From positions 23,871 through 87,807 of the forward strand of contig NZ_LYUZ01000158.1 in the NCBI RefSeq assembly GCF_001679925.1: a stretch of DNA of 63,937 nt. Reading direction: 5' to 3'. Shown piece after piece: positions 1-63,937 of the stretch. The notes under the pieces are model-generated. The model saw nothing but the letters and a program-made list of their open reading frames with translations. It was not told the origin of the DNA and ran no database searches. Position 1 is the first letter of the stretch. The number at the start of each line of letters is the position of its first letter. A program made the position numbers and the translations under genes. Source of the DNA: Leisingera sp. JC1. Lineage in GTDB: Bacteria; Pseudomonadota; Alphaproteobacteria; Rhodobacterales; Rhodobacteraceae.

Positions 1-120
1 GAAGCCGAAGCCGAAGCCGAAGCCGAAGCCGAAGCCGAAGCCGAAGCCGAAGCCGAAGCCGAAGCCGAAGCCGAAGCCGAAGCCGAAGCCGAAGCCGAAG
101 CCGAAGCCGAAGCCGAAGCC
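1..120 (+). repeat. (GAAGCC)20 hexanucleotide tandem repeat
   Basis: Twenty perfect head-to-tail copies of GAAGCC start at the first base of the window, so the true array may be longer. They lie in frame with the following gene and encode alternating Glu-Ala. Because the unit is six bases, copy-number change would lengthen or shorten the protein without shifting the frame. Confidence 0.97.
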
Positions 121-1644
121 GAAGAAGCCATCGCAGCTGTGCTGGGAACCGCAAGCGAAGAAGAGCCCGCGCCCGCCGTCGAACTGCTGGAAGTGACCGA
201 ATCCGAGGCCGGCTTCACCGAAGCAGAGGACGAAGCAGAAGCGGTTGAGGCCGAAGCCCCCGCAGCTTCCCCCGCAGCCGACAGCATCGCCGCCAAGCTG
301 CAGCGCATCCGCGCCGTGGTTGCGCAGACCCCGGAGGAAGACTTCAGCGAGGACGAGCACGCCGACGACGTGCTGGAAGGCGCCGAAGAGGACATCTCCG
401 CCGCCCTGCTGGAAGACGACGGCGCGTCTGAATTCGATGACGAAGGCGACGACGAAATCGCCCGCGCCCTGGACCGCCTGGACCTGAACTCCGCCGCTGC
501 TGAAGCAGACGCTGAGGACACCGCCGAAGCTGAAGAGGCGGCCGAAGATGAGGGGGAAGCGGAAGAGGACGAAGCAGAAGACGGAATTTTCTCCGGCCTC
601 TCCGATGACGCCCCGGAAGCCGAAGCGGACAGCGCAGATGCGGCCGCGGAAGACAGCAGCATTCTGCCGGCCGGCGGCGAAGAAGATGAGCCGCCCGCCC
701 CGGCTCCGGCCCGCGTCCGCATCACCAAGATCAAGCGCGCCGTTTTCGACGAGGCGCTTGCCTCGGGCCAGCTGCAGGAAGCGGAGGAGGAAACTGAAGA
801 TTCCGCAGCTGCCGAAGCGGCACAGACCGCCCTCTCGGAAGAGGACGAGGCCGACCTGATGCGCGAACTGGCCGAGGTGGAAGCGGAAATCCTTGCCGCC
901 TCCGAACAGCCCGCCACTGAGGAAGCGCCCGATGAAGAGACCGCCGCAGAGGACACAGCGGAACCGGCAGCTGCCGGGCTGGCCGACAGCGATGTCTCCC
1001 GCCTGATGGCCGCCGCCGACGAGAAACTGGAAGACCCGGAAACCGCTTCCTCGCGCGAGGCTTACAGCCAGCTGCGCGCTGCCGTCGCCGCCACCAAGGC
1101 CGGCGCTGCGGGCAGCGAAACCGCAGGCGACGATGCCAAGCCTTACCGCGACGACCTGGCCAGCGTGGTGCGCCCGCGCCGCCCCGAATCCCGTCAGGCC
1201 GCCTCGGAACGCCCGGCCAGCCCTGCAGCCCGGCCTGCGCCGCTGAAACTGGTGGCAGAACAGCGCATCGACGACGGCGCCGAACAGCAACAGCCGCAAC
1301 CGATCCGCCCGCGCCGGGTCTCCGCAGGTGTGCTCGCTGCCGGAACCGACGGCGACAGCAGCGGCTTTGCGGCCTACGCCGAAGAACGCGGTGCCGCCGA
1401 ACTGCATGAGCTGCTGGAGGCCGCCGCGGCCTATATGAGCTTTGTCGAAGGCCGCGACCACTTCTCGCGCCCGCAACTGATGAACACGGTGCGCAGCGCC
1501 GGCAGCGAAGGCTTCAACCGCGAGGACGGGCTGCGCTCCTTCGGCCAGCTGCTGCGCGACGGCAAAATCGAACGCTCCGGCAATGGCAAGTTCACCGCCT
1601 CCGGCGACATCGGCTTCAAGCCCGGCAAACGCGCCGCAGGCTGA
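1..1644 (+). CDS. Acidic low-complexity protein with C-terminal winged-helix-like segment (5' partial)
   Basis: The frame is open from the window edge, so the start lies outside; a GTG at 139 is only an internal candidate. The visible 547 residues begin with an (EA)n tract, continue through several hundred residues dominated by Glu, Asp and Ala with short Pro/Arg stretches, and end in an ordered-looking segment of about 70 residues. That end (FSRPQLMNTV, then FNREDGLRSFGQLLRDGKI, then ERSGNGKFTAS) has the helix-helix-hairpin pattern of a winged helix; this is inference, not a family match. No signal peptide can be judged. A strong hairpin terminator follows. I do not recognise the protein by name; similar acidic ORFs of unknown role occur in Rhodobacterales. 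Confidence 0.8.
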   Translation, partial: EAEAEAEAEAEAEAEAEAEAEAEAEAEAEAEAEAEAEAEAEEAIAAVLGTASEEEPAPAVELLEVTESEAGFTEAEDEAEAVEAEAPAASPAADSIAAKLQRIRAVVAQTPEEDFSEDEHADDVLEGAEEDISAALLEDDGASEFDDEGDDEIARALDRLDLNSAAAEADAEDTAEAEEAAEDEGEAEEDEAEDGIFSGLSDDAPEAEADSADAAAEDSSILPAGGEEDEPPAPAPARVRITKIKRAVFDEALASGQLQEAEEETEDSAAAEAAQTALSEEDEADLMRELAEVEAEILAASEQPATEEAPDEETAAEDTAEPAAAGLADSDVSRLMAAADEKLEDPETASSREAYSQLRAAVAATKAGAAGSETAGDDAKPYRDDLASVVRPRRPESRQAASERPASPAARPAPLKLVAEQRIDDGAEQQQPQPIRPRRVSAGVLAAGTDGDSSGFAAYAEERGAAELHELLEAAAAYMSFVEGRDHFSRPQLMNTVRSAGSEGFNREDGLRSFGQLLRDGKIERSGNGKFTASGDIGFKPGKRAAG

Positions 1645-1663
1645 ACAGCCTGCAGACCAACAG

Positions 1664-1693
1664 AAAAGGCGGCCCCGCAAGGCCGCCTTTTTT
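1664..1693. terminator. Bidirectional hairpin terminator
   Basis: An 11-base arm AAAAGGCGGCC pairs with GGCCGCCTTTT around a CCGCAA loop, with a T run on the right and an A run on the left. It can end the acidic-protein gene on the plus strand and the purA-DUF2842 transcript on the minus strand. Confidence 0.85.
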
Positions 1694-1712
1694 CATTTCA
1701 AACCAGACCGCT

Positions 1713-1782
1713 ATTCACCTTTGCGGAAATACTCCGGGGTGAATTGGCCGAAAGGTCAAGAGGGGCAGCGCCCCTCCCCTTA
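1713..1782. repeat. Intergenic two-hairpin repeat (GGAGTATTT family), copy 1
   Basis: The element carries perfect arms ATTCACC/GGTGAAT (1713-1719 and 1738-1744) followed by GAGGGGC-AGC-GCCCCTC (1760-1776). Read on the minus strand it contains GGAGTATTTCCGCAAAGG. A near-identical copy in the same orientation lies at 51172-51242, and shorter relatives occur at 12858-12880 and 49685-49734. It runs into the stop codon of the DUF2842 gene. Confidence 0.85.
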
Positions 1783-2016
1783 CTGGTCCTTGGCGTCCGG
1801 GTCTTCCTTGCCGACGCCGCGGAACACGAACTTGAACGGCAGCACCCAGACAATGCCCAGCGCCACATAGACGATCAGCTCCAGCCACAGCGGCGGCCGG
1901 TCCAGCCAGTTCATCACCGTGACCGCAGCCACGATATAAACCGGCATCCCGACCAGCAGGATGACCAGGGCCCAGCGCCGCCGGGCCTTGTAGCTCAGGC
2001 CTTGCTTCTCTGCCAT
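1780..2016 (-). CDS. DUF2842-type small membrane protein
   Basis: A 78-residue protein beginning [15 protein letters not shown], with a basic N-terminus and two predicted membrane segments (about residues 17-36 and 42-62) separated by a short loop with the pattern LDRPPLWLE, ending in an acidic tail. This is the usual size and shape of the DUF2842 family of Alphaproteobacteria, whose function is unknown. The ATG overlaps the purA stop by one base (TGATG), so it is probably translationally coupled to purA. A longer reading from 2091 lies entirely inside purA and was not used. Confidence 0.8.
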   Translation of the reverse strand: MAEKQGLSYKARRRWALVILLVGMPVYIVAAVTVMNWLDRPPLWLELIVYVALGIVWVLPFKFVFRGVGKEDPDAKDQ

Positions 2017-3329
2017 CAGTCGGCGAACGGGTCGGTCACCAGGATGGTGTCGTCCCGCTCCGGGCTGGTGGACAGCAGTGCAACCGGGCATTCGATCAGC
2101 TCTTCCACGCGCTTCACGTATTTGATCGCATTGGCCGGCAGATCGTTCCAGCTGCGGGCGCCTTCGGTCGACTCGCTCCAGCCCGGCATTTCCTCATAGA
2201 CCGGCTTGCAGCGGGCCTGCTGATCAGCCGCGGTCGGCAGGTAATCCAGATGCTCGCCGTCGAGGTCATAGCCGGTGCAGATCTTCAGGGTTTCAAACCC
2301 GTCCAGAACGTCCAGCTTGGTCAGGCAGATGCCCTTGATGCCGGAGGTGGCGCAGGTCTGGCGCACCAGCGCCGCATCAAACCAGCCGCAGCGGCGCTGA
2401 CGGCCGGTGGTGGTGCCGAACTCATGGCCGCGGGTGCCCAGGCGCTCGCCATCCGCATCCGGGGTGCCGTCTTCCTTCAGCAATTCGGTCGGGAACGGGC
2501 CTTCGCCGACGCGGGTGGTATAGGCCTTGACGATGCCCAGCACGTAATCGATCGAGCCCGGGCCGATGCCGACGCCGGTGGCCGCCTGGCCCGCAATCAC
2601 GTTCGAGGAGGTCACAAACGGGTAGGTGCCGAAATCGATGTCCAGCAGCGCGCCCTGGGCGCCTTCGAACAGGATCCGCTTGCCCGCCTTGCGCTTCTCG
2701 TTCAGCACCTTCCAGACCGGCGCCGCATAGGGCAGGATCTTCGGCGCGATCTCCTTCAGCTGCTCGATCAGCGCATCGCGGTCGATGGGATCGACGCCCA
2801 GGCCCTTGCGCAGCGGGTCATGGTGCTGCAGCGCCCGGTCGACGCGGGCCACCAGGGTCGCCTCATCCGCCAGGTCGGCCACGCGGACCGCACGGCGGCC
2901 CACCTTGTCCTCATAAGCCGGGCCGATGCCGCGGCCGGTGGTGCCGATCTTGGTGCCCTTGGAGGCCGCTTCCTCGCGCGCCCGGTCCAGCTCGCCATGC
3001 AGCGGCAGGATCAGCGGCGTGTTCTCGGCGATCATCAGCGTTTCGGGGGTGATCTCGACACCCTGTTCGCGGACCGTTTCGATTTCCTTCAGCAGGTGCC
3101 AGGGATCCAGCACCACGCCATTGCCGATGACCGACAGCTTGCCGCCGCGCACCACACCCGAGGGCAGCGCGTGCAGCTTGTAGACCTTGCCGTCAATGAC
3201 CAGCGTGTGGCCGGCGTTGTGGCCGCCCTGGAAGCGGGCGATCACGTCAGCGCGCTCGCTCAGCCAATCCACGATCTTGCCTTTACCCTCGTCGCCCCAC
3301 TGGGCGCCGACTACGACGACATTGGCCAT
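2016..3329 (-). CDS. purA: Adenylosuccinate synthetase
   Basis: Catalyses the GTP-dependent joining of IMP and aspartate to adenylosuccinate, the first committed step of AMP synthesis, in the cytosol. The 437-residue protein has the expected length and begins [18 protein letters not shown]: Asp13 in the GDEGKGK loop and His41 in GGHNAGHT are the catalytic pair of the family. The C-terminal half carries the expected [17 protein letters not shown] and [11 protein letters not shown] segments. It is followed without a gap by the DUF2842 gene on the same strand. Confidence 0.98.
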
Positions 3330-4053
3330 ATCCGGTCCTTTACAGTCTGGTTCAAACCCACGCTCATATAGCGATGCTGCGCAGGCAGGGGAACCGCAAA
3401 TTCGCCGCAGGAGAAGGCTTAGCCAAGGTTTTCGCTCAATCGCAGAGGGCTGCGCCTGCCTGGGCGGGCGCGAATGCGCCGGCTTGCCGCTGATTCCCGT
3501 TTACTGAAGGCGTCCACACAGCCGGGCAGAGACCGTCCGCGGGCTGGCGGCGGTACAGAAGTGCATGGCAGTTTATTCCTCCACCACTTCCCCAGTTCAG
3601 ATTTGAAACTCTCCCTTGCAGAAGAGCCCGCCCGTGGGGGCGGACGGGCTCTGCCCGGCGGCGCTGCGCGCCTTGTTCCGGGCGGATGGTATTTCTCTAT
3701 GCAGGGTGTTGCGCACCCACCGTACGCCCCGTTCACGCGATCCTCACCCCCTGATGCCACACTGCAATCAGATCGCGATCCCCCAGCCATGGTTCCCGCG
3801 CGCGGGGCCATGATACGAGGCCCAGGCATCTGTGCGGCTGAATGGGCAACACCCGGAGACCGGCCCTGATAAAAAGGGGGGCGTCCAGGATATCCTGTCC
3901 GAGCAGGCCCCCGGCGGGGTCTGTCCAACTCCACCCCGGCGGCGCCGCCCCCTTAATTGGGACACAGCGCAAAGACGGAAACGAAGCAACAGACACGGCA
4001 AGGCAAAACCGCCCCGGCCCGCAAGCGGCCCCGGCGGCCAAAGCTGCGCGCCT
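3330..4053. other. Gene-poor interval between purA and the nitrile hydratase operon
   Basis: Several overlapping open frames exist on both strands, but they are Arg/Pro/Gly-rich, mutually overlapping and resemble no family, as expected of random high-GC frames. The one clear structure is a perfect 8-base inverted repeat AGAGCCCG/CGGGCTCT at 3623-3652 with a GC-rich interior. The purA promoter should lie near 3335-3400. I find no RNA gene here. Confidence 0.6.
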
Positions 4054-4386
4054 TCAGCCGCGCAGATGCACCGGCGCGCCATGCGGGGTGCTCAGATACG
4101 CCTCTTCCCAGCGGCTGCGCATCACTTCCGCCTCTGCTGGCGAGGCCGCGCCCTGTTCCGCCAGAAACACCTCCAGCGTTTCCAGCCAGGCGCGGAAGTA
4201 ATCCTCGCCGCCGTCCAGTTCCCGGCTCAACCCATGGCGTTTCAACGTGGCCGAAAACCGCTCCACCCACTCGCCCCAGCTGAATCGCCCCGCTTCATTC
4301 AGATGCACAGTCAGCGCAAAGACTTGCGCGTGCCAGGGTTCGGCAAAAACCGGCTCCGGCACGGATACTTCGGGACAGAGGCTCAT
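4054..4386 (-). CDS. Nitrile hydratase accessory/activator protein
   Basis: A 110-residue protein, last gene of the nitrile hydratase operon. Pattern W-A-Q-V-F-A-L-T-V-H-L near residues 17-27, followed by FSWGEWVERFSATL and W-E-E-A-Y, is typical of the small beta-subunit-like accessory proteins (P14K/NhlE-like) that help insert metal into the alpha subunit. The start chosen (4386) overlaps the beta-subunit stop by four bases (ATGA), giving coupling; an upstream in-frame start at 4410 lies inside the beta gene and is less likely. Role assigned from family resemblance and operon position. Confidence 0.85.
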   Translation of the reverse strand: MSLCPEVSVPEPVFAEPWHAQVFALTVHLNEAGRFSWGEWVERFSATLKRHGLSRELDGGEDYFRAWLETLEVFLAEQGAASPAEAEVMRSRWEEAYLSTPHGAPVHLRG

Positions 4387-5060
4387 AGCGGCTCCAGATA
4401 GCTCTGCCACAGGTCCAGCACCACCTCATCCTCCGGATGTTCAGGGTGCGCCCACAAGGAGCTGGCATGAAACCGCACCGCATAAAGCGGCTCCGGCGCC
4501 TCGCCCAGCCCATGGGCGCTGCTGTCGGGGAATACATGGGTGCCATGCAGCCGCAGGATATAGCCCTGCGCGCCCGCGGCGTATTGCGGCAGCCGGGTGT
4601 GGCCGCCCTCCACCAGTGCATTATCCGCGGGGATTCGCGCCCGCACCGCCTGCCCCGGCGTGAACCGCGGCTTCGGCCCGCCCTCACGGCTGGCCGGTCC
4701 GCCCTTGGCCAGCGCGGCAGCCACGTTCTCCGCCTTCAAGGCCCGCTCCGCCAGCGCATGCAGCCCGGTCGCGCCCTGCCCTGCAAGGTCTTCGCGCGTC
4801 AGCACCCCCTTCTCGACCAGCAGGTCCGCCAGCGCAGAGATCCATTTCTCGTAATAGGAAAACCGCGTGTAATCCTTGGGTGACAGCCTCTCCCGCGCAT
4901 GGCGCGAGGTGTCGATATTCCACTGACCCAGCGCACCGCAGGCCAGCGTCACCGCCAGCGCGCGGGCGTGCCAGTCCTCGGCAAAAACCGGCGCGTCCTC
5001 AGCCTCAGGCTTCACCGGCCCGTCACCGAATCGCCCGCCCATGTCATGCACCCGGGTCAT
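4383..5060 (-). CDS. nthB: Nitrile hydratase, beta subunit
   Basis: A 225-residue protein starting [16 protein letters not shown], the standard opening of nitrile hydratase beta subunits. The middle carries the family segment [20 protein letters not shown], and the C-terminal half forms the SH3-like barrel region ([28 protein letters not shown]). It pairs with the alpha subunit to hydrate nitriles to amides. It overlaps the alpha gene by four bases and the accessory gene by four bases. Confidence 0.93.
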
Positions 5061-5671
5061 GCCGGCACCTTCGCCAATCCCGTGCCGATCATGCTGTCAC
5101 GAGTCACCAGCGCCGCCAGATCGTCCTCGCTCATTCCTTCTGTACCCTCAGGCCGCACCGGCAGCACCAGATAGCGGACTTCGGCGGTCGAATCCCAGAC
5201 CCGCACCGCGCTTCCCTCGGGCAAGGTCACTCCGAACTCCGCCAGCACCTTGCGCGGCTCCCGCACTGCGCGGGCGCGGTAGGCGTCGGACTTGTACCAC
5301 CCCGGCGGAATGCCCAGGAGCGGCCACGGGTAGCAGCTGCATAAGGTGCAGACGACCATATTGTGCTGCTGGGGCGTGTTCTCCACCACCACCATATGCT
5401 CTCCTTGGCGGCCGTAGTATCCGAGGTCCGCCAGCACCGGATCGGCATCCGCCAGCAGCGCCTCCTTGAAGTCCGGATCACTCCACGCCCTGGCCACCAC
5501 CCTTGCGCCGTTCTGCGGGCCGATCCTGTTCTGATAGGTGTCGATGATCTCCTCCAGCGCGGCGGGATCGATCAGGCCTTTCTCGGTCAGAATCGTTTCC
5601 AGCGCCTTCACCCGCAGGGCAGGATCGGGCGGCAAAAGGGCGTGCGGGTGGTCGGAATGGTCATGAGGCAT
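5057..5671 (-). CDS. nthA: Nitrile hydratase, alpha subunit (cobalt-type motif)
   Basis: Catalytic subunit that hydrates nitriles to amides, 204 residues. The metal-binding claw [10 protein letters not shown] lies at about residues 107-116 (Cys108, Cys111, Ser112, Cys113). Thr109 and Tyr114 are the residues typical of cobalt enzymes; iron enzymes usually have Ser and Thr there. A His-rich N-terminus ([10 protein letters not shown]) precedes it. First gene of a three-gene operon with ATGA overlaps throughout. No amidase, aldoxime dehydratase or cobalt transporter lies next to it. Confidence 0.95.
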
Positions 5672-5845
5672 ACCCCATGCTGCTCCCGTGCGGGGGCTTC
5701 TGTCCAGTCACGTTTCCTGATGCAAACAATCACGTTGCGTGACGTCCGGGACCGGTTCGCAGAACAGCCTGCAACTCCGCCCTTGCCCCCCCGGGCAATC
5801 TTGCCTATTTACCGCCCGGTACTTAGCCAACCGCCGCAGGGACCC

Positions 5846-6211
5846 ATGGAAAACGTTGTTCTGATCATCCATCTTCTTCTGGCTCTCGGCCTCATTGCCG
5901 TGGTTCTGCTGCAGCGCTCCGAGGGCGGCGGCCTGGGCATGGGCGGCGGCGGCGGCGGCGCGATCTCCGGCCGCGCGGCAGCAACCGCACTTGGCAAGAT
6001 CACCTGGGTTCTGGCCATCGCCTTCATCTGCACCTCGATCACCCTGACCATCATGGCCGCGCAGAAATCCGCGGGCTCCTCTGTTGCGGACCGCATCGGC
6101 GTGCCGCAAACCGAGGAAAGCGGCGAGGCTCCGGCAGTTCCGGCGCTTGGCAGCGATCTTCTGCCGCCCGCCGAGGGCGACAACGCTCCGCTGGTTCCCA
6201 GCGCAGACTGA
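5846..6211 (+). CDS. secG: Protein translocase subunit SecG
   Basis: A 121-residue SecG, the small two-helix subunit of SecYEG. Helix 1 spans about residues 3-23 (VVLIIHLLLALGLIAVVLLQ), followed by the conserved RSEGGGLGMGGGGGG segment, and helix 2 lies near residues 51-70. The C-terminal tail is Pro/Glu-rich and periplasmic or disordered. The ATG at 5846 is chosen because the protein opens with the canonical MENVVLIIHLLL; the longer frame from 5363 is antisense to the nitrile hydratase genes. Confidence 0.96.
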   Translation: MENVVLIIHLLLALGLIAVVLLQRSEGGGLGMGGGGGGAISGRAAATALGKITWVLAIAFICTSITLTIMAAQKSAGSSVADRIGVPQTEESGEAPAVPALGSDLLPPAEGDNAPLVPSAD

Positions 6212-6236
6212 TCCACTACACCTTGAGAGGGTTTTA

Positions 6237-6263
6237 GGAACCGCAACAGCATCTTGCGGTTCC
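6237..6263. terminator. Hairpin between secG and pyrG
   Basis: A perfect 10-base inverted repeat GGAACCGCAA/TTGCGGTTCC with a seven-base loop lies 26 bases after the secG stop. It lacks a T run of more than two, so it could be a weak terminator or an RNA-stabilising hairpin at the end of secG. Confidence 0.5.
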
Positions 6264-6383
6264 CTTGCGCATTTCGTGCGAATCCTTTATATATGAAGTC
6301 CCGTGATGCTGCGGTTTTTGGACTGATTCCAATCACCGCCGGGCAGCTGAAATCTGACTTCTCACGGGGGCAGCCGAACACAT

Positions 6384-8027
6384 ATGGCGCGTTTTATCTT
6401 CATCACTGGCGGTGTTGTTTCATCCCTGGGCAAAGGCCTGGCGTCCGCTGCACTGGGCGCATTGCTGCAAGCACGCGGCTACTCGGTCCGCCTGCGCAAG
6501 CTGGACCCCTATCTGAACGTCGATCCGGGCACCATGAGCCCGTTTGAGCACGGCGAGGTGTTCATCACCGACGACGGCGCAGAGACCGACCTCGACCTCG
6601 GCCATTACGAGCGTTTCACCGGGGTTCCGGCGCGCAAGACCGACTCGATCTCCTCCGGCCGCATCTACACCAACGTGCTGGAGAAGGAGCGCCGCGGCGA
6701 CTACCTTGGCAAGACCATCCAAGTCATTCCGCACGTCACCAACGAAATCAAGGACTTCATCTCCATCGGCGAAGATGAGGTCGACTTCATGCTCTGCGAG
6801 ATCGGCGGCACTGTCGGCGATATCGAGGGCCTGCCCTTCTTCGAGGCGATCCGCCAGTTCGCCCAGGACAAGCCGCGCGGCGAATGCATCTTCATGCACC
6901 TGACCCTGCTGCCCTATATCAAGGCCTCCGGCGAGCTGAAGACCAAGCCGACCCAGCACTCCGTGAAGGAGCTTCGCTCCATCGGCCTGGCGCCCGACAT
7001 CCTGGTCTGCCGCTCCGAGGGGCCGATCCCGGTCAAGGAGCGCGAAAAACTGGCGCTGTTCTGCAACGTGCGCGCCGACTCCGTGATTGCCGCGCAGGAC
7101 CTGAAATCCATCTACGAGGCGCCGCTGGCCTACCACCGCGAGGGCCTCGACCAGGCGGTGCTGGATGCCTTCGGCATCGCCCCTGCCCCGAAACCGAACC
7201 TGGAGCGCTGGGAAGATGTGGCCGACCGCATCTACAACCCCGAAGGCGAGGTCAAGGTGGCCATCGTCGGCAAATACACCCAGCTGGAAGACGCCTATAA
7301 ATCGGTGGCCGAGGCGCTGACCCACGGCGGCATGTCGAACCGCGTCAAGGTCTCGATCGAATGGGTCGATGCGGAGCTGTTCGACAAGGACGACGCCGCC
7401 CCCTACCTGCAGGGCTACCACGCGATCCTGGTGCCCGGCGGCTTTGGCGAGCGCGGCACCGAAGGCAAGATCAAGGCGGCGCAATACGCGCGCGAGAACA
7501 AGGTGCCGTATCTCGGCATCTGCCTCGGCATGCAGATGGCGGTGATCGAGGCCGCGCGCAACGTGGCGGGCATTGCCGAGGCGGGGTCGGAGGAGTTCGA
7601 CCACGAGGCCGGCAAGAAACGGTTCGAGCCGGTTGTCTATCACCTCAAGGAATGGGTGCAGGGCAACATGACCGTCGAGCGCAAAGTGGGCGACGACAAG
7701 GGCGGCACCATGCGGCTCGGCGCCTATGACGCAGCGCTGGAGGAAGGCTCCAAGGTCGCGGAAGTCTATGGCAGCACCCATATCGAGGAGCGCCACCGCC
7801 ACCGCTATGAGGTCGACACCAAGTACCGCGCGCAGCTGGAAGAATGCGGCCTCACCTTCTCCGGCATGTCGCCGGACGGCCGCCTGCCGGAAATCGTGGA
7901 GTGGAAAGACCACCCGTGGTTCATCGGCGTGCAGTTCCACCCGGAGCTGAAATCCAAACCATTCGCGCCGCACCCGCTGTTCGACGATTTCGTCCGCGCG
8001 GCCAAGGACGCCTCGCGGCTGGTCTGA
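6384..8027 (+). CDS. pyrG: CTP synthase
   Basis: Converts UTP, glutamine and ATP to CTP. The 547-residue protein has the N-terminal synthetase domain beginning [19 protein letters not shown], with the family segment [20 protein letters not shown], and a C-terminal glutamine amidotransferase domain with nucleophile Cys380 in LGICLGMQM and the His-x-Glu of [11 protein letters not shown]. Length is typical. The start is supported by the conserved N-terminus. A hairpin terminator follows. Confidence 0.98.
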
Positions 8028-8063
8028 CCACCGGGCCGGGAGTGCCGGAAAGAAATTGCAAGG

Positions 8064-8086
8064 GCGGGCCAATGGCCCGCTTTTTT
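8064..8086 (+). terminator. pyrG terminator
   Basis: GCGGGCC-AAT-GGCCCGC followed by six T residues, 37 bases after the pyrG stop; a standard intrinsic terminator. Confidence 0.9.
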
Positions 8087-8171
8087 AGTTTGAAGTTGTA
8101 GTTTCCGAACTGCGCCTCTACTACCTGACATCCATCATCCTGATTTTTTCACTGGCTTTAAGGAACTTACA

Positions 8172-8483
8172 TTGAAAAAGGCAGCAATTGGCTTGAGCGC
8201 CGTTCTTCTTACAGCGGCATGTATGGACGTTGACCCGAAGTACTCGGATCTGAATGAAAGCGCAGCAAATGGCTTTCCCGAACTTGCGCTGCAACTGGGG
8301 CGCGTGAACCCGCCGAAATGCGTATTGCAAGCCAGCGAGTGGGAACCCGTGTTCATCAAGAACAACATTACAACCGGCCGTCGTGTAACCAATGCGCTGA
8401 ATGGCATGGTCCAGAACGGTCAGATCCTTTATTTTCAGGACAAACGGGTCATCGCAGTCACCGCTGACTATTGCGGGAAGTAG
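8172..8483 (+). CDS. Small putative lipoprotein, TTG start
   Basis: A 103-residue protein beginning with a TTG codon; AGGAAC at 8161-8166 is a well-spaced ribosome-binding site. The N-terminus MKKAAIGLSAVLLTAACMD is a lipoprotein-like signal with the acylation candidate at Cys17, although the -3 residue is Thr. The mature part is polar and contains a second and third Cys (near residues 50 and 101) that could pair. I recognise no family. Local G+C is slightly lower than the neighbours. Role unknown, probably envelope. Confidence 0.7.
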   Translation: MKKAAIGLSAVLLTAACMDVDPKYSDLNESAANGFPELALQLGRVNPPKCVLQASEWEPVFIKNNITTGRRVTNALNGMVQNGQILYFQDKRVIAVTADYCGK

Positions 8484-8603
8484 GCGATTTTCCCGGGACC
8501 GGAGGCGGTGCACGAAGGTTCTCCCGCCCGTCCCGGATCACATAGGGAGTGATCCACTCCCGTTGGGCCCGGCGCCGCCAAGGCGGCGCAGGGAGAATAC
8601 AGA

Positions 8604-8630
8604 AAAAGGCGGGCCGCTGGCCCGCCTTTT
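8604..8630. terminator. Bidirectional terminator
   Basis: GGCGGGCC-GCT-GGCCCGCC with an A run before and a T run after, between the convergent small lipoprotein gene and the DUF983 gene. Confidence 0.9.
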
Positions 8631-8660
8631 GCATTTCGATTGAATGGTTTTTTTCCCGGC

Positions 8661-9041
8661 TCAGAAGCCGTGCATCCGCTTGGCCCATTGATAGGCCACC
8701 ACCAGACCCTTCATCCGCGGCAGCATCAGCAGCGAGGCCCCCACAGTGATCACCGACATGATGATCGCCAATGTCCAGGGGTCCGGGCGCAGCTGGGTGT
8801 AGACGATGTGCAGCGCAAAGCCGAGGATGTGGCCCACCACCAGGATGGTCAGATAGGCCGGGCCGTCGTCGGCGCGCTGGTGGTGCAGCTCCTGGCCGCA
8901 CTCGGTGCAGCTGTCGTTCACCTTGAGATAGCTGTGCAAGAGCTTGCCCCCGCCGCAGTTCGGGCAGCGCAGCCGCAGCCCCTTCCACAAGGCGGGCTTC
9001 AGCTCCCGCTGCTCAGTCTGCAACACGTCCGCTTGGGTCAT
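8661..9041 (-). CDS. DUF983 family membrane protein
   Basis: A 126-residue protein. The N-terminal zinc-ribbon-like part has paired cysteines CPNC and CTEC (about residues 26-29 and 45-48), separated by GGGKLLHSYLKVNDS, followed by two membrane helices (about residues 62-83 and 90-107). This is the usual layout of DUF983 proteins, whose function is unknown. The ATG at 9041 opens MTQADVLQTEQ; the longer frame to 9122 would use the regulatory region. It is divergent from the MocR-type regulator. Confidence 0.88.
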   Translation of the reverse strand: MTQADVLQTEQRELKPALWKGLRLRCPNCGGGKLLHSYLKVNDSCTECGQELHHQRADDGPAYLTILVVGHILGFALHIVYTQLRPDPWTLAIIMSVITVGASLLMLPRMKGLVVAYQWAKRMHGF

Positions 9042-9090
9042 CGCGCGTCTCCTTCGGTTCCGCAGCCTGATAGCGCGATTCCCGGATTGA

Positions 9091-9122
9091 ATGCAATCAA
9101 TATGGAAACATTGATATTGCAT
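9091..9122. promoter_or_regulatory. Inverted repeat in the DUF983/MocR divergent promoter
   Basis: Perfect 7-base arms ATGCAAT (9091-9097) and ATTGCAT (9116-9122) flank an AT-rich spacer that also holds related ATCAAT/TTGATA sequence; a further CAATCAAT lies near 9148. The AT-rich block sits between two divergent starts in otherwise GC-rich DNA, a plausible operator for the adjacent regulator. Confidence 0.45.
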
Positions 9123-9186
9123 TTATTGCCGCATTCCTGCATTGAACCAATCAATCACGACACAAAGCCTGTGCGGAGACCCGACG

Positions 9187-10557
9187 ATGACACAATGGAC
9201 CCCTGCCCGTCTGGACGGCGCCCGGCCGCGCTACATTGAACTGGCCGAGGCAATCGGCGCTGACATCGACGCAGGCGTGCTGTCCCCCGGCGACCGGCTG
9301 CCGCCGCAGCGGCGGGTGGCGCAGGAGCTGGGGGTGGATTTCTCCACCGTGTCGCGGGGCTACGCCGAAGCGGTGCGGCGCGGCTATATCGAGAGCTTTG
9401 TCGGCCGCGGCACCTTTGTGCGCAGCCGGGAGGCGCTGCCGGAACGCCCCGACCCGCGCCGGGCGCTGGAAGAAGACCCGATGATGAACATGCCGCCGGA
9501 ACCGGATGATCCGGCGCTGCTGGCGCGGATGCAGAAGGGGCTGGAGCATGTCGCTGCCAACCTGGTGCCGCTGCTGCGCTACCAGTCGGTGACCGGCAGC
9601 CCGCAGGACCGGGCGCTGGCGGCAGAGTGGATGCAGGCCAACGGGCTGGACTGCGCCGCGGACCGGCTGGTGATCACCCCCGGGGCCCATGCCAGCCTCT
9701 ATGCAATTCTGACAGTCCTGTGCGAACCGGGGTCCACCGTGCTGTGCGAGCAAGTGACCTATCCCGGGCTGCGTTCCATCGCGGCGCGGCTGGGGCTCCG
9801 GCTGATCGGGCTGGAGGGCGACAAGGACGGCATCCTGCCAGCGGCACTGGAGCAGGCCATCACCGGCGACTGGCCCGCGGCGCTGTATCTCAACCCCACC
9901 CTGCAGAACCCCTCGACGCGGACCATTCCGGCCAAGCGGCGCCAGGAGATTGCCGCGGTGCTGCGCAAGCATGAGCTGCCGCTGATCGAGGATGACGCCT
10001 ATTGCTTTGTCGACAATGGCGCGCCGGCGGCAATCAGCAGCCTGATCCCCGATCTGGGCTGGCACATCGCCGGCCTCTCCAAATGCTTCGGCGCCGGGCT
10101 GCGGCTGGCCTATGCCACAGTGCCGAAACGCGCGCTGCTGGGACAGTTCAGCCAGGCGCTGAGGTCGATGCATGTGATGGTGTCGCCCCTGAACCTGGCG
10201 CTCTTGGGACGCTGGATAGAGGATGGAACCGCGGCGGAGATCCAGCGGTTCATCCGCAAAGCCGCGGCACAGCGGCAGGCGCTGGCGGCGGAGGTGCTGC
10301 AAGGGTGTTTCATCGACAGCGATCCGCTGGCCTTCAACCTGTGGCTCAGCCTGCCGCGGGGCACCAGCCGGGCCGAGGTGATGGGCCGCATGGCGGGCCG
10401 CCAGATCGGCATCATGCCCAGCGATGCCTTCACTGTCTCCGGTCTGCCGCAGGAAGCGGTGCGGGTGTGCCTGGGCGGGCCGATCACATTGGCGGACCTG
10501 CGCGAAGACCTGCTGGCGCTGAACGATGCCGTCACCCGCAAGGACTGGCTGGGCTGA
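9187..10557 (+). CDS. MocR/GntR-type regulator with aminotransferase-like domain
   Basis: A 456-residue fusion of an N-terminal GntR winged helix (about residues 10-80; RLPPQRRVAQELGVDFSTVS, then GYIESFVGRGTFV) with a class I aminotransferase-like domain (about 110-455). The PLP lysine is in GLSKCFGAGLRLAY. Such proteins (PdxR, GabR, TauR) are transcription factors that sense PLP or amino compounds. The start at 9187 is preceded by GGAGA at a good distance; an earlier ATG at 9142 has no such site. The regulated gene is not obvious; the divergent DUF983 gene is the nearest candidate. Confidence 0.9.
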   Translation: MTQWTPARLDGARPRYIELAEAIGADIDAGVLSPGDRLPPQRRVAQELGVDFSTVSRGYAEAVRRGYIESFVGRGTFVRSREALPERPDPRRALEEDPMMNMPPEPDDPALLARMQKGLEHVAANLVPLLRYQSVTGSPQDRALAAEWMQANGLDCAADRLVITPGAHASLYAILTVLCEPGSTVLCEQVTYPGLRSIAARLGLRLIGLEGDKDGILPAALEQAITGDWPAALYLNPTLQNPSTRTIPAKRRQEIAAVLRKHELPLIEDDAYCFVDNGAPAAISSLIPDLGWHIAGLSKCFGAGLRLAYATVPKRALLGQFSQALRSMHVMVSPLNLALLGRWIEDGTAAEIQRFIRKAAAQRQALAAEVLQGCFIDSDPLAFNLWLSLPRGTSRAEVMGRMAGRQIGIMPSDAFTVSGLPQEAVRVCLGGPITLADLREDLLALNDAVTRKDWLG

Positions 10558-10598
10558 GCGGCGGCTGATATGCTGCTGCCGCAACCACAGGAGCCCGC

Positions 10599-10931
10599 AT
10601 GATCCGCGCCTTCCGCAACCTGATTGAACGCCAGCTGGCCAAGGCCCAGGCCGAGGGGCAGCTGCAGGGCCTGGAGGGCGAAGGCAAGCCGCTGCCCGAC
10701 CGCAGCAGCGAGGCGCATGTGGACGCCGGACTGGCCGCCGGAATGCGGATCATGGCGCAGGCCGGCGTGGTGCCGGAGGAGTTCGCACTGAAGGAACAGC
10801 TGGCTGAGGCGCGCAGGGATTACGCCGGATTGACCGATCCGGAGGCACGCAAGGCGGCAATGGCGCGGATCTCCGATCTGGAAATGCGCTACAACATGGC
10901 GCGGGATGCGCGGAAATCCTTCTTCCGTTAG
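10599..10931 (+). CDS. DUF1992 (DnaJ homologue subfamily C member 28-like) protein
   Basis: A 110-residue protein starting MIRAFRNLIERQLAKAQAEG, with the family pattern GxxxGLEGEGKPLPD near residues 20-33 and the segment MRIMAQAGVVPEEFALKEQL near 49-68. This is the whole DUF1992 domain, found alone in bacteria and fused to J-domains elsewhere. Function unknown. It follows the regulator by about 40 bases and is probably in the same transcription unit. The C-terminal part is predicted helical. Confidence 0.88.
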   Translation: MIRAFRNLIERQLAKAQAEGQLQGLEGEGKPLPDRSSEAHVDAGLAAGMRIMAQAGVVPEEFALKEQLAEARRDYAGLTDPEARKAAMARISDLEMRYNMARDARKSFFR

Positions 10932-10943
10932 CGCAACACCCAG

Positions 10944-10971
10944 TTGTTTCCCGCCGGATTCGCGGTATAGA
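10944..10971 (+). promoter_or_regulatory. Sigma-70-type promoter candidate for fda
   Basis: TTGTTT and TATAGA are separated by 16 bases; the predicted transcription start near 10978 would give a leader of about 34 bases before the aldolase ATG. Confidence 0.6.
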
Positions 10972-11011
10972 CAGCGCCAAGACCGACCATTCCAAAGAAG
11001 AGTGACGCATT

Positions 11012-11914
11012 ATGGCCAATGACGCTTCCACACGGCAGGAACAACTCGACCGCATTGCAACCGGCAAAGGCTTCATTGCCGCGCTGGACCAGTCCGGCGG
11101 CTCGACCCCGAAGGCGCTGGCGCTTTATGGCGTGAACGAGGACGCCTATTCGAACGACGACGAGATGTTCGCCGAGATCCACAAGATGCGCACCCGCATC
11201 ATCACCTCGCCGAGCTTCGGCAAGGAGCGCATCCTGGGCGCGATCCTGTTCGAGAAGACCATGGACGGCGAGATCGACGGCAAGCCGACCGCGGATTTCC
11301 TGTGGGGCAACTGCGGCGTGGTGCCGTTCCTGAAGGTGGACAAGGGCCTGGCCGATGAGGCCAACGGCGTGCAGATGATGAAGCCGATGCCGGAGCTGGA
11401 CGCGCTGCTGGCGCGGGCCAACGACAAAGGCATCTTCGGCACCAAGATGCGTTCGGTCATCAAGGAAGCCAATGCCGAGGGCATCAAGGCGGTTGTTGCC
11501 CAGCAGTTCGAGGTGGGCCAGCAGATCGTGGCCGCGGGCCTGGTGCCGATCATCGAGCCGGAAGTGGACATCAACTCTGCCACCAAAGCCGAGGCCGAAG
11601 CGCTCCTGAAAGCGGAGATCAAGGCACAGCTGGATGCGCTGCCCGCGGACAGCAAAGTGGCGTTGAAGCTGACCATCCCGACCCAGGCCGGGCTGTACGA
11701 CGATCTGGCCGATCACGCCAATGTGGTCCGGGTTGTGGCGCTGTCCGGCGGCTACACCACCGACGACGCCTGCGCGCGCCTGGCGCAGAACGCCAAGATG
11801 ATCGCTTCCTTCAGCCGTGCGCTGACCGAGGGGCTGAACGTTGCCATGTCCGATGCGGATTATGACGCGGCCCTGGGCGCCAACATCGGCAAGATCTACG
11901 ACGCCTCGCTGTAA
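11012..11914 (+). CDS. fda: Fructose-bisphosphate aldolase class I
   Basis: Cleaves fructose 1,6-bisphosphate to glyceraldehyde 3-phosphate and dihydroxyacetone phosphate in glycolysis and gluconeogenesis through a Schiff-base lysine. The 300-residue protein contains [17 protein letters not shown] near the N-terminus, the KMRSVI segment, IEPEVDI, and the lysine of ALKLTIP. It belongs to the shorter bacterial class I type. A promoter lies upstream and a strong terminator downstream, so it is probably monocistronic. Confidence 0.96.
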
Positions 11915-11937
11915 GGCTTTGCAGAGCTGACATTGAG

Positions 11938-11969
11938 AAGGCCGCGCCTGCACCCGGGCGCGGCCTTTT
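11938..11969. terminator. fda terminator, bidirectional
   Basis: AAGGCCGCGCC pairs with GGCGCGGCCTT around a short loop, followed by T residues; it lies between fda and the convergent small membrane-protein gene. Confidence 0.88.
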
Positions 11970-11997
11970 CTGTTGGGCCTTTCCTGGTTGGGCCGTG

Positions 11998-12276
11998 TCA
12001 GTAGCCGTTGTTGCGCCCGGCGCAGCAGACTGCCAGCACCAGCCCCGCACCGCTGAGGAAGGGCAGCCAGAAGAAGCGCAGCGCGGTGAGGGTGAACCAC
12101 CCCGGCTGGTCCTCCGGCGCCTGGCCCGCACCGCCGAGCCAGGCCCAGAAGATCAGCGCCGAGGCGGAGATCACCACCCCCGTCAGCGCCAGCAGCCAGC
12201 GTGCGGACCTAGGCATCTTTCCGTCGCTGACGGCCAGCCGTTCCGCCGTGCGGCTGGCGGCGAGCCAACCGCTCAC
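11998..12276 (-). CDS. Small membrane protein, unknown
   Basis: A 92-residue protein with two predicted membrane helices (about residues 27-47 and 66-84) separated by a polar loop (GQAPEDQPGWFTLTALR). No family recognised. It overlaps the preceding gene by four bases, so the two are probably translated as a pair. The N-terminal 20 residues are Arg/Ala-rich and the true start might be the internal Met21. Confidence 0.6.
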   Translation of the reverse strand: MSGWLAASRTAERLAVSDGKMPRSARWLLALTGVVISASALIFWAWLGGAGQAPEDQPGWFTLTALRFFWLPFLSGAGLVLAVCCAGRNNGY

Positions 12277-12470
12277 GCCGCCTGGGTCAGCGAGGGGCGC
12301 AGCCCCGTGTAGCTGACCTTGTTCTCGTTAACTGCCAGGTAGCGCTGCGCCTCCTCGCGGTCTCCGAAGCTCAGCGCCTCGTCATAGAAATAGGTGATCC
12401 GGTCCCCGGTCCGGGACAGCAGGCCGCCGCTTTCAAACAGGATGAACCACTTCTTCTGCACCAGTTGCAT
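12273..12470 (-). CDS. Small conserved-looking soluble protein, unknown
   Basis: A 65-residue protein starting MQLVQKKWFILFESGGLL, with an aromatic-rich N-terminus and a helical region DEALSFGDREEAQRYLAVNE. The ATG at 12470 is chosen because AAAGGAG lies eight bases before it; the GTG at 12479 would abut that site. It is the first gene of a two-gene unit with the small membrane protein. No function can be assigned. Confidence 0.65.
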   Translation of the reverse strand: MQLVQKKWFILFESGGLLSRTGDRITYFYDEALSFGDREEAQRYLAVNENKVSYTGLRPSLTQAA

Positions 12471-12973
12471 CAGCCTCACTCCTTTCTGAAGTCCGGCATT
12501 GGCCCGTCTCCGCCGCCGCCGGTTCTATTGCATTCCCCAGGGTGCAAGCGGCCACCCGGCCGCCCGCCGGGCTGCCGGTCAGCAGATTTCCAGATGCTGG
12601 ATTGGCCATTCTTGCGCCCTGCTGAAGGCAGAATTCGCCCCCAGATGTTGCCAAAAAGTTAACAGGAATTGGCGCTGGTTTTACGCGGCATTTTCCCGCC
12701 GGCGGGCGGCGGTTTCCCGCCTGCCGCAAGGGGGTTCCAGACAATTTGGCGAAATTCCGCTGTTGCAGAATCCGAAAGTGTTACCGGAGCGTAAATGCCT
12801 TCTCCGGTGGCGGCACGGCACCCCGCCAGCGGCATCGGCCGGCGGGCAGCAAGGCATGAGTATTTGGGGAAAGATGAAACCTGCAGGAGCGCGGTTTCCG
12901 GGCTGAACGGGCGCAGTCCCGCAGCAGCAGGAGCGCCGCCGGGGCCGCGGTCCGGCAGCCCCGGTGCGGCCTG
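12471..12973. other. Intergenic region without a supported gene
   Basis: About 500 bases between the small minus-strand pair and the crotonase gene. Frames here are short and of biased composition. It contains a GGAGTATTT-family repeat core at 12858-12880 and several GC-rich partial inverted repeats. Nothing else is supported. Confidence 0.55.
12858..12880 (+). repeat. GGAGTATTT-family repeat core, diverged copy
   Basis: GAGTATTTGGGGAAAGATGA matches the core of the element found at 49713-49734 and, in opposite orientation, at 1713 and 51172. A GC-rich stretch able to fold (CCCGCC and GGCGGG) precedes it. Confidence 0.6.
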
Positions 12974-13759
12974 TCAGGTGAAGTCCGGCGGGCGTTTTTG
13001 CAGCTGGGCTGCCACCGCCTCGATCTGATCGGGCTTGCCGATCAGATCGAGCTGTTCGGCGCTTTCGCGCAGCAGCACTTCCGCCTGGGAGGCACCCGAT
13101 TCAGCATAGGCGATCAGCCGTTTGGCGGCACGCACGGCGGAGGGGCTTTTGGCGGCAATTTCATGCGCCAGTTCATTGGCGCGGCTGAGCGGGTTGCCCG
13201 CCAGTTCGGTGACCAGCCCCCAGTCGAGCGCCTGCGGGCCTGCCACCTTCTCTGCCGTCCAGGTGAGGCGGCGCAGTACGTCCGAGCGCAGCAGCCGCGG
13301 CAAGAGCGCCATGCCGCCCATGTCGGGGATCAGGCCCCATTTCATCTCCATCACCGACAGCTGCGCCTCCGGGTGGGCGATGCGGATGTCGGCGCCCAGC
13401 GCGATCTGCAGGCCGCCGCCGAAACAGGCGCCGTGGATTGCCGCGATCACCGGCACCGGCACCCGGCGCCAGACCATCGCCACCTCCTGGAAGGCGTTGG
13501 CGTCCTCATGGGTGCGTTCCATGATCAGGGTGCTGAGGTCGCGCTGCGCAAAGCCGGCCAGAGCGGCCATGTCGAGACCTGCGCAGAAGCTGTTGCCGGC
13601 GCCGGACAGCACCACCGCGCGGGCGTCGGATGCGGCCACCTCCTGGCCCGCGGCGATGATGGCCTCGATCATCTCCTCGTCGAGCGCATTGTGCTTGTCC
13701 GGGCGGGCAAGCGTGACATAGGCGATGTGGTCCTTGTAGCCGGTGGTGACTCTGCTCAT
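12974..13759 (-). CDS. Enoyl-CoA hydratase/isomerase (crotonase) family protein
   Basis: A 261-residue single-domain crotonase, likely acting on an acyl-CoA in fatty-acid or aromatic catabolism. The first oxyanion-hole region is GAGNSFCAGLDMAAL (about residues 53-67) and the second is HGACFGGGLQIALGADIRIA (about 109-128). The following MKWGLIPDMGGMALLPRL has Asp where hydratases often carry a catalytic Glu, a pattern seen in crotonase subfamilies other than classical hydratases, so the exact reaction is uncertain. Start codon opens MSRVTTGYKDHIAYVTLARP. Confidence 0.88.
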   Translation of the reverse strand: MSRVTTGYKDHIAYVTLARPDKHNALDEEMIEAIIAAGQEVAASDARAVVLSGAGNSFCAGLDMAALAGFAQRDLSTLIMERTHEDANAFQEVAMVWRRVPVPVIAAIHGACFGGGLQIALGADIRIAHPEAQLSVMEMKWGLIPDMGGMALLPRLLRSDVLRRLTWTAEKVAGPQALDWGLVTELAGNPLSRANELAHEIAAKSPSAVRAAKRLIAYAESGASQAEVLLRESAEQLDLIGKPDQIEAVAAQLQKRPPDFT

Positions 13760-13836
13760 GGTTTCTTCCCCGCTGATGATCTGGGTTCAGCCTGCCCCGG
13801 ATGCGGGACAGGTGCCAGTCCAACGTGGGGGAAGGG

Positions 13837-14907
13837 TCAGGGGCGCGGCGTCAGCGGCATCCGGGCGAAGAACGGCGAGTCGAGGGTCATCACGTAGAGC
13901 TGCCCGTCCATCACCTTGCCCCCGGTGGTGACGCCGAGGCGGCCGTCCGGGTCCTGCAGGCTGCGCAGGATTTTGCCCTGGCCGTCAAACTGCACCAGCA
14001 TGCCGCGGTGGATGGGGGCCGGGCGCACCATCGGGCCGAGGCGCCAGATCACCTTGCGCAGGAAGGGATAGGGCATCAGTTTCTCCGACGGCACCCGCGG
14101 GCTGGCAAAGGCGAGCCAATAGGTGCCGTCGCCCTGTGCCTCCAGATTGTCGGGGTAGCCGGGGAGGTTATCGAGGAACACCTCCTGCTGGCCTGCGCGG
14201 TCGCCCTTGAGCCAGAGACGGTGGACGCGGGTGCGGCCGGTTTCGTTGATCAGCAGGAAATCCCCGTCTGGTGAAAGGGCGATGCCATTGGTGTAGACGA
14301 AGCCGGTGGCGAGTTTTTCCGTAGTGCCATCGGGGCGGATGCGGGCGACGTAGCCGGTGTCCGATTGCTCCCAGATGGTCAGGATCGAGGTGGGCTTGGT
14401 GCCGCCCATGGTTTCGGGGTCGAAGCGGTCCGACGAGTTGGAAAAGTAGACAGTGCCGTCGCGGGCCACGTCGAGCTGGTTGGCATAGATGATGGGACTG
14501 CCGTCCACGCTGTCTGCCACAACCTCCAGCGTGCCGGGGCCGGACCAGCGCAGGATGCCGCGGAAGCTGTCGGCGATGTAGAGCGCGCCGTCGGGGCCGG
14601 CCTTGAGCCCCAGCGGGCGGCCGCCGAGTTTGTCCGCCAGCACCGGCTCATCCCCGTCGATGCGGTAGAGGTTGCCTGCGAGGCTGGTGGTGTAGATGGC
14701 GCCATCCGGGGTTTGGGCGATGTCTTCCGGCCCCAGCTCTCCGTCCGGCAGTTGGACCAGCGCGGCCGCGTCGAGGGCGTTGTTTTCGGCATACTCGCCG
14801 GTAAAGCCCGGAGCGGCGGGCGGATCATAGGCGATGGGGGTGACCGGCACCGGCCAGAACAGGAGGTAGCCGAGAGCAGCGGCCAGCAGGGCCAGGACAA
14901 TGCGCAT
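13837..14907 (-). CDS. SMP-30/strictosidine synthase-like beta-propeller protein, membrane-anchored
   Basis: A 356-residue protein with an N-terminal hydrophobic segment (MRIVLALLAAALGYLLFWPV), probably a signal anchor, and a six-bladed propeller domain. Repeated blade motifs include DGAIYTTSLAGNLYRID, GPDGALYIADSFRGILRW, ARDGTVYFSNSSDRFDP and SPDGDFLLINETGRTRVHR. This is the strictosidine synthase / SMP-30 layout; bacterial members are usually lactonase-like hydrolases of unknown substrate. The ATG at 14907 is chosen because longer readings would run through the divergent aminotransferase gene. Confidence 0.83.
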   Translation of the reverse strand: MRIVLALLAAALGYLLFWPVPVTPIAYDPPAAPGFTGEYAENNALDAAALVQLPDGELGPEDIAQTPDGAIYTTSLAGNLYRIDGDEPVLADKLGGRPLGLKAGPDGALYIADSFRGILRWSGPGTLEVVADSVDGSPIIYANQLDVARDGTVYFSNSSDRFDPETMGGTKPTSILTIWEQSDTGYVARIRPDGTTEKLATGFVYTNGIALSPDGDFLLINETGRTRVHRLWLKGDRAGQQEVFLDNLPGYPDNLEAQGDGTYWLAFASPRVPSEKLMPYPFLRKVIWRLGPMVRPAPIHRGMLVQFDGQGKILRSLQDPDGRLGVTTGGKVMDGQLYVMTLDSPFFARMPLTPRP

Positions 14908-15001
14908 GAAAGAATCCCTTAGAAATCTGCGGGCAGACTGCGCCGGGCGGGGCGGTGACGCAAGCCTTGCCCGGGGACCGCGCTTGCGCTTATCTGCGGC
15001 C

Positions 15002-16111
15002 ATGACTGGTCCCCGATACACCCCGCTTGCGCAATCCCTGCCTGCCACCGTGCCGTTTGTCGGCCCCGAGACACAGGAGCGCGCGCGCGGCCATGGCTTT
15101 GCCGCGCGGCTGGGGGCGAATGAGAACATCTTCGGCCCCTCGCCCCGGGCGGTGGAGGCGATGGCGCAGGCCGCGGCGGAGATCTGGAAATACGGCGATG
15201 CGGAGAACTATGATCCGCGCCACGCGCTGGCGGTGCATCACGGGGTAAGTCCCGCGCATATCATCGTCGGCGAGGGCATCGACGGGCTGCTGGGGTATCT
15301 GGTGCGGCTGCTGGTGGGCGCAGGCGATGCGGTGGTGACCTCGCTGGGGGCTTATCCGACCTTCAACTACCATGTGGCGGGCTTTGGCGGGGTGATCCAC
15401 ACGGTGCCTTACAAGGACGACCACGAGGATTTTGAGGCGCTGTTTGCCAAAGCGGCGGAGGTGGATGCAAAGATCGTCTACCTGGCCAATCCGGACAACC
15501 CGATGGGCAGCTGGCACAAGGGGGCTGAGATTGCGGCGGCGCTGGAGCATCTGCCCGAGGGGTGCCTCTTGCTGCTGGACGAGGCCTATGTGGAATGCGC
15601 GCCGGAGGGCACTGCGGCGCCGGTCAGTGCGGATGATGTGCGGGTGATCCGGATGCGGACCTTCTCCAAGGCCTATGCAATGGCAGGGGCGCGGGTGGGC
15701 TATGCCATCGGTCACGTGGATCTGATTGCCGCCTTCAACAAGGTGCGCAACCATTTCGGCATGAACCGGGCGGCGCAGGCGGGGGCGCTGGCGGCGCTGC
15801 AGGATCAAGTGTGGCTGGCACAGGTGCTAGCGCAGATCGAAGCGGCGCGGGAGCGGATTGCGGAGATTGCGGCGGAGAACGGTCTGGCCGCCCTGCCCTC
15901 TGCCACCAATTTCGTGGCCATCGACTGCGGGCGTGACGGCGCGTTTGCCAAGGCGGTGCTGGACGGGCTGGTGGATCAGGGGATCTTTGTGCGGATGCCC
16001 TTTGCCGAACCGCAGAACCGCTGCATAAGGGTGAGCTGCGGGCCTGAGGCGGAGATGGAGGCCTTTGCCGCGGCGCTGCCCAAGGCGCTGGCCATGGCAC
16101 GGGATGGCTGA
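15002..16111 (+). CDS. Histidinol-phosphate aminotransferase-like PLP enzyme
   Basis: A 369-residue fold-type I aminotransferase. The N-terminal GANENIFGPSP, the ANPDNPMGSW loop, LLLDEAYVE (PLP-contacting Asp and Tyr) and the PLP lysine in RTFSKAYAMAGARVGYAIG are the HisC-like signatures. The C-terminal NRCIRVSCG holds the substrate-carboxylate Arg. No histidine genes are nearby, so it may act on another amino acid such as phenylalanine. The ATG at 15002 is chosen by homology of the opening; the frame extends to 14900 into the divergent gene's start region. Confidence 0.87.
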   Translation: MTGPRYTPLAQSLPATVPFVGPETQERARGHGFAARLGANENIFGPSPRAVEAMAQAAAEIWKYGDAENYDPRHALAVHHGVSPAHIIVGEGIDGLLGYLVRLLVGAGDAVVTSLGAYPTFNYHVAGFGGVIHTVPYKDDHEDFEALFAKAAEVDAKIVYLANPDNPMGSWHKGAEIAAALEHLPEGCLLLLDEAYVECAPEGTAAPVSADDVRVIRMRTFSKAYAMAGARVGYAIGHVDLIAAFNKVRNHFGMNRAAQAGALAALQDQVWLAQVLAQIEAARERIAEIAAENGLAALPSATNFVAIDCGRDGAFAKAVLDGLVDQGIFVRMPFAEPQNRCIRVSCGPEAEMEAFAAALPKALAMARDG

Positions 16112-16201
16112 AACCCGCCTATGGCCATCTGATCGCGGCGGTTTTACCGGACATTCACCCCTCCTGGCCTACCATCGAAGGGTATCACCGGGAGAATTGT
16201 C

Positions 16202-16396
16202 ATGCGTGACCCTGAACTGCCGGACGCCATGCCGGATTTCTTTACCGCCGCGATCATGTTTGCCGGCATCAACCTGATGTGGATCTTCTTTGTGGTCTGG
16301 GTGATGTACGGGCTGGTGCCGGTGCTGGTGCTGGCCGTGCTGATCAACCATTTCATCACCAGGCTGGATATCCGGCTGAACTCGCAAAAGGCGTGA
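16202..16396 (+). CDS. Small two-helix membrane protein, unknown
   Basis: A 64-residue protein, MRDPELPDAMPDFFTA at the start, with a long hydrophobic stretch from about residue 14 to 52 that could form two helices with a short turn at GLVP, then a polar tail ending NSQKA. GGAGAATTG precedes the ATG at suitable distance. It follows the aminotransferase by 90 bases on the same strand. No function can be given. Confidence 0.7.
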   Translation: MRDPELPDAMPDFFTAAIMFAGINLMWIFFVVWVMYGLVPVLVLAVLINHFITRLDIRLNSQKA

Positions 16397-16429
16397 CGCC
16401 CGCACGCACCGGGCGCCGCAAACGGGCCG

Positions 16430-17638
16430 TCAGCGGCCCGCCAGCGCCCGTGCAGCCGCCTCCAGCGCGCCGGTGCCGTGCGGGATATCCAGCGCGGTGA
16501 GGCCGGTTTGAATGCCGCCGAGCAGCCCCATCACCATCTGACCGTTCACGTGGCCCATGTGGCCGAGCCGGAAAAACCCGTGCCAGTCCGGGCTGCCCGG
16601 CGGCGCCATGCCAAGGCCGATGCCCAGGGTGAGGCCCAGGTTCTGCTCCAGCCACTCCCGCAGCCGGGAGCCGTCCGGCGCGTCAAGGCGCAGCGCGGTC
16701 ACCGCGTGGGAGCGCAAGGGCCGCTCCGCCACGTTCATTTGCAGCGGGCCATCCGCGCCCCAGGCCTCGCAGGCGGCCCAGATGGCGCGGGCCAGGCGGG
16801 CGTGGCGGTGCCACACGTTTTCGATGCCTTCCTCGTGGATCATGTCCAGCGCGGCGCGCAGGCCGTAAAGGTGGTGGGTGGGCGCGGTGCCGCCGAAATA
16901 CTGGTAGTATTCGGACGGGTTGGCGCGCGGCGCCCAGTCCCAGTAGCGGCTGATCCGCGGCAGCGCCTTGCGGGCGGCGGCCGCCTTTTCGTTGAAGAAC
17001 ACGAAGCTGAGTCCCGGCGGCATCATCAGCCCTTTCTGGCTGGCGGTGACCATGACGTCGACGCCCCAGGCGTCCATCTCGAACCGCTCGCACCCCAATG
17101 AGGCGATGCAGTCGGCCATCAGCAGCGCCGGGTGGCCTGCCTCATCCAGCAGATGGCGCAGGCCCGGAATGTCGTTGCGGATGGAGCTGGAGGTGTCCAC
17201 ATGCACGCCCAGCACCGCCTTGATCCGGTGCGCGGTATCGGCGGCCAGCACCTCGGCAATGCGGGCCATGTCCCAGGGGGCGCGGGTGCCGAAATCGAGC
17301 ACCTGGGTTTCGATCCCCAAACTATCCGCCATTTCCGACCAGCCGATGGCGAAGCGGCCGGAGGACGGCACCAGCACCAGGTCGCCGGGCTGCAGGGTGT
17401 TTTGCAGCGCCGCCTCCCAGGCGCCGTGGCCGTTGGCGATGTAGATCGCGGCGTGATGATCCGTGCGCGCCACCCGGCGCAGGTCCGGGATCAGGCCTGC
17501 GGTCATCTCCACCAGTTCGCCCGCGTAGATGTTGGGTGACGGCCGGTGCATCGCCTGCAGCACCGGGTCCGGCACCACCGAGGGGCCCGGAATGGCCAGA
17601 TACTGCCGCCCTGCCGATACGTTCGCTGGTCCGCTCAT
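16430..17638 (-). CDS. Alanine/serine-glyoxylate aminotransferase family protein
   Basis: A 402-residue PLP enzyme of the class V aminotransferase family. It opens near YLAIPGPSVVPDPVLQAM, the typical glyoxylate aminotransferase start, followed by ANGHGAWEAALQNTLQPGD, MADCIASLG (PLP Asp) and the PLP lysine in TASQKGLMMPPGL. The likely reaction is transfer of an amino group from serine or alanine to glyoxylate, or a related (S)-ureidoglycine step; the sequence alone does not settle which. The ATG at 17638 is preferred over a longer reading to 17773 that has no conserved content. Confidence 0.87.
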   Translation of the reverse strand: MSGPANVSAGRQYLAIPGPSVVPDPVLQAMHRPSPNIYAGELVEMTAGLIPDLRRVARTDHHAAIYIANGHGAWEAALQNTLQPGDLVLVPSSGRFAIGWSEMADSLGIETQVLDFGTRAPWDMARIAEVLAADTAHRIKAVLGVHVDTSSSIRNDIPGLRHLLDEAGHPALLMADCIASLGCERFEMDAWGVDVMVTASQKGLMMPPGLSFVFFNEKAAAARKALPRISRYWDWAPRANPSEYYQYFGGTAPTHHLYGLRAALDMIHEEGIENVWHRHARLARAIWAACEAWGADGPLQMNVAERPLRSHAVTALRLDAPDGSRLREWLEQNLGLTLGIGLGMAPPGSPDWHGFFRLGHMGHVNGQMVMGLLGGIQTGLTALDIPHGTGALEAAARALAGR

Positions 17639-17844
17639 GCCTGATGTTCCCTGACAGCGCGCGGCCCCGGGGCCGCCGCGGTTGATCCATGGCGGCACAG
17701 TAGCCGCACCGATGCCGGCGTCAATTGCCGCTGACGCAGGGTCACGGCGAAGTGCTTGCGCCCTGCCCCCCACCTGCTTAAATGGCGCAGGAACGACAGG
17801 GAAAGGCCCGCAATGTCACGAATTTCCCGCAGGGGCACGCCGTC

Positions 17845-19707
17845 ATGAGCCAGCAGGAGCACAAATCCGCACGGGAGCTTCTGGGCTGGCTGTGGCGCGG
17901 TTACCTGCGCCACTACATCGGCCTGCTGGGCATCGCCGTGGTCTTCATGCTGGTGGAAGGCGGCACCATGGGCGCGCTTGGCTACATGATGCAGCCGATG
18001 TTCGACCTGGTGTTTGTGGACGGCAATACCGATGCGCTGTTCTGGGTCAGCCTGGCGTTTTTTGCCATTTTCGCCCTGCGCGGCATCTCCGGCGTCACCC
18101 AGAAGGTGCTGCTGAGCAAGGTCTCGCAGACCTCGGCCGCGCATCTGCGCAAGGATATGCTGGCGCGGCTGATCCGGCAGGACCCGGCGTTTCATCAGGA
18201 GCATCCGCCGGGGGTGCTGATGCACCGTGTACTGGGCGACGTCGGCGCCATCGACGCGGTGTGGCGGGCGGTGATCACCGGTGCGGGCAAGGATTTCGTA
18301 TCGCTGATCGCGGTGCTGGGAGTTGCGGTCAGCATTGACTGGCGCTGGACGCTGGTGCTGCTGATCGGAGTGCCGGTTTTGCTGGCGCCGATCAAGATGG
18401 CGCAGCGTTATGTGCGCCGGAAAGCCACGCTGTCGCGGGACCTGAGCGCCAAGCTGTCGACCCGGCTGAACGAGATTTTCCACGGCATCGTGCCGATCAA
18501 GCTGAACCGTCTGGAAGACTATCAGAACGCGCGCTTCGGCACCGTGATGGACAATCTGGTCAAGGCCGACGTGAAGACCTCGCTGGGCGGCGCGTCGATC
18601 TCCGGCATGACCGACATCATGGCGGGCGCGGGCTTCATGGCGGTGCTGCTGTATGGCGGCAATGAGATCATTGCCGGCGAAAAGACCGTCGGCCAGTTCA
18701 TGGCGTTCTTCACCTCGGTCGGGCTGTCGTTCGAGCCGATGCGGCGGCTGGCGGCGATTTCCGGCGTCTGGCAATCCGCGGCGGCCTCGCTGGAGCGGGT
18801 CAAGGAACTGCTGGATACGCCGATTCTGCTGACCGAGCCCGAAGATCCGAAACCGGCCCCCGAAGGGCTGCCGCCGATCAACCTCGACAACGTCAGCCTG
18901 AGCTACGGGGACAGCAAGATCCTGCATAGCCTGGATCTGGTGGCCGAAGGCGGCAAGACCACCGCGCTGGTCGGCGCCTCGGGCGCGGGCAAGTCCACGA
19001 TCTTCAACCTGCTGACCCGCATGGTCGATCCCCAGGAGGGACGCGTGTCGGTGGGCGGCGTCCGGGTCAATGACCTCAGGACCGAAGACCTGCGCAGCCT
19101 GTTCTCGGTGGTGACCCAGGATGCGCTGCTGTTTGACGAGACGCTGCGGGAAAACATTGTTCTGGGCCGCACCGACGTGAGCGAGGAAGAGCTGCAGGCG
19201 GCGCTGGAGGCCTCGCATGTGGCGGATTTTCTGCCGCATCTGGCGAACGGGCTGGACACGCCGGTGGGGCCGCGGGGATCGGCCCTGTCGGGCGGCCAGC
19301 GGCAGCGGGTGGTGATCGCCCGTGCGCTGCTGCGCAACACCCCGGTTCTGCTGCTGGACGAGGCGACCTCGGCGCTGGATGCGCAGTCGGAAAAAGTGGT
19401 GCAGCGGGCGCTGGACAAGCTGGCGGGCGGGCGCACAACGCTGGTGATCGCGCACCGGCTGTCGACCATCCGCAACGCCGACAAGATCGTGGTGATGGAC
19501 CGCGGCCGGGTGGTGGACCAGGGCAGCCACGACGAGCTCCTGGCGCGCGGCGGTATCTATGCCGATCTCTACCGGCTGCAGTTCCAGGACGGCAAGACGG
19601 TGGTGGACACAAAAGGCATCGCCGCCCAGGCGAAACAGGTACCCGGCGGCAGCGCCCGCGGCCGGAACCGCTGGTTCCGCCGCTTTGCCAGCAAGGTGTT
19701 CGGGTAA
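17845..19707 (+). CDS. ABC exporter, fused permease-ATPase (MsbA-like)
   Basis: A 620-residue half-transporter that should homodimerise and export lipid or drug-like substrates from the inner membrane. The six-helix permease domain occupies about residues 1-320. The nucleotide-binding domain holds Walker A GASGAGKSTIFNLL, a Q-loop in SVVTQDALLFDETL, the signature LSGGQRQRVVIARALL, Walker B VLLLDEATSALD and the switch His in VIAHRLST. The ATG at 17845 follows CAGGGGC; an upstream reading to 17782 is possible. It is divergent from the aminotransferase. Confidence 0.92.
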   Translation: MSQQEHKSARELLGWLWRGYLRHYIGLLGIAVVFMLVEGGTMGALGYMMQPMFDLVFVDGNTDALFWVSLAFFAIFALRGISGVTQKVLLSKVSQTSAAHLRKDMLARLIRQDPAFHQEHPPGVLMHRVLGDVGAIDAVWRAVITGAGKDFVSLIAVLGVAVSIDWRWTLVLLIGVPVLLAPIKMAQRYVRRKATLSRDLSAKLSTRLNEIFHGIVPIKLNRLEDYQNARFGTVMDNLVKADVKTSLGGASISGMTDIMAGAGFMAVLLYGGNEIIAGEKTVGQFMAFFTSVGLSFEPMRRLAAISGVWQSAAASLERVKELLDTPILLTEPEDPKPAPEGLPPINLDNVSLSYGDSKILHSLDLVAEGGKTTALVGASGAGKSTIFNLLTRMVDPQEGRVSVGGVRVNDLRTEDLRSLFSVVTQDALLFDETLRENIVLGRTDVSEEELQAALEASHVADFLPHLANGLDTPVGPRGSALSGGQRQRVVIARALLRNTPVLLLDEATSALDAQSEKVVQRALDKLAGGRTTLVIAHRLSTIRNADKIVVMDRGRVVDQGSHDELLARGGIYADLYRLQFQDGKTVVDTKGIAAQAKQVPGGSARGRNRWFRRFASKVFG

Positions 19708-19753
19708 GCAAAACACGCGCCCGCCCGCCCGGCCTGCGGGCCGGGCGCGACGT

Positions 19754-20434
19754 CTACTTGCTGTAGGACCGTGCCAGCCGTTCCGGCGCTGCACCCAGAA
19801 AGTACCGTATCAGCGTCCACAGGTTGCGCGCCCCGCGCCGCAGCCAGCCTGCGCGCTGGTAGCGTGCGGCGCTGGTCAGCGCGGCGGACGGCAGAACTGT
19901 CAGCCCGTGCAGGCGCCGCACCAGCGCCACGTCCTCCATCAGCGGCTGATCGGGGAAGCCGCCCGCAGCCTCGTACGCCGCGCGGGGCATCAGCAGCCCC
20001 TGATCGCCATAAGGCAGCGCGAACAGGCGCGTGCGCAGGTTGGCCCAGCCCGCAACCCAAGCAGGTATCAGCCCGCGCGCCCGGAACCGCAAGCGGAAGC
20101 AGGCCGGCCTGCCCTGCCCCTCTGCCAAGTGCTTCGCCACCGATGCGGCCCAGCCGGGTTCCAGATGGGTGTCGGCGTGCAGCACCAGCAGCCACTCCCC
20201 CTGCGCCGCCCCACAGCCGCGCCGCAGCTGGCCGCCGCGGGACGGAGTGCCGGTGATCCATTCAGCTCCGGACGCTTCGGCAATGGCGCGGGTCGCATCC
20301 GTGGACCCGCCATCGGTGATCACCAGTTCGCGGATCAGCCCTGCGGCCAGCCCCTCCATCAAGTGCTCCAGCGTGGCGGGCAGCTCTGCCTCGGCATTCA
20401 GGGTGGGGATCACGATACTGACCGGCGCGGGCAT
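19754..20434 (-). CDS. Family 2 glycosyltransferase, TIGR04283-like
   Basis: A 226-residue GT-A enzyme starting MPAPVSIVIPTLNAEAELP. The nucleotide-sugar Asp region is LVITDGGSTDATRAIAEASG, followed by GGQLRRGCGAAQGEWLLVLHADTHL (metal-binding D-T-H variant) and the acceptor region GGFPDQPLMEDVALVRRL. This compact arrangement matches the rSAM/selenodomain-associated transferase 2 family. Such enzymes have been linked to arsenosugar synthesis, but no partner gene for that lies nearby, so the substrate is open. It is divergent from ygfZ. Confidence 0.85.
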   Translation of the reverse strand: MPAPVSIVIPTLNAEAELPATLEHLMEGLAAGLIRELVITDGGSTDATRAIAEASGAEWITGTPSRGGQLRRGCGAAQGEWLLVLHADTHLEPGWAASVAKHLAEGQGRPACFRLRFRARGLIPAWVAGWANLRTRLFALPYGDQGLLMPRAAYEAAGGFPDQPLMEDVALVRRLHGLTVLPSAALTSAARYQRAGWLRRGARNLWTLIRYFLGAAPERLARSYSK

Positions 20435-20533
20435 GGAGGCTCCTTGAGGCGGATTTGCTGTTTTCTTCCGCCCTGCTTCCTATATCACTGGGCCAAGCAG
20501 TGAAACGCCGTTGGCAGCAACCCGGAGACACAA

Positions 20534-21268
20534 ATGAGCGACCGCCGCATCCTGCGCCTGACTGGCGCTGACGCCAAGAGCTTCCTGCAGGGGCTGGTGA
20601 CCAACAATGTGGACCGCCTGGACGGCGGGCTTGTCTATGCCGCGCTGCTGACGCCGCAGGGAAAATACCTGGCGGATTTCTTTCTGGCAGCAGACGGCGA
20701 TGCGGTGCTGCTGGACGTGGAGGCGTCGCTGGCAGAGGGGCTTATGAAGCGGCTGAACATGTACCGGCTGCGCGCCGATGTGCAGGTGGAAATGACTGAT
20801 CTGCAGGTGCAGCGCGGCACCGGGGAGGCGCCGGATGGCGCGCTGATGGACCCGCGCCATGCCGGTCTGGGCTGGCGGCTTTACGGCTCTGAAGGCGGCG
20901 ATGACGGTTCAGACTGGGACGCGATCCGGGTGGCCCATTGCATCCCCGAAACCGGCGTGGAGCTGGGACCGGAGAGCTATATCCTGGAGGCCGGGTTCGA
21001 GGCGCTGAAGGGCGTCGATTTCCGCAAGGGCTGCTATGTCGGCCAGGAGGTGACGGCGCGGATGAAGCACAAGACCGAGCTGCGCAAAGGATTCCGGACT
21101 GTGCAAGTCGAGGGCGCAGCGCCGGTTGGCACCGAAATCACCGCCGGTGGCAAGCCCGTGGGCACGCTCTACACCCAGTCCGGCGGCAAGGGCATTGCCT
21201 ATCTGCGGTTTGACCGCGCCACGGGGGAGATGCAGGCTGGGGACGCCCGCGTCACCTGGCAGGCGTGA
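20534..21268 (+). CDS. ygfZ: Folate-binding YgfZ-type iron-sulfur repair protein
   Basis: A 244-residue GcvT-like protein that uses folate in maintaining certain Fe-S enzymes. The diagnostic YgfZ signature K-G-C-Y-x-G-Q-E is present as KGCYVGQEVTARMKHK near residues 174-189. The N-terminal domain opens RRILRLTGADAKSFLQGLVT. Its stop overlaps the GTG start of the kinase-like gene by four bases (GTGA). Confidence 0.93.
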   Translation: MSDRRILRLTGADAKSFLQGLVTNNVDRLDGGLVYAALLTPQGKYLADFFLAADGDAVLLDVEASLAEGLMKRLNMYRLRADVQVEMTDLQVQRGTGEAPDGALMDPRHAGLGWRLYGSEGGDDGSDWDAIRVAHCIPETGVELGPESYILEAGFEALKGVDFRKGCYVGQEVTARMKHKTELRKGFRTVQVEGAAPVGTEITAGGKPVGTLYTQSGGKGIAYLRFDRATGEMQAGDARVTWQA

Positions 21269-22068
21269 ACGGGCTGAACGATACCGTTCTCTCCCTGCTG
21301 GGCGCGGAGGTTTCGCGCACCCGCCCGCTGCATGGCGGCGACTTGTCGGAAGTGCAGCTTCTTTCCTTAAGCGATGGCCGCCGCGTGGTGGCCAAGAGCG
21401 GACCTCTGGTGGCTGCAGAAGCTGCGATGCTGCGCGCGATCCGGGACGCGGGCGCGCCTGCGCCCGAGGTGTTGGGCGTTGCCGGTCAAGTGCTGCTGAT
21501 GCAGGCTTTGGAGGAGACCGGGGCCGGCGCAATGGGCTGGCAGGCGCTGGGGCATGCCTTGCGGCAGCTGCATTCTGCAACCGGGCCGCACTTCGGCTGG
21601 GCGGAGGATTACGCCTTTGGCCCGGTGGCGATCCCCAATGCGCCGCTGCAGAGCTGGCCGGACTTCTGGGCCAGCCGCCGTCTGCTGGCAGCGCCGGACG
21701 CCCTGCCCCGCGAACTGCGGCCGCGCATTGAAGCGCTGTGCGCGCGCCTGCCGGAGCTGCTGCCCGACACGCCCCCCGCCGCTCTGCTGCATGGCGATCT
21801 GTGGAGCGGCAATGTGCTGTTCAGCGGCTCCCAAGCCTATCTGATCGACCCGGCTTGCTATTACGGCCATGGCGAGGTGGATCTGGCGATGCTGCATCTT
21901 TTCGGAACCCCGCCTGCCCCGTTCCACAAGGCTTACGGCGCGCTGGAGCCGGGGCATGAATCGCGCCGCGCTATCTACCAGCTGTGGCCCGCGCTGGTGC
22001 ATCTGCGGCTGTTTGGTGCCAGCTACCGCAGCATGGTGGAGGCGCGGCTGGAGGCATTGGGCTTCTGA
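21265..22068 (+). CDS. Fructosamine kinase-like phosphotransferase
   Basis: A 267-residue aminoglycoside-phosphotransferase-fold protein of the fructosamine kinase family, expected to phosphorylate glycated amines as part of protein or amino-acid deglycation. The catalytic loop LLHGDLWSGNVLF lies near residues 173-185 and the metal-binding Asp is in LIDPACYYGHGEVDLAML. The GTG start overlaps the ygfZ stop, implying coupled translation. The N-terminal lobe is shorter than in eukaryotic enzymes but usual for bacteria. Confidence 0.88.
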   Translation: MNGLNDTVLSLLGAEVSRTRPLHGGDLSEVQLLSLSDGRRVVAKSGPLVAAEAAMLRAIRDAGAPAPEVLGVAGQVLLMQALEETGAGAMGWQALGHALRQLHSATGPHFGWAEDYAFGPVAIPNAPLQSWPDFWASRRLLAAPDALPRELRPRIEALCARLPELLPDTPPAALLHGDLWSGNVLFSGSQAYLIDPACYYGHGEVDLAMLHLFGTPPAPFHKAYGALEPGHESRRAIYQLWPALVHLRLFGASYRSMVEARLEALGF

Positions 22069-22128
22069 CAAGCCTCTGTTCACCTGATTGCGTTAGGGTC
22101 GCCGCAGGATTTGCTGAAAGGGTATTTG

Positions 22129-22674
22129 ATGCGTCTGATATTTGCAGCTTGCGCCGCCGTGCTGGCGGCCTCCCCCGTTTGGGCGGAGTACTGGAGTTAC
22201 AAGGACTGGCATGCCGCCACGGAACGCCATGAGACCGAGCAGGACAGCCATCTGACCTGCCGCGCCTGGACCGGCGGCGATGGCGATCCGCTGCTGGCGC
22301 TGGAAGTGTTTTCCGGCGACGCGGGCCCGCCGGAGTTCTACCCGATGGCCAAGGTGCAGGAATATGCGCCGCGCCACCACCCGACGCTGATGCAGCAGGG
22401 CGGCACGGTGGACTTCATCTTTGACTTCGACCGGAGCTTCTCCCTCTCTGCCGGGATCAATTCCTGGATCAACGGGGAAGGCCTGGCCGAAGCAGAGACC
22501 GCGCTGCGGTTCCAGGACCACCTGGTGATGCTGCAGGCGATGCAACAGGGCCGCTGGGTGGAGATCTGGGCCGGCAATGACATGTTCTACGAGGCCTCGC
22601 TGAGCGGGTTCACCGCGGCCTATGGCAAGATGATGGATGAATGCGGCTTCAGCCTGACGCTGCCTGCGGGGTGA
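22129..22674 (+). CDS. Secreted protein of unknown function
   Basis: A 181-residue protein with a clear signal peptide (MRLIFAACAAVLAASPVWA, cleavage before EYWSY). The mature part contains two Cys (near residues 41 and 174) and is rich in aromatic and acidic residues. AAAGGG six bases before the ATG at 22129 decides the start over the TTG at 22111. No family recognised; probably periplasmic. Confidence 0.72.
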   Translation: MRLIFAACAAVLAASPVWAEYWSYKDWHAATERHETEQDSHLTCRAWTGGDGDPLLALEVFSGDAGPPEFYPMAKVQEYAPRHHPTLMQQGGTVDFIFDFDRSFSLSAGINSWINGEGLAEAETALRFQDHLVMLQAMQQGRWVEIWAGNDMFYEASLSGFTAAYGKMMDECGFSLTLPAG

Positions 22675-22691
22675 CCCGTCTGACGGCTAGT

Positions 22692-22739
22692 GCAAAAGCT
22701 TTCTGAAAACTTTTGCCAAGACTTTTTGAAAAGTCTTGG
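22692..22739. repeat. Tandem-hairpin intergenic element
   Basis: Two adjoining AT-rich hairpins: GCAAAAG/CTTTTGC (22692-22698 and 22710-22716, with an extra TTT/AAA pairing) and a perfect 11-base CCAAGACTTTT/AAAAGTCTTGG (22716-22726 and 22729-22739). They share one base. The low G+C and symmetry contrast with surrounding DNA and suggest a mobile or dispersed intergenic repeat. Confidence 0.75.
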
Positions 22740-22757
22740 GCGGTGCGCAGAAACAGA

Positions 22758-22787
22758 AAAAGCCGCCCCCGAGGGAGGGCGGCTTTT
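22758..22787. terminator. Bidirectional terminator beside efp
   Basis: AAAAGCCGCCC pairs with GGGCGGCTTTT around an eight-base loop, between convergent genes. Confidence 0.9.
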
Positions 22788-22810
22788 CCGTTTTCCGGAT
22801 GCGGCCTGGA

Positions 22811-23374
22811 TCAGGCGCGCTCGGAATATTCCATGGTCTCGGTGTTCACCACGATCATCTCGTCCTGGCCGACAAACGGCGGCACCATGACCTTGACGCC
22901 ATTATCCAGGATCGCAGGCTTGAAAGAGTTTGCCGCGGTCTGGCCTTTGACGACCGGCTCGGTCTCGACGATCTTGCAGGTGACTTTCTGCGGCACGGTC
23001 GCGTTCAGCGCCTCGGATTCGTAGAATTCCACCACGATGGTCATGCCGTCCTGCAGGAACGGGCGGCGGTCGCCCAGCAGTTCCGCAGGCAGCTCGATCT
23101 GCTCATAGGTTTCGGCGTCCATGAACACCAGCATGCCGTCGCTCTCATAAAGGAACTGCTGGTCTTTCTGCTCCAGGCGGACGCGCTCCACCTTGTCTGC
23201 GGAGCGGAAGCGTTCGTTCAGCTTGGAGCCGTTGCGCAGGTTGCGCATCTCGACCTGGGCAAAGGCGCCGCCCTTGCCGGGTTTGACGTGGTCGACCTTC
23301 ACCGCTGCCCAAAGGCCGCCATTATGTTCCAGCACGTTGCCGGGACGGATTTCGTTGCCGTTGATCTTGGGCAT
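22811..23374 (-). CDS. efp: Translation elongation factor P
   Basis: Relieves ribosome stalling at polyproline. The 187-residue protein has the three beta-barrel domains of EF-P; the tip lysine that is modified in many bacteria is Lys34 in VKPGKGGAF. The C-terminal domain has the usual [13 protein letters not shown] and VKVMVPPFV segments. A promoter with good -35/-10 spacing lies just upstream. Confidence 0.97.
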
Positions 23375-23415
23375 GGGAAAATGCCTTTCAGATGGTTGAT
23401 GATAATTTGCAAGAC

Positions 23416-23444
23416 CCTATATCTGGCGGGCTGATCGCTGGCAA
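23416..23444 (-). promoter_or_regulatory. Sigma-70-type promoter candidate for efp
   Basis: On the minus strand TTGCCA and TATAGG are separated by exactly 17 bases; transcription would start near 23409, about 35 bases before the efp ATG. Confidence 0.65.
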
Positions 23445-23593
23445 GACAAGGATATGGTATGGAAGATCTGTGAATAAGATATGCGCAAATTGCATGAAAG
23501 CTATGCATCTGCGCTCTATCCGAATCGTCACACTTCCGTCATAAGCAGCGCTACGCCGAAAATTGCAATAGCAAGAACAACAAGGGATACGAG

Positions 23594-23911
23594 ATGCGAG
23601 ATTTCGTAGACGGCACCGCTTATAATAACGAGCAAGGCAACCGCGCCCGCAAACTGTTTGCAGCCGTTGTCCTGGCCGCACTGGATGATGCCATCGCCGA
23701 CGACAAGAAATACGGCAATGGCCCGGAACAGATTGCCCGCTGGGCGCGCTCGCGCGATGGCCGCGAAGTGCTGTCCTGCGCCGGCATCGACCCGAACGAA
23801 CGGGTTGTGGAAGGCCTGATGGACTTCGTGGGCCGCGGTGTGCGGACCTCGGTTGCTTTGTCGCGTGAAGAAAGCGAACGCCGCAACGCTGCACAGGCTG
23901 AAGCCGCTTAA
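23594..23911 (+). CDS. Conserved-looking small soluble protein, unknown
   Basis: A 105-residue protein MRDFVDGTAYNNEQGNRARK, mostly helical, with no signal peptide or membrane segment. The segment WARSRDGREVLSCAGIDPNE is compact and looks like a folded core; a single Cys lies near residue 62. It resembles the small DUF6280-type proteins of Rhodobacterales, which is a tentative match from memory. It is divergent from efp and ends in a strong terminator, so it is monocistronic. Confidence 0.75.
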   Translation: MRDFVDGTAYNNEQGNRARKLFAAVVLAALDDAIADDKKYGNGPEQIARWARSRDGREVLSCAGIDPNERVVEGLMDFVGRGVRTSVALSREESERRNAAQAEAA

Positions 23912-23937
23912 GGCTTCCCCTGCGCATTGCTGAAAAG

Positions 23938-23960
23938 CGCGCCCTTAGGGGCGCGTTTTT
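23938..23960 (+). terminator. Hairpin terminator
   Basis: CGCGCCC-TTAG-GGGCGCG followed by five T residues, 26 bases after the small protein gene. Confidence 0.9.
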
Positions 23961-24103
23961 CTTTTTGCATGCCGGGGTTTCCGCAGGGGAACCCTGTCGC
24001 GCGGCGGCTGCCGCGGGACGCTTGCGGCACAGCCCCCATGGACGGGGGCGTCTAACCTGCTATGCAGGCCCCTGAACAACGGGGCGCAGGCAGGGAGCGG
24101 CTG

Positions 24104-25558
24104 ATGGCACGCGCAATCATGATCCAGGGCACCGGCAGCAATGTCGGCAAGTCACTGCTGGTGGCAGGGCTGGCGCGCGCCTATGTGCGGCGCGGGCTGA
24201 AGGTGGCGCCGTTCAAGCCGCAGAACATGTCGAACAACGCCGCCGTCACGCCGGAGGGCGGCGAGATCGGCCGCGCCCAGGCGCTGCAGGCGCGGGCCGC
24301 CAAACGCGCGCCCCATACCGATATGAACCCGGTGCTGCTGAAGCCGGAGACCGACACCGGCGCCCAGGTGATCGTGCAGGGCAAGCGCCGGGGCACCCAA
24401 GGGGCCGGGTCCTTCCTGCGCGACAAATCGGGACTGCTGGAAGCGGCGCTGGAGAGCTTTCACCGGCTGGCGGCAGATGCCGATCTGATGCTGATCGAAG
24501 GTGCGGGCTCCCCGGCCGAGACCAACCTGCGCAAGAACGACATTGCCAACATGGGCTTTGCCTGCGCCGCCGGGGTGCCGGTGGTGATTGCCGGCGACAT
24601 CCACCGCGGCGGGGTGATTGCGCAGATCGTTGGCACCCATGCGGTGCTGGAACCTCAGGACCTGGAGCGGGTCGTGGGGTTCATGGTGAACCGGTTCCGC
24701 GGCGACCTCAGCTTGTTTGACGGCGGCCGCGATGACATCGCCGCGCGCACCGGCTGGCCCTCGCTGGGGGTGGTGCCGTGGTTCTGGGATGCCTGGAAGC
24801 TGCCGGCCGAAGACATGATGGATATCGCCTCGCACAAGGGCGGCGCCTGCAAGGTGGTGGTGCCGCAGCTGGAGCGGATGGCGAATTTCGACGATCTGGA
24901 CCCGCTGGCGGCGGAGCCTTCGGTGACAGTGGAGATCGTGCCGCCGGGGCGTGCCCTGCCCGGCGATGCGGATCTGGTGATCCTGCCCGGCAGCAAATCG
25001 ACGATCGGCGACCTCAACTACCTGCGCGCACAGGGCTGGGACATCGACATTCTGGCGCATCACCGCCGCGGCGGCCATGTGCTGGGTCTGTGCGGCGGCT
25101 ATCAGATGCTGGGCAAAACCATCGACGACCCGGAGGGTGTCGACGGGCGGCCCGGCAAGGTGGAGGGGCTGGGCCTGTTGGACGTGCACACGGTGATGGC
25201 CGGCGAAAAGCGGGTGACGCTGACCGAGGCGGTCACGCGGGACGGCAACCTGCCCGTCAGCGGCTATGAGATTCACATGGGCCGCACCACCGGCGCCGAC
25301 TGTGCCCGCGCCTGGCTCAGCATCGGCGGGCGGGCTGAGGGCGCGGCCTCAGCCGACGGGCGCGTCAAGGGCTCCTACCTGCACGGGCTGTTTTCCGAGG
25401 ATGCCTTCCGCGCCAGCGTGCTGGCAAGCCTCGGCCATGAAAGCCAGGCCGGGTACGAGGACGGTGTGGAGGAAGTGCTGGACGCGCTGGCCGATCACCT
25501 GGAGCGTTACATGGATCTGGATCAGCTGCTGGAGCTGGCGCAGCCGGTGCGGGCCTGA
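24104..25558 (+). CDS. cobQ: Cobyric acid synthase
   Basis: Amidates adenosyl-cobyrinic acid a,c-diamide at four positions in cobalamin synthesis. The 484-residue protein starts [20 protein letters not shown] (P-loop of the dethiobiotin-synthetase-like domain) and continues [13 protein letters not shown]. The C-terminal amidotransferase half has Cys in [10 protein letters not shown] and His in [16 protein letters not shown] precedes the ATG at 24104. It stands apart from other cob genes in this window, and I see no cobalamin riboswitch in the 140 bases before it. Confidence 0.95.
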
Positions 25559-25617
25559 CCGCAGCCGCGGGGCTGGTTTCCCGTTTTCTCTTGAGCCGGA
25601 AGCGAAACCTCAGCCTG

Positions 25618-25668
25618 CCCGGTTCTTCAGTCCGCCCCGGTCTTCAGCCTGCCCCGGTCTTCAGCCTG
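25618..25668. repeat. 17-base tandem repeat between convergent genes
   Basis: Two identical copies of CCCCGGTCTTCAGCCTG (25635-25651 and 25652-25668) follow a degenerate third copy at 25618-25634. The array sits between cobQ and the PopZ-like gene and encodes nothing evident. Confidence 0.8.
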
Positions 25669-25674
25669 GCCCGT

Positions 25675-26793
25675 TCACAGCAGATCGTGGGCGGCCAAAG
25701 CGCGCTGGATTTCGCGGCGGACCAGTTTGCGGACGTTGCGGGTGATGCGCTCGCCCAGGGGGCCTTGCAGTTCCTCGCGCACGATGGAGGCCACCAGATC
25801 GCGCAGGGCGTCCTCGTCGAGGAAGCTGTCGCCCTCCTCCGCCAGGGTGTCCATGGCCGCGCCGGTGACCGCATCTTCCACCGCCGATTCCGCCGAAGCA
25901 GCCGCCGTGTGCGGGTTCAGCGCAGCCTCGGGATTGTCCGGGGCTGTGACGGTTTCCGGCTCGAAACAGGACGCCGGAACATCCAGGATTTCTTCCTCCG
26001 GGTCCTGTTCGCGGCGCAGCGGCAGCGGCTCGTCGCGCCATTCGATGGTGTCGGCGCCGGCAAAAGGCGCTTCGGTCTGGCTGTCAGGCTCCCAGTCATG
26101 TTGCGTGCCGGCCTGCTGGGTACCCGCCTGCTGAGTGCTGGCCTGCGCGGCAGAGCTGCGCGCCTCCATCTCGGCGATCTTTCGGACCACTGAGGCGGCC
26201 CGGGCGCCGGCAGTGCCGCCCGCGAGCCCGCCGTCCTTGAGCAGGACTGGCGCCGGGTCAGCGGCCTCAGCCTCAGCGTCAATCCCGGCCCCGGTCTCAG
26301 CTTCTTCCGCCGCAGCGGCGCCGTGCCTGCCGGCACCGGCCGCGGCTGCAAACAGGGTGGTTTCCGGATTGCCCCAGGGCGCGTCCGGCTTTGCTTGATC
26401 CGTATCTGCCTGTTCGGTTTCAGACGGATCCGCCGCGGTGGCATTGCGCCGCGACCGGGACAGCTCCCTGTGATGGCGGAAAGCCAGCGCCGGCTCCTCG
26501 ATCAGCAGGCTGGCGGCGTCCTCAGCAGCGGTTCCGGCATCCGCGGCTGCGCCGGAGGCGGTCTGCCGGGGCTCAGCCTGTGATTGCGTTTCCGGCTGCT
26601 CAGCAGACTCCGCCGCAGGGTCAGGCCGCGGATCGTTGCGAGGGGCGGTTTCCTGCACCCGCAGGGCGGGCGTCAGCACCAGCCGCGCCGCCGGTTCCGG
26701 CGCCGCAGGCTGTTCCCGGGTGTCTTCGCTCACCAAGCGGCGGATCGAGGACAGGACATCTTCAATCTCGGCGTGGGTAACTGGGTCGGACAT
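25675..26793 (-). CDS. popZ: PopZ-like polar organising protein (DUF2497-like)
   Basis: A 372-residue protein with the three-part architecture of alphaproteobacterial PopZ: an N-terminal helix EIEDVLSSIRRLVSED (residues 9-24), a long acidic, Pro/Ala/Glu-rich region expected to be disordered, and a helical C-terminus (about residues 318-372: DEDALRDLVASIVREELQ, then RKLVRREIQRAL). PopZ forms a pole-localised matrix that anchors chromosome partitioning proteins. Gene order pcm-like, tolC, popZ matches what I recall for Caulobacter popZ, which supports the call, although sequence identity in the middle is not expected. valS, often next, is absent here. The name is an inference. Confidence 0.65.
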   Translation of the reverse strand: MSDPVTHAEIEDVLSSIRRLVSEDTREQPAAPEPAARLVLTPALRVQETAPRNDPRPDPAAESAEQPETQSQAEPRQTASGAAADAGTAAEDAASLLIEEPALAFRHHRELSRSRRNATAADPSETEQADTDQAKPDAPWGNPETTLFAAAAGAGRHGAAAAEEAETGAGIDAEAEAADPAPVLLKDGGLAGGTAGARAASVVRKIAEMEARSSAAQASTQQAGTQQAGTQHDWEPDSQTEAPFAGADTIEWRDEPLPLRREQDPEEEILDVPASCFEPETVTAPDNPEAALNPHTAAASAESAVEDAVTGAAMDTLAEEGDSFLDEDALRDLVASIVREELQGPLGERITRNVRKLVRREIQRALAAHDLL

Positions 26794-26868
26794 TTATTTT
26801 ACCACTCTTGCCTCTTGAGTCAGAGTGTAGCGGCCTTCCCGTCCCCGCACAACAGATAGAGTGAATTG

Positions 26869-28293
26869 TCAGTCCCGCCCCAAGGCCTTGAGCACGCGGT
26901 CCAGATCCTTGCCGCGTTTGCTGTGCTGGGCCGGCGCGTCCTTGACCAGGTTGTAATAGAGCGTCGGATCATAGATCTCCACCGCCAGGCCGAGGTGTTC
27001 GGCGGTCAGCAGGCCCTGCGACTGCAGCAGCTGGTAGGCGGCAATGGCCTGGCTTGCGCGAGCGTTCACCTGCTCTGTCTGGGCGTCGAGGTATTCCTGC
27101 TCCGCCTGCAGCACGTCCAGCGTGGTGCGGGCGCCCAGGGTGGCTTCCTCGCGGATACCGTCAAAGGCGACCTTGGAGGCACGCACCCGTTCGCCCGAGG
27201 AGATCAGGCTGACGCGGGCGGTTTCGGCATTGTAGAAGGCGGCGCTGACCGCCTGGCGCACCGACCGCTGGGTGGTGATCAGGGTGCCGCGCTCCGCATC
27301 GGCGCTGGCGATGGCGCGGCGCCGGGTGGCGGCGTTGCGGCCGCCGGTATACAGCTCCTGGGACATGATCACCGACGCCGTTGCATCCGAACTGATGCCG
27401 GTGCCATCGTTGATGTCGTCGCTCAGCCCGGCAGTGGCGCGGAAGCTGACGCTCGGCCCCAGAGCGCGGGTTGCGGCCTGGACCAGGATGTCGGCGGCCT
27501 TGACCGCGTGCTGCTGCGCCAGCAGATCCGGCTGGTTGCGCTGCGCAATGGACTGTGCGCGGTCCAGCGAGGAGGACCGGGAGGGCAGCCGCGGCTGGCC
27601 GGCAATGCTGCCGGGCGCGTGGCCGACCACCTGCTGATAAGTTGCGCGGGCGGTCAGCAATGTGCCCTCGGCATCGGTCAGGTTGGCGCGGGCGGCGGCG
27701 ACCCGGCTTTCGGCCAGGGCGACATCGGTGCGGGTGACCTCGCCGACCTCGAAACGGTCCTGGGCGGCTTTCTGCTCCTCCTGCAGCAGACGCAGGTTGT
27801 TGCGGCGCAGCGATACGTTTTCCTGCCCCTGCAGTACACCGACATAGGCCTGAACCGCGGCGAACAGCACTTGCTGCTCCACCCCGAGCAGCTGCTGGCG
27901 GGTGGCCAGCACCAGCTCCTGCGCGGCTTCCTTGCGCAGGCGCGTCTCGCCGCCATCGTAAAGAAGCTGGGTCAGCTGCAGCTGGGTGCTGATATCGTTG
28001 CTGGTCAGCTCGTTGAAGGTGCCGAACTGGTTGGCGCCGCGGGAATAGCTGTGGCTGGCGGTGACGGTCCATTCAATCAGCGGCCGCAGCTGCGACAGCG
28101 CGATCGCAACATCCTCATCCGCGACGCGCAGCAGCGCCCGGTTCTGTTCCAGCAGGCCGCTGGTCTTATACGCGCCGATCATCGCATCGGACAGGTTGTC
28201 CGCCGCGGCCTTGAGCGGCATCAGCACGGTGGCTGTCACGCTGCCGGCAAACACAAAAGCCTTAAACACACTCGCAGGAAATTTCATTCGCAT
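26869..28293 (-). CDS. tolC: TolC family outer-membrane channel
   Basis: A 474-residue outer-membrane efflux/secretion duct. A signal peptide (about residues 1-31, ending in KAAAD) precedes two homologous halves of long alternating helices and short strands; typical segments are LTQLLYDGGETRLRKEAA, RFEVGEVTRTDVALAESRV and, in the second half, MSQELYTGGRNAATRRRA and EEATLGARTTLDVLQAEQEY. It would serve type I secretion or RND efflux; no partner pump is adjacent. It lies between the PopZ-like and pcm-like genes on the same strand. Confidence 0.94.
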   Translation of the reverse strand: MRMKFPASVFKAFVFAGSVTATVLMPLKAAADNLSDAMIGAYKTSGLLEQNRALLRVADEDVAIALSQLRPLIEWTVTASHSYSRGANQFGTFNELTSNDISTQLQLTQLLYDGGETRLRKEAAQELVLATRQQLLGVEQQVLFAAVQAYVGVLQGQENVSLRRNNLRLLQEEQKAAQDRFEVGEVTRTDVALAESRVAAARANLTDAEGTLLTARATYQQVVGHAPGSIAGQPRLPSRSSSLDRAQSIAQRNQPDLLAQQHAVKAADILVQAATRALGPSVSFRATAGLSDDINDGTGISSDATASVIMSQELYTGGRNAATRRRAIASADAERGTLITTQRSVRQAVSAAFYNAETARVSLISSGERVRASKVAFDGIREEATLGARTTLDVLQAEQEYLDAQTEQVNARASQAIAAYQLLQSQGLLTAEHLGLAVEIYDPTLYYNLVKDAPAQHSKRGKDLDRVLKALGRD

Positions 28294-28345
28294 CGGTTGC
28301 CTTATCTTTTGCCGCGCCGCCAGCCGCGGTGGTTTTATCGCTGTC

Positions 28346-28414
28346 CCGGGCGCCTGATTGCGCAGCGCCCGGCCTCTTCATCGTTGCGCGGCGGTGCCGC
28401 CGCAGCGCCCGGCC
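28346..28414. repeat. Short GC-rich inverted/direct repeats upstream of tolC
   Basis: CCGGGCGC (28346-28353) pairs perfectly with GCGCCCGG (28365-28372), and CGCAGCGCCCGGCC occurs twice exactly 40 bases apart (28361 and 28401). The hairpin may terminate or attenuate the pcm-like transcript, but it lacks a T run. Confidence 0.5.
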
Positions 28415-28421
28415 CGAAGGT

Positions 28422-29075
28422 TCAGAGCGCGAATTCCTTTGCCTCGGCGAAGCCCGGCAGCACCGGGGCACTGGCGTTGAATTCAAACCGCCAGGAGATA
28501 CGGCCGCCGGTCTTGTAGCCGACTTTGACCTCGCCCAGATTGCCGGTCATCATCAGCGCGGCGACGCGGCCGCCATCCTTGAGCTGGTCCAGAAGCGCTG
28601 CAGGCAGTTCCTCTGCGCCGCCCTGCACCAGGATCACGTCATAGGCGCCATGTTCCGCCGCGCCTTCGGCCAGCGGGCCGGTGTGCACGATGGCATTGTC
28701 TGCACCGGTCTCGGACAGCAGTTCCTGGGCGTCCGCGGCCATGGACTCGTCTTCCTCGACACCGATCACCATCTGCGCGATGCGGGCTGCCACAGCGGTG
28801 GAATAGCCGAACCCGCAGGCCACATCGAGCACCAGTTCGTCGTTCTGCAGATCCACCGCGTCCAGCATCTTGGCCAGGGTGCGCGGCTCCAGCAGAACCC
28901 GGCCGCCGCCCAGCGGCACGTTCTGGTCCGCATAAGCCGCCTCGCGCTGCGCATCGGGCACGAATTTCTCCCGCGGGACTGCCAGCATGGCCTCGATGAT
29001 CGGGTATTTGGTGACATCCGAGGGACGGATCTGGGTATCCACCATCATGCGGCGGCGCTCAGTGAATTCTGGCAT
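28422..29075 (-). CDS. Protein-L-isoaspartate O-methyltransferase-like protein
   Basis: A 217-residue SAM-dependent methyltransferase of the PCMT family. The N-terminal RRMMVDTQIRPSDVT and VPREKFVP, and the SAM site VLDVACGFGYSTAVAARIA with the acidic strand end VIGVEEDE, fit the family. The usual bacterial Pcm motif after the SAM site is changed, so repair activity on isoaspartate is not certain; such copies sit upstream of tolC in many Alphaproteobacteria. A C-terminal domain of about 30 residues follows the fold. Confidence 0.85.
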   Translation of the reverse strand: MPEFTERRRMMVDTQIRPSDVTKYPIIEAMLAVPREKFVPDAQREAAYADQNVPLGGGRVLLEPRTLAKMLDAVDLQNDELVLDVACGFGYSTAVAARIAQMVIGVEEDESMAADAQELLSETGADNAIVHTGPLAEGAAEHGAYDVILVQGGAEELPAALLDQLKDGGRVAALMMTGNLGEVKVGYKTGGRISWRFEFNASAPVLPGFAEAKEFAL

Positions 29076-29295
29076 CTGCTAAACTCATTTGTTCAGTCGG
29101 TCAGGCCGGTTGTGGCATATCCCGCCCGGCACGGCAACGGGGCCCGTGCGCGCGAAGGGCTAAAGTAGTGCAGCGCTGCCGCGGGGCAACGGGTCGTTGC
29201 GCGCAGGGGCATGGCAGGCGCAAAAAGGCCAGCGGTCCGGCAGGCCGCTGGCAATCGGAGAGAGGACCACGTCCGCGCCGCTGAAGGCGCCGCAG

Positions 29296-29610
29296 TTACT
29301 GGGAGCAGGTTTTGCAGAAGGCAGAGGCCGGCCGCTGGTCCAGCCAGTCGTCGCCCATGTCGTCGCCGCAAATCCGGCAGTAGCCGTAAGAGCCGTCGTG
29401 CAGGCGGGCCAGCGCAGCCTCGATCCGGCGCAGCTCTTCGTGGCTGGCATAAGGCAGAACCTCAATCGCGCAGCCGGCGCCGCGCTCTGACTGCGGCTGG
29501 CGGTGGGACCCCATGCGGGGCCCGCGCGGGGCCTGCCCGGTCCGGGACAGCAACCCGGCCAGCTGCTGACGGCGTGTTTCAAGTATTTGTTTTCTGGCGG
29601 AAAAGTCCAT
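29296..29610 (-). CDS. DksA/TraR-type zinc-finger protein (copy 1)
   Basis: A 104-residue protein starting MDFSARKQILETRRQQLAG. The C-terminal C4 zinc finger is CRICGDDMGDDWLD followed by CKTC, preceded by the family helix EELRRIEAALARLHDGSYGY. DksA-type proteins bind RNA polymerase through its secondary channel. This copy is short and lacks an obvious acidic coiled-coil tip. An FNR-type box lies 58 bases upstream of the ATG, mirroring the paralogue at 36028. GGAGG nine bases before the ATG at 29610 sets the start. Confidence 0.88.
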   Translation of the reverse strand: MDFSARKQILETRRQQLAGLLSRTGQAPRGPRMGSHRQPQSERGAGCAIEVLPYASHEELRRIEAALARLHDGSYGYCRICGDDMGDDWLDQRPASAFCKTCSQ

Positions 29611-29668
29611 AGTCCATGCCCTCCAGTTCAGGTTTCGCGCAACGTGTCCCCGGGTCAGTTCTATTTCC

Positions 29669-29682
29669 TTGATCCAAGTCAA
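29669..29682 (-). promoter_or_regulatory. FNR/FixK-type box upstream of DksA-like copy 1
   Basis: On the minus strand TTGACTTGGATCAA matches the FNR/FixK consensus TTGAT-N4-ATCAA at nine of ten positions and is followed by GG. It lies 58 bases before the start codon. The same arrangement precedes the second DksA-like gene. Confidence 0.6.
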
Positions 29683-29826
29683 GGTACTCGCGATTTACGG
29701 GGAATGCACTACCCCATAAGTTGCAAATTTCTGGTAAATGCCCATCGACGGAAGATGCGGGCGGAGGGGTGCGGCTGACCTTGGGGAGGCGCGGCCCGGC
29801 CTTGCAGCCGGGCGGGAGCTTTCAGC

Positions 29827-30966
29827 CTATTGGAGCGCTTTGACAAAAGCCCCAATGGCTTTGACAACCGATTGAACGCTTTCGGTTTGCGCCGTGAAGG
29901 TGACGACTGTTGCCCCAGCGGTCCATTTTGCGCCGGCTTTCGCCAATTCCTTGGTTCCCTCGCGGATCATGCCGTCCGCAACGGACCCGCAGTAGGCCGC
30001 CATGCGCAGGGAAATCTCCCAAAGAGTCTTGGCGATCTTTTCCAGCAGCGACGGGGAGGGCGACGGTTTCGCGATCTCCTCCTCCAGTTCCTCAACCTGT
30101 TTCCAGATCAGCGCAAGGTCGGTCTGCAAGGCCCGCACCGCAGCATCCTCCAGCGGCGGCCCGCCATTGTCTCCGATCAGAGCGGCTGCAGGAGTGCGTT
30201 CAACTGCCGCCAGCTGTTCCTTGAGGCGGGCGACTTCCTGCTCCAGTTCGAAATGGCGGCGGATGCGCTCGATTTCGGCGGCGACGGCTTCGGGGCCAGC
30301 GTCCCAAATGGCATCGTCGATCAGTGCTACTTGGTGCTGGAGTTCCCAGTCTAACGGTCTGCCGTCTAGAAGGCCCTTGAGCCACTCTGTCCAAAAGGAC
30401 CAGTCATTGTCTGTCGCCTCAAGGAAACCAAGGAGTTTCACAATATCAGTTTGAATGTGCGGGGCTGGAGCACGCCAAAGCGGAATTTCGAACAGGCTTT
30501 GGGTGCCTTCAAGACTTGCTACCAATTCGATGTCATCTTTAAGGTCTCCTAGCTCAACAATATTGCGTATAGACGCAGGCCGTACGAATGTGGAAGCTAC
30601 TATCCTAGAGTGTTTATCAACGCCATTGATGGGAGTGGCAAGTTCATAGATCGTGCCATCTTCCAGAATTGTAACGTCGGTTCCCACGGAGGGGCGAGTT
30701 AAGCTGCAAACCACTTCGTCGTCAGAGAAATCCCAATGCCAAGAAGTTTCGCTCGTTGTGTGAACTCTTGTGCCGATGCTCTCCAGACTGATATCCAACA
30801 GCCCACGGAAGAAGTCTAAAAGGTACTCAGTGGACAGGAACGGAGGGTCGTCCGCAGCCAGGTACAAGCCTCGCATGAATATTCGTGTAGAAACTGCGGT
30901 TAAGAACCGTGCAGGTAAGTCAGGTAGTGCGGCAATCTCTCTACGATAATCGTGGTTCACGTCCAT
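29827..30966 (-). CDS. Accessory protein of unknown function with W/GPE and [10 protein letters not shown] motifs
   Basis: A 379-residue protein not recognised as a named family. Residues about 187-225 ([20 protein letters not shown], then [12 protein letters not shown]) form a pattern I associate with uncharacterised alphaproteobacterial proteins. A coiled-coil stretch follows (about 225-250), then [11 protein letters not shown] (about 262-272), a second coiled coil, and a C-terminal region with a hydrophobic segment (about 320-379). The DNA encoding the first half is AT-richer (27 of 60 G+C in 30481-30540) than the second half (40 of 60 in 29941-30000), so the gene looks mosaic. It starts only 46 bases from lepA, divergently. 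Confidence 0.7.
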
Positions 30967-30976
30967 TCAATCCACC

Positions 30977-31005
30977 TTGACCAAACCCCGAATCCAAATC
31001 ATATG
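30977..31005 (+). promoter_or_regulatory. Promoter candidate for lepA
   Basis: TTGACC and CATATG are separated by 17 bases inside the 46-base divergent gap. Transcription from it would begin at about 31012, at or next to the lepA ATG, and no Shine-Dalgarno sequence precedes that ATG, so the message may be leaderless. Confidence 0.45.
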
Positions 31006-31012
31006 CCTCAGC

Positions 31013-32827
31013 ATGACTGACCTCGCTCACATCCGCAATTTCTCCATCGTCGCCCATATCGACCATGGCAAATCCACCCTCGCTGACCGGCTCATCCAGG
31101 AGACCGGAACGGTGAAGGACCGCGATATGAAGGAGCAGCTGCTCGACGCCATGGACATCGAGCGCGAGCGCGGGATCACCATCAAGGCCAACACCGTGCG
31201 CATCGACTACACCGCGCAGAACGGCGAGACCTATGTGCTGAACCTGATCGACACCCCCGGCCACGTCGACTTTGCCTATGAGGTCTCCCGCTCCATGCGC
31301 GCGGTTGAAGGCTCGCTGCTGGTCGTGGACTCGACCCAAGGGGTGGAGGCGCAGACGCTGGCCAACGTCTACCAGGCGATTGATGCGGATCATGAGATCG
31401 TTCCCGTCCTGAACAAGATCGACCTGCCCGCATCGGACTGCGACCGGGTGGCGGAGCAGATCGAGGATGTGATCGGCATCGACGCCACCGGCGCCATTCA
31501 GGTCTCGGCCAAGACCGGCCAGGGCATCCGCGAAACGCTGGAGGCGATCGTCCAGCATCTGCCCGCGCCGCAGGGCACCCGGGACGCGCCGCTGAAGGCG
31601 ATGCTGGTGGACTCCTGGTACGACAGCTACCTCGGCGTGATCGTTCTGGTCCGCATCATGGACGGCGTCCTGAAGAAAGGCATGCGCGTCAAGTTCATGT
31701 CGAACAACACCCTGCACCACGTTGACCGCATCGGCGTGTTCCGCCCCGCCATGCAGGTGGTGGATGAGCTGGGGCCGGGCGAGATCGGCTTCCTCACCGC
31801 CTCGATCAAGCAGGTGCGCGACACCCGCGTCGGCGACACCATCACCAACGACCGCAACGGCACCGAAAAAGCGCTGCCGGGCTTCAAACCCGCGCAGCCG
31901 GTGGTGTTCTGCGGCTTGTTCCCGGTTGATTCCGCCGAATTCGAGGACCTGCGCGACGCCATCGACAAGCTGGCCCTGAACGACGCCTCCTTCAGCTTCG
32001 AAATGGAAACCTCCGCCGCCCTCGGCTTCGGCTTCCGCTGCGGCTTCCTCGGCCTGTTGCACCTGGAGGTGATCCGCGACCGGATCGAACGCGAATACAA
32101 CATCGAGCTGATCACCACCGCGCCGAGCGTGATCTACCACGTCTATATGAAGGGCAAGGACAACGTGCCCGGCGAGATGATCGAGCTGCACAACCCCGCC
32201 GACATGCCCGACCCCTCCAAGGTCGACCACATCCAGGAGCCGCGCATCAAGGCGACCATCCTGGTGCCGGACGAATACCTCGGCGACGTGCTGAAGCTCT
32301 GCCAGGACCGCCGCGGCATCCAGATGGACCTGTCCTACGCCGGCTCCCGCGCCATGGTGGTCTATGACCTGCCGCTGAACGAGGTGGTGTTCGACTTCTA
32401 CGACCGCCTGAAATCGGTGACCAAGGGCTATGCCTCCTTCGACTACCAGATGACCGGCTACCGCCAGGACAACCTGGTCAAGATGTCGGTGCTGGTGAAT
32501 GACGAGCCGGTCGATGCGCTCTCCACCATGGTCCACCGCGACCGCGCCGAGATGCGCGGCCGGGCGATGTGTGAGAAGCTGAAAGAGCTGATCCCGCGCC
32601 ACATGTTCAAGATCCCGATCCAGGCCGCCATCGGCGGCAAGGTGATCGCCCGCGAGACCCTCTCCGCCCTGCGCAAGGACGTGACCGCCAAGTGCTACGG
32701 CGGCGACGCGACGCGGAAGCGGAAACTGCTGGACAAGCAAAAAGCGGGCAAGAAGAAGATGCGTCAGTTCGGCAAGGTGGACATCCCGCAGGAGGCATTC
32801 ATCTCGGCGCTCAAGATGGACTCGTGA
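31013..32827 (+). CDS. lepA: Elongation factor 4 (LepA GTPase)
   Basis: Ribosome-associated translational GTPase that back-translocates or assists initiation under stress. The 604-residue protein has the P-loop [10 protein letters not shown] near residues 13-22, switch elements [16 protein letters not shown] and the NKIDLP specificity motif, and the LepA C-terminal domain ending in a Lys-rich stretch ([18 protein letters not shown]). The ATG at 31013 gives the conserved [19 protein letters not shown] opening; an earlier in-frame ATG at 30977 has no support. Core-like G+C contrasts with its low-G+C neighbour downstream. Confidence 0.98.
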
Positions 32828-32854
32828 TTGAAAGTATTCTTGGTGATTGTCTAT

Positions 32855-32884
32855 AAAAGGTGGAGTTAAGTCTCCACCTTTTTT
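32855..32884 (+). terminator. lepA terminator
   Basis: AAAAGGTGGAG-TTAAGT-CTCCACCTTTT with a longer T run; marks the downstream edge of lepA before the AT-rich accessory operon. Confidence 0.93.
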
Positions 32885-32918
32885 ATTTTGTAAGATGAAG
32901 TGAGGTTTGTATTAAGGA

Positions 32919-33749
32919 ATGTCCAACAGGTCCAATTTCGACGTCTACAACCAACCAACATCCATTTCAATCGCAGAGATGCACCTTTGGGCGCCAGAGC
33001 AAGGCACGAGCGCTGACAATTTCCCCGTTGAACTTGATGTTGAGTTTTTTAAAGAAGTTGTGAAAACTCAAAAAACGCACTTGGATGTTTGGGCGGCAGA
33101 AGCGGAAGTTAAAATTACCATCAGCGGTGGATCTGTTGTAAGGGGATCGAGGTACGGCGAAAAAACCTTAACGCAAGGAGAAACTTTAAAAATTGAGCTA
33201 AGTGATATTCGCTCACAAAAGAAAGCCAGCAGTGCAAGTTTGAGAGCTAAGGTGGGTGGCGTAATCGGTGGAGGTTCGAAAGTTGAGTCAGGAATTGATT
33301 TTGGGCTAGGAGGCTCTGTATCCATTGAGAGTGAGGGTAAAGGGCAGCTGACCAGCGAGAAAACCCTGCAGAGGGTCGTTGCGAGACCGCAGGGAAGGTG
33401 GCAGATCTTGGAGCCAACACCGCCCGGTATACTCGATGGAAAGTATCTAGGATTGGTTAGGTTAACTAACGGTGAGGAGGTTTTCGTCCCTCTCTGCCAA
33501 GTTATGTCTTCTGGAAAAGTTGTTCTTATAAGAGTGTGGTTGCGGATTCCACGCCGCTCTCTGAAGGTGCGGTTGGGAAACGAAAACGACGATGCTTCCT
33601 TGTCGCGAAACAAGGAAATAATCGTTCAAGAGTTAGTTCGCAGGGCGAAAGTAGAAGGCCAATCCTTGGTGGATGGGGAGCAAATTCAAGGAACTAGTGA
33701 CTATGTGGACGTCGGATTCGCCGAAATCAAAGCGGAGTACCAAGATTGA
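32919..33749 (+). CDS. Unknown protein with Gly/Ser-rich central segment, first gene of an AT-rich operon
   Basis: A 276-residue protein of no family I can name. Residues 1-100 look like a beta-rich domain (VKITISGGSVVRGSRYGEKT in the middle). Residues about 104-143 are small-residue-rich and alternating (KVGGVIGGGSKVESGIDFGL, GGSVSIESEG), reminiscent of amphipathic hairpins, followed by a conserved-looking RPQGRWQILEPTPPG and a basic C-terminal domain. There is no signal peptide. G+C is low (25 of 60 in 33001-33060). The ribosome site before ATG 32919 is poor (AAGGA abuts it), so the start is uncertain. It overlaps the next gene by four bases (TTGA). Confidence 0.75.
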   Translation: MSNRSNFDVYNQPTSISIAEMHLWAPEQGTSADNFPVELDVEFFKEVVKTQKTHLDVWAAEAEVKITISGGSVVRGSRYGEKTLTQGETLKIELSDIRSQKKASSASLRAKVGGVIGGGSKVESGIDFGLGGSVSIESEGKGQLTSEKTLQRVVARPQGRWQILEPTPPGILDGKYLGLVRLTNGEEVFVPLCQVMSSGKVVLIRVWLRIPRRSLKVRLGNENDDASLSRNKEIIVQELVRRAKVEGQSLVDGEQIQGTSDYVDVGFAEIKAEYQD

Positions 33750-34534
33750 AAGTTGATACACGCTCTGAGGAAGCAATTGATGCCGTTGCTACGTCACCTG
33801 ATGACCGATTTGATGTTCTCGTGACATTGTCCGGGTTAAACCCTGAAAGGGATCTTCGGGAAGCTGATTTAAGCGGCGCAGATTTTAGAAAATCTGAACT
33901 CACGGGCTTTGACTTTTCTTTCGCTGATTTGAGAGGTTGCACTTGGGATACGCAGTCACTTAAAACCCTAAAGAATTTTCGCTATTCTTTACGTGGTTCA
34001 GGTTTTACTTCTGCAGTTTTTGATCTCGCGTCGTGCCTAGACTCGGTGAGCACTAAAAGTCGTTGGTATGAAAGGCTTGAAAGCTTTGATGAGTTGCTGC
34101 GAGTTTGCGGGCTCGTCGACGTCGTGCTTGAAGAATTTTCTGACAAAGGTCGTTTTGACAAAAGCATAGTTTTCAAGATTTTTGCTTTGACTTTAATGGT
34201 TGCGGGCTACCTTGAGCACCCAAAGCCGATCTCAATCGTGCGCCGCTGCCTGTCGACGAAAAATAAACGCCTGACGGCTCCGAGTAAGTGTAGGCTTCTC
34301 TATTATTTGTTTACGGCACAAGAGGGGCTAAAGGCATATCACCCTAGGCTTCGCGTCCCAGGTGAAGTACGATCCATGGCCCTTTATGAATTGCTGGCGG
34401 ACTTCCTACAGGAGCAGCCAGAGATTTGGGACTTGGAGCATGGGATTGGGAATTTTGCGACAAAACCTTGGTTGAAAGGCTTTGATGCCAGAAAGAGGGG
34501 GTACTTAATGGAGGCGGGTTACGACCTCCTGTGA
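33746..34534 (+). CDS. Pentapeptide-repeat protein, second gene of the AT-rich operon
   Basis: A 262-residue protein starting at TTG, overlapping the preceding stop, hence coupled. Residues about 37-68 form six pentapeptide-type units (READL SGADF RKSEL TGFDF-like), too short for a long quadrilateral helix. The rest (about residues 105-262) is a predominantly helical domain of unknown type (LTLMVAGYLEHPKPISIVRR, YELLADFLQEQPEIWDLEHG). No signal peptide. Codon use is strongly AT-shifted (20 of 60 G+C in 33961-34020), indicating acquisition from elsewhere. Partnering with the 276-residue protein is inferred from coupling. Confidence 0.75.
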   Translation: MKVDTRSEEAIDAVATSPDDRFDVLVTLSGLNPERDLREADLSGADFRKSELTGFDFSFADLRGCTWDTQSLKTLKNFRYSLRGSGFTSAVFDLASCLDSVSTKSRWYERLESFDELLRVCGLVDVVLEEFSDKGRFDKSIVFKIFALTLMVAGYLEHPKPISIVRRCLSTKNKRLTAPSKCRLLYYLFTAQEGLKAYHPRLRVPGEVRSMALYELLADFLQEQPEIWDLEHGIGNFATKPWLKGFDARKRGYLMEAGYDLL

Positions 34535-34794
34535 GGTTAAGTGATTGATTCACATCCCGCCTACAAGGTCCGGGTTCTGCCTTGTGTGTGCTGATTGAAC
34601 TCTTCTTGCCTCGGGCTCTAGGAACAATTTGCGTGGTTAGGACCTTTTTTACCCTGGAGTGCAGGCAGCCCTTTCCTCCAGCCCCGCCCCCATGCGCCAC
34701 TCTCCGCCCATCCGCGGCCTCTCCGCACCAACCCGCTGAAAACCCACCCGTTCCATGCTATTCTCCGCCCCGTTCATCTGGGGAGGAGTACACC

Positions 34795-35034
34795 ATGAAA
34801 CATCTGACTTTGGCCGCCGCGATCACCCTCCTGGCGTCGCCGCTTCTGGCCGGGCAATGCCCCGCCGATATTGCCGCCATCGACGCCGCGCTGGCCGCAG
34901 GCACCGAACTGTCGGAGGAAGACCTCGCAACCGTCCAGGAACTGCGCGACGAGGGGCAGGCCCAGCATGACGCGGGCGACCACGGCGCCTCGGTCGAAAC
35001 CCTGGCGGAAGCCAAGGCGATGCTGGGGATCTGA
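34795..35034 (+). CDS. Small secreted protein, unknown
   Basis: A 79-residue protein with a signal peptide (MKHLTLAAAITLLASPLLA, then GQCPADIAAID) and a helical mature part with a single Cys near its N-terminus. GGGGAGGAG lies just upstream of the ATG at 34795. Normal high G+C marks the return to core DNA after the accessory operon. The hydrophobic end is followed by GQC, so a lipoprotein is conceivable but the spacing is not a classic lipobox. Confidence 0.75.
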   Translation: MKHLTLAAAITLLASPLLAGQCPADIAAIDAALAAGTELSEEDLATVQELRDEGQAQHDAGDHGASVETLAEAKAMLGI

Positions 35035-35052
35035 GGCCCGCCCCCGAAACAG

Positions 35053-35081
35053 AAAACGCCCGGCGGAACACCGGGCGTTTT
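35053..35081. terminator. Bidirectional terminator
   Basis: AAAACGCCCGG pairs with CCGGGCGTTTT around a seven-base loop between the small secreted-protein gene and the convergent entericidin-like gene. Confidence 0.9.
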
Positions 35082-35107
35082 GCATCTCCTCACGCAGGCA
35101 GCTGCGC

Positions 35108-35245
35108 TTACAGCGCGTCCTGCACGTCCTGCGCCGCGCCGCTGATGGCGTTGCCGGCCTTGGAAATGTCGCGCCCGGCGCCCTTAGCGGTCTCACAGGC
35201 TGCCAGCCCCAGCAGCATCAGCGCGCAGGCAAAAATCCGCATCAT
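35108..35245 (-). CDS. Entericidin A/B family lipoprotein
   Basis: A 45-residue protein: signal MMRIFACALMLLGLAAC with lipobox LAAC, then ETAKGAGRDISKAGNAI, the usual entericidin pattern of small amphipathic lipoprotein. In enterobacteria the pair EcnA/EcnB acts as antidote and toxin; here only one gene is present, so that function is not implied. GAGGAG nine bases before the first of two tandem ATGs supports the start. Confidence 0.85.
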   Translation of the reverse strand: MMRIFACALMLLGLAACETAKGAGRDISKAGNAISGAAQDVQDAL

Positions 35246-35448
35246 CGGTGAAGGCTCCTCATCTCTGCTCAATCCTCTTTTACTGATGTCTAGCAAGCTG
35301 TCCGCGCCTGCGCCAGAGGGTCCTGAGAGGAGACGTCTCCGGCGCGGATCGCGTCATGGTTGCTGAAGCCGGTTTCCGGGCTATCTCCTGCGGCAGGGCG
35401 CCCGCTGCGCGGGTGTCCGTCAAAGCGGAGCAATGGGGGAGCGCGCTT

Positions 35449-35928
35449 GTGGCACAGGACGGAGGCGGGGCAGGCCCGCAATTCAGCGGGGAAGCTTCTG
35501 AAAACATCGCCATTTTCCAAGAGCTGCTGAACCAGTACCGGCACCAGAACGGCCTGCTCTGGAGCCGTGTGCAGCATGTGATTTCCATCCAGCTTGCGGT
35601 GCTGGCAGGCACCTACGGGCTTGATCTGCCGGGCCTGACAGAGCGGCTGCTGAATGGCGTCAGCTTCCTGGCCCTGCTGGCGGTTCTGCTGGTGATGCGG
35701 CGGGACATCGAGGTGCGCGACCGCTTCCTGCCCGGGATAAACCGCTATCTGGAGGGCAAATTCACCTGGCAGGATGGAGACGGCATCATTGCCAAGGCCA
35801 AGCGGCTTCCCCGGGTGACAGGGGACACGGTCATTCATTGTGTGATAGGCGCCGCGATGCTGCTGAATGCGCTGGTCGTGCTGCTCGGCTCCAGCAGAAT
35901 TGAACAGTTTCTCCTCTGCATGTTCTGA
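35449..35928 (+). CDS. Membrane protein of unknown function
   Basis: A 159-residue protein with two or three hydrophobic stretches (about residues 48-62, 69-85 and 133-151) and a charged loop RRDIEVRDRFLPGINRYLEG between them. The GTG at 35449 is preferred because GGGGAG lies seven bases upstream; an ATG at 35356 would add 31 unremarkable residues. No family recognised. It precedes the second DksA-like gene by 99 bases on the same strand. Confidence 0.62.
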   Translation: MAQDGGGAGPQFSGEASENIAIFQELLNQYRHQNGLLWSRVQHVISIQLAVLAGTYGLDLPGLTERLLNGVSFLALLAVLLVMRRDIEVRDRFLPGINRYLEGKFTWQDGDGIIAKAKRLPRVTGDTVIHCVIGAAMLLNALVVLLGSSRIEQFLLCMF

Positions 35929-35956
35929 CAGCCCCTTCGGGCAGGCGGCTGCGCTG

Positions 35957-35970
35957 TTGACACAAATCAA
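35957..35970 (+). promoter_or_regulatory. FNR/FixK-type box upstream of DksA-like copy 2
   Basis: TTGACACAAATCAA matches TTGAT-N4-ATCAA at nine of ten positions, followed by GG, 57 bases before the start codon. A weak -10-like TAGCGT at 35992-35997 would place the box near -41, the classic activating position. Confidence 0.65.
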
Positions 35971-36027
35971 GGCCAAAGCCGGCAGCGCCGCTAGCGTGGA
36001 GAACGCACCGCAAAAGGAGGCAGAACC

Positions 36028-36354
36028 ATGGACCTATCAACCCGCAAACAGGCGCTGGAGGCGCGCCGCGCCGAGCTGACCGGGCATCTGAGCAAGGTGG
36101 AGCACACGCTGGACGCGCCGATGCCGCAGGACTGGGAGGACCGCGCGTCGGAGCGCCAGGGCGACGAGGTGCTGGAAAGCCTCGGCAATGCAGAGCTGGA
36201 TGAACTGCGCCGGATTGATGCTGCACTGGAGCGGATCAAGGCGGGCACCTATGGCATCTGCGCGGCCTGCGGCGAGCGGATTTCGGACGCGCGGCTGGAC
36301 CTGCTGCCCGCCGCCCCGCTGTGCAAGACCTGCGCCGGCGCTGCGGCAGGATAA
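36028..36354 (+). CDS. DksA/TraR-type zinc-finger protein (copy 2)
   Basis: A 108-residue protein, MDLSTRKQALEARRAELTG, clearly paralogous at its N-terminus to the protein encoded at 29296-29610. The region WEDRASERQGDEVLESLG resembles the acidic coiled-coil tip of DksA, and the C4 zinc finger is CAACGERISDARLD followed by CKTC. AGGAGG seven bases before the ATG sets the start. Expected to bind RNA polymerase; the FNR-type box suggests induction by oxygen limitation. Confidence 0.9.
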   Translation: MDLSTRKQALEARRAELTGHLSKVEHTLDAPMPQDWEDRASERQGDEVLESLGNAELDELRRIDAALERIKAGTYGICAACGERISDARLDLLPAAPLCKTCAGAAAG

Positions 36355-36577
36355 ATGGCGGCACCAGCCGTATCCTTTCGGCGCAACCTGCCGGGGCCGG
36401 GCATTCAGGCCGCCCGGCTGCGGCCCGCGGACGGCCCCTGCCCTCCGCGCATCCCTGCCAAAACCCGGCAAATTCTCCGCGCCGCCTGCACGTCGCGCAG
36501 AAATGCGCTATACTGCTGCGGTACCCGGGACGCGCACCCCTTGTGGCGGAAGACACAAGCAACGGAGGACGATCCGC

Positions 36578-36760
36578 ATGGATGCAATCAAAGCCGCTGA
36601 ATATGCCCGCGCGCTCTACAGCGCGCATGGCGACAAGGCCGAGGCCGAAGCCGCGCAGAAGATGCGCGCCTGCGAAGAGGCCGGCAAGGACAGCGAGGCG
36701 GCAGACTGGAAAGCCGTCCGCCAGGCCGTCCGCGCGATGCGCGGGCCGAACCAGACCTGA
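36578..36760 (+). CDS. Small helical protein, unknown
   Basis: A 60-residue protein MDAIKAAEYARALYSAHGDK, Ala-rich, charged and entirely helical in prediction, with one Cys. ACGGAGG lies upstream of the ATG at suitable distance. Such short proteins are common beside DksA-like genes in Rhodobacterales by my recollection, but I can assign no function. Confidence 0.65.
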   Translation: MDAIKAAEYARALYSAHGDKAEAEAAQKMRACEEAGKDSEAADWKAVRQAVRAMRGPNQT

Positions 36761-36909
36761 GCGAAACCAGCGCTGGAGGGCCGCGGAAGGCGGCGCTCCA
36801 GCCGCCCTCACTCCCCGTTTACCACGATTGAAAACGGCGCCGGATTGCGCCATACTATGGCCAATTCCGCGGGCATCAGACCCGCTTGCCAAGAACGGGG
36901 CATGAGCAG

Positions 36910-37221
36910 ATGAAAATTTTCCTGACAACCGCGCTATGCGCTGGATTTCTTGCAGCACTGGCACCCGCGGGTGCTGAGGCGGGCTCGATTGAGCGCGCCT
37001 GCCGCCAGTCGGACCGCACTGCGGCCTCGCCTTCGCTGTGCAACTGCATCCAGAAGGTGGCCAACGTCAGCCTGACCGCCTCCGAGCGCAAGACCGTCTC
37101 CAAGTGGTTTGCCGATCCGCACCAGGCCCAGGTGGTGCGCCAGTCCTCCAACCGCAACGACGAGCGGCTGTGGCTGCGCTACAAGGCCTTTGGCGACCAT
37201 GCGGCACGCAGCTGCGGCTGA
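36910..37221 (+). CDS. Small periplasmic protein, unknown
   Basis: A 103-residue protein with a signal peptide (MKIFLTTALCAGFLAALAPA, then GAEAG) and four Cys in the mature part or signal region (ACRQ, LCNCIQ, RSCG), suggesting two disulfides. Pattern SLCNCIQKVANVSLTASERK and W-F-A-D-P-H-Q-A-Q-V-V-R recalls short secreted proteins of Rhodobacterales. A weak hairpin with TTTT follows at about 37246-37270. Role unknown. Confidence 0.75.
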   Translation: MKIFLTTALCAGFLAALAPAGAEAGSIERACRQSDRTAASPSLCNCIQKVANVSLTASERKTVSKWFADPHQAQVVRQSSNRNDERLWLRYKAFGDHAARSCG

Positions 37222-37387
37222 GGCGGCGGCACATTCACGATTGCTGGGGGCGTCCTTCGGGGCGCCTTTTCTATTGATGCATTCGCACTGCGGCATTTTC
37301 GCAAGGGGGAAAGACTGCGGCATTGCCACCCTTGACCCGCGCAGCCTCAATCCGCAAAGAACGGCCTAAGGTATTGGAGCAGTTGAT

Positions 37388-38353
37388 ATGTTGATCAAGG
37401 GCGTTTCCTTGCGCGGGCTGGAAGTGTTTGAGGCCTTGGCCAAGACCGGGTCCGTGGCGCAGGCCGCCGAGATGACCGGGCTCAGCCAGCCGGCCGTCAG
37501 CCAGCAGATGCGGAACCTGGAAAAGGCGCTGGACAGCGAGCTGATCGACCATGGCCGCCGCCCGATGGTGCTGACCGCCGCCGGGCGCAGCTTCCTGGCA
37601 CGGACCGAGGCGGTGCTGGGCGAACTGCGGCTGGCCCAGAGCGAGCTGACGGTGATGGACCTTACCCACCTGCAGGCGCTGTCGATCGGGCTGATTGACG
37701 ATTTCGACAATGACCTGACGCCGCGGCTGGCCACCATCCTGGCCGACAGCCTGACCCAATGCCGGTTCAAGATGATCACCGCCTCCAGCCATGACGTGGT
37801 GCGGGCGATGGAAGCGCGGGAGCTGCATATCGCCATTGCCGCCACTGCCGGGGGCTTGCATGAGGGGCTGGTGGAATACCCGCTGGTGCGCGATCCCTTC
37901 ATCCTGGTGGCGCCGCGCGGCGCGGTCTCGGATGCGGCGCAGGCGGCGGAGCAGCTGCAGGACCTGCCGTTTCTGCGTTATGCCCGCGAGCAGCTTATCT
38001 CGCAGCAGATCGAGGGGCTTTTGGGGCGCCAGAAGCTGGAGTTCGAGGACCGTTTCGAGGTCGGTTCGCATCTGGCGCTGATGGCGATGGTGGCGCGGCG
38101 GATCGGCTGGGCGATCACCACGCCGCTGGGGTACATGCGCGCGGGCCGGTTCCACGACCAGATTGACGCTTTTCCGCTGCCCTTCGGGGAGATGTCCCGG
38201 ACGATTTCTTTGTTCACTGCTGCCGACTGGGCCGACCGGGTGCCGCGGGACGTGGCTGAAACCGTGCGCCGCCTGGTGCAGAGCCATATGATCGACCCTG
38301 CGGTGCAGCAGATGCCGTTCCTGGCGGGCGGTTTCAGGGTGATAGGCGAGTAA
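37388..38353 (+). CDS. LysR-family transcriptional regulator
   Basis: A 321-residue regulator with the N-terminal winged HTH (LRGLEVFEALAKTGSVAQAA, GLSQPAVSQQMRNLEKALDS) at about residues 8-66 and a periplasmic-binding-like effector domain from about 95. The effector is not predictable. It faces, tail to tail with no gap, the phosphatase gene, so its target is more likely elsewhere or upstream. Confidence 0.93.
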   Translation: MLIKGVSLRGLEVFEALAKTGSVAQAAEMTGLSQPAVSQQMRNLEKALDSELIDHGRRPMVLTAAGRSFLARTEAVLGELRLAQSELTVMDLTHLQALSIGLIDDFDNDLTPRLATILADSLTQCRFKMITASSHDVVRAMEARELHIAIAATAGGLHEGLVEYPLVRDPFILVAPRGAVSDAAQAAEQLQDLPFLRYAREQLISQQIEGLLGRQKLEFEDRFEVGSHLALMAMVARRIGWAITTPLGYMRAGRFHDQIDAFPLPFGEMSRTISLFTAADWADRVPRDVAETVRRLVQSHMIDPAVQQMPFLAGGFRVIGE

Positions 38354-38791
38354 CTACAGCGCCGCCTTGAGGCCCTTGGCGGCCTGTTCGATCAGGTCCA
38401 GGCAGCCGTCGAAGTCACGGGTGTAATAGGGATCCGGCACATGATCCGCGCCGGTTTCCGGCGCGTAGTCGGTGAACAGGCGCACCGGGGTTTCGCTGCC
38501 CGCGGGGCGCAGCGCCTCGATGTTCTCCAGGTTGCTGTCATCCATGGCAATGATCAGGTCGAAAGCCTCGAAATCGCCGCGCCGGAACTGGCGGGCGCGC
38601 AGGTCCGAAATATCCAGTCCCCGCGCCTGTGCCGCCGCCTGCATCGGGCCGTAGGGCGGCTCTCCCACGTGGTAGGACGCGGTGCCTGCACTGTCGGTCT
38701 CAACCTCCGGGCTCAGCGCCCGGAACACACCCTCGGCGGCCGGCGAGCGGCAGATGTTTCCTAGGCAGACAAACAGAATACGGGTAGGCAT
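38354..38791 (-). CDS. Low-molecular-weight protein-tyrosine phosphatase
   Basis: A 145-residue LMW-PTP. The P-loop CLGNICRSPAAEG near residues 9-21 carries the nucleophilic Cys and the binding Arg, and the general-acid Asp is in HVPDPYY. It may act on tyrosine kinases of polysaccharide export or on arsenate-like substrates. The ATG at 38791 is chosen because the P-loop must lie near the N-terminus; the longer frame to 38983 overlaps the sirtuin gene. Confidence 0.93.
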   Translation of the reverse strand: MPTRILFVCLGNICRSPAAEGVFRALSPEVETDSAGTASYHVGEPPYGPMQAAAQARGLDISDLRARQFRRGDFEAFDLIIAMDDSNLENIEALRPAGSETPVRLFTDYAPETGADHVPDPYYTRDFDGCLDLIEQAAKGLKAAL

Positions 38792-38841
38792 TGGGTCATG
38801 GCTCCTGCTGGACAGGGCCAGTGATAGGAGGTTCTGCAGCG

Positions 38842-39549
38842 ATGGGAAAGAGCAGCCGGAAGATCGTGATCCTGACCGGCGCCGGGATTTCCGCTGAAAG
38901 CGGTCTGGGCACCTTCCGCGACGAAGGCGGCCTCTGGGCGCAGCACCGGATCGAGGATGTGGCGACGCCGGAGGGCTTCGCACGCAATCCGGATCTGGTT
39001 CACGGGTTCTACAATGCGCGCCGCGTTCAGGCGGCGGGCGCTGAACCCAACCCGGCGCATCAGGCGCTGGCGCGGCTGCAGGCGGACCATCCGGGCGAGG
39101 TGGTGATTGTCACCCAGAACGTGGACGGGCTGCATGAGGCTGGCGGTGCTAACGCGGTGCTGCACATGCATGGCACCCTGGCAGGGGCGCTGTGCGGTGC
39201 GTGCAGCCACCGCTGGGCTGCGCCAATGCAGATGCAAACCGGCCAGCCCTGCCCCGCCTGCGCCGCGCCTGCGGGGCGGCCCGACGTGGTTTGGTTCGGC
39301 GAAATGCCGTATTACATGGAGGAGATCTACGCCCATCTGGCCGGGGCGGATCTGTTTGCCGCCATCGGCACCTCGGGCGAGGTCTACCCGGCCGCGGCCT
39401 TTGTCGATGAGGCGCATCTGGCGGGGGCGCATACGGTGGAATTGAACCTGGAGCCGTCGGCCACCGCCTCCCGCTTTGCAGAGCGCCGCTTTGGCCCCGC
39501 CAGCGAAACCGTGCCCGCCTGGGTGGCGGAGCTGCTGGGCCGGCCCTAG
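38842..39549 (+). CDS. cobB: NAD-dependent protein deacylase (sirtuin, class III-like)
   Basis: Removes acyl groups from lysines using NAD. The 235-residue protein has GAGISAESGLGTFRDEGG (NAD site), TQNVDGLHEAGG, the catalytic His in LHMHGTL, and zinc cysteines CGAC and CPAC. The segment FYNARR provides the Tyr-xx-Arg pair that in class III sirtuins selects succinyl and malonyl groups, so desuccinylase activity is likely. AGGAGG about ten bases before the ATG at 38842 supports the start. Confidence 0.94.
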   Translation: MGKSSRKIVILTGAGISAESGLGTFRDEGGLWAQHRIEDVATPEGFARNPDLVHGFYNARRVQAAGAEPNPAHQALARLQADHPGEVVIVTQNVDGLHEAGGANAVLHMHGTLAGALCGACSHRWAAPMQMQTGQPCPACAAPAGRPDVVWFGEMPYYMEEIYAHLAGADLFAAIGTSGEVYPAAAFVDEAHLAGAHTVELNLEPSATASRFAERRFGPASETVPAWVAELLGRP

Positions 39550-39555
39550 ACGGCA

Positions 39556-39579
39556 AAAGCCCGCCAAGCGGCGGGCTTT
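39556..39579. terminator. Bidirectional terminator
   Basis: AAAGCCCGCC-AAGC-GGCGGGCTTT between the sirtuin gene and the convergent copper-chaperone gene. Confidence 0.88.
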
Positions 39580-39638
39580 GGGCGCGCAGGAGGGCCGCAG
39601 CGCGGCCTGACGCCGCGCCCGCCCTTCTCGTCACGGGA

Positions 39639-40121
39639 TCAGTTGGAGTGGGTGGAGTGATCGCCGTGGCCCTGGGCCTTGCGCTCCAGATCAACCGGCA
39701 CTTCGACCTCGACCTCGCCGGCCTTCTCGAACACCAGCGTAACCTTCACCACGTCGCCGTGGTTCAGTTCCTGGTTCAGGCCCATGAACATGATGTGGTC
39801 GCCGCCGCGCTTCAGCATGTGGGTTTCGCCTGCGGGCACAGCAAAGCCTTCCTCCACATGCATCATCTTCATGACGCCGTCATCGCCTTCCTTGTGGGTG
39901 TGCAGCTGCACCTTGGCGGCCACGTCGGAACGCACGTCGATCAGCTGATCATCGGCCTCGCCCTTGTTCATGATCTCCATGAAGGCGGCACCGGCCTTGG
40001 CCGCCGGGGAAGATACCCGCGCGTATTGGTCATGCACCATGATCATGGCATCGCCAGCAAAGGCAGAAGTGGCAAAGGCAGCAGCAGCCGCAGCTGCAAA
40101 GACAACAGACTTCAGGGACAT
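39639..40121 (-). CDS. Periplasmic copper chaperone PCu(A)C
   Basis: A 160-residue protein with a signal peptide (about residues 1-22, ending AFATSAFA) and the PCuAC copper site: His in HTHKEGDDGVMKMMHV and the distal THMLKRGGDHIMFMG. It delivers copper(I) to the CuA centre of cytochrome oxidase. The C-terminus HGDHSTHSN adds a His-rich tail that could bind extra metal. GAGGAG seven bases before the ATG decides the start. It follows the DUF2946-like gene by 52 bases. Confidence 0.92.
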   Translation of the reverse strand: MSLKSVVFAAAAAAAFATSAFAGDAMIMVHDQYARVSSPAAKAGAAFMEIMNKGEADDQLIDVRSDVAAKVQLHTHKEGDDGVMKMMHVEEGFAVPAGETHMLKRGGDHIMFMGLNQELNHGDVVKVTLVFEKAGEVEVEVPVDLERKAQGHGDHSTHSN

Positions 40122-40173
40122 TTTCAGTCTCCTCATAGCAGGGTTTTCAAATTTCAGATGGGTAAGGGGGCGG

Positions 40174-40524
40174 TCAGGCAGCCGCTGGCGGCGCACGGGC
40201 GCTGGCCTGCAGGATATGCTGCACTGAGGCCAGTGCGGCCTGCTGATCGGCTGTCACTTCGCTGCAAACCGCAACCGGTGGCAACAGCCCTGCAGGCGGC
40301 GCCACCGCGTCCAGCACATGCATCACGCAGTCGGGGCAATTGTGCGGCGGCTTGGCCGGCTGGCCCTCGCTGTCCACATAGATGGTGACCGGACCGGTGC
40401 CGGTGCAGATCACCATCTGGCCCGCAGCGTTACGTTCCCCCTGCCGGGCTGCGGCGCTGTGCGCCGTCAAGGCAACGGCCAGGGCCAGGAACAGGCCAAG
40501 GAATATGCGCAAGGCGGGTATCAT
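40174..40524 (-). CDS. DUF2946-like secreted protein
   Basis: A 116-residue protein with a signal peptide (about residues 1-25; MIPALRIFLGLFLALAVAL). The mature part has MVICTGTGPVTIYVDSEGQP and HNCPDCVMHVL, a Cys/His arrangement typical of DUF2946 proteins, often found beside copper chaperones. It is the first gene of a two-gene unit with PCuAC and therefore probably assists copper handling (inference). Longer frames upstream overlap rpmB and were not used. Confidence 0.75.
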   Translation of the reverse strand: MIPALRIFLGLFLALAVALTAHSAAARQGERNAAGQMVICTGTGPVTIYVDSEGQPAKPPHNCPDCVMHVLDAVAPPAGLLPPVAVCSEVTADQQAALASVQHILQASARAPPAAA

Positions 40525-40594
40525 CGCAGGCAGATATGCCCCCAAGGCAAGCCGTCTGCAAGGCGCAATCCTGCGGCAGATTGCGCAAACGCAA

Positions 40595-40624
40595 ACACCG
40601 CGCAGAGTTGCCTCTGCGCGGTGT
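40595..40624 (-). terminator. rpmB terminator
   Basis: A perfect 13-base hairpin ACACCGCGCAGAG/CTCTGCGCGGTGT with a four-base loop, followed on the minus strand by TTTGC; lies 38 bases after the rpmB stop. Confidence 0.85.
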
Positions 40625-40661
40625 GTGTAATCCGATCCGGTGAAGGGATCAGGCCAGGGAA

Positions 40662-40952
40662 TTAAGCCTGTGCGGCTTGTGCCTTGGCGATCTCTTTCTT
40701 CACTTTCAGCGCGTTTGCCGACAGCTCTTCGTCCTTGGCTTTGGCCAGGAACGCGTCCAGGCCGCCGCGGTGGTCGACAGAGCGCAGGGCTGCTGCGGAG
40801 ATCTTCAGCTTGACGCCACGGCCCAGAACTTCGGACTGCAGGGTCACGTCGTTCAGGTTGGGCAGAAAGCGGCGCTTGGTTTTGTTGTTGGCGTGGCTGA
40901 CATTGTTGCCAGTCATCGGGCCTTTTCCGGTCAGTTCGCAACGGCGCGACAT
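40662..40952 (-). CDS. rpmB: 50S ribosomal protein L28
   Basis: A 96-residue L28, [20 protein letters not shown] with the family's N-terminal Cys-containing motif and basic [12 protein letters not shown], ending Ala/Lys-rich. It sits alone between copper genes and meaB, with its own promoter and terminator. Confidence 0.97.
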
Positions 40953-41004
40953 ATCTTCATCCTTCGTTTCTGGAGGCTCCGGCAGTCCGGCGCCAAATCA
41001 CAAG

Positions 41005-41027
41005 GGGCGCGGCCATTGGCTGCGCCC
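41005..41027 (-). promoter_or_regulatory. Leader hairpin upstream of rpmB
   Basis: GGGCGCGGCC-ATT-GGCTGCGCCC forms ten pairs (one G-U) and falls inside the predicted untranslated leader of rpmB, between its promoter and start codon. No T run follows on either strand, so an attenuator or regulatory hairpin is as likely as a terminator of meaB. Confidence 0.45.
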
Positions 41028-41043
41028 GAAAACTGGTCCGCTG

Positions 41044-41072
41044 CTCTTACGCTCAACCGGCAACAGCGTCAA
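41044..41072 (-). promoter_or_regulatory. Sigma-70-type promoter candidate for rpmB
   Basis: On the minus strand TTGACG and TAAGAG are separated by 17 bases; start near 41037, giving a leader of about 85 bases. Confidence 0.6.
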
Positions 41073-41156
41073 GTGATTCAACTCAGCTTTCTTGCCGGGC
41101 TTACTGCACCCTTTTCCGGCCCGCTGCAAGGGGCCTGCGGCCCTGCCGGAGGGGCC

Positions 41157-42134
41157 TCAGGACGCGCCCAGCGCCTTCAGCATGATCCGCGCCGCCTCGC
41201 CCGGGCTTTTGCCGCCCTCGGCAACTGTTCCCGCCAGCTCCGCCATCTGCGCCTTGGCGTCCGGTGTTTCCAGCCGTGCCAAGAGCGCTTGGCGCACTTC
41301 CTGATCGAACCAGTAGCAGGCCTGATCGGCGCGGCGGCGGTCCCAATGGCTGTTCTCCTTGCGCCAGGCGGTCAGCGCCTGCATTTCTTCCCAGGCCTTG
41401 TCCAGCCCGTGCTCTTCAACAGCGGAGACCATCAGCGCCTTGGGGAAACCCTCGGGGTCCTGCGGGCGCTTGCGCAACAGCCGCAGGGCGCCGGCGTAGT
41501 CGGCGCAGGTGCGGGTGGCGACGGGTTTCAGCGGCCCGTCGGCCTTGTTCACCAGAATGAGGTCGGCCATTTCCATGATGCCGCGCTTCACCCCCTGCAG
41601 CTCATCACCGCCAGCAGGCGCCAGCAGCAGCAGGAACAGGTCCGACATCTCTGCCACCACGGTTTCCGACTGGCCAACGCCGACGGTTTCGATCAGCACC
41701 ACGTCAAAGCCTGCCGCCTCGCATAAGGAAACCGCTTCGCGGGAGCGGCGGGCGACGCCGCCCAGGTGGCTCTGGCTGGGGGACGGTCGGATGAAGGCAT
41801 TGCGCTCGCGGCTGAGGCGCTCCATCCGGGTCTTGTCGCCCAGAATGGACCCGCCGGAGCGGGCGGAGCTGGGATCAACCGCCAGAACCGCGACGCGCAG
41901 GCCAAGCCCGGTCAGCATCATGCCGAAGCTTTCGATGAAGGTGGATTTGCCAACGCCCGGCGTGCCCGACAGGCCGATGCGCAGCGACTGGCGCTTGTGC
42001 TTGGCCAGCTCCGACAGCAGTTCGCCCGCCTTGGCGCGGTGATCCTCGCGGCCGCTTTCCACCAGGGTGATGGCACGGGCCAGCGCCCGGCGGTCGCCGT
42101 CGAGGATCTTCTGTGTCAATTGTCCGGTGTCCAT
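41157..42134 (-). CDS. meaB: Methylmalonyl-CoA mutase-associated GTPase MeaB
   Basis: A 325-residue G3E GTPase that protects methylmalonyl-CoA mutase or loads its adenosylcobalamin. Walker A GLSGTPGVGKSTFIES, the aspartate region AVDPSSARSGGSILGDKTRM, ETVGVGQSETVVAEM and NKAD are all present. The mutase itself is not in this window. The ATG at 42134 starts MDTGQLTQKILDGDRRALAR; the frame remains open upstream for 400 codons but is antisense to hrpB. Confidence 0.95.
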   Translation of the reverse strand: MDTGQLTQKILDGDRRALARAITLVESGREDHRAKAGELLSELAKHKRQSLRIGLSGTPGVGKSTFIESFGMMLTGLGLRVAVLAVDPSSARSGGSILGDKTRMERLSRERNAFIRPSPSQSHLGGVARRSREAVSLCEAAGFDVVLIETVGVGQSETVVAEMSDLFLLLLAPAGGDELQGVKRGIMEMADLILVNKADGPLKPVATRTCADYAGALRLLRKRPQDPEGFPKALMVSAVEEHGLDKAWEEMQALTAWRKENSHWDRRRADQACYWFDQEVRQALLARLETPDAKAQMAELAGTVAEGGKSPGEAARIMLKALGAS

Positions 42135-42334
42135 GCGCGCCTTCCTGTCTTGATGGGCTGGACCTTGGCGCAAGCCGCGCCGCAAAGTCCAGCCCCTGCC
42201 GTCTGGCGCGCACCCTACATCAGCGCACGCCGCAGGAAAGGCGGCAAATCCGCCGCGCCTGATGCGGTTTGCGCAAACGCGCCGGGGCAGACTGGCCGCT
42301 AGACCTCCCCCTCCGCTTTGGCGATAAGGCGGGA

Positions 42335-44782
42335 ATGACCAGATTGCCGATCGAAGACGCCCTCCCCGAACTGCTGACCGCCCTGCGCGCCCGCGGCCGT
42401 GCCGTGCTGCAGGCCCCGCCCGGCGCGGGCAAGACCACGCGGGTGCCGCTGGCGATGCTGGAGGCCGGGCTGACAAAGGGCCGCATCGTGATGCTGGAAC
42501 CCCGCCGCCTAGCCGCCCGAGCCGCAGCGGAGCGGATGGCGGAAACGCTGGGGGAGAAACCCGGCCAGACCGTCGGCTACAGGGTGCGCGGCGATGCCAA
42601 GGTCTCCAAATCCACCCGCATCGAGGTGGTGACCGAGGGCATCCTGACCCGGATGCTGCAATCGGACCCGGACTTGCCAGGTGTCGGCGCGGTGATCTTT
42701 GACGAATTCCACGAACGCTCGCTGAACGCCGATCTTGGTCTTGGCTTATGCCTGGAAGTCGCAGGCGCGCTGCGGGATGACCTGATGCTGCTGGCGATGT
42801 CGGCAACGCTGGACGCCGGGCCGGTGGCAGCGCTGATGGATGCGCCGATGGTGACATCTGAGGGGCGCAGCTACCCGGTAGAGACCCGCTGGCTGGAGCG
42901 CCCGCTGCCCGCCCAGGCGCGGCGCGTGGACGCCTTGGCGGATCTGGTGGTGCAAGCTGAAAGGGATACCAAGGCCACCGGCGGCGGCATTCTGGTGTTC
43001 CTGCCCGGCGAGGGCGAGATCCGCCGCGCCGCCGGCGCGCTGGAGAAGCGCCTGCCGGGCCACTGCCATATCCGGCCGCTGTTCGGCGCCCTGCCCTTTG
43101 CCGAGCAGCGCGCAGCGATCCAGCCCGAGGCGCAGGGCCGCAAGGTGGTGCTGGCGACCTCGATTGCCGAGACCTCGCTGACCATTCAGGACATCCGCGT
43201 GGTGGTGGATATGGGCCAGGCGCGCCGTGCCCGGTTTGATCCCGGCTCCGGCATGTCGCGGCTGGTGACTGAGAAAGTGACCCGCGCCGAAGCCACCCAG
43301 CGCCAGGGCCGCGCGGGCCGGGTGGCAGAGGGCATCTGCTACCGGCTCTGGACCAAGGGCGAGGAAGGTGCGCTGATGGCGTTTCCGCCGGCCGAGATCG
43401 AAAGCGCCGACCTGACCGCGCTGGCGCTGGAGCTGGCGTTGTGGGGTGCGGCACCGGACGATCTGATGTTCCTGACCCAGCCGCCCGCGGGTGCGATGGC
43501 AGAGGCGCAGGCGCTGCTTGCCATGCTGGGGGCGCTGGATGCTCAGGGCCGGATCACCGAGCACGGCAAGGCGCTGGCCGCCCTGCCCTTGCATCCGCGG
43601 CTTGGCCATATGCTGTTGCAAGCAGGCCCTGCGGCTGCCCCCTTGGCGGCGCTGTTGGGCGAACGCGACCCGCTGCGCGGCGCGCCTGCGGATCTGTCCT
43701 TGCGGCTGAAGGCGCTGCGGGATGCAAAGGGCTTTGCGCGCAATCACCCCTATCAGCTGAACCGCCCGGTAGCGGAGCGGATCAAGAGCGAGGCGCGGCG
43801 GCTGGAGAAACAGGCGGGCCGCCGGGATGCAGGCCTGTCTGCCGCGATGATGGCCGCCCTCGCCTATCCGGACCGCGTCGGCCAGCGCCGCAAGGGCGAC
43901 AGCCCGCGGTTCGTGCTGTCCGGCGGCAAGGGTGCCATTCTGGATGGCGGCGACACGCTAGCGGGGGCGCCGTTCATCGTGGCGCTGGATACCGACGGCA
44001 ACCCGCGCGAAGCGAAGATCCGCATGGCGGCGCAGATTTCGCTGGGTGAAATCCGCGAGCTGTTTGCCGATCAGATTGCCTGGGAGGACAGCTGCGAATG
44101 GTCCAAGCGCGACCGGCGGGTGGCGGCCCGCCAGCAGGAGCGCTTTGGCGCCGTGGTGCTGGATGACCGGATCTGGAAGGAGGTGCCGCCGGAGGCGGTG
44201 GCGCAAGCCATGCTCGACGGCGTGCGCGACCTCGGCCTGCGACTGTCAGGTGCGGCGGCGCGGCTGGCAGCACGGGTGGAGCTGGTGCGGGCGGAAGGCT
44301 TTGACCTGCCGGACTTTTCCCTGCCCGGCCTGACAAACAGTTTGGAGCACTGGCTGCTGCCGATGCTGGACGGGGTGAAATCGGCCGAGGACTGGAAACG
44401 CTTTGACCTGCTGCCCGCGCTGAAGGCCGCGCTCAGCTGGGAACAGACGCAGGTGCTGGACCGCGAGGCGCCGGGCAGTTTCACCACCCCGCTTGGGCGC
44501 AAGATCCCGATCAGCTATGACGGCGAGATCCCGGAAATCTCGGTCCGCCTGCAGGAGATGTTCGGCGTCACCCGGCATCCGTCCGTGGGCGGCGTGCCGT
44601 TGAAGGTCTCGCTCTTGTCGCCCGCCCAGCGCCCGATCCAGATCACCCGCGATCTGCCCGGCTTCTGGGCCGGTTCTTATGCCGATGTGCGCAAGGACAT
44701 GCGCGCCCAGTACCCCAAGCACCCCTGGCCCGAGGACCCGACCCAGGAAGACCCCACGCTCAGGGCGAAACGGCGAAAGTAG
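42335..44782 (+). CDS. hrpB: ATP-dependent RNA helicase HrpB
   Basis: An 815-residue DEAH-type helicase. Motif I PPGAGKTTRVPLAML, motif II DEFHERSL (DEFH variant usual for HrpB), motif III MSATLDAG, motif VI region EATQRQGRAGRVAEG, and the C-terminal HrpB domain ending near the FWAGSYADVRKDMRAQYPKH signature are present. Length is typical. Its biological role in bacteria is poorly known. The ATG at 42335 is the first that keeps the conserved MTRLPIEDALPEL opening. Confidence 0.95.
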   Translation: MTRLPIEDALPELLTALRARGRAVLQAPPGAGKTTRVPLAMLEAGLTKGRIVMLEPRRLAARAAAERMAETLGEKPGQTVGYRVRGDAKVSKSTRIEVVTEGILTRMLQSDPDLPGVGAVIFDEFHERSLNADLGLGLCLEVAGALRDDLMLLAMSATLDAGPVAALMDAPMVTSEGRSYPVETRWLERPLPAQARRVDALADLVVQAERDTKATGGGILVFLPGEGEIRRAAGALEKRLPGHCHIRPLFGALPFAEQRAAIQPEAQGRKVVLATSIAETSLTIQDIRVVVDMGQARRARFDPGSGMSRLVTEKVTRAEATQRQGRAGRVAEGICYRLWTKGEEGALMAFPPAEIESADLTALALELALWGAAPDDLMFLTQPPAGAMAEAQALLAMLGALDAQGRITEHGKALAALPLHPRLGHMLLQAGPAAAPLAALLGERDPLRGAPADLSLRLKALRDAKGFARNHPYQLNRPVAERIKSEARRLEKQAGRRDAGLSAAMMAALAYPDRVGQRRKGDSPRFVLSGGKGAILDGGDTLAGAPFIVALDTDGNPREAKIRMAAQISLGEIRELFADQIAWEDSCEWSKRDRRVAARQQERFGAVVLDDRIWKEVPPEAVAQAMLDGVRDLGLRLSGAAARLAARVELVRAEGFDLPDFSLPGLTNSLEHWLLPMLDGVKSAEDWKRFDLLPALKAALSWEQTQVLDREAPGSFTTPLGRKIPISYDGEIPEISVRLQEMFGVTRHPSVGGVPLKVSLLSPAQRPIQITRDLPGFWAGSYADVRKDMRAQYPKHPWPEDPTQEDPTLRAKRRK

Positions 44783-44824
44783 CGCCGCATTACGCAGCCG
44801 CGCTGCCCGGCCCAACGGCTGGCA

Positions 44825-44865
44825 GCGCATCCGTGATGCGCGGATCAGCGGGCGGGAGCCCCGCC
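44825..44865. repeat. Two adjacent GC hairpins after hrpB
   Basis: GCGCATC-CGT-GATGCGC (44825-44841) and GGCGGG-AGC-CCCGCC (44851-44865) stand side by side 43 bases after the hrpB stop. The second is followed by TTCT, so it may act as a weak terminator. The rest of the 290-base gap up to the NUDIX gene shows nothing recognisable. Confidence 0.55.
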
Positions 44866-45073
44866 TTCTGCCTGCGCCGGGGTTTAAGCGCATTTTCACG
44901 GTTTTCCGCGATCGGTGACTTCCGGCGCCATAGCACCGTAAAAAATACCTGTCAGATGCAGAATTCCGGCCCGGCCCCGCCGCCCGCCTTGAATCTTCGG
45001 GCAATAATGCATATTTTTCCACAACTACGCACAAAAAACCGGGACAAACCCAACACATCAAGGCTGAGCAGAC

Positions 45074-45532
45074 ATGACCCGCACCCTGACCCGCGCCTGG
45101 GAGGAAATCCTCAGGCCGATGCTGAAACGACCCAACCGCCTGCAAGTTGCCGCCCTGTGCTACCGCATGGGCGCGGAGGGCAAGGAAGTGCTGATGATTA
45201 CCAGCCGCGGCACCGGCCGCTGGATCATCCCCAAGGGCTGGCCGGTCGAGGGCAAGGATGGTCCGGCCTCGGCGCTGCAGGAAGCCTGGGAAGAAGCCGG
45301 CGTCAGGAAAGCGCACATCTCCAAGCAGCCGATCGGCGAGTACCACTATGTAAAGCGCCGCGAGCACGGGCTGGACGAGCCGGTGACCACGCTGATCTTC
45401 TCAGCCGAGGTGGAGCAGCTGGAGGAAGACTATCCGGAATCCGCGGAACGGACCCGCCAGTGGATGGCACCGGCCCAGGCCGCAGAGCTGGTGCAGGAAC
45501 CGCAATTGCAGGCCGTTTTACGCCAATTGTAA
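45074..45532 (+). CDS. NUDIX hydrolase with altered Nudix box
   Basis: A 152-residue NUDIX protein. The box reads GWPVEGKDGPASALQEAWEE followed by AGV: the Glu of the first half is Lys and the Arg of REUxEE is Gln, while the metal-binding EE pair remains. This is similar to the diphosphoinositol/diadenosine polyphosphate hydrolase branch, so the substrate may be a polyphosphorylated molecule (inference). The start gives MTRTLTRAWEEILRPMLKRP. Confidence 0.87.
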   Translation: MTRTLTRAWEEILRPMLKRPNRLQVAALCYRMGAEGKEVLMITSRGTGRWIIPKGWPVEGKDGPASALQEAWEEAGVRKAHISKQPIGEYHYVKRREHGLDEPVTTLIFSAEVEQLEEDYPESAERTRQWMAPAQAAELVQEPQLQAVLRQL

Positions 45533-45540
45533 AAGTTATG

Positions 45541-45556
45541 TGACATTTTTATGTCA
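45541..45556. promoter_or_regulatory. Palindrome upstream of the phosphate transporter gene
   Basis: TGACAT-TTTT-ATGTCA, a perfect 6-base palindrome in an AT-rich pocket eight bases after the NUDIX stop and 66 bases before the transporter ATG. Half-site spacing does not fit a PHO box, so it is an unassigned operator candidate or a small terminator hairpin. Confidence 0.4.
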
Positions 45557-45622
45557 AACGCTTGAACCGCCTTCGGAGCGGCTATAGGCGCGTGCGCAGA
45601 CCTCGGAATCAGGAATGCGACG

Positions 45623-47104
45623 ATGAGCGATGCACCGCAGCGCACTCAATGGAACACGCTGGACAGGGATCTGAACCGGATCTCCCAGCTTGAACTGGCC
45701 ACAAGCTATGTCTCCCGCCCGCTGGTGGGTCCGGGCATCGCCCTGGCCTTCATCGTGCTGGCGGGCCTTGCCGCCGGCGTCTTCTTCGGCGGCTCGGCGA
45801 TGAGCATGGTGGTGATCGCCGCCGCGGCCTTCGGCGCCTATATGGCGATCAACATCGGCGCCAATGACGTTGCTAACAACATGGGGCCGGCGGTGGGCGC
45901 AAATGCGCTGACCATGGGCGGCGCCATCGTGATTGCCGCCATCTGTGAAAGCGCAGGCGCCCTGCTGGCAGGCGGCGATGTGGTCTCGACCATTTCCAAG
46001 GGTATCATCGACCCCGCCGCGGTGAGCAGCAGCAGCATTTTCATCTGGGCGATGATGGCGGCGCTAATCTCCTCGGCGCTGTGGGTGAACCTGGCCACCT
46101 GGGTCGGCGCGCCGGTCTCCACCACCCACTCAGTCGTGGGCGGCGTGCTGGGTGCCGGTGTGGCAGCGGCAGGCACCGCCGCGGTGAACTGGCCCACCAT
46201 GGGCAAGATCGCCGCCAGCTGGGTCATTTCGCCGGTTCTGGGCGGTATCATCGCGGCCCTGTTCCTTGCCTTCATCAAGGCCAGGATCATCTATCAGGAC
46301 GACAAGATCGCAGCCGCGCGCCGCTGGGTGCCGGTGCTAGTCGCCATCATGGCAGGCGCATTTGGTGCGTACCTGGCCCTCAAAGGCCTGAAAAAGATCG
46401 TCAAAATCGATCTCGAAACCGCGCTGCTGATCGGTGCCGGCGTCGGGGCGGTCTCCTATGTGATCACCGCGCCGCTGATCAAGCGCCAGTCCGAGGGTAT
46501 GGAGAACCGCAACAAGTCGCTGAAGGCGCTGTTCGGCCTGCCGCTGGTGATCTCCGCGGGCCTCTTGTCCTTTGCCCATGGCGCCAATGACGTTGCCAAC
46601 GCGGTCGGCCCGCTGGCCGCCATCGTGCACGCCACCGAGTTCGGCGATTTTGCCGCCAAGGTGGCAATCCCGACCTGGGTCATGGTGATCGGCGCCTTCG
46701 GCATCTCCTTTGGCTTGTTCCTGTTCGGCCCCAAGCTTATCCGCATGGTCGGCAGCCAGATCACCAAGCTGAACCCTATGCGCGCCTACTGCGTGTCGCT
46801 GTCCGCCGCCATCACCGTGATCGTGGCCAGCTGGCTGGGTCTGCCGGTCTCCTCCACCCATATCGCAGTGGGCGCAGTGTTCGGCGTCGGCTTCTTCCGC
46901 GAGTGGCACATGGAGCGCCGCCTGAAGAAATCCGCCGCGGGCCGCCCGGAGGCCAAACGCATCGCGCCGGAGGAACGCCGCCGCCGCAAGCTGGTGCGCC
47001 GCAGCCACTTCATGACCATCGTGGCCGCCTGGGTGATCACTGTTCCGGCCGCCGCGCTGCTGTCGGCGGTGATCTACCTGCTGCTCAACACCTTCGTCGG
47101 CTGA
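45623..47104 (+). CDS. PiT-family inorganic phosphate transporter
   Basis: A 493-residue inner-membrane phosphate/cation symporter. Both inverted-repeat signatures are present: GANDVANNMGPAVGANALT (about residues 79-97) and GANDVANAVGPLAAI (about 322-336), with PVSTTHSVVGGV and PVSSTHIAVGAV after them. About ten membrane helices; a cytosolic N-terminal extension of about 35 residues and a basic loop (EERRRRKLVRRS) near the C-terminus are noticeable. Confidence 0.94.
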   Translation: MSDAPQRTQWNTLDRDLNRISQLELATSYVSRPLVGPGIALAFIVLAGLAAGVFFGGSAMSMVVIAAAAFGAYMAINIGANDVANNMGPAVGANALTMGGAIVIAAICESAGALLAGGDVVSTISKGIIDPAAVSSSSIFIWAMMAALISSALWVNLATWVGAPVSTTHSVVGGVLGAGVAAAGTAAVNWPTMGKIAASWVISPVLGGIIAALFLAFIKARIIYQDDKIAAARRWVPVLVAIMAGAFGAYLALKGLKKIVKIDLETALLIGAGVGAVSYVITAPLIKRQSEGMENRNKSLKALFGLPLVISAGLLSFAHGANDVANAVGPLAAIVHATEFGDFAAKVAIPTWVMVIGAFGISFGLFLFGPKLIRMVGSQITKLNPMRAYCVSLSAAITVIVASWLGLPVSSTHIAVGAVFGVGFFREWHMERRLKKSAAGRPEAKRIAPEERRRRKLVRRSHFMTIVAAWVITVPAAALLSAVIYLLLNTFVG

Positions 47105-47124
47105 GCCGTTCAGCCGGAAAATCA

Positions 47125-47157
47125 AAGCCCCCGCGCCGTCCGACTGCGGGGGTTTTT
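47125..47157. terminator. Bidirectional terminator
   Basis: AAGCCCCCGC and GCGGGGGTTTTT form the stem between the phosphate transporter gene and the convergent SDR gene. Confidence 0.88.
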
Positions 47158-47178
47158 CTTTGCCTTGGTTTTAGGCCC

Positions 47179-47898
47179 CTAGAACCGCTCCACCCAGGGC
47201 CGCAGCACCAGTTCATCCGACCAGGCGGAGCGGTGCTGATGGATCAGATGCATGTACTCAGCGGCAATCGCCTCCGGGTCCAGCATGCTGTCGGGGTTAT
47301 CCGCGGCCTCTGTCCGCTCCGGCCGGGCGGCATTACGGATGCCGCCGTCGATATTGACCCAGGCGACGTGAATGCCCTTGGGATGCAGCTCCCGCGCCAT
47401 GGATTGCGCCAGACCGCGCTGCGCGAATTTGCCCATCGCAAAGGGCGCGGACTGGGCAAAACCCTTCACGCCTGCCGAGGCGCCAGTGAACAGGATGGTG
47501 CCGCGCCGCCCATTTTCTGGCTGCTGCGAAAGCATCCGCCGCGCCGCAGTCTGGCCCAACACAAAGGCGCCAAAGGCGGTGACCTCCACCGCCTTGCGCG
47601 CCGCCTCCGGGTCCAGCTCCGCAATGGGGCCGCGCAGCCGGGCTGAAGGGTTGTAGCAGGCCACACGCAGATCACCCGGCAGGCTGCCGATCAGCGCGGC
47701 AGTTCCGTCTGCGTCAGTGCCGTCGAGCACGTGCAGCGCCGCCCCGGACTCCGCCGCCAGCTTCTCCAGCTTGTCCGTATTGCGGGCCGCCAGATGCACC
47801 GCATAGCCCGCAGCAGAGAGCTGCCGGGCAAAGGCCGCCGACAGGCCGGTCCCTGCCCCGACGATGAGCGCCTGCGGTTTGGATGATGTCTGAGCCAT
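47179..47898 (-). CDS. SDR-family oxidoreductase with Tyr-to-Phe active-site change
   Basis: A 239-residue short-chain dehydrogenase fold protein. The nucleotide site is VGAGTGLSAAFARQL (residues 13-27). The catalytic tetrad should include YxxxK, but the DNA reads PFAMGKFAQRG, with Phe in place of Tyr and Lys kept; the preceding Ser region is TGASAGVKGFAQSA. Loss of Tyr normally abolishes classical SDR chemistry, so it may be an unusual or binding-only member. Codon TTT was checked on the minus strand. Confidence 0.85.
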   Translation of the reverse strand: MAQTSSKPQALIVGAGTGLSAAFARQLSAAGYAVHLAARNTDKLEKLAAESGAALHVLDGTDADGTAALIGSLPGDLRVACYNPSARLRGPIAELDPEAARKAVEVTAFGAFVLGQTAARRMLSQQPENGRRGTILFTGASAGVKGFAQSAPFAMGKFAQRGLAQSMARELHPKGIHVAWVNIDGGIRNAARPERTEAADNPDSMLDPEAIAAEYMHLIHQHRSAWSDELVLRPWVERF

Positions 47899-47989
47899 GT
47901 TCAGCCCTCCCCTGTCCTACGGGAAATGCTGACGGCAATTCGGGGCAGACACAAGTCATTCCAAAAGGAGGCTTTGGCCGTTGGCTGCA

Positions 47990-48565
47990 TCAGGCCTCTG
48001 CCGCGGCAGGCAGCTGCGCCAGAACATCAGCCGAGGTTACCACCTTGCCGAAGCCCGCGTGCAGGGCTGACAGCGTAACCTCCAGAACGGTCCCGGCATC
48101 CAGCATCCCGCCGTTGCGCGCGGGCATATCAAAGGCGATCAGCGCATCCTCCACCACCTCGATTTCAAACCCGAGGTTGGCGGCAGAACGGGCGGTTGAG
48201 TTGACGCAGAAGGCCGCCACGCCGCCCACGATCACCAGCCGGGTGATGCCGGCGTCCTGCAAATGACGCTCCAGCCCGGTGCCATAGAACCCAGAGGAGC
48301 CGGTTTTCCAGAACACCGCCTCGCCCGCCTGAGGCACCGCACAGGGCAAGGGCTGGCCGCTGGGCAGATCGCGGCGGAACTTGCTCTCGGTTCGCGGATC
48401 GTCATGCATCACGTGCACCACCGGCAGATCCGCGGTGCGGAAGGCCGCGGCCAGCTCTGCCACTGTCTCTTGCGCATCCGGGTTGGCCTGCGGGCGGCCA
48501 GCGGCGGCCACGTTGGCCATCTCCTGCTGCATGTCGACGATCAACAGGGCTGTACTGCGGTCCAT
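47990..48565 (-). CDS. Isochorismatase-like cysteine hydrolase
   Basis: A 191-residue hydrolase of the isochorismatase superfamily: Asp in LLIVDMQQEM, Lys in VFWKTGSSGFYGT and the nucleophilic Cys in GGVAAFCVNSTARSAANLGF complete the triad. Likely a nicotinamidase-like or carbamoyl amidase enzyme; the substrate cannot be read. The ATG at 48565 is chosen because the longer frame to 48640 lacks conserved content. Confidence 0.88.
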   Translation of the reverse strand: MDRSTALLIVDMQQEMANVAAAGRPQANPDAQETVAELAAAFRTADLPVVHVMHDDPRTESKFRRDLPSGQPLPCAVPQAGEAVFWKTGSSGFYGTGLERHLQDAGITRLVIVGGVAAFCVNSTARSAANLGFEIEVVEDALIAFDMPARNGGMLDAGTVLEVTLSALHAGFGKVVTSADVLAQLPAAAEA

Positions 48566-48674
48566 GGGAAAATCCTCGCGGTGAAATCCTTGGCAGAAAG
48601 TTTGCCGAAACCGCGTCCGGCGGCCAGTGCAAACTCCCATGCCCCTGCGTCACGGGCGCATAGCGCACGAAAAA

Positions 48675-48704
48675 GGCGCGCAGCAGTGTCACCTGCTGCG
48701 CGCC
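48675..48704 (-). terminator. argF terminator
   Basis: GGCGCGCAGCAG-TGTCAC-CTGCTGCGCGCC, followed on the minus strand by TTTTTCG, 27 bases after the argF stop. Confidence 0.9.
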
Positions 48705-48730
48705 CTGGCAAAATCGGGATGGCTGGCAGC

Positions 48731-49657
48731 TCAGCCGCCCAGGCACCAGCGCATGACCGCTTTCTGCGCGTGCAGGCGGTTTTCGGCCTCGTCAAAGATC
48801 ACCGACTGCGGGCCATCCATCACGGCGGAGGTCACTTCTTCCTCGCGGTGGGCGGGCAGGCAGTGCATGAACAGCGCGTCGGGCTTCGCGTGGGCCATCA
48901 GCGCGTCGTTGACCTGGTAGGGCCGCAGCATGTTGTGGCGGCGTTCCTTGGAGGACTGGCTGTCGTGCATCGACACCCAGGTGTCTGCGACGACCAGATC
49001 GGCGCCTTCCACGGCTTTCACCGCATCCCGCTCGACCACAACCTTGGAGCCCGCCTTGCGCGCCAGTCCCATGAATTCCTCCTCCGGGTCCAGCTGCGAA
49101 GGCCCGGTGAAGGTGAGGTCGAAGCCGAACTGGCCGGCTGCATGGATGAAGGAGGCGCAGACATTGTTGCCATCGCCAGCCCACACCACCTTCTTGCCCT
49201 TGATGGAGCCGCGATGCTCCTCGTAGGTCTGAATGTCGGCCATGATCTGGCAGGGGTGGGTGCGGTCGGTCAGGCCGTTGATCACCGGCACGTCGGAATA
49301 TTCCGCCATCTCGGTCAGCACGGTCTCGTCAAAGGTGCGGATCATGATCATGTCGACATAGCGGCTGAGGACGCGGGCGGTGTCGGCGATGGTCTCGCCA
49401 TGGCCCAGCTGCATGTCCTTGCCCGACAGCACCATGGTCTGGCCGCCCATCTGGCGCACTCCGACGTCAAAGGACACCCGGGTCCGGGTTGAGGGTTTTT
49501 CGAAGATCAGCGCCACCATCCGGTCCTTCAGCGGCAGCTCATCATCCAGCGCCGCCTTGGGGCGGCCAAGGCGCGCCTGTTTGGTGGCCTTGGCCTGGTC
49601 GATGATCGCGCGCAGGTCGGCAGGGTCGGTTTTGTGGATGTCGAGAAAATGGTTCAT
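48731..49657 (-). CDS. argF: Ornithine carbamoyltransferase
   Basis: Forms citrulline from ornithine and carbamoyl phosphate in arginine synthesis. The 308-residue enzyme has the carbamoyl-phosphate loop [13 protein letters not shown], the HPCQ motif and the ornithine-binding Cys of MHCLPAHR. The ATG at 49657 ([20 protein letters not shown]) is supported by the conserved start. It follows argD in the same direction, separated by a repeat element. Confidence 0.97.
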
Positions 49658-49684
49658 GGTCGTATCGCTTTGTTCTGGCAAAGG

Positions 49685-49734
49685 CCGGGGGCTGCCTGCC
49701 CCCGGACCCCCGGGAGTATTTCTGCAAAGATGAA
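49685..49734 (-). repeat. Intergenic hairpin plus GGAGTATTT box between argD and argF
   Basis: A perfect 8-base hairpin CCGGGGGC/GCCCCCGG (49685-49705) is followed by GGAGTATTTCTGCAAAGATG (49713-49734), matching the minus-strand core of the elements at 1713 and 51172. It occupies most of the 79-base gap between the two arg genes. Confidence 0.8.
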
Positions 49735-49736
49735 GA

Positions 49737-50912
49737 TCAGGCGGCTTCGACCTGGGCGGCGGTTTTCTCCAGGCGGCTGACGGCCTCAGCGATGTCTTCA
49801 TCGGTCAGGGTCAGCGGCGGCAGCAGGCGGATCACGTTGTCGGCAGCCGGGACGGTGATCAGCGCGTTGTCATAGCCCGCCTTCACCACATCGGCGTTCA
49901 CCGCCTTGCACTTGAGGCCCAGCATCAGGCCGGAACCGCGCACCTCTTCAAAGACCTCGGGATGGTCGGCCACCAGCCCTTCCAGCTTCTGCCGCAACAG
50001 GCCCGCCTTGCGGTTCACCTCGGCCAGGAAGTCCGGGTCTGCCACATGATCCATCACCGCGCAGCCCACCGCGCAGCCCAGCGGGTTGCCGCCGTAGGTG
50101 GAGCCGTGGGTGCCTGCGGTCATGCCGCTGGCGGCGTCCTCGGTGGCCAGCACCGCGCCCAGCGGGAAGCCGCCGCCGATGCCCTTGGCCACCATCATGA
50201 TGTCGGGTGTAATGCCCGCCCATTCATGGGCAAACAGCTTGCCGGTGCGCCCGACGCCGCATTGCACCTCATCCAGGATCAGCAACAGGCCGTGCTCATC
50301 GCAGATCTGCCGCAGCGCCTTCAGTTCTGCATCCGGCACCGGGCGGATGCCGCCCTCGCCCTGCACCGGCTCGATCATGATCGCGGCGGTTGTCTCAGAG
50401 ATCGCATTGGTCACGCCATCCAGATCGCCAAAGGTCAGATGCACGAAGCCGGGCAGCAGCGGGCCGAAGCCCTTGACCATCTTCTCGGAGCCCGCGGCGG
50501 CGATGCCGGCAGAGGACCGGCCATGGAAGGAGCCGTCAAAGGTGATGATCTCCACCCGCTCCGGCTGGCCTTTGTCATAGAAATACTTGCGCGCCATCTT
50601 CACCGCCAGTTCGCAGGCCTCGGTGCCGGAGTTGGTGAAAAACACGGTATCGGCAAAGGTATGCTCCACCAGCTTGTCCGCCAGCGCCTGCTGCTGGGGA
50701 ATATGGTAGAGGTTGGAGACATGCCACAAGGCTTGCGCCTGGGTGGTCAGCGCCTCCACCAGTGCCGGATGGGCATGGCCCAGCGCGTTGACCGCGATGC
50801 CGGAGCCCAGATCCAGAAAGCGGCGCCCGTCCGCCGTGGTCAGCCAGGCGCCTTCGCCTTTGACGAACTCAAGCGGGGCACGGTTGTAGGTCGGCAGAAC
50901 GGACGGGATCAT
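49737..50912 (-). CDS. argD: Acetylornithine aminotransferase
   Basis: A 391-residue class III aminotransferase converting N-acetylglutamate semialdehyde to N-acetylornithine (possibly also succinyl-diaminopimelate). Signature pieces: [46 protein letters not shown] and the PLP lysine in [13 protein letters not shown]. The ATG at 50912 is chosen since AAAAGGA lies eight bases upstream; ATG 50921 abuts it. It shares the transcript with argF. Confidence 0.96.
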
Positions 50913-51343
50913 CGGGATCATCCTTTTCAAAGGTGGAAGCCAAAGCTGTGCATCAGCAAGGGCCTTGGGTCAACGGTGGATCAATGGATTTCAGATGGGG
51001 GATGTGCTGCACGGCAGGCACAGGGGATCAAGGGCCGGTTACGCCAGGCGGCGTCGGCGTCGCGAGATGGGGGTATATGCGCGTTTGATCATGGATGGGT
51101 TCCATAGTGGAGGTTTTGGCGAAAGAAAACCCCTTTTGTGCAGCCCTCCCCGCCAAAGCGCCGCCTGGCCCATTCACCTTTGGCGAAATACTCCGGGGTG
51201 AATTGGCCGCAGGCCAAGAGGGGCAGCGCCCCTCTTCCTTACAAACCTGCGGGGGGCAGCGCGCCCGCCCTGGCGGCAATTTACGACAGCTGCCGCAGCC
51301 TTTCCCCTTGCATCCCGCGGCGGCTTGCCGCACCGGTTGTGCC
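50913..51343. other. Intergenic region with a repeat element
   Basis: About 430 bases between argD and the divergent DMT transporter. It should hold both promoters and contains one complete two-hairpin repeat at 51172-51242. No coding frame in it resembles a protein family. Confidence 0.55.
51172..51242. repeat. Intergenic two-hairpin repeat (GGAGTATTT family), copy 4
   Basis: ATTCACC/GGTGAAT arms (51172-51178 and 51197-51203) and GAGGGGC-AGC-GCCCCTC (51218-51234), near-identical in sequence, order and spacing to 1713-1782 almost 50 kb away. Confidence 0.88.
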
Positions 51344-52255
51344 ATGACGCGCAACACCCCGCAGAACCCGGCCCTGGCCGCCGCCCTGATCCTGGCGGCA
51401 ACCACCTTCATTGCGGGCACCACGCTGCTGGCCAAGTCATTGGGGACAGATGTGCTGGGCGCGCCGCTGCATCCGCTGCAGATCAGCCACGGGCGCTTCC
51501 TGTTTGCCTTCATGGCGATTTCCACTGCCGTGCTGATCCTGCGCCCGCGCTTCAGCCGCCCGCATTGGGGCTATCACATCGGGCGCACTTCGTTCGGCTG
51601 GGCCGGGGTCACGCTGATGTTTGCCTCTGTCGCCTATATCCCGCTGGCGGATGCCACCGCGATCACCTTCCTGAACCCGGTCTTCGGGATGCTGCTGGCC
51701 ATCCCGCTCCTGGGCGAGCGGGTCGGCCCCTGGCGCTGGGGTGCGGCGCTGGTTGCGATGATCGGCGCGATGATCCTGCTGCGGCCCACACCCGCCAGTT
51801 TCCAGCCAGCGGCCCTGCTGGCCCTGGGGGCTGCGGCGGTGATGGGGCTGGAGCTGATCTTCATCAAGAAGCTGGCAGGCCGCGAAGGGCCGCTGCAGGT
51901 GCTGTGGTTCAACAACCTGCTGGGCATGATGATTGCCAGTTGCGCGGTGCTGCCGGTCTGGCAGATGCCAAGCGCGGGCCAATGGGGGGCGCTTGCGGCG
52001 CTGGGGCTCTTGATGGCTTGCGCGCAGGCCTGTTTCATCAACGGCATGGCGCGGGCCGATGCGTCCTTTGTGGCGCCGTTCAGCTATGCCACGCTGGTGT
52101 TTGCGGCGCTTTACGACTTCCTTGGCTTTGGCGTGGTGCCGGATGCGATTTCCTTCCTTGGCGCCTGCATCATCCTGGCGGGGGCCGCCATTCTGGCCTG
52201 GCGCGAGGGCCGGGTGCGCCCGCCTGCAGGCCGCGCGGCGGCGGCCGGGAAGTAA
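51344..52255 (+). CDS. DMT-superfamily transporter (EamA type)
   Basis: A 303-residue inner-membrane protein with about ten helices in two EamA repeats (first ending near LGERVGPWRWGAALVAMIGA, second starting ALLALGAAAVMGLELIFIKK). Members export metabolites or amino acids; the substrate is unknown. The ATG at 51344 is the first with a plausible membrane topology; longer frames run into the repeat element. Confidence 0.88.
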   Translation: MTRNTPQNPALAAALILAATTFIAGTTLLAKSLGTDVLGAPLHPLQISHGRFLFAFMAISTAVLILRPRFSRPHWGYHIGRTSFGWAGVTLMFASVAYIPLADATAITFLNPVFGMLLAIPLLGERVGPWRWGAALVAMIGAMILLRPTPASFQPAALLALGAAAVMGLELIFIKKLAGREGPLQVLWFNNLLGMMIASCAVLPVWQMPSAGQWGALAALGLLMACAQACFINGMARADASFVAPFSYATLVFAALYDFLGFGVVPDAISFLGACIILAGAAILAWREGRVRPPAGRAAAAGK

Positions 52256-52386
52256 CCCGCGCCGGAGCCGGCCTCACAAAAAGTTATTTGCATTCAATGG
52301 CCCCATGGCGACGCCGAGGTCGAAAAGTGGCAATTTCCGCCTGCACGGCACGGCACCCTGACCTGTAACAGGACAGGAGAATACCC

Positions 52387-53625
52387 ATGCACGAAAGGCG
52401 AATCCCCGAATGGCTGCGCCACGCGCCGGTGCCCTCGGTCCGGGACTTCGGCATCCTGGCGGGGCTGGAGGCGGTCGTGCGCGGCACGCTGATCTCGGTG
52501 TTTCCGCTGATCATGTACCGGGCGCTGGGGGATGCCGGGCTGGTCTCGGCCTCCTATTTCGCGGTCGGCATCCTGTCGCTGCTGGCGGGGCTGATGGTGC
52601 CCGCGCTGGTGCGGCTGGTGCCGCGCCGCTGGGCCTACTCCCTGGGCGCGGCGATGTTCGTGCTGGCCGCAGCGCTGGCGATCGGGGGCAGCCCGGCCTC
52701 GGTGCTGGCGGCGCTGGCGCTCAACACCGTGGCGGCGGTCACCACCTTTGTCTGCTTCAACGCCTATGTGCTGGACTACATTTCCCGGGTGGAGCTGGGC
52801 AAATGCGAGACCTCGCGGATGTTCTATTCAGCCCTTGGGTGGACCGCCGGGCCGATGGCAGGCGTGCTGCTGCTGGATTGGTGGCCGCCTGCTCCGTTCC
52901 TGATTTCCGGCGCCGCCGCGCTCCTGATGCTGGCGGCCTTCTGGTGGATGCGCATGGGCAACGGCAAGCAGATCGCCCGCGCCCGCGGCCCGGCTTCCAA
53001 CCCGCTGAGATACCTGCCGCGGTTCCTGGAGCAGCCGCGGCTGATCACCGGCTTTCTGTTTGCGGTGATCCGCTCAGCCGGCTGGTGGATCTATGTGGTC
53101 TACCTGCCGATTTTCGCCATCGAGAAAGGGCTGGGGCAGGAACTGGGCGGCATCCTGCTGTCCGTGACCAACGCCTGCCTGTTCGGCGCGCCGCTGCTGC
53201 AGCGCTGGGTACAGCGGCATTCGATCCGGCTGGCGGTGCGCACCGGTTTTCTGATCGTCACCCTGTGTTTCGGCGGAGCAGCCGCGCTGCAGGGCTGGCC
53301 AGAGGTTGCGGTGGGCCTGCTGATGGCGGGCTCAGCAGCGCTGATCCTCTTGGATATCTGCGGCGGGCTGCCGTTTCTGATGGCGGTGAAACCCTCCGAG
53401 CGGACCGAGATGTCGGCGGTCTACTCCAGCTACCGGGATATCTCCGGCATCCTGACGCCCGGGGCTGCCTGGCTGGTCTTGATGGTTTCTCCGCTGGCCG
53501 GCATCTTTGCGGCTGGCGCCGCAGCTGCCGCCTATGCCGCGCTGCTGGCAGGCAAGCTGCATCCGCGGCTGGGGCGCAAGAAGGCGGAAGCCCCGTCAGC
53601 GGAAGACCCGTTGCCCGCGGAATAA
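52387..53625 (+). CDS. MFS transporter
   Basis: A 412-residue major facilitator with about eleven or twelve helices. N-half segments such as GILAGLEAVVRGTLISVFPL and MVPALVRLVPRRWAYSLGAA, and C-half MAVKPSERTEMSAVYSSYRD, fit the family. No substrate can be inferred. AGGACAGGAG precedes the ATG. It is convergent with the ABC-2 permease, with the stops six bases apart. Confidence 0.9.
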   Translation: MHERRIPEWLRHAPVPSVRDFGILAGLEAVVRGTLISVFPLIMYRALGDAGLVSASYFAVGILSLLAGLMVPALVRLVPRRWAYSLGAAMFVLAAALAIGGSPASVLAALALNTVAAVTTFVCFNAYVLDYISRVELGKCETSRMFYSALGWTAGPMAGVLLLDWWPPAPFLISGAAALLMLAAFWWMRMGNGKQIARARGPASNPLRYLPRFLEQPRLITGFLFAVIRSAGWWIYVVYLPIFAIEKGLGQELGGILLSVTNACLFGAPLLQRWVQRHSIRLAVRTGFLIVTLCFGGAAALQGWPEVAVGLLMAGSAALILLDICGGLPFLMAVKPSERTEMSAVYSSYRDISGILTPGAAWLVLMVSPLAGIFAAGAAAAAYAALLAGKLHPRLGRKKAEAPSAEDPLPAE

Positions 53626-53630
53626 CAGCG

Positions 53631-54443
53631 TCAGGGTTTCAGCCGGTAGCCCGTACGCAGCATCACCCAGGCCAGCAGGCAGACGGCAAAGGTGGCGCCG
53701 CTGCAGACCATCAGCCCCAGCAAGGGCGGGCTGTCGGAGGTGCCGATCACCCCGAATCGCACCCCGTCGATCAGGTAGAACACCGGGTTCAGATGCGAGA
53801 TCACTTTCAGAACCGGCGGCAGCGCCTCCACCGAGTAGAAAGTGCCGGAGAGAAACGCCAATGGCGTCACGATGAAATTGGTGATCGCTGCCATCTGATC
53901 GAACTTGTCGGCAAACACGCCGGCCACGATACCCAGGCCGCCCAAGAAGGCCGCTCCCAGCACGATGAACACCAGCGCCGTCAGCGGGTGCGCGGGCACG
54001 ATCTGCAGCACTGCCATCAGCCCCAGCCCGATGCCCAGCGCCACCAGCGTGCCGCGCGCCACCGCGCCGGCCAGATAGCCCAGCAGGATCTCCAGCCCCG
54101 ACAAGGGCGGCATCAGCGTGTCGACGATATTGCCCTGCACCTTGGCAATAACGATGGAGGATGAGGTATTTGCAAAGGCATTCTGGATCACCGTCATCAT
54201 CATGATGCCTGGCGCCAGGAAGGTCAGGAAGGGCACCCCCATCACATCGCCGCGCTTGGGCCCGATGGCGATGTTGAAGATCATCAGGAACAGCGCCGCG
54301 GTCACCAGCGGCGCCAGCAGGGTCTGGGTCCAGACCGCCAGGAACCGCTTCACCTCGCGCCAGGCCAGCGCCTTGAGCCCCAGCCAGTTCACCCGCCTGA
54401 ACCGGCGTGCGCCCAATTCCACCTGATAGCCCTGATCCGCCAT
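53631..54443 (-). CDS. ABC-2 type transporter permease
   Basis: A 270-residue permease with six helices. ALAWREVKRFLAVWTQTLLA at the N-terminus and HLNPVFYLIDGVRFGVIG near the C-terminus are typical of ABC-2 exporters of the polysaccharide/drug type. No ATPase gene is adjacent, so the partner is encoded elsewhere. The ATG at 54443 is preferred to 54476. Confidence 0.9.
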   Translation of the reverse strand: MADQGYQVELGARRFRRVNWLGLKALAWREVKRFLAVWTQTLLAPLVTAALFLMIFNIAIGPKRGDVMGVPFLTFLAPGIMMMTVIQNAFANTSSSIVIAKVQGNIVDTLMPPLSGLEILLGYLAGAVARGTLVALGIGLGLMAVLQIVPAHPLTALVFIVLGAAFLGGLGIVAGVFADKFDQMAAITNFIVTPLAFLSGTFYSVEALPPVLKVISHLNPVFYLIDGVRFGVIGTSDSPPLLGLMVCSGATFAVCLLAWVMLRTGYRLKP

Positions 54444-54505
54444 GCTGCCCCTCGCATTTCGTTGCCGGGACTGCATAACGGCTGTGCCAATAGGCGCAAG
54501 ATGCC

Positions 54506-54533
54506 TTGTAACTCCGCCCGCAGTGATTAGAAT
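54506..54533 (+). promoter_or_regulatory. Sigma-70-type promoter candidate for gcrA
   Basis: TTGTAA and TAGAAT with a 16-base spacer; predicted start near 54540, giving a leader of about 64 bases. I see no GANTC methylation site in it. Confidence 0.55.
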
Positions 54534-54603
54534 AGGGGATCACACTGAATATGATGGCGGCCGCAGAACCCCTGGGGCCGCTATTAGCTTGGAAAGGCAA
54601 CAG

Positions 54604-55200
54604 ATGTCCTGGACAGACGAGCGCGTCGAACTGCTCAAGAAAATGTGGGGCGAGGGCCAGTCGGCCAGCCAGATCGCCAAGGAACTGGGCGGCGTCACCC
54701 GCAACGCCGTGATCGGCAAGGTGCACCGGCTCGGCCTGTCCAACCGCAACAGCGGCGGATCCAAGGCGGCTGAGCCGAAGGAAAAGCCGGCCGCCGCCCC
54801 CGCGGCCGCCGCGCCGAAGCCTGCCGCAGCAGCCAAGCCCAAACCGCAGCCCAAGACCGAACCGGCGCGTCCGGCCGCAGCCCAGCCTGCGGCAGACGCC
54901 AAACCGGCAACGCCTGCGCGCCGCCAGATCATCCCGGCCGGCCAGCCGCTGCCGCCGCAGCCCTCGGCCAATGAAATCAGCCCCGAGGCGCTGGCCAAGG
55001 TGAACGAGGTCGAGAAAAAGGCCAAGAAGCTGAGCCTGATGGAGCTGACCGAGCGCACCTGCAAATGGCCGGTCGGCGACCCGGCGACCGAGGACTTCTG
55101 GTTCTGCGGCCTGCCCTCGCAGCAGGGCAAACCCTATTGCGAGGCGCATGTGGGCGTGGCGTTCCAGCCGATGTCCTCGCGCCGCGACCGCCGCCGCTGA
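54604..55200 (+). CDS. gcrA: GcrA cell-cycle regulator
   Basis: A 198-residue regulator that binds RNA polymerase and methylated GANTC DNA in Alphaproteobacteria. The N-terminal helix-turn-helix MSWTDERVELLKKMWGEGQS, then GVTRNAVIGKVHRLGLSNRN, is diagnostic. A long Ala/Pro/Lys linker (about residues 52-130) precedes the sigma-binding C-terminus with CKWPVGDP and CGLPSQQGKPYCEAH, whose cysteines may bind metal. ATG 54604 fits the conserved start. Confidence 0.95.
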   Translation: MSWTDERVELLKKMWGEGQSASQIAKELGGVTRNAVIGKVHRLGLSNRNSGGSKAAEPKEKPAAAPAAAAPKPAAAAKPKPQPKTEPARPAAAQPAADAKPATPARRQIIPAGQPLPPQPSANEISPEALAKVNEVEKKAKKLSLMELTERTCKWPVGDPATEDFWFCGLPSQQGKPYCEAHVGVAFQPMSSRRDRRR

Positions 55201-55221
55201 CCGGCGCCGGACAGAGAATTC

Positions 55222-55253
55222 AAAGCTCCGGCATTGCGTCCGGGGCTTTTTTT
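55222..55253 (+). terminator. gcrA terminator
   Basis: AAAGCTCCGG and CCGGGGCTTT form the stem around eight bases, followed by a run of T residues. Confidence 0.85.
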
Positions 55254-56067
55254 GCGCGGCCTGCCATTTGGCAATTGAGGCCGCGTGGCAGAATGCGTTC
55301 CGAATGTGCAACCGCATCTGGCGGTTAACTTCCGCAGCATAGCCAAATCATCAAGCTGTGTCCGGTCTGCACAATGAAGCAGGCATTTTGAGTATTGGAC
55401 TGAGCGAGATCTCAGCGGGTCTCTGCCGCGGTTTCCTGCCCGTGTGCTTGCTGGCGCAGCTTCCGCTCACCGCTGCCTTGCAGCCAATGCTGCAACAGCA
55501 GTCATTCAAGAACTGTGTGAAGCACGGCCGAGAAGCTGCTCTATCACTGCAGCCGGTTTCGGCCATCCAGGAGCAGGCAATCCGGGTTGTTGCGGCTTGA
55601 GCGCACGTTTTGGCGGAGAGCCCCGCACTCCCGCATAACGGGACTGCCGTCAGCGTGATGGACTTTTCGCCGGTGCAACTTTGGTCAGCGGAACCAAGCG
55701 GCTTTCGCGCAGCCCTTTCACCTTTTGAAGGCAGGGCAAACGGGATTCCGGACCGGTTTTTCCGGCATGTGTTTCCAGCATGCAAATCAATGCCGGCATG
55801 TCGGCGCAGCACAGGTTTCACATTGCGGATCGCCTGGTCACAGCGGATCCAGTCCCTTTGAAACCCGGCTTTTGCTGCGCCCCGGGTTGCCTTCTCAGTT
55901 GTGCAGCTGAACCGGTTTACCTTGCCGCCTCTTCCGTTGAGCAAAGCAACTGAAAAGGATGAGAAACAACCAGAAATTGCCTCTTGTTGACCCCTTGTTA
56001 ACCGAGTCAAATCTACACCATTCAAAAGCAAAGAAATTTTTCAGAACCATTTCAGATAAGGCAGAAC
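55254..56067. other. Long gene-free region before the polysaccharide cluster
   Basis: Over 800 bases of intermediate G+C with stop codons in all plausible frames or with Cys/Ser/Arg-rich frames (for example 55351-56031 on the minus strand) that match nothing. It should contain the promoter of the polysaccharide cluster. It may be decayed remnants of earlier genes at an exchange boundary, but no remnant is identifiable by eye. Confidence 0.5.
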
Positions 56068-56937
56068 ATGAAGGTTTGCATTCTGATCCCCACGTACAAG
56101 CGCCACGCGAGCCTTCTTCGCCTGCTGCACCAGATCGGAGAATACAAGTCTACCTACCGGGGGGATCTTTCTTTCGAGATCTGCGTAACCGACAGCGAAC
56201 CCGGCAACCCGCGACGCCGTGAGATCGAGGCGCTGTGCGACAGCTATCTGGTGAACCCCGGAGATGGCTTCGACAGCAACATGCACTCAGCTTACCAGCG
56301 TGTCAGCCAGACCTGCGACTTTGTGCTGTCAATCAGCGACGATGACCTTTTTGCAAAAGGGTTCGCGCATCCCTTCGATCTCCTTGAGGTTGCGGCCCGT
56401 CAGAACCAGGACGCCATTTTGTTCGATCACCTCGAACTGAGATCCGAGGCAGCACCCCAAAACTACAATCTGAAAGAAGGACCATACAACAGAGTGTCTT
56501 TCCTTGAGCCGGACAGCGCCCTTTTTCACAAAGTCATGCTGTTTTACATCCCGCGGCACGCAGGGTTGTTCTACAAGTCAACGCATCTGCAGAAGATCCA
56601 CGGCAAGCTGGAAGCTTTCATCGGGAGCCTGCATCTTTACGCGGTGCCGTTTCAACTGGCCTGGCAAAAGGGAACCGCGCACTATTTTGGCTACCCTCTG
56701 GTGTACTTCAACGCGGATGAAAAGGAGGACGGAGCCTGGTCCGCGCACCGGGCGGTTTTTGACGGCCTCGTGCAATATTTCGGGGCTTGCAAACACATTA
56801 TGCCCTCAGCGCGTTACGAGGCCATGAAACCTGGCTTCATGCGTTTTTACCTGGGCGACAACAGCATGATGCGCGCGTCCATCAAGGGGCAACTCCCCTC
56901 GGAAACAGAAGTAATGGCCGCGCTTGCAGAAACCTAG
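56068..56937 (+). CDS. Family 2 glycosyltransferase of the polysaccharide cluster
   Basis: A 289-residue GT-A enzyme starting MKVCILIPTYKRHASLLRLL, with the acidic nucleotide-sugar site CVTDSEPGN and the metal-binding SISDDDLF near residues 92-99. In front of a CDP-dideoxyhexose pathway it is a good candidate for the transferase that uses that sugar, as RfbV does in Salmonella (inference). G+C is lower than in the genes that follow (29 of 60 in 56461-56520). Confidence 0.87.
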   Translation: MKVCILIPTYKRHASLLRLLHQIGEYKSTYRGDLSFEICVTDSEPGNPRRREIEALCDSYLVNPGDGFDSNMHSAYQRVSQTCDFVLSISDDDLFAKGFAHPFDLLEVAARQNQDAILFDHLELRSEAAPQNYNLKEGPYNRVSFLEPDSALFHKVMLFYIPRHAGLFYKSTHLQKIHGKLEAFIGSLHLYAVPFQLAWQKGTAHYFGYPLVYFNADEKEDGAWSAHRAVFDGLVQYFGACKHIMPSARYEAMKPGFMRFYLGDNSMMRASIKGQLPSETEVMAALAET

Positions 56938-57024
56938 GAACAGCCCGCCGCAGCAAACCAATGGCTGAGCCGGAATCAGGTCAGCCCCCCGCCCCCGAAA
57001 TTGATAACCAAGGGATTATTGAGC

Positions 57025-58383
57025 ATGGAACGAGAGCAGCCATCCCGAGAAGAGATTGTTACTGCCGCGCACAGGTTCTTTGAACAACAGCCGAAGCCCG
57101 CCTTTGTGCCGGGAGAGACCTACCTTCCCCCCTCTGGCAAGGTCATGGATGGGGACGACTGCGCCAGCCTTGTGGATGCGGCGCTGGACATGTGGCTGAC
57201 CGCGGGCCGCTATGCGGCTGATTTCGAGAAGCAGCTGGCGCAAGTGTTCGGAACCAAGCTCTCCAAGCTGACGGTGTCGGGGTCCGCCGCGAACCTGCTG
57301 GCGTTCACAACGCTCACGTCCTGGAAGCTGGGCAAGGCGCGGATTGAACCGGGGTCAGAGATCATCACCGTTGCGGCGGGCTTTCCCACAACCGTTGCGC
57401 CGATCCTGCAGAACGGCTGTATTCCGGTCTACGTCGATGTGGACCTTGCGACCCATAACGTGGACGTAGACCTGATCGAGGCCGCCATCAGCAGCAAGAC
57501 CCGCGCGATCATGATCGCGCACAGTCTGGGAAATCCCTTTGACGTGGTGCGGATCGCCGAAATCTGCCGTGCGCATGACCTCTATCTGATTGAGGACTGC
57601 TGCGATGCATTCGGCGCTACGGTCGCAACATCCGATGGCTCGGCACGGGGCGTCGGCACCTTTGGCGATGTGGCCACGCTCAGCTTCTATCCGGCGCATC
57701 ACATCACGATGGGCGAAGGCGGTGCGGTCTTGACCAGCAGCATGCGCCTGGCCCGGATCTGCGAAAGCTTCCGGGACTGGGGACGCGACTGCTACTGCGC
57801 GCCGGGAACCGACAACACTTGCGGCAAACGGTTCGATTGGCAGCTAGGCGATCTGCCGCAAGGCTACGACCATAAATACACCTACAGCCATATCGGCTAT
57901 AATCTGAAGGTCTCCGACATGCAGGCTGCGGTCGGTCTGAGCCAGCTCCGGAAACTGGACCGTTTCATTGCGGCGCGGCGGGCAAATTTTGACGGGCTGG
58001 TGCAACGGGTCAGGGCAGCCGGCCTTGAAGAATACTACCACCTTCCGGAAGCCACGCCGGGCACCAGCCCCTCATGGTTCGGCTTTCTGCTGACCATCCG
58101 GGATGGCGTTCCGCTTAGCCGCCGCGACGTGACGGCGGCGCTTGAAGAGAAAAAAGTCGGCACCCGGCTGCTGTTCGCCGGCAACCTGATCCGCCAGCCG
58201 GCCTTTGCCCGCGCGCCTTACCGCGTGGCCGGCTCCCTTGCTGTAACGGACAAGCTGATGAACGACGCCTTCTGGATCGGGGTCTGGCCCGGCCTTGGCG
58301 CCGAGCAGCTGGATTACATGGTCGAAACGCTTGCTGAGGTGACCCGCACCCAGCTGATCGGCGGAAAGGCAGCCGCGCAATGA
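57025..58383 (+). CDS. rfbH: CDP-4-dehydro-6-deoxyglucose 3-dehydratase (E1)
   Basis: A 452-residue PMP/PLP and [2Fe-2S] enzyme that removes the C3 hydroxyl of CDP-4-keto-6-deoxyglucose. The usual PLP lysine is replaced by His in [13 protein letters not shown] (residues 221-233), and the Fe-S cysteines are Cys256, Cys258 and Cys266 with Cys192 or Cys193. These are the hallmarks of E1/RfbH. The ATG at 57025 is preferred to a TTG at 57001. Its reductase partner (E3, RfbI) is not in the cluster. The stop overlaps rfbF by four bases. Confidence 0.94.
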
Positions 58384-59210
58384 AAGCCGTGATCCTGGCA
58401 GGCGGCCTCGGCACCCGTCTGGCCGAAGAGACCAGCCTCAAGCCCAAGCCCATGGTCGAGATCGGCGGCCGCCCGATCCTGTGGCACATCATGAAGATGT
58501 ACACCGCCCATGGCATCACGGATTTTGTCATCTGCCTGGGCTACAAAGGCTACCTGATCAAGGAGTTCTTTGCCAATTACGCCCTGCAGATGTCAGACGT
58601 GACCTTGGACATGGCGCGCGGCTCCGTCGAGGTGCACCGCGCCAGCGCCGAACCCTGGCGGATCAGCCTGATCGACACGGGCGAGGAAACCATGACCGGC
58701 GGCAGGCTGAGACGGGTGCGCCACTTGCTCGACGACACCTTTTGCATGACCTACGGGGACGGGGTCGGCGACATCGACATCTCCAGCCTGGTGGCCTTCC
58801 ACAAATCCCACGGCAAAAAGGCGACCGTGACCGCGGTGGCACCGCCGGGCCGTTTCGGTCTTCTGGAACTGAGCGACCGGTCGGTAACCGGGTTTGTCGA
58901 AAAGCCGCGGGGCGAAGGCGGCCGTATCAACGGCGGGTTCTTCGTTCTGGAGCCCGAAGCCCTGGATACCATCGGCGGCGACAGCGACATGTGGGAAGAC
59001 GCGCCAATGCGGCGGCTGGTTTCAGCCGGCGAAATGGCAGCCTACCACCACGACGGGTTCTGGCAGCCGATGGACACCCTGCGCGACAAGGTCGCGCTCG
59101 AAACGCTGTGGAAAGAGGGCCGCGCGCCCTGGAAACTGTGGGAGGGAGCCCAGGTCCAGCCCTCCGCTCCCCGGCAGCACTTGCCGCAATCCTGGAAAGG
59201 GCTTCACTGA
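58380..59210 (+). CDS. rfbF: Glucose-1-phosphate cytidylyltransferase
   Basis: A 276-residue nucleotidyltransferase making CDP-glucose from CTP and glucose 1-phosphate, first step of the CDP-dideoxyhexose path. [39 protein letters not shown] and [10 protein letters not shown] are characteristic, as is [20 protein letters not shown]. Coupled to rfbH by ATGA and to rfbG by TGATG. Confidence 0.96.
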
Positions 59211-60313
59211 TGCAGGGCATATCTTCCGGTTTCTGGCGCAACCGCCGTGTTTTTGTGACCGGCCACACAGGTTTCAAGGGCAGCTGGCTCTCATCCTGGC
59301 TGCTGGACCTTGGCGCAAACCTGCGCGGCTATGCGCTGCCGCCCGCAACCGAAGGGCTGCCTGCAGGAACAGCGAGCCTCTTTGATGAACTGGACCTGGC
59401 GTCACGGATGGACCACATCTGCGGCGACACCCGCGATGAGGCAGCGCTGCGCGCAGCCATCGAAGCGTTCCGCCCGGAAGTCGTGCTGCACCTGGCAGCA
59501 CAGCCCATCGTCCGCAAATCTTATACTGACCCGGTTGGCACCTATTCCACCAATGTCATGGGCACCGTGCATGTGCTGAATATCTGCCGCGATCTGCCCG
59601 GCCTGCGCAGCATCGTCGTTGTCAGCAGCGACAAATGCTATGAAAACCGCGAACAGGTCTGGGGCTACCGCGAAACCGACCAGATGGGCGGGCATGACCC
59701 CTACTCCAGCTCCAAGGGCTGCACGGAGCTTGTTACGGAGGCGTTCAGGTCGTCTTATTTTCCGCCTGACCGGCATTCCAGCCACGGCGTGAGCCTGGCG
59801 AGCGCCCGTGCCGGCAATGTCATCGGCGGCGGCGACTGGAGTGTGGACCGCCTGATACCCGACGCCGTGCGTGCGCTGCGCGAAGGGCGGAAACTGGATA
59901 TCCGCTGCCCGCAGGCAACCCGTCCATGGCAGCATGTTCTGGAACCTCTTTCCGGCTATCTCCTGCTTGCAGAAACAGGGGCAACAGACCCCGGAAAGGC
60001 CGCACAGGGATGGAATTTCGGCCCTGACGCCGGGTCCACCAGAACAGTCGCGGAGACCGTCGATGCACTTGCCGAAGAGCTCGGCCATGAGCTTTCCTGG
60101 AGAACACAGAGCTGCCCCGGCGGCCTGCACGAGGCGGGCTTGCTGGCTTTGGACTGCACTAAGGCCAGGCACTTGCTGGGCTGGCGGCCGAAGCTGGCGT
60201 GGCGGGAAATGATCGGGATGACAGCAGCGTGGTACAAATCACCGGATTTGCAAGCGCGCAACGCTCTCGTCCACTCCCAGATCTCCAGCTATACCGCAAG
60301 GGCGGCCGAATGA
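59210..60313 (+). CDS. rfbG: CDP-glucose 4,6-dehydratase
   Basis: A 367-residue extended SDR that converts CDP-glucose to CDP-4-keto-6-deoxyglucose. VTGHTGFKGSWLSSWLLDLG is the NAD site with the family-specific K-G-S-W, LHLAAQPIVRKSY and SSDKCYENREQVWGY follow, and the active site is in HDPYSSSKGCTELV. Its ATG overlaps the rfbF stop by one base and its stop overlaps the next gene by four. Confidence 0.95.
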   Translation: MQGISSGFWRNRRVFVTGHTGFKGSWLSSWLLDLGANLRGYALPPATEGLPAGTASLFDELDLASRMDHICGDTRDEAALRAAIEAFRPEVVLHLAAQPIVRKSYTDPVGTYSTNVMGTVHVLNICRDLPGLRSIVVVSSDKCYENREQVWGYRETDQMGGHDPYSSSKGCTELVTEAFRSSYFPPDRHSSHGVSLASARAGNVIGGGDWSVDRLIPDAVRALREGRKLDIRCPQATRPWQHVLEPLSGYLLLAETGATDPGKAAQGWNFGPDAGSTRTVAETVDALAEELGHELSWRTQSCPGGLHEAGLLALDCTKARHLLGWRPKLAWREMIGMTAAWYKSPDLQARNALVHSQISSYTARAAE

Positions 60314-61227
60314 CCTTCTCCAGCAGCCGTGTGCTTTTGACAGGGGCAACCGGCTTCCTCGGGCAACACGTCAAGACCGCCCTGATCGAAGCCGGAATAC
60401 TGGCTGGATGCCTGGTTCGCCCAGGACGCAAAGGCCCGGCCTCAAAGAACGTGACCTGGCTCGAAAGCCCGACAGAAACGGAGGCCATTGTCGAAACCGC
60501 CCGCGGCTTTGCACCGGATCTGATCTTTCACTGCGGCGGCCGTGTTTTAACTGAACACTCGGCAAGTGACGTCGATGATCTGGTTCAGAGCAATCTGCTT
60601 CTGACTACCGCGCTATGTGAAGCGGGGCATCTATGCGGCGGGTTGCCCATCGTGAACCTTGGCACATGCCTTGAGCATGGCGAGTCCGGAGGGTTGAGCC
60701 CGAACAGCCTCTATGCCGCAACCAAGGTCGCGGCGGCCTCGATCATCTCTTACTACTGCGAACAGCGCAATGCTGCCGCCATCACGCTGAAGGCGCCGGT
60801 GATCTATGGCCCGGGCGAGAACCGGCCCAGGCTTGTCCGGCTGCTGATTGACGCCGCAATCAGCGGCCAGGCAATAGATCTGTCGCCGGGAGAGCAGGAG
60901 CTGGATGTCCTTCATGTCAGGGATGCCGTTGCTGCTGTCATGCTCGCCGCGCAAAAAGTTGCAAAACCTGAAGCAGCCGGGCGCCACCGCATATGTCAGG
61001 TCACATCCGGGCAAACCATCACACCCCGGCTTCTTGCCCGGGAAATCGAAAACCTGTCAGGAAAGAAGGTTCCGGCAAACTGGGGCGCCCGCCCCTACAA
61101 ATCTGGTGAGCGGATGAAACACTGGACCGGCAGTCCGCAACTTGAAGGCTGGTCGCCGCAGGTCGATTTGCGAACCGGATTGGCTGAGCTTATGGAAAGT
61201 TCATGCCTCCAATCTGAAAACGCATAA
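60310..61227 (+). CDS. NAD(P)-dependent epimerase/reductase, CDP-abequose synthase-like
   Basis: A 305-residue extended SDR: LLTGATGFLGQH at the N-terminus, LGTCLEHGES and the catalytic LYAATKVAAAS, then KAPVIYGPGENRPRLVRLL. Position at the end of an rfbHFG operon makes it the C4-ketoreductase (RfbJ/RfbS-like) that produces the final CDP-3,6-dideoxyhexose; whether abequose or paratose cannot be read. Start overlaps the rfbG stop (ATGA). Confidence 0.88.
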   Translation: MTFSSSRVLLTGATGFLGQHVKTALIEAGILAGCLVRPGRKGPASKNVTWLESPTETEAIVETARGFAPDLIFHCGGRVLTEHSASDVDDLVQSNLLLTTALCEAGHLCGGLPIVNLGTCLEHGESGGLSPNSLYAATKVAAASIISYYCEQRNAAAITLKAPVIYGPGENRPRLVRLLIDAAISGQAIDLSPGEQELDVLHVRDAVAAVMLAAQKVAKPEAAGRHRICQVTSGQTITPRLLAREIENLSGKKVPANWGARPYKSGERMKHWTGSPQLEGWSPQVDLRTGLAELMESSCLQSENA

Positions 61228-61614
61228 GGCGCCAGGAGACATGCCCTTTGATGCAAGTTTGCGCTTCGCGCAAACGAAAGGCGGGGCAGCACTGCCGGCA
61301 ATAGCCGGTTTCCCCTGTCTCCGCCGGTTAAAAAAATCTCAAAAAGGAAAAGCGGACCTGGGACGTATGCCGACTGAAACTCCGGCATAACCTCCGGAAG
61401 TCATTGCCGCACAGTGTTTCAGAAGCAGCACTTTTGTCTTCCATGCGGAGAGAGAGAGAAACTTAGCGCGTGCAGCGCACTGGCGCGCTGCGCACGCTGA
61501 AAAAATTCAGCACTTCCGTTGCACATTCTCTGCCGTCTATCGCTGCAGATTGGCGCAACGGCTGCTTTGGGTTGGGTTTGCAGGCAAAGCGCTCGCCTTG
61601 CCTGCTTGCCCGGA
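61228..61614. other. Intergenic region with hairpins after the polysaccharide cluster
   Basis: Contains a perfect 8-base hairpin GTTTGCGC-TTC-GCGCAAAC (61257-61275), a GAGAGAGAGA tract near 61447, and an imperfect long palindrome around 61464-61498 (AGCGCGTGCAGCGC with GCGCTGCGCACGCT) followed by AAAAAATTC. These could terminate transcription from either side. No gene is supported. Confidence 0.55.
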
Positions 61615-62133
61615 TCAGTTGGCCACCGGCCCCTCAGAGGTGAACTTCGGGATCACGCTGTCAGAGGCCGCCTTGGGTTCGATCCCCGGCCAGTTGCCTT
61701 CGGCCAGATTGATGTTGCCGGGGATGTCCTCCTCCCAGAAGCCAACCACAACATCGGTGATGTTCAGGTACAGCTTGTCATCAACGATGCGCCAGAGGTT
61801 CGGGTTGGCCGGCACCTTGCCGCCCTTGGAGAGGCCATAGGCGCAGTGGCCGTCATACTGCGGCGCGTAATAGGCAGGGTTTTCCAGAAACTTGTCGCGG
61901 TTTTCTGCCGAGGCGAAGGCCCAGGTGGCGCCGTTGTAATCGGCGGTGAACTCCGTGCTGCCGCGCACCGGAGCGGTCTGCGGGGTGCCGACCGGGTTCA
62001 TCTCCAGGCTGCGGTAGGCCACCACGTCATAGCCGGACACGGCATAGCCGGTGCCATCGACATACTGCTCCCCGGCAAAGGCTGGCAGGGCAAAGGAGAG
62101 CGCTGCCGCAGCAGCAAAAACAAGACGTTTCAT
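61615..62133 (-). CDS. Secreted YHS-domain protein
   Basis: A 172-residue protein with a signal peptide (MKRLVFAAAAALSFALPAFA) and one YHS domain: YAVSGYDVVAYRSLE at its start and ATWAFASAENRDKFLENP, Y-A-P-Q-Y-D-G-H-C-A-Y-G-L-S-K-G in the core. YHS domains bind or sense metals, often copper; this secreted form is common in Rhodobacterales. AAAGGGAT precedes the ATG at 62133. It is divergent from the glutathione transferase gene. Confidence 0.9.
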   Translation of the reverse strand: MKRLVFAAAAALSFALPAFAGEQYVDGTGYAVSGYDVVAYRSLEMNPVGTPQTAPVRGSTEFTADYNGATWAFASAENRDKFLENPAYYAPQYDGHCAYGLSKGGKVPANPNLWRIVDDKLYLNITDVVVGFWEEDIPGNINLAEGNWPGIEPKAASDSVIPKFTSEGPVAN

Positions 62134-62405
62134 GAAATCATCCCTTTCATCGGTGATCGCTTCAACTTGGGCACCGGTCCAACGCACCGGCCTTGGCACT
62201 GACATTACTGCCGCTGCGGCAAATGCGAAGGGGGGCTCACGGCTCTGTGTCCGGGGACGAGAGGATGTGAGCGGATTGTAAAATTTCCGCGCGCAGACCT
62301 TCCAGTCATTGGAATTTTTGAAACGCCCCTTATGTCTGGCTGGACCGATCGCCGCGGCGCGTGCGATTGAGACGCAACAGGAAACAATCAGGACAAGGCC
62401 GACAG

Positions 62406-63281
62406 ATGAGCGACACCCCCTATACCCCGCCGAAAGTCTGGAAATGGGAACAGGCGAACGGCGGCGAGTTTGCCTCCATCAACCGCCCGATTGCCGGTGC
62501 CACCCACGACAAGGATCTGCCCGTCGGCAAGCATCCCTTCCAGCTGTATTCTCTGGCGACGCCGAACGGGGTCAAGGTCACCGTGATGTTCGAGGAGCTG
62601 CTGGCCGCGGGCCACGCGGACGCCGAGTATGACGCCTGGCTGATCAAGATCGGCGACGGCGACCAGTTCAGCTCCGGCTTTGTCGAGGTGAACCCGAACT
62701 CCAAGATCCCGGCACTGCTGGACCGCAGCGGCGCGGAACCAGTGCGGGTGTTCGAGAGCGGCTCGATCCTGCTGCATCTGGCGGAGAAGTTCGACGCCTT
62801 CCTGCCTAAGGCGGGTGCGGCCCGCACCGAGACCCTGAACTGGCTGTTCTGGCAGATGGGCAGCGCGCCCTACCTGGGCGGCGGCTTTGGCCATTTCTAT
62901 GCCTATGCGCCGGAGAAGTTCCAGTATCCGATCGACCGTTTCACGATGGAAACCAAGCGCCAGCTGGATGTGCTGGACCGGCAGCTGGCAGAGCGCGAGT
63001 TCATTGCGGGTGATGAATACACCATCGCCGATATCGCCATCTGGCCCTGGTATGGACAGCTGGTTTTGGGCCGCAATTATGGCGACGCGGCGGAGTTCCT
63101 GGATGCCGGCAGCTACACCAATGTGGTCCGCTGGGCCAAGGCCATCGACGCCCGCCCGGCGGTGCAGCGCGGCCGCATGGTGAACCGCACGTCGGGCGAT
63201 CCGGCGTTTCAGCTGCATGAGCGCCACAACGCCGGCGATTTCGACTCCCGGACCCAGGATAAGCTGGAAGCAGCGGAATAA
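62406..63281 (+). CDS. yghU: YghU-type glutathione S-transferase/disulfide reductase
   Basis: A 291-residue GST-fold protein of the Nu class. The long N-terminal extension YTPPKVWKWEQANGGEFASI, INRPIAGATHDKDLPVGKHP, the Ser-containing glutathione region NPNSKIPALLDRSG and FESGSILLHLAEKF are typical of E. coli YghU/YfcG. Such enzymes reduce disulfides and organic peroxides with glutathione. The ATG at 62406 fits the conserved start. Confidence 0.94.
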   Translation: MSDTPYTPPKVWKWEQANGGEFASINRPIAGATHDKDLPVGKHPFQLYSLATPNGVKVTVMFEELLAAGHADAEYDAWLIKIGDGDQFSSGFVEVNPNSKIPALLDRSGAEPVRVFESGSILLHLAEKFDAFLPKAGAARTETLNWLFWQMGSAPYLGGGFGHFYAYAPEKFQYPIDRFTMETKRQLDVLDRQLAEREFIAGDEYTIADIAIWPWYGQLVLGRNYGDAAEFLDAGSYTNVVRWAKAIDARPAVQRGRMVNRTSGDPAFQLHERHNAGDFDSRTQDKLEAAE

Positions 63282-63316
63282 TCATCCTGCTTGCAACAAG
63301 CAGGTTTCAGACAGTC

Positions 63317-63346
63317 AAAGCGCCCGCCGCGTAGCGGGCGCTTTTT
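63317..63346. terminator. Bidirectional terminator
   Basis: AAAGCGCCCGC and GCGGGCGCTTT form the stem, with further T residues, between the convergent yghU and NTF2-like genes; it abuts the stop codon of the latter. Confidence 0.92.
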
Positions 63347-63760
63347 CTACATCCAGCCCACCTGCGTGAGGGCGTGCACGTCGTTCCAGACCTTGGTCAT
63401 GTGGCGGATCTTGCCGCCGTCGAAATCCAGCACATAGACATAGTCCGAAGCGACCTTCTTGCCCGTCGGCGCGCCGTTGCCGGCATCCGCCGTATGGGTA
63501 CCATGAAACACTGCAAACAGGACCGCGCGGCTGGCGTCCTCATCCGCCGTGAGGGATTTGAACTCGGCATGGGCGTCCGGCATCGGCGTCAGCAGACCCT
63601 TGGCCCATTCGGTGTAGTCTGCAAGCGACTTGATTTCCGCCAGCGCATCCGCCTGGACCGAGAAAGTGGCGTCCGGCGTGCACCATTCCCGGCACACGTC
63701 CCATCCCTTGCCCGCATCGCAGGCCTCGCAGAAGTCATGGGCTGTCTGTTTGATGGACAT
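63347..63760 (-). CDS. NTF2-like (SnoaL-type) protein
   Basis: A 137-residue cone-shaped NTF2-fold protein, MSIKQTAHDFCEACDAGKGW, with W-C-T-P-D-A-T-F, FAVFHGTHTADAGNG and the terminal strand GGKIRHMTKVWNDVHAL. Such domains act as polyketide cyclases, ester-hydrolase-like or ligand-binding proteins; the function here is unknown. The N-terminal Cys-rich helix is slightly unusual. Confidence 0.87.
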   Translation of the reverse strand: MSIKQTAHDFCEACDAGKGWDVCREWCTPDATFSVQADALAEIKSLADYTEWAKGLLTPMPDAHAEFKSLTADEDASRAVLFAVFHGTHTADAGNGAPTGKKVASDYVYVLDFDGGKIRHMTKVWNDVHALTQVGWM

Positions 63761-63854
63761 CGTTCTCTCCCTCCCTGCTGGGTTGCCGGGCGCGGGCCGC
63801 AGCCCTGCCCTTGCAGCAGCAGATAAGGCGAAAACGGCGAACGGCGAGGAATGC

Positions 63855-63937
63855 CTATTTGAGCCGCGGCGGCTTTTCGGGATCGCTGCCGGGCATAACC
63901 GGCTTCATTTCCTGCGGCGCCTTGGGCTGCGGCAGGT
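63855..63937 (-). CDS. C-terminus of an unidentified protein (cut by the window edge)
   Basis: On the minus strand a frame open from the right edge encodes a tail ending EMKPVMPGSDPEKPPRLK and a TAG stop. The Pro/Lys-rich composition suggests a flexible C-terminus. Too short to identify, and not certain to be coding. Confidence 0.45.
   Translation of the reverse strand, partial: LPQPKAPQEMKPVMPGSDPEKPPRLK

Follow-up and report, generated by a model that had tools for sequence, protein, structure and literature searches.

A coupled, patchily distributed gene pair following lepA in Leisingera sp. JC1, a candidate two-component conflict module

Two overlapping genes, here called P1 and P2, lie directly after lepA in the analyzed DNA (63,937 nucleotides of a Leisingera sp. 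JC1 contig, hereafter the window). This pair is coupled, foreign in composition, patchy in its distribution and divergent in sequence, and its locations include variable slots and a plasmid. The site following lepA is itself a hotspot of gene exchange. On the basis of sequence comparisons, we propose, with a probability of about 0.5, that P1–P2 is a rare, mobile, coupled two-component conflict module, most likely an anti-phage one of the abortive-infection type, carried as hotspot cargo. The pair is rare, apparently undescribed and apparently moves between bacteria. We know of no described system that includes it, and in the open-licence literature we found neither a description of the pair nor a paper joining a pentapeptide repeat with abortive infection. 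If P1–P2 is a defence module, it looks new.

The gene pair in the window

The features of this region are the following:

32919–33749, plus strand: P1, 276 aa, ATG start, a beta-rich protein whose gene heads P2 (ORF, family alignments, profile score)
33129–33374, plus strand: P1 residues 71–152, a Gly/Ser/Ala-rich, poorly conserved loop (alignment, alternation test, block pLDDT)
33746–34534, plus strand: P2, 262 aa, TTG start, a pentapeptide-repeat protein with a helical C-terminal part (ORF, PF00805, family, AF2)
33851–33940, plus strand: P2 residues 36–65, six pentapeptide units after a conserved helix pair (sequence, Pfam, alignment, AF2)
32855–32882, plus strand: terminator-like hairpin with a T run, located after the lepA stop codon and ahead of P1 (hairpin scan)
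34549–34600, no strand assigned: possible degraded copy of a GC-rich repeat, tentative (local alignments, position, orientation)

The stop of P1 and the TTG start of P2 share four nucleotides, TTGA. The GC3 values of P1 and P2 (0.48 and 0.47) are far from that of lepA (0.91), and the G+C content falls to 20/60 in the 60-nt block 33961–34020 and to 25/60 in 33001–33060, against a mean of 38/60 in lepA. The pair marks the lowest-GC 1.6 kb of the window, whose poorest 1600-nt segments in G+C begin at 32721–32821. The two reading frames, their overlap and the low G+C reported in the first-pass annotation were all confirmed. The hairpin upstream of P1 is one of two intrinsic-terminator-like hairpins found, compared with a mean of 3.6 in shuffled sequences; since this count is no higher than chance, it is weak evidence for a terminator.

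The P1–P2 family and its natural disruptions

A P2 search of 390 genomes of the order (E up to 0.01) gave 28 matches, including the genome under study. We read 14 of the 27 other loci: eleven carry P1, one (L051) has P2 alone, and the remaining two, a different pentapeptide protein (L056) and a locus without a P1-like neighbour (L057), were left out of the alignments. The 13 weaker matches fell outside this set, in genomes that are all P1-negative by profile. The strongest P2 matches have residues 3–71 in common, a segment that takes in both the repeats and the helices preceding them. In the eleven loci, a P1-like protein of 248–262 aa (a 210-aa piece in L053) is encoded directly upstream of P2. 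Single-sequence searches with P1 returned no relative; against the profile of the 11 other P1 proteins, the window P1 scored 41.8 bits, the highest score among 5000 shuffles being 8.0, and the window P2 scored 65.3 bits against the profile of 12 other P2 proteins (best shuffle, 7.7). Because these scores are far above those of the best shuffles, membership of both proteins in the family is beyond chance.

A profile built with the 12 known members identified P1 in 12 of the 390 order genomes, our own included, and P2 lies behind P1 in every one of them (truncated in one), which sustains the earlier suggestion of a two-component system. In the class sample, P1 was present in 1 of 385 genomes, again our own. 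A thirteenth pair is carried by an Agrobacterium tumefaciens plasmid, where the annotation of P1 reads 'hypothetical protein' and that of P2 'pentapeptide repeat-containing protein'. A P1 homolog overlapping a downstream P2 homolog, by 1–14 nt, was found in 13 of 13 pairs and in all 12 P1-positive genomes of the order, and this constant overlap suggests that P1 and P2 are translationally coupled. The window P1 is only 15–22% identical to the 11 other P1 proteins, and the window copy forms a long branch of unsure placement in trees. A housekeeping role was rejected, as P1 was not found in 378 of the 390 order genomes; a self-mobile element was rejected as well, as the pair has no recombinase. 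In L049 (7356–9030), a resolvase gene of the gamma-delta/Tn3 type precedes the pair and overlaps an ORF of it, a possible clue to how the pair moves.

Three loci, each a single instance, depart from the intact arrangement. L050 (genome G733) keeps P1, while homology to P2 stops near residue 125–132, with transposase-like ORFs (by eye) adjoining; L053 (G626) keeps P2 and has P1 split around transposase-like ORFs; and in L051 (G674) P2 occurs without any P1 match. These loci bear on the reading of the pair as a toxin–antitoxin or toxin–immunity system, in which one protein would poison the cell and the other neutralise it. Small, overlapping genes are in keeping with such a system, and so is an antitoxin-like SocA_Panacea gene in the equivalent slot of a sister genome: G807 has a SocA/Panacea gene in the rplW–rplB gap where its sister carries P1–P2. 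However, no domain common to the SocA/Panacea and P1–P2 pairs was found, and the disruptions argue against an antidote relation. In a type II system, an intact toxin gene should always be accompanied by that of the antidote; whichever of the two proteins is taken as the toxin, one of the natural disruptions conflicts with this, unless the leftover fragments still act. The toxin–immunity role suggested in the first-pass annotation is weakened accordingly, and we consider this explanation quite unlikely.

Sequence and predicted fold of the two proteins

P2 matches the pentapeptide repeat family PF00805 over residues 36–65 of 262 with 28 bits (curated cutoff 20.2; E 1.6e-6), so that it belongs to the pentapeptide repeat proteins by the Pfam threshold; the six units noticed earlier could be read from the sequence at these same residues. 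Further pentapeptide or unnamed models were matched more weakly. The conserved helix pair (residues 5–15 and 22–29) is N-terminal to the repeats, and the AF2 model shows this pair and one small pentapeptide coil with a block pLDDT of 86–92 over residues 11–60; the helical tail was modelled with low confidence. The earlier description of this tail as a novel helical domain is fair so far, the solenoid-like matches being weak and obtained on a low-confidence model. Across the family, P2 has a short form of 227–262 aa (139 aa in the truncated L050) and a long form of 375–424 aa.

The likeness of P2 to HetL, Alr5209, Qnr and MfpA thus consists of the repeat, which is above the Pfam cutoff. Unlike full-length pentapeptide repeat proteins, P2 has only about six units; together with the helix pair they make up a conserved N-terminal module, which a helical tail follows. 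Nine of the 13 P2 members gave weak matches to penta_Alr5209 (NF052603), and P2 stayed far below the NCBIfam cutoff (24.7 against 125 bits). P2 does not rank with the gyrase-protecting DNA mimics of the Qnr/MfpA type: two Qnr models gave 12.8–12.9 bits against cutoffs of 425–460, and the repeat match is confined to residues 36–65. When the PADLOC models were scanned, neither P1 nor P2 of the window matched any family at E up to 1; among five relatives, only the long-form P2 of the Agrobacterium plasmid (P0002), which has weak HEAT matches, was recognised (HEAT-ARM_XIII, E 0.0047).

Searches of Pfam, NCBIfam, PHROGs and PADLOC placed P1, one partner of this coupled pair, in no family above cutoff. 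The window P1 matched no PDB sequence at E < 0.2, and a search of PDB chains with the P1 family profile gave no match at E up to 10. A lambda-tail or peptidoglycan-binding family was rejected (E 0.11, below the Pfam cutoff), and so was DUF2002, which was matched by only one of the 13 P1 members (E 0.0012). The AF2 model built from 12 sequences (mean pLDDT 57.6) is rich in beta structure and also has a C-terminal helix and a final strand. Its pLDDT is below 50 for residues 78–150, with block values of 26–41 over residues 81–150. Four residues are invariant in the 12-row alignment (G70, V153, W161 and L182), and the loop between G70 and V153 is 69–83 residues long, contains 30–46% Gly/Ala/Ser/Thr and is little conserved. 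The Gly/Ser-rich alternating segment noted previously is indeed present in the window P1: the mean period-2 hydropathy alternation of the loop (71–152) exceeds that of shuffles (p 0.002). Nevertheless, this alternation is not diagnostic, because the maximum-window statistic showed no excess over shuffles (p 0.13) and alternation is seen in the N-terminal beta part as well (p 0.014).

It is speculative to regard the loop as a candidate membrane hairpin. The boldest reading, which is weakly supported, makes P1 a pore former of alpha-hemolysin-like fold whose single prestem hairpin would lie in the Gly/Ser loop. P1 resembles the beta-pore formers of the alpha-hemolysin/leukocidin class in its beta-richness and its variable mid-protein loop, and weak fold matches were obtained with the low-confidence model. 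Unlike that class, it shows no sequence match and no signal peptide by eye, and it is probably cytosolic; none of the 13 P1 members matched a leukocidin/alpha-hemolysin Pfam model at E up to 10, a search in which the HMMER filters drop most weak matches. As a special case of the conflict-module explanation, P1 could be an intracellular beta-barrel pore former that P2 restrains or triggers, its opening killing the infected cell; we find this improbable. More doubtful still is that P1 represents a new class, a cytosolic abortive-infection beta-barrel pore former of hemolysin-like fold whose rapidly evolving Gly/Ser/Ala hairpin would insert from inside into the cell's own membrane under the gating of P2, an infection-sensing pentapeptide solenoid. 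Were P1 a pore former, it would give bacteria a new means of killing infected cells.

Variable slots and the case for a conflict module

In 19 of the 20 same-genus genomes, alignment to the window holds at lepA (which, like rplW and rplB, was identified by eye) and at the next conserved gene, but not for the DNA between them; in the twentieth (L074), the right edge of the slot was not located. An AT-rich ORF (44–53% GC, at least 200 aa, chosen by length) occupies the slot in 15 of the 20. Three slots are short (L060, 611 nt; L070, 203 nt; L076, 500 nt), and L072 contains GC-richer, transposase-like DNA, as judged by eye. BLAST at E up to 1e-3 linked only two of the 15 slot proteins (L065 and L067), giving 14 kinds, or 13 if both DUF3800 proteins (L063 and L066) are merged. 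Seven of the 15 gave Pfam matches at E up to 0.01, to DUF4145, DUF7946, DUF4238, DUF3800 (two), DUF4062 and AAA (below its cutoff). PADLOC candidates were PDC-S59 in L073 (E 1.7e-13) and PDC-S06 in L059 (E 6e-6, model end only); a match of the L066 protein to Cas8b (E 0.0026) is probably due to chance. P1–P2 follows lepA in one of the 21 genomes of the genus, and another (G002) has the pair elsewhere. The pair had been proposed to be an acquired accessory system at this site; the different DNA of the relatives, together with the divergent GC3, agrees with this proposal and with a variable locus.

The pair is also found directly after lepA, facing it, in two other genera (L044 and L052), so that this position accounts for 3 of the 12 pairs in the order genomes, the Agrobacterium plasmid pair being counted apart. 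Elsewhere, the pair sits in the rplW–rplB interval of the S10 ribosomal operon (L047), after EttA (L050), 0.8 kb before bL25 (L046), and inside a block that by eye resembles prophage terminase and portal genes (L045), for which a PDB search gave no match. No two of three genomes from one genus (L047, L106 and L107) have the same genes in the rplW–rplB gap: besides the pair, there are SocA_Panacea and an unknown second gene in G807, and DUF1304, SpoIIAA-like and one unknown gene in G341. Two hotspots beside translation genes are thereby indicated, after lepA and in the rplW–rplB gap, whose accessory genes differ between related genomes and are mostly unnamed; the pair may be looked for there.

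Alternatively, the pair could serve an accessory role other than defence (stress, surface or regulatory) and merely happen to ride in the hotspots. DUF1304 and SpoIIAA-like genes occupy slots as well, and the location of 6 of the 12 pairs beside translation genes (lepA in three, rplW/rplB, bL25 and EttA) could hint at growth control. However, the rarity and divergence of the pair and its presence on a plasmid agree better with a conflict system, although other cargo is compatible with these traits too, and we regard such a function as unlikely while giving it some weight.

The conflict-module reading is favored by the constant pairing and overlap, the patchiness, the foreign composition and the low P1 identity, and by the content of similar slots, namely SocA_Panacea, relatives of PDC-S59 and PDC-S06, and DUF3800, DUF4238, DUF4062 and DUF4145 proteins. 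It is also favored by the role of pentapeptide and HEAT repeats, which passages of PMC7159879 present as scaffolding or superstructure domains in conflict systems, and by the weak HEAT matches of the plasmid P2. The vWA and TRADD-N NTP-dependent conflict systems covered in those passages carry such modules in multi-gene operons; unlike them, the P1–P2 pair has no NTPase, protease or vWA gene. Against the conflict module count the lack of a PADLOC match for P1 and P2 of the window and of a defence island among the few neighbours scanned around the P1–P2 loci, as well as the different cargo that a hotspot can hold, as in G341. In such a module, P1 and P2 would act together, with P2 as a scaffold or sensor whose pentapeptide coil and helical tail provide binding surfaces, and beta-rich P1, with its hypervariable Gly/Ser loop, as its partner or effector. 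Activity would need both proteins, and neither would then be merely the antidote of the other. L051, with P2 alone, conflicts with this requirement unless it is a remnant.

In several of the lepA slots, but not all, the cargo is flanked on both sides by a palindromic, GC-rich repeat some 90 nt long (for example, G001:C2:265089-265189), as in L059, L061, L064, L066, L068, L075 and L077; the near-empty L060 has one copy. The repeat is dispersed in 21 of 21 genomes of the genus, with 11–39 matches each when at most 40 candidates were scored per genome, and it may mark the edge of a cassette or a site of recombination. The segment 34549–34600 of the window is possibly a degraded copy of this repeat from the right edge of the slot. 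Aligned to the right flanks of eight relatives, it exceeded the best of 200 shuffles for L063 (22.0 vs. 20.0), tied it for L060 (22.5) and fell below it for the other six. Beyond the other side of lepA, a 379-aa ORF in a lower-GC stretch (29827–30966, minus strand, G+C 0.54) has no family above cutoff; part of it is matched in only 2 of 20 relatives (L058 and L065), so that variability may extend to the region upstream of lepA. In G807, a PIN-domain gene (L107:1961-2995; PIN_12, E 1.5e-16; GC 0.47) lies among S10-operon genes upstream of rplD and is perhaps another accessory insertion beside ribosomal genes.
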